From assembly GCA_025453925.1 (NCBI GenBank), contig JALOPK010000075.1, forward strand, positions 1-11,744: a stretch of 11,744 nt of DNA. Direction: 5' to 3'. The notes under the pieces were generated by a model. It ran no database searches, was not told the DNA's origin, and was given only the letters and a program-made list of their open reading frames with translations. The first letter of the stretch is position 1. Every line of letters starts with the position of its first letter. This DNA comes from Candidatus Eiseniibacteriota bacterium. Lineage in GTDB: Bacteria; JAFGKV01. A program made the translations under genes and the position numbers. Below are positions 1 to 11,744 of this stretch, piece after piece.

Positions 1-24
1 CCCTCACACTGACCGGCTCCACCC

Positions 25-38
25 CCGAGAAGCCTCGG
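25..38. other. Short hairpin downstream of the acyltransferase
   Basis: CCGAG (25-29) pairs with CTCGG (34-38) across a 4-base loop. It lies about 65 bases beyond the stop of the minus-strand acyltransferase gene, where a transcript end could fall. There is no T-run after it on the minus strand, so it is not a standard intrinsic terminator and may be chance. Confidence 0.15.
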
Positions 39-104
39 CACAGGCGCCAGGGCCTGCCCGGTGTCTCCGAGTTGTGACCGGCCCCATGCGGACGGCGCCT
101 CCAC

Positions 105-905
105 TCAGGAAAAGGCGCCCCACGCCTGGAGGCGACTCCGGATGAACTCGATGACGGCCTGGTGTTCGGACTTGCCTGTGCCCGTGATCGGCATGGGAGG
201 CCCGAAGGCCATGTGGAGTGGCTTCGTCCGATCGAACGGGCCGAAGTCCCGGAGGATCCTCCCGTTCCCCCAGGCATCGGTCTTCACCGCCGCAGGAATG
301 ACCGCGACGCCGCCCGCGCGTGCCAGCTTGATGCCCAGGGAGTTGAACTGCTCGGGGACGAACGCAATCCGGCGGGTTGCCTGCGGAAACACGATGACGG
401 AGACCCCTCGCGCCAGAAGCTCCCTGCCCCTGGTGAGCACTGCCTCCATGTCGCCCCGGGGGTCTTTCCGCGTCACGACGATGGGATCGCGTGAGCGCAT
501 CACTGGCCCGAAGATCGGATGGGTCACCAGACTGCGCTTCACCACGAACGTCACCGGACGGACGGGAGCGATGATGGAGGGGAGCAGTTGGGTTTCGGCG
601 GCACTCATGTGATTGCCGATGATGACGACCGGGCCTTGGGTCTTCCGCAGGTTGTCGATTCCGGACAGATGCAGCCGGCCCCCACACCGCTCGACCTGGC
701 GGAAGATCGCGAACGAGCTCGTGGCCCACTCGGTGTCATCGTAGCGATTTCGCACCGCCGTGTACCATGCACGGAAGACGACCCCGAAGTAGCGGAGGTA
801 GAGATTCCACCTCGTACCAAGAAGGCGATCGAGCACGTAGCGGGGCGTGTCCTCGGGCGTGTCGTAGGTGTCTTCAGGGAAGAACACGGGAAGGTTGCGA
901 TCCAT
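105..905 (-). CDS. PlsC-type 1-acylglycerol-phosphate acyltransferase family protein
   Basis: This is a 266-residue protein of the lysophospholipid acyltransferase (LPLAT/PlsC) superfamily, which moves an acyl chain onto a lysophospholipid or similar acceptor at the inner membrane. Seen: motif I is NHMSAAE (residues 98-104), with Glu where the classic H(X)4D has Asp. Motif III is FPQATRR (173-179), a variant of FPEGTRS. Motif IV is VIPAAVKTD (202-210). FNSLGIKLA (187-195) and KTDAWGNG are further block-like stretches that I recall from an uncharacterised PlsC subgroup. There is no clear long N-terminal membrane helix. Start: the ATG at 905 follows GGGAG by about 10 bases. An in-frame ATG at 947 would overlap the stop of the upstream RRM gene as ATGA and add 14 residues, but it has a poor ribosome site. 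The gene is probably co-transcribed with the RRM gene. The acyl acceptor cannot be told from sequence. Confidence 0.85.
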   Translation of the reverse strand: MDRNLPVFFPEDTYDTPEDTPRYVLDRLLGTRWNLYLRYFGVVFRAWYTAVRNRYDDTEWATSSFAIFRQVERCGGRLHLSGIDNLRKTQGPVVIIGNHMSAAETQLLPSIIAPVRPVTFVVKRSLVTHPIFGPVMRSRDPIVVTRKDPRGDMEAVLTRGRELLARGVSVIVFPQATRRIAFVPEQFNSLGIKLARAGGVAVIPAAVKTDAWGNGRILRDFGPFDRTKPLHMAFGPPMPITGTGKSEHQAVIEFIRSRLQAWGAFS

Positions 906-943
906 GATGGTTGCTCTCCCAAGAACGATGCCTCGCCGGCTCC

Positions 944-1186
944 TCATACATTGCTCAACGACACGTCAGTGCCTGCAGGCGTGTAGGCCGCCGCAGAAAC
1001 GGCTATCTCGCTCTCACGCCCGGGCGTAGGCCTCGCGTACACGAGTGGTCCGAAACCTCGCGGGCACCCGCTCTCGCGGTCGGTGATGATTCTGATGGCC
1101 ACCACTTCTCCGAAGACGCCGAATGCCCACTGGATCGTCTCTCTGGTGATACTGCGACTCAGATTGCCGGCGCACAGCTTCCTCAC
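944..1186 (-). CDS. Small single-domain RRM (RNA-recognition motif) protein, divergent
   Basis: This 80-residue product matches the layout of the small bacterial RRM proteins (a start close to MKKLYVGNL, one RRM, little else). Seen: the RNP2-like segment is KLCAGNL (3-9), followed by AFGVFGEVVAIRIITDRESG (21-40), a very typical RRM stretch, then RNP1-like RGFGPLVY (43-50) and a final beta-strand-like GTDVSLSNV (72-80). The RNP2 aromatic (position 2) is Cys5 and the RNP1 position-5 aromatic is Pro47. Only Phe45 remains of the three usual base-stacking aromatics. The usual Gly/Arg-rich tail is missing. The GTG at 1186 is chosen because it gives the canonical N-terminus. The frame stays open upstream to a TTG at 1363, but that part looks non-coding. 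The stop forms ATGA with a possible acyltransferase start at 947. A promoter-like site at 1335-1363 points at it. It may be a real, diverged RNA-binding protein or a decaying gene. Confidence 0.55.
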   Translation of the reverse strand: MRKLCAGNLSRSITRETIQWAFGVFGEVVAIRIITDRESGCPRGFGPLVYARPTPGRESEIAVSAAAYTPAGTDVSLSNV

Positions 1187-1187
1187 C

Positions 1188-1207
1188 CGGAGCGGTGCGC
1201 CGCTCCG
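1188..1207 (-). promoter_or_regulatory. Perfect 8-bp hairpin abutting the RRM start codon
   Basis: CGGAGCGG (1188-1195) and CCGCTCCG (1200-1207) are exact reverse complements around a 4-base loop. In the minus-strand transcript the hairpin ends one base before the GTG start codon at 1186. The only GGAG-type ribosome-site sequence nearby is inside its 5' arm, so the folded form should hide it. This suggests translational control of the RRM gene. GC-rich sequence makes chance pairing more likely than usual. Confidence 0.4.
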
Positions 1208-1334
1208 CCGCCTCGCCGCACTAGCGGTCTGCCAGGTAGATCCCGGCACCCGGCCGCAGGTCGCTCTTTCCCCCACAGGCTCAGGCGGCGGCCCCTCGGT
1301 GGCGGAAACCCCTTGGAATGCGACAGAGACCGGG

Positions 1335-1363
1335 AATATACCTGCGGCACAACGCCGTGCCAA
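1335..1363 (-). promoter_or_regulatory. Sigma70-like promoter for the RRM-acyltransferase unit
   Basis: On the minus strand, TTGGCA (1363-1358; 5 of 6 to TTGACA) is followed after exactly 17 bases by TATATT (1340-1335; 5 of 6 to TATAAT). Transcription would begin near 1328 and give a leader of about 140 bases before the RRM GTG. It is the best promoter match seen in the window and lies where a promoter for this gene pair is expected. Confidence 0.45.
1346..1361. promoter_or_regulatory. Dyad inside the promoter (operator candidate)
   Basis: GGCAC (1346-1350), 6 bases, then GTGCC (1357-1361) form a 16-base dyad covering part of the -35 hexamer and most of the spacer of the promoter at 1335-1363. 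A dimeric regulator bound here would block RNA polymerase. The arms are only 5 bases and no second copy was seen, so this is weak. Confidence 0.25.
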
Positions 1364-1403
1364 TCACCCCAATCCGCCGCGGACAGGGGGCCTCCCGGCC
1401 GGT

Positions 1404-1440
1404 TGCACGCCAAGAAACGGCGGGAAAAAGAATGCGTGCA
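1404..1440. repeat. 7-base inverted repeat in the divergent spacer
   Basis: TGCACGC (1404-1410) and GCGTGCA (1434-1440) are exact reverse complements separated by 23 A-rich bases. Their centres are 30 bases apart, about three helical turns. The repeat starts about 150 bases before the FAH-family start codon and could be an operator or a loose hairpin. Chance is possible. Confidence 0.2.
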
Positions 1441-1556
1441 TCACTGCCGCGCGGTCGGCACGAGGGGCATGACGGGATCCCCGGCCTCACTGCCATGGAC
1501 TGCGACGGGCGGCAACGCTACTTTGTCGCCACCAGCATGCCTATAGGAGCCCGAAC

Positions 1557-2360
1557 ATGCGCATCATCAGGTTTCTCGACGAGCGTGGCGACAGTCGATG
1601 GGGAGTTCCCGAGGAAAACGGGCAAGCCCGCATCTTGGTTGCCCCACCTTTTCCCGAGCCGCCGCGGCTTGGCCACGAACGTGCCGCTGTCTCCAGAATC
1701 CTTGCGCCCGTTGAGCCAAGTAATGTCTACTGTGTCGGAAAGAACTACCAGGAGCACATCGTCGAAACCGGCAGTCGCCCGCCCGCCCACCCCATCGTCT
1801 TCCTGAAGCCGACCACGGCCGTGATCGGCCCGGATGCCTCCATCCGGATCCCCTTGGCGTGCAGAGATACCCCACAGGTCGACTACGAGGGCGAGCTGGC
1901 GGTCGTCGTCGGCCGGGAGGCCCGCGATGTGAGCGAGGAGGATGCGTTGCACCACGTACTGGGGTATGCGTGCGCCAACGACGTCACTGCCCGCTGGTGG
2001 CAGCGCCACGGAGGCGGGCCATGGGCGCGCGGGAAGGGCTTCGACGGTTTCTGTCCCGTGGGCCCGTGCGTGGTGACGGCCGACGAAATCCCCGACCCCC
2101 AGTCCCTGTTGCTGGAGACGGAGCTGAACGGCGTCATCATGCAGCGGTCTGCGACATCCCAGATGCTGTTTTCCGTGAGGCGACTCATCTCGTTCCTGAG
2201 CCAGGACACCACTTTGCTCCCGGGGACGTTGATTCTGACCGGTACCCCGGCAGGTGTCGGGTTCACCAGAACCCCGCCAGTGTTCATGCGTGCCGGCGAT
2301 GTGGTCGCCGTCACCATCAGCGGCGTGGGCAGACTGGAGAACAGGGTTGAAGCCGCATAG
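1557..2360 (+). CDS. Fumarylacetoacetate hydrolase (FAH) family protein
   Basis: This 267-residue cytoplasmic metal-dependent enzyme belongs to the FAH superfamily, whose members hydrolyse C-C bonds of acylpyruvates, decarboxylate oxaloacetate, or act on 2-hydroxy-dienedioate intermediates of aromatic degradation. Seen: a short N-terminal domain, then VGKNYQEH (60-67), where the family usually has GxNYxxH with the active-site His. The metal-ligand segment DYEGE (109-113) supplies Glu111 and Glu113. The third ligand is Asp142 in NDVTAR (141-146). Lys160 sits in KGFDGFCPVGP, and the lid/substrate segment TGTPAGVG (228-235) is intact. The usual RD after NDVxA is RW here (NDVTARWW). Start: the ATG at 1557 is preceded by AGGAGC at normal spacing. 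All catalytic features look intact, so activity is likely, but the substrate cannot be named; neither flanking gene belongs to an aromatic-degradation pathway. It appears to be transcribed alone. Confidence 0.92.
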   Translation: MRIIRFLDERGDSRWGVPEENGQARILVAPPFPEPPRLGHERAAVSRILAPVEPSNVYCVGKNYQEHIVETGSRPPAHPIVFLKPTTAVIGPDASIRIPLACRDTPQVDYEGELAVVVGREARDVSEEDALHHVLGYACANDVTARWWQRHGGGPWARGKGFDGFCPVGPCVVTADEIPDPQSLLLETELNGVIMQRSATSQMLFSVRRLISFLSQDTTLLPGTLILTGTPAGVGFTRTPPVFMRAGDVVAVTISGVGRLENRVEAA

Positions 2361-2495
2361 GCGCGGACCGCCCGAGAGCCCCGGGCTGAGCGCCCCTCCT
2401 CGAGACCCCTTTTCCCTGGGATCAGGCCGCACTTCGTCCATCACCCTTCTTCGTCTCTCTGGTTGCTCGCGTACACCACATTGAGAGGAGTCCTG

Positions 2496-5400
2496 ATGAG
2501 CCGCCGTTGTCTCTTCCTGGTACTCGTGGTGGTACTCTTGTGTTCGCCTTCGTGGGCGACCCTTCCTGACGACATCCATCTGATCCAGCCGTACCCCCGG
2601 GGGAAGGCGGATTCCGTTCTGGCGGCTCGCGAACGCCTTGTCTTCATCCCTGGCCCTGAGCTCTCCGCCTTGGAAGAGGCGGTCAAGGCCGGCACGCATG
2701 CGCCGCCGGCACCTCCCGTGCCGGGGACCGTATCCTCCGCGACACTCGAAGGCTCCGTGAGCGGCGACATCGCCCGGCTCTCCGCCACGTACATCGTGGA
2801 CGTATTCGAGGCCGGGGCGGTCTATGTCCCGCTGGTCGCCCGTTCCCTGCCCATCCTCTCGGTCCGCCAGGCCGGGATCCCCCTGAGGCTGACGGCCGGG
2901 GGGGCGTTCCCCACGCAATACGATTCGAGGCAGGAACCGGCCGGCGCATGGTGGGGAGTCGTCGTCCAGGGCTCGGGAAGGCGCCTCATCTCCGCATCCC
3001 TCCCCGTGCCAGTCGATCAGACCGACGACGGCGGTTCGCTCCAGGTGTCGCTGCCGACCGTCGGGGCATCGGTCATGACGTTGAGACTGCCCCCGGGGGA
3101 GTGGGACGTTGAGTCCGCCGGACCGGCGCTTCGACAAGGGCCCCGGGGCGAGAGCGTCGAGGTGCGGCCCGGCGTTGGCGGAACGATGAGCGTCGCATGG
3201 AGACAGGCCACCCGTCGCGTGGCGCGGCCGCGGGAAACCAGAGAGGTGACGCTGGAAGCGACCGGCGAGCATCTGGCGTCGGTGGGTGAAGCGGCGGTCA
3301 AAGGGCAGGTGCAGTTCAACCTCCGCGTGTGGACCGGCCAGGTTCAGATGCTGGACATCGTGAAGCCGGAAGGCGTAGAAGTGATGAACGTCAGCGGGCC
3401 CAGCGTTGACACCTGGGAGCAGAGCGAAGGAAGCATCCGCGTCTATCTGGCGTCCCCGGTGCAGGGAGAAGAGCGGCTGACGGTAGAGTATCTGCTCACC
3501 ATGTCCGGTCCCGAGGGCGCGATCACGCTGCCGCCCCTGGCGGTCTCAGGCGCCCGGCGACAGCTCATGCATTGGGCAGTGGTCGCCACCACCAACATCG
3601 AGGTTGAACTCGCCGAGTCACAGAGTGTCGAGGTGCTACAGCCGCGGGAACTCCCGGAAGGCCTGAAGGGGGTCGCCGCCGGCAGGATTCTGGTGGCGCT
3701 GCGGGGCGATCCAACCCAGGCGGTGGCGGTGCTGCGGGTGTCCCGGCATGCGGATGTGCCTGTCCTGGTGGCGTCGATCGATCAGGCTACGTTCACCACC
3801 GTCGTGTATCAGTCGGGACAGCAGGTCACCACCTGCCGCTACGACATGCGCAACACGACCAAGCAGTTCCTCGAGCTGGCGCTCCCGCAGGATGCCCAGC
3901 TCTGGGACGTCAGAGTTGATCGTCAGCCCGTCCGTCCCGGGCTTGTCGAGAGCACCGTGCTGGTGCCTCTGGCATCCTCGCTGGGAAGGTCGGAAGAGAC
4001 CTCCTTCCCGGTGGAAATCACGTATCTCGTGCCCATGCGGCTCTCCCCCTTCGCGGGCCGGCTCGTGGTACAGGGACCGAGGCCTGACCTGCCGGCCAGC
4101 CGTGTCACCTGGGATCTGCGGTATCCCGGGCGGCTGTGCCCGATACGCTGGGGCGGCAATATGGAGAGGGAGCCCTCTACCGGTTCGCGCCGGATGGGTC
4201 TTCCGTTGTCGGAACTGATGGTCCCCTCCGCGTCTGAGCCCAAGATGGAGCATGACATGGCGGGGCGAGATGACGATGTCTCGCAGCGCGCCGGAGAGGC
4301 CTGGAGCCGGAACGAAGAGCGGAAGAGCGGCGTGGATGAGAACCAACGAATGCGGCAGATGGCCCGGGACTACCTGCAGAAGGGGGCGTCGGCAAAAGCC
4401 ACCAGACGGAGCATCGGGAAGCCGTCAGTCGAGGTCTCCGCGCCGGCAGTCGGCAAAGGAGTTCGTTTCTCCCAGATTCTCCAGCAAGCGGAGGCGCCCG
4501 TCGTCCGCTGCATCTACGTCAGGGGCGGTGTGCGGTGGGATTACGTCGGACTCGTGGCGGTGGTGCTCCTCGGGGCGATGCTCGCCATGCGGTGGCGCCG
4601 GCGTCACGTCATCGCGGCCCTTGTGCTGATCGCGCTGGATGCGACGGCGGCGCCGACGCCTCGCGAAGTCCTCCGCATGGTGCCCAACGACGAGCTGGCT
4701 CGGCTCCTCACGGGGCCTACCTCCCAGGAGTATGCGTTCATACCCTACTCACGGATCAGCGCGCTCTTCACTGCGATCCGAACCGGGCAGCCGGTCTCGC
4801 TTCCTGCTGCCGTTTTCCTCGACAAGGTCGAACTCGCCCTGAGCGTCGAGGATGACGAGGCCCGCATCACCGGCACGGCCACGATGATGACCGCGGGGAG
4901 CGGATGGCGCGCCATTGACCTGGTGGGGGATGCTGCCCGCGTGAGCCGGGTCACGCTGGCAGGCAATCCTGCGGCCCTCTGGAGTTCGGACGCCGGCACC
5001 AGAGTGCTGACCGACGCTGAGGGCATGCAGCCGTTGGAGTTCGAGTATGCCACCGGCGTGACCATACAAGGCAACAGCCGCAGCGTTGCGTGCCCGGTGC
5101 CGCGTTCCCCCGGGTGCCTCATGACAATCACGTTGCCCCTGGGTTCATCCGGTCTCACGGTTGCCGGCCGACGGGTTGACCTGGAGACGGATGCGAAGGC
5201 GGCCACTGTGGTCGTTGCCATCCCCGGCCAGGTCAGCGTTCCCCTGTCGTGGCGCTACGTGCCCCCGGAGCTTGTGCTCCCCGCCGGCGCGCGTCCGGGC
5301 GAGGCAGGGCCTACACGTGGACGCCTGATGGCCGAGGCCCTGACCCTCTATTCGGTGGACGCGGGCGCCGTGGAGGGACGAACGAGGGTTACTGCGGATA

Positions 5401-6695
5401 TTGTGCAAGGGACCCGCGACAGCCTCGTTTTTCGCCTCCAACCAGGGCTGGAGGTGCTGGACGTTGCCTCGACCGCCGCGGAGGACTGGACCGTGGCGCG
5501 GGACGGAGGGCGTCGCCTCGTCGTCCTGCTCAAGAACGGAACCAAGGGTCGGGTCGTCCTGCACCTCACACACGAAGTCTCGCTGGCCGATTCGGTGGCC
5601 ACCGTCATCATCCGGGAGCCCGCCATTCTCGATGCGGTGCGATACCGAGGGCAGGCGGGCCTCCAGGTCCTCACCAGTGTACGGGTCACCCCCGTGTCCC
5701 ACACCGGGTCCACCCGGACCGACGTGCGGGACATCCCGCAGGACCTCTGGACCATGGCCTCCAACCCCATTCTGCTGGCGTATAAGCACATCGATCCCGC
5801 CTACGCCATCGAACTCCGTGTTGAGCAGCAGAAAGACATACCTCTTCTGACCGCCTCAGTGGATCGAGAGCAGCTTCTCTCGGTGGTCTCGTCATCCGGA
5901 CGGGTCGTCAGCCGCGCCCGTCTGCAGGTCAGGAACAGCGGGGAGCAGTTCCTGAAGGTGTTCCTCCCGGAGGACGCCCGGGTATGGAGCTATCAGGTCG
6001 GTGGCGTCACCGCAGCTCCCTCGCGGGGAGACGATGGAGGACTGCGGCTTCCCGTCCCGCCGTCGGAGGAGGAAGAAGGCGGTCTTCGCGCGGTGCTGGC
6101 GGAACTGGTGTGGAGCCAGGAGCTGGATTTGCGGCCGTACGGCGGTCGCGTGGCCATCACCGGTCCACGGGTGGAGATTCCCTGCTCGGTGGTCGAGTGG
6201 GAGGTGTATGTCCCGTCGCGCCGAACCTGGATCGTCACGTCGTCGAACCTGGACCACGCCTCGTGGCCCGAACCCTGGGTCCGGACTGAGACGACTTCGA
6301 ATGAGATCGGACTCATGGCGCAGATCAATGTCGCCGATGAGGCGCAGAACGCTCCGGCCGACGGGTGGGCCGCCGGCACCATGCCCGTGAAGGTGGACAT
6401 CCCATTGGAGGGCACCCGGCGCACATTCTCCCGGGCCATGCTCATCGGGCCGGCCCCTTCGGTTGAGATGCTGGCCATTCCCATCGTCCCGCGCGCCGCA
6501 ATCGTGACCGCGGTGGCGGTCATCGTTCTGTTGGTGTGGCGGATCTCGGGGCGAATGCGTGTCCGAGGATTCATCGTTCGCGTAGTGTTGACGGCGGCAG
6601 CGGCCTTCTTCGTAAACCGTCTGGTGGCGTTCGCGGCAGTCGCCGGGCTGGTGTGGCGGGCGCTGTCGGGGAGGAACCGGGGCGGCGGAGAATAG
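2496..6695 (+). CDS. Giant exported membrane-anchored protein with internal tandem duplication, function unknown
   Basis: This 1399-residue protein matches no named family I recognise. Start: the ATG at 2496 follows AGGAG by 5 bases and begins a clean signal peptide (1-21, cleavage after PSWA); an in-frame TTG at 2463 is rejected. Unit A (about 22-700) is beta-rich by eye and ends in a charged linker (about 590-660) and a hydrophobic segment (684-698) followed by RWRRRH. A second hydrophobic stretch (705-714) ending DATAA looks like a second signal peptide and opens unit B (about 720-1399). Unit B ends with hydrophobic segments near 1334-1350 and 1361-1387. The units repeat: residues 413-474 and 1107-1168 align without gaps with 26 of 62 identical, both containing QFL and W near the end. 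FIPGPELSAL (50-59) matches FIPYSRISAL (748-757), and GPRPDLP matches GPRVEIP. Most of the chain should be outside the inner membrane. It looks like a scaffold or surface protein, but this is a guess. Confidence 0.9.
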   Translation: MSRRCLFLVLVVVLLCSPSWATLPDDIHLIQPYPRGKADSVLAARERLVFIPGPELSALEEAVKAGTHAPPAPPVPGTVSSATLEGSVSGDIARLSATYIVDVFEAGAVYVPLVARSLPILSVRQAGIPLRLTAGGAFPTQYDSRQEPAGAWWGVVVQGSGRRLISASLPVPVDQTDDGGSLQVSLPTVGASVMTLRLPPGEWDVESAGPALRQGPRGESVEVRPGVGGTMSVAWRQATRRVARPRETREVTLEATGEHLASVGEAAVKGQVQFNLRVWTGQVQMLDIVKPEGVEVMNVSGPSVDTWEQSEGSIRVYLASPVQGEERLTVEYLLTMSGPEGAITLPPLAVSGARRQLMHWAVVATTNIEVELAESQSVEVLQPRELPEGLKGVAAGRILVALRGDPTQAVAVLRVSRHADVPVLVASIDQATFTTVVYQSGQQVTTCRYDMRNTTKQFLELALPQDAQLWDVRVDRQPVRPGLVESTVLVPLASSLGRSEETSFPVEITYLVPMRLSPFAGRLVVQGPRPDLPASRVTWDLRYPGRLCPIRWGGNMEREPSTGSRRMGLPLSELMVPSASEPKMEHDMAGRDDDVSQRAGEAWSRNEERKSGVDENQRMRQMARDYLQKGASAKATRRSIGKPSVEVSAPAVGKGVRFSQILQQAEAPVVRCIYVRGGVRWDYVGLVAVVLLGAMLAMRWRRRHVIAALVLIALDATAAPTPREVLRMVPNDELARLLTGPTSQEYAFIPYSRISALFTAIRTGQPVSLPAAVFLDKVELALSVEDDEARITGTATMMTAGSGWRAIDLVGDAARVSRVTLAGNPAALWSSDAGTRVLTDAEGMQPLEFEYATGVTIQGNSRSVACPVPRSPGCLMTITLPLGSSGLTVAGRRVDLETDAKAATVVVAIPGQVSVPLSWRYVPPELVLPAGARPGEAGPTRGRLMAEALTLYSVDAGAVEGRTRVTADIVQGTRDSLVFRLQPGLEVLDVASTAAEDWTVARDGGRRLVVLLKNGTKGRVVLHLTHEVSLADSVATVIIREPAILDAVRYRGQAGLQVLTSVRVTPVSHTGSTRTDVRDIPQDLWTMASNPILLAYKHIDPAYAIELRVEQQKDIPLLTASVDREQLLSVVSSSGRVVSRARLQVRNSGEQFLKVFLPEDARVWSYQVGGVTAAPSRGDDGGLRLPVPPSEEEEGGLRAVLAELVWSQELDLRPYGGRVAITGPRVEIPCSVVEWEVYVPSRRTWIVTSSNLDHASWPEPWVRTETTSNEIGLMAQINVADEAQNAPADGWAAGTMPVKVDIPLEGTRRTFSRAMLIGPAPSVEMLAIPIVPRAAIVTAVAVIVLLVWRISGRMRVRGFIVRVVLTAAAAFFVNRLVAFAAVAGLVWRALSGRNRGGGE

Positions 6696-6764
6696 CCGAA
6701 TCGGTGTTCCGCGCGTTGGGCAGCATGCTGTTCGCGCGGATCACGTGACGGCGCAACCGGTGGT

Positions 6765-6785
6765 GGCTCGCTCCCCGTGCGAGCC
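6765..6785. terminator. Hairpin in the convergent intergenic region (first)
   Basis: GGCTCG (6765-6770) pairs with CGAGCC (6780-6785) across a 9-base loop. It lies between the ends of the giant gene and the sensor kinase gene, where both transcripts should stop. No T-run follows on either strand, so a terminator role is only suggested by position. Confidence 0.25.
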
Positions 6786-6803
6786 CCTGGATAGGTGGGG
6801 AAA

Positions 6804-6824
6804 GCGGAGAGCGCAATCCTCCGC
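6804..6824. terminator. Hairpin in the convergent intergenic region (second)
   Basis: GCGGAG (6804-6809) pairs with CTCCGC (6819-6824) across a 9-base loop. It has the same 6-9-6 geometry as the hairpin at 6765-6785, 18 bases after it. There is no T-run. It may help end the convergent transcripts. Confidence 0.22.
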
Positions 6825-6876
6825 CCGAGCCGGCCGGCGCCGGGTGATGAGTTGTCGATCCCCGAGGGGACTGCCG

Positions 6877-8241
6877 CTACGGGTTCTCCAGGCGATCGGT
6901 GACCTGCTTCGCCAGCGGGAGCGTCACGGTAAACGTGGTGCCCTCACCTTCCGCGCTTTCGACTTCGATCCGCCCGCCATGCAGCTCCACGATGCGCTTT
7001 GATATCGCCAAACCCATGCCCGTTCCCTCCGGCACCATCTGCCGGGCATTGGATGCTCGGAAGAACTCGTCGAAGACATGCGGCAGCTTATCTGTGGGGA
7101 TTCCGATTCCCGTGTCACGGACCTGCAGCACGAGGGAATGGCCGTGGATCACCCCGATCACCCATATCTTACCGCCCGAGGGAGTGTAGCGGATGGCGTT
7201 GCTGATGAGGTTGGTAACGAGTTCGCGGAGGTCCTCCCGATTCCCGTCAACCATGGCAGGCACCACCGATACCTGGAGCGTGAGGCCCTTCTCCTCCGCT
7301 CCCTGCATGAGCAACTGGGCGTTGTTGCCCACCACATCGCACATCGGCACGGGCTCACGCCGTTGCGGAGCGCCCTCCACCTCCAGCCGCGCCAGCATGA
7401 GAAGATCGCCGACCAGACCAAGGAGCCCCTCGGCTCTCCGGTCAATGCGGGCGAGCGTGTTGTGCTGTTGAGGCGTGAGCACGCCCATCAGGCCCTGGAG
7501 GAGTACCTGCAGGAGACTCCGTATTGCGCTCAAGGGAGCGCGGAGTTCGTGGCTCACCTTCCGCACATAGAAAGCGCGCGTCTCGTGAAGTTCCTTGAGT
7601 TGGCGATACGCCGCTTCGAGTTCACGCTCCCTTCGCCGTAGCGTGCTCGCCACGGAGCCGCCCACGATGATCAACAGGTACAAGGTCACGGTCAGCGTGA
7701 ATGTCGTCTGGAACACGTAGAGCTTGCTTTGGTAGAGCGTGGGATCACCCACCGTCGGGAGATGCACATGGGGGAGTACTCCCGCCCGCTCGCCCCAGCA
7801 AATCCCGTTGACCAACACGGCGGCCAGCGTGGCATGCCAGGTGACAAACCGCCGCTGCAGCAGCGGCAGGGCATAGACGATGGGGAAGATGATGAACACC
7901 ATGAACGGGTTCTCGATCCCGCCCGTCAGATGCACGAGGGCAGCGACCGCGAGGATGTCGACCGCCACCTGTGCGTTGGCGACTGTCTTGATGATCGAGG
8001 CGGTGATGGCTTCCCTGGCATGGAGATTGGCCACGAAGAGGGCGAAGATGGCGTTATAGAACGGCACCCCGAGCGCGACGAGGGCCGTGGCGGGAAGGGG
8101 AAATCGAACGTCGAACCGGTACCACGCCACCAAAAGCGCGAAGAGCGTGGCGATGCCGGCACACCAACGGAACCGTACGGACCAGGTCAGCCGATGGTAA
8201 AGCTCTTCCTCGGCAAGAATGAGATCATGGCCCTGGTTCAC
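6877..8241 (-). CDS. Six-TM sensor histidine kinase with RegB-type quinone-binding motif
   Basis: This is a 454-residue membrane sensor kinase. Seen: about six hydrophobic segments (roughly 25-40, 50-73, 88-105, 111-127, 132-148, 176-199), then a short helical linker, then HisKA with the phosphorylated His231 in KVSHELRAPLSAI. The HATPase domain has the N box NLISNAIRY (344-352), G1 DTGIGIP (376-382), the F box FDEFF (390-394) and G2 GTGMGL (406-411), all intact. GGIENPF (107-113) lies between the third and fourth segments, the same place and pattern as the GGxxNPF heptapeptide through which RegB/PrrB senses ubiquinone. No Cys is present near the H box, so the redox Cys of RegB is missing. 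Start: GTG at 8241, with AGGG just upstream. It begins 7 bases after the stop of the hydrogenase maturation protease, so it is the last gene of that operon. No response regulator is in the window. The natural inference is redox control of the hydrogenase genes. Confidence 0.95.
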   Translation of the reverse strand: MNQGHDLILAEEELYHRLTWSVRFRWCAGIATLFALLVAWYRFDVRFPLPATALVALGVPFYNAIFALFVANLHAREAITASIIKTVANAQVAVDILAVAALVHLTGGIENPFMVFIIFPIVYALPLLQRRFVTWHATLAAVLVNGICWGERAGVLPHVHLPTVGDPTLYQSKLYVFQTTFTLTVTLYLLIIVGGSVASTLRRRERELEAAYRQLKELHETRAFYVRKVSHELRAPLSAIRSLLQVLLQGLMGVLTPQQHNTLARIDRRAEGLLGLVGDLLMLARLEVEGAPQRREPVPMCDVVGNNAQLLMQGAEEKGLTLQVSVVPAMVDGNREDLRELVTNLISNAIRYTPSGGKIWVIGVIHGHSLVLQVRDTGIGIPTDKLPHVFDEFFRASNARQMVPEGTGMGLAISKRIVELHGGRIEVESAEGEGTTFTVTLPLAKQVTDRLENP

Positions 8242-8248
8242 GTACCCT

Positions 8249-8734
8249 TCACCCTTCGCGCTTTCCCGGATAGCGCAGCCTGAAGAACGCTGCCAGCTCC
8301 TCGACCGCTCTCCTGACGTCGGGGTGGAGGGGGGCTCCCCGCGTCAGTCCCCCCACCTGGATGGCAAGCAGGAATACCTGCGCGGCGGCCAATACCTCGA
8401 TCTGCTGCATGAGAAGCTCCATCGGAAACCCGTGACTCCCGCCTCCCCAGTCGGTCACCGACGACCGGTCGAGGACGCGCACTTCGCCGGGCTGGAGCCC
8501 CAGTTCGGCGGCATCCACGAGCATGACGACTTCGGGGCGGTCGCGGGAAATGACACCGAGGAAGTTCTGGGGGTATGACCCACAGTCAAGGAGGGTGAGG
8601 TTCGTGGTCGTGTCGAGCAGATCGATCAGGGAAAGGGCAGCGGCATCATCTCCCGCCGTTCGGTCACCAAGGGCCGCGAGGACGACGCGCCCGTGAAGCC
8701 TCTGGGCGAGATCCTCTTCCCAGCCTACCCCCAC
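8249..8734 (-). CDS. hycI: HycI-like [NiFe] hydrogenase maturation endopeptidase
   Basis: This 161-residue cytoplasmic protease trims the C-terminal tail of the [NiFe] hydrogenase large subunit once nickel is in place. Seen: the family start block LGDRTAGDD (22-30; HycI has GNSMMGDD) with metal ligand Asp30, then DCGSYPQN (50-57; HycI has DGGSAPEN). The second ligand is Asp74 in VDAAELGLQPGE, very close to HycI VDATDMGLNPGE. The third is His101 in SHGFPMELLMQQI. Then come a HycI-like LLAIQ stretch and a basic C-terminus. All three nickel-sensing ligands are kept. The resemblance is closer to HycI (group 4, formate-hydrogenlyase type) than to HyaD/HybD. Start: the GTG at 8734 overlaps the stop of the ferredoxin gene by 10 bases; GGGGAG lies very close (2 bases), so translational coupling is likely. 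Its presence implies that a hydrogenase large subunit is encoded nearby, outside the window. Confidence 0.9.
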   Translation of the reverse strand: MGVGWEEDLAQRLHGRVVLAALGDRTAGDDAAALSLIDLLDTTTNLTLLDCGSYPQNFLGVISRDRPEVVMLVDAAELGLQPGEVRVLDRSSVTDWGGGSHGFPMELLMQQIEVLAAAQVFLLAIQVGGLTRGAPLHPDVRRAVEELAAFFRLRYPGKREG

Positions 8735-9336
8735 AACTCCCCGACCACCGTTGACCGGCGGCAGTGCGCGCAGATCACACGTACGCTGTTCGGCCTGAGC
8801 GCAGGATCCGAGGCGTCGGTGGTTGCCTCAGCAACGATCCCCAGAGTGCCGTCTGACACGAGGGCGAGCGTTGGATTGGCAAAACGCTTGGTGCCGAGCC
8901 TGTCGGCAGTCCAGAGAATATGGTCCCGCGGTGCGATGATTGCGCCGCAGCCCTCGCAAAGAACAAGCTGCTTCTCAATCGACGAGAAGAGTGAACTCCG
9001 ATCTAGCGTTGCAAGGTCATACTCGCTGGAGTTGCGGATCCCGGTCTTCGTCGTGCAGTTCAGTTCGCAGTGCCCGCAGAAGATGCAGACATCATAGTGA
9101 ACCGTGAAGCGGCGAACCGGCGGCGAGCATGTGATGTCATCCGCCATGTCGATAGCCTTGGCCGGGCACACCTGCGCGCATGCACCACAGCCGATGCACG
9201 TCTTCTCATCGTAGTAGGGCGTTCCACGATAGCCCTCGATGATCTCAGCAGGCTTCGCAGGGAAGGCCACCGTGACGGGGCGGGACACGAGAGACTTGAT
9301 GGCCTCGCCCAGTTCTCGAACCTTCGGGCTCCGCAC
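8725..9336 (-). CDS. hycF: HycF/HyfH-like ferredoxin subunit of a group 4 hydrogenase
   Basis: This 203-residue electron-transfer subunit, NuoI-related, would pass electrons between the ferredoxin or donor side and the hydrogenase small subunit on the cytoplasmic face. Seen: two [4Fe-4S] motifs. The first is Cys47, 50, 53, 57 (CIGCGACAQVCP). The second is Cys84, 87, 90, 94 (CIFCGHCELNC), followed by Thr rather than the usual Pro. After these comes SEYDLATL, close to SQEYELAV of E. coli HycF. A C-terminal module has two pairs, Cys127/130 and Cys189/192, as HycF does; it may bind zinc. CIFCGxCE is shared with HycF. Start: the GTG at 9336 lies 2 bases after the mrpG stop and is preceded by AGGAG at 8 bases. 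The frame stays open far upstream, but that extension is antisense-like sequence over mrpG coding DNA. It overlaps hycI by 10 bases. Against a plain NuoI: the HycF-type tail and the adjoining HycI. Confidence 0.9.
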   Translation of the reverse strand: MRSPKVRELGEAIKSLVSRPVTVAFPAKPAEIIEGYRGTPYYDEKTCIGCGACAQVCPAKAIDMADDITCSPPVRRFTVHYDVCIFCGHCELNCTTKTGIRNSSEYDLATLDRSSLFSSIEKQLVLCEGCGAIIAPRDHILWTADRLGTKRFANPTLALVSDGTLGIVAEATTDASDPALRPNSVRVICAHCRRSTVVGELWG

Positions 9337-9338
9337 GG

Positions 9339-9683
9339 CTATCGCTCCTCGGGCTTTGTGGTTGCGACGTCGCGATACGCATCCACGACGCTGCCCTCCC
9401 ACATCTTCACGCCCGACTTGTAGGCGCCTCGGACTATGGCATGCGCGCCGACAGGGGACGTAAAGAGAATGAAGAGCATGCAGAGAACTGCCTTCATTCC
9501 GAGGGCGGATACCCCGAACTGCGTCGCCACGCCGAAGAGAATGAGACAGGTTCCCAGCGTCACGCATTTGGTGGCGGCCTGTGCACGGTTGTAGACATCG
9601 GGAAGACGTACAAGGCCAATGCATCCAAGAAGATCGAACAAGAGGCCCACCGTGATGAGGACCTTGGGAAGCAGGCTAGTCAT
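9339..9683 (-). CDS. mrpG: Mrp/Mnh antiporter subunit G (or hydrogenase MbhC-type subunit)
   Basis: This 114-residue small membrane protein of the Mrp complex has three hydrophobic segments (about 6-26, 38-58, 63-82). Mrp exchanges sodium for protons. In energy-converting hydrogenases such as archaeal Mbh, homologues couple H2 evolution to an ion gradient. Seen: the family signature GLVRLPDVYNRAQAATK (23-39), followed by TLG. Most MrpG proteins have RLHAATK there; here Gln35 replaces the conserved His. Start: the ATG at 9683 follows GGAGGG and overlaps the mrpF stop by 8 bases. An upstream in-frame extension to 9752 lies inside mrpF and is rejected. The stop is 2 bases before the HycF-like start. 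Confidence 0.94.
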   Translation of the reverse strand: MTSLLPKVLITVGLLFDLLGCIGLVRLPDVYNRAQAATKCVTLGTCLILFGVATQFGVSALGMKAVLCMLFILFTSPVGAHAIVRGAYKSGVKMWEGSVVDAYRDVATTKPEER

Positions 9684-9942
9684 CAAAGGTCCGGCCCTCC
9701 AGATGCTTGGCCAGTGCGATAGTCCCGATGAAGCTGACCAACGCCCAGGCAATGGCGATGTTCATGAGATAGTCCAGGCCCGTAGCAAGGCACAGCATGC
9801 AACAGAATCCGACCACGAGCGTGCCGAGGATGTCGATGGCAACGGCCCGGTCCGGGGGTGTCGGGCCTCGCCCGATGCGGAACAGGCAGAGTGTCGCGCT
9901 TGCCAGGAGCATTCCGATGCCGAACGAGAAGAAGCCACTCAC
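9676..9942 (-). CDS. mrpF: Mrp/Mnh antiporter subunit F (or MbhB-type subunit)
   Basis: This 88-residue protein has three membrane segments (about 5-22, 33-52, 60-78), the normal length for MrpF. The family signature GPTPPDRAVAIDIL (26-39) is intact, including the Asp-Arg pair and the second Asp in the membrane that is important in MrpF ion transport. Start: the GTG at 9942 has GGAGG 8 bases upstream, and the mrpE stop overlaps it as GTGA. The end overlaps the mrpG start by 8 bases, so E, F and G are translationally coupled. Confidence 0.93.
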   Translation of the reverse strand: MSGFFSFGIGMLLASATLCLFRIGRGPTPPDRAVAIDILGTLVVGFCCMLCLATGLDYLMNIAIAWALVSFIGTIALAKHLEGRTFDD

Positions 9943-10424
9943 CTGAAGATCCTCCGCAAGATGCGCTCGAAGTGAGAGACTATGGTTCCGGTCTGCTCTT
10001 CCGGGTCCATCGTCGTGACGTTGATCCAGTGGATGTAGAGGTCGTCGCCGACGATGTCGACGCTCAGGGTCCCGGGTGTCAGCGTGATGGAGTTGGCGAG
10101 CGCGAGCTTACCGATATCGCCCCTCAAGGTCGTTTTCACTTTCACGATGCCCGGGCGTATCGGCATATCGGGATGAATCACGCGATAGGCCACGTCGAGA
10201 TTCGCACGAACCATGAAGTAGAGGAAATAGGGAACATACACCGCTAACCAGAACAAGCGCTTCGGGTCGAACACGGCTTGGGGATGCTCGGGGTAGATAT
10301 CGCCCAGTATGACCGCAATGACGATGCTGATGAACACTCCGGCCGCGATATCGGAAGGCGTGAGCGACCACGTGAGCGCAAGCCAGAGGAGGAAGGTCAG
10401 CACGCACGACAGGAGTTGTTTCAT
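9939..10424 (-). CDS. mrpE: Mrp/Mnh antiporter subunit E (or MbhA-type subunit)
   Basis: This 161-residue protein is typical of MrpE in length. Seen: two or three N-terminal membrane segments (about 3-20, 22-40, 60-75), then a cytoplasmic domain with the family hallmark NSITLTPGT, followed by a beta strand and IHWINV. Start: the ATG at 10424 has GGGAGG 6 bases upstream and overlaps the mrpD stop as ATGA. An in-frame extension to 10544 lies inside mrpD and is rejected. The stop shares GTGA with mrpF. The order D-E-F-G is the standard Mrp order. Confidence 0.95.
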   Translation of the reverse strand: MKQLLSCVLTFLLWLALTWSLTPSDIAAGVFISIVIAVILGDIYPEHPQAVFDPKRLFWLAVYVPYFLYFMVRANLDVAYRVIHPDMPIRPGIVKVKTTLRGDIGKLALANSITLTPGTLSVDIVGDDLYIHWINVTTMDPEEQTGTIVSHFERILRRIFR

Positions 10425-11744
10425 GGCAGACCTCCCGGTGCAAACAGCGCCGCGTACCCTGAAGCCTGGGCCAGCAGACTGGCGGCGGCCGGGTCCAGCA
10501 GCCACCCTCGCAGCCACACCACCAGCGGGCCGCCTACCGTGCACACTGCGGCGAGGAACAGCATGGCCGCGCGCATGGCGTAGGGGGCCTCAAGCACTCG
10601 TCCTACGAGGTGCTCCGGCACCTCTCCCTCCAGGGCCGCGCGTTGCACCTTGAGGAAGGAAACCAAGGTCATCATGGCCACAAAGACGGCAAGGGCGGCC
10701 AGGAGCCACTGCCCAGCCAGGGCTAACCCGACCACGATGATGAGCTTCGAGAAGAACCCGTTGAAGGGTGGGACCCCTGCGATGCTGAGGGCACCGATTC
10801 GGCAACAGAAGCTGGTGACCGGCATGCAATGGCGCATGCCACCCAAGTTCTTGAGCATGCGAGTGCCGGCCTGCTGCTCCAGCGACCCAGAGGAGAGAAA
10901 CAGGAGGCTCTTGAACGCGGCATGGTTGAACAAGTGGAAGAGGCCACCGAACAGGAGCAGTCCCGCGAGGGCCGGGTCGCCGTTTCCCCGCGGCGACATG
11001 ACGTGGGCTGCGGCACCGATGGCGAGCACGATGTACCCCATCTGGGAAATGCTGTGGTACCCGAGCAAACGTTTGAAATCCCACTGGCCGACCGCGAGGA
11101 AGACCCCGACGACCATCGAAAGGGCTCCGAGAATGATGAGCACATTGGCGTAGCTGGCGGAGGGGCCGAGGACGTTGAACACAATCCGCGTCATAGCATA
11201 GATCCCGCTCGCCTTGATGAGTACTCCCGACAGCATTGCCGAGATCGGCGCCGGCGCCGAAGGATGGGCATCCGGGAGCCATGCGTGAAACGGCACCAGC
11301 GCAGCCTTGAGCCCGAAGCCCATGAGGAAGAACGCAGCCGCCAGGGTGGCCGCGCGATTCGACCCCATCCCTTGAAGTGATTTGGCTACCTGAGCCATGT
11401 TCAGCTGGCCGGTCAGGTTGTAGAGCACTCCGATGCCCAAGAGGATGAACAGCGAGCTCACTGACCCCAGGATCAGGTACTTGAAGCTGGCCTCCAGTTC
11501 CTCATGCTCGGTGCCGAAGGCGACCAGCCCGTACGACGAAATCGCGGCCACCTCGAGGAACACGTAGACGTTGAAGAGGTCGCCGGAGACGATCACCCCG
11601 TTCATGCCCGCCACCATGAGCATGAGCATTGAATAGTAGAGCCCCACTGACGTGAATCTGCGCATGTAGTCCAGGCTGAACACCAGTGATGCCAACGTCA
11701 CGAGGTTCGTCGTGAGCAACATGAGCCGCGTCATCCCGTCCACT
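10421..11744 (-). CDS. mrpD: Mrp subunit D-type proton-translocating antiporter, 5' end missing
   Basis: This is the C-terminal 440 residues of a large multi-TM antiporter of the MrpD/NuoL-M-N family (MbhH in Mbh hydrogenase). The frame runs off the window at 11744. Family members are about 490-530 residues, so some 60-90 are missing; the GTG at 11743 is not taken as the start. Seen, numbered from 11743: GDLFNVYVFLEVAAISSYG with the key membrane Glu64; Lys88 in ASFKYL; GLKAALVPFHAWLPDAH with Lys146 and His153; Lys177 in LIKASGIY; HSISQMGY; and NHAAFKSLLFLSSGSL. These are the charged residues of the membrane proton path and all are kept. The stop overlaps mrpE as ATGA. Whether it serves a free-standing Mrp antiporter or a hydrogenase complex depends on genes beyond the edge; the HycF and HycI genes downstream favour the second. 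Confidence 0.93.
   Translation of the reverse strand, partial: VDGMTRLMLLTTNLVTLASLVFSLDYMRRFTSVGLYYSMLMLMVAGMNGVIVSGDLFNVYVFLEVAAISSYGLVAFGTEHEELEASFKYLILGSVSSLFILLGIGVLYNLTGQLNMAQVAKSLQGMGSNRAATLAAAFFLMGFGLKAALVPFHAWLPDAHPSAPAPISAMLSGVLIKASGIYAMTRIVFNVLGPSASYANVLIILGALSMVVGVFLAVGQWDFKRLLGYHSISQMGYIVLAIGAAAHVMSPRGNGDPALAGLLLFGGLFHLFNHAAFKSLLFLSSGSLEQQAGTRMLKNLGGMRHCMPVTSFCCRIGALSIAGVPPFNGFFSKLIIVVGLALAGQWLLAALAVFVAMMTLVSFLKVQRAALEGEVPEHLVGRVLEAPYAMRAAMLFLAAVCTVGGPLVVWLRGWLLDPAAASLLAQASGYAALFAPGGLP

Follow-up and report, generated by a model that had tools for sequence, protein, structure and literature searches.

A predicted membrane sensor kinase of a broad RegB/PilS-like family encoded at the end of an Mrp-linked group 4 [NiFe]-hydrogenase operon

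The sensor kinase RegB senses ubiquinone through the heptapeptide GGXXNPF, and RegB/RegA has been reported to regulate hydrogen utilisation (PMC8191878). For the group 2b hydrogenases HupUV/HoxBC with HupT/HoxJ, as well as for group C1, a kinase is genetically linked to a regulatory hydrogenase (PMC5037454). The locus described here shares with the latter systems a hydrogenase-linked kinase gene. The roles differ, however: in those systems H2 is sensed by the hydrogenase itself, while the hydrogenase partner at our locus is catalytic and ion-pump-linked, and the membrane sensor is carried by the kinase. At the level of titles and abstracts, our literature search returned nothing relevant on a kinase within energy-converting hydrogenase clusters.

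We analysed one whole contig of 11,744 bases (G000:C471; the window). Here, the sensor histidine kinase gene covers positions 6877..8241 of the minus strand, i.e., it reads from a GTG start codon at 8241 down to 6877 and encodes 454 aa with a sensor domain, HisKA and HATPase_c. The genes upstream are co-oriented, touch or overlap each other, and show Pfam matches to HycI, then Fer4, MnhG, MrpF, MNHE and Proton_antipo_M. They encode, all on the minus strand, a HycI-type hydrogenase maturation protease (8249..8734; PF01750, E=3.4e-12; TIGR00142, E=6e-21; PDB HycI matches), an MbhN/HyfH-like two-[4Fe-4S] ferredoxin subunit (8725..9336; the longest ORF reaches 9624, the start at about 9336 was judged by the L201 operon), the subunits MrpG (9339..9683; PF03334, E=2.5e-25; longest ORF to 9752), MrpF (9676..9942; PF04066, E=3.1e-16) and MrpE (9939..10424; PF01899, E=2e-41; longest ORF to 10544), and an MrpD-type antiporter subunit (10421..11743; PF00361, E=3.9e-62) whose 5' end is cut off by the contig end. 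The HycI-like stop at 8249 is separated from the kinase by a 7-nt spacer (...GAAGGGTGA-AGGGTAC-GTG...). On re-reading, the kinase coordinates, the position of its GGIENPF motif (residues 107-113) and this spacing were all found as given in the initial annotation. Since the gene downstream is convergent, the kinase is also, as proposed there, the last gene of the hydrogenase/Mrp string. A scan of 6600-9000 showed neither a sigma-70-like promoter nor a terminator, which is weak evidence; the kinase is presumably cotranscribed with the operon.

The remaining operon of the window genome lies on other contigs; G000:C421 (L073) encodes the large and the small subunit, and both motifs RxCGxCxxxH and DPCxxC are present in this large subunit. 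A complete operon is found in the congener (G001, contig JAFGKV010000193.1, L031/L042), which was deposited as Candidatus Fermentibacteria. Its first part consists of Fer4_22, an FAD/NAD subunit, a 550-aa protein, Fer4_11, an NADHdh-type MbhM, the small subunit, a 30-kDa subunit and the large subunit, followed by MrpA-like, MbhD/E, MrpB, a further small ORF, MrpD, E, F and G, MbhN, HycI and the kinase. The congener's large subunit carries RVCGICSASH and DPCYSCTER, i.e., both Ni-binding Cys pairs, and continues beyond DPCYSCTER in a C-terminal tail as expected for a HycI substrate; the nearest PDB match of the large subunit is P. furiosus MbhL (E = 9.4e-80). The genes for the Mrp antiporter subunits, the MbhN ferredoxin and the HycI protease lie together in one string. 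Judged by sequence, the enzyme is an Mrp-linked group 4 [NiFe]-hydrogenase. It shares with the described Mbh/Mrp-linked group 4 enzymes (HydDB 4b/4d/4g) the MbhL-like large subunit, MbhD/E, Mrp B and D-G, MbhN and HycI, while it differs in the extra Fer4_22 and FAD/NAD subunits, which are common to most of its relatives, and in the terminal kinase. The 550-aa protein (L042:8395-10047, plus strand) has an N-terminal CLFCSLQC and no Pfam match at 1e-5. It is possibly a molybdopterin-oxidoreductase/NuoG-like subunit, and relatives of it occur in some other operons (L208, L211, L212, L220-L222).

The kinase combines a RegB/PilS-like multi-TM sensor (residues ~10-212) with HisKA (226-287, including H231) and HATPase_c (334-444). 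Its core motifs are all present, i.e., the H-box at H231 (VSHELRAPL), N-box at 344, G1 at 376, F-box at 390 and G2 at 406, and the transmitter scores best with PnpS/PhoR models. Hydropathy gives five clear TM segments (27-45, 53-71, 87-105, 109-127, 183-201), and the sixth window (237-255) is the DHp helix. The Pfam model 6TM_PilS (PF25323) matches residues 54-150 with E = 1.1e-8 and 35.4 bits, which passes its gathering score of 27. AlphaFold helices span 3-43, 49-75, 81-106, 113-123, 130-152 and 167-232, in a model that was built from three sequences, has a pLDDT of ~50 or below over most of the membrane part and is too poor for a fold search. The six membrane segments of the initial annotation are thus plausible but not proven, i.e., likely from the 6TM_PilS family, though only five are clear by hydropathy and the model is weak there. 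The GGIENPF codons (7903..7923, minus strand) encode a loop past the third TM helix, placed at 107-112 in the AlphaFold model. Because the motif stands at the homologous position in the 6TM family alignment, it is no chance match. The window kinase shares the matching TM domain with PilS-type 6TM kinases, but its locus is hydrogenase-linked and has no pilus genes.

The kinase had been called RegB-like, and we compared it with the ActS/PrrB/RegB model NF033792. This description holds for the sensor domain: the N-terminus matches the model as a distant relative (E = 1.4e-13), and GGIENPF aligns with the RegB motif between TM3 and TM4 of the family alignment. On the other hand, the full-length protein reaches 78.5 bits, below the cut-off of 350 bits that is passed in 12/31 Alphaproteobacteria genomes. 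All 11 aligned alphaproteobacterial RegBs have a redox-box cysteine (RC[RK][ED]IL or near) and an H-box of the AAAxHELGTPL type; in this alignment, the window kinase has no such cysteine past its H-box and shows VSHELRAPL instead of AAAHELGTPL. The window kinase has no response regulator gene as a neighbour, and no match exceeds the cut-off of NF033791 (RegA/PrrA/ActR) in the window genome or in the congener, both genomes being incomplete. In the tree, the RegBs lie on one side of a 100/99 branch and the window kinase on the other, i.e., the phylogeny places it outside the RegB clade. RegB membership was thus rejected on five tests, namely score, H-box, redox-box Cys, adjacent RegA and phylogeny. 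Compared to RegB/PrrB/ActS/RoxS, the multi-TM sensor domain of the window kinase is homologous and carries GGxxNPF at the equivalent alignment position, while the kinase forms part of a separate clade and its gene is located inside the enzyme operon. From these comparisons, its sensor domain is homologous to the ActS/PrrB/RegB membrane domain within a broad RegB/PilS-like family, without the kinase being a RegB proper.

The order ...MrpG-MbhN-HycI-kinase is kept in five operons: the window, the congener (L031), a Planctomycetota genome (VGYT01000036.1, L032), and L200 and L201 from two other families, different from each other. The latter two were found by searching 386 genomes from the whole domain with the large subunit, after which 40 loci were fetched. 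Kinase identity to the window is 71-72% in the congener and 41% in the Planctomycetota genome, where the gene has the same position. The HycI-kinase junction varies from the 7-nt spacer of the window over spacers of 2-3 nt (L200/L201) to an overlap of 1 nt (L031) or 4 nt (L032, unless its start is ~50 nt later). A chance adjacency of kinase and HycI was rejected given this conservation. The gene association put forward in the initial annotation is genuine and conserved, with hydrogenase linkage clearly present in relatives, while its interpretation was over-specific.

Among about two dozen fetched group 4 loci with a visible HycI, only 2 have a 6TM kinase behind it. Since most related group 4 operons do without this kinase, it is not needed for the enzyme, and we rejected the idea that hydrogenases of this type always include it. 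The position behind HycI is held by a soluble kinase in L209 and by a receiver in L222. On the large-subunit tree, the presence of a kinase after HycI requires two state changes, which fall in two supported clades, and within either clade the kinase thus remains coupled to the hydrogenase; the two changes are consistent with two gains of a kinase at one position. In the sensor-domain tree, the two groups of group 4-linked kinases lie apart, with a single clade not rejected (p-AU 0.127). One sensor-domain match was found genome-wide in each of G000, G001 and G056, and every one of them is the hydrogenase-linked kinase.

Our preferred reading, to which we assign a probability of roughly 55%, is that a dedicated membrane kinase is made with the Mrp-linked group 4 hydrogenase, reads the redox or energy condition of the membrane and tunes the hydrogenase via a regulator encoded elsewhere. 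Here, the sensor domain would read a redox/energy condition in or at the membrane that is set by the co-encoded complex. The kinase would autophosphorylate at H231 and pass the phosphoryl group to an unlinked response regulator, which would in turn adjust hydrogenase output or expression. The signal would not need to be quinone. What the sequences show is the anatomy of the gene, its homology, its place in the operon, the conserved linkage and the intact kinase motifs. We infer the signal, the regulator that receives it, the genes under control and whether this control is positive or negative, and the membrane-redox feedback on the hydrogenase is likewise a putative one. The reading builds on the gene order common to the five operons, the complete upstream operon of the congener, the hydrogenase tree, the sensor-domain match to NF033792 and the related kinases at other energy operons described below. 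Against it stand the lack of the kinase in most related operons, the missing response regulator neighbour and RegA match, and the low confidence of the membrane model. If the reading is true, the operon of an energy-converting hydrogenase would in some bacteria also contain the gene for its regulator. Feedback would then act directly on a complex that is central to energy conservation in fermentation.

A wider reading, tentative and on the unlikely side, is that a class of hydrogenase-embedded kinases was recruited several times to the tails of energy-converting operons, where they would use a RegB-like membrane domain to read, independently of quinone, the state of the ion-pumping complex or that of its electron carriers; the GGxxNPF fold would then respond to something broader than quinones. 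Related kinases also occur at other energy operons. In Planctomycetota, L146, L148, L151 and L156 show the group 3 hydrogenase order small subunit, large subunit, protease, receiver, kinase, and L149 and L155 are similar. The 6TM kinase of these six sulfhydrogenase-like loci has GGIESP[VLMA], not GGxxNPF, and is mostly preceded by a receiver-only protein. A related kinase is located upstream of a group 4 operon in L153 and behind HdrA/MetF-like genes in L138. At L145:8591-12152 (minus strand), an Nqr/Rnf-like operon has behind it the genes for a receiver-only protein and then a GGVENPF kinase, i.e., a further ion-pumping redox complex has a similar sensor at its end. As the sampling of related kinases began from kinase similarity, these counts are not frequencies.

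A serious alternative to our preferred reading, although we consider it unlikely, is that the kinase is a regulatory accessory subunit that senses the hydrogenase/Mrp complex itself by contact within the membrane, the stimulus being the redox state of the complex, H2, reduced ferredoxin or the ion gradient. The tight position behind HycI in five operons would fit such contact, as would the recurrence beside membrane ion-pumping complexes (group 4 hydrogenase, Nqr/Rnf-like), while the occurrence of related kinases behind group 3 (sulfhydrogenase-like) enzymes argues against it. Hydrogenases of this group are usually soluble.

We regard it as improbable that the kinase is a functional RegB, such that GGIENPF binds membrane quinone and the redox state of the pool sets kinase activity and hydrogenase expression. 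The homologous sensor domain with the exact heptapeptide and the ubiquinone sensing described for RegB (PMC8191878) speak for it, as does a MenA-like protein of the UbiA family in the congener (L190; 94 bits vs. a cut-off of 102) with a similar protein in G002 (L189). However, the three genomes of the window's family (G000, G001 and G002, with a completeness of 82%, 94% and 98%), which cover the window genus and a related one, show no match at E <= 0.001 to MqnA/MqnD (PF02621) or MenD (TIGR00173), the families covered besides MenA, and the window kinase has neither the redox-box Cys nor the HELGTPL H-box. The MenA-like prenyltransferase is thus seen in G001 and G002 although MenD and MqnA/MqnD were not found there. 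An MqnA/D-family match is present in the Planctomycetota genome. Going by these genes, a quinone pool in the window lineage appears unlikely, and quinone sensing by the window kinase is doubtful.

This also concerns the motif itself, which the initial annotation had taken as evidence of quinone sensing. GGxxNPF is found in 31/57 sampled non-RegB 6TM kinases and is not kept in other hydrogenase-linked kinases, where the position reads GGVENHF or GGIESPV/L/M/A; the motif therefore appears to be a weak marker of quinone sensing. The motif argument is weakened by this, and the suspicion that the kinase falls in a family where GGxxNPF is frequent with no quinone binding known is partly borne out. 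With the motif common outside RegB, and in a lineage without a detected menaquinone pathway, its use as a quinone-sensing marker is open to question: either GGxxNPF has a different ligand, or this lineage possesses a quinone that has gone unrecognised.

Similarly improbable is a passenger, i.e., a general sensor kinase that came by chance to lie at the end of the operon and simply shares its transcript. In its favour, most related operons lack the kinase, and the Planctomycetota paralog in L137 has no recognisable hydrogenase genes nearby. Against it stand the two hydrogenase-tree clades with a kinase at the identical position, two further operons in which this position is taken by a soluble kinase (L209) or a receiver (L222), and the joint presence of kinase and hydrogenase in both the window genus and the Planctomycetota genome.

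The window lineage is represented among the comparison genomes by one congener and one further family member, the rest being reported as no closer than the same domain, and it looks deep and poorly sampled. Convergent with the kinase, the window encodes a 1410-aa ORF (2463-6695, plus strand) without a Pfam or NCBIfam match. In the congener, a 1577-aa counterpart of this ORF is found at the corresponding place (L031:11388-16121, minus strand).
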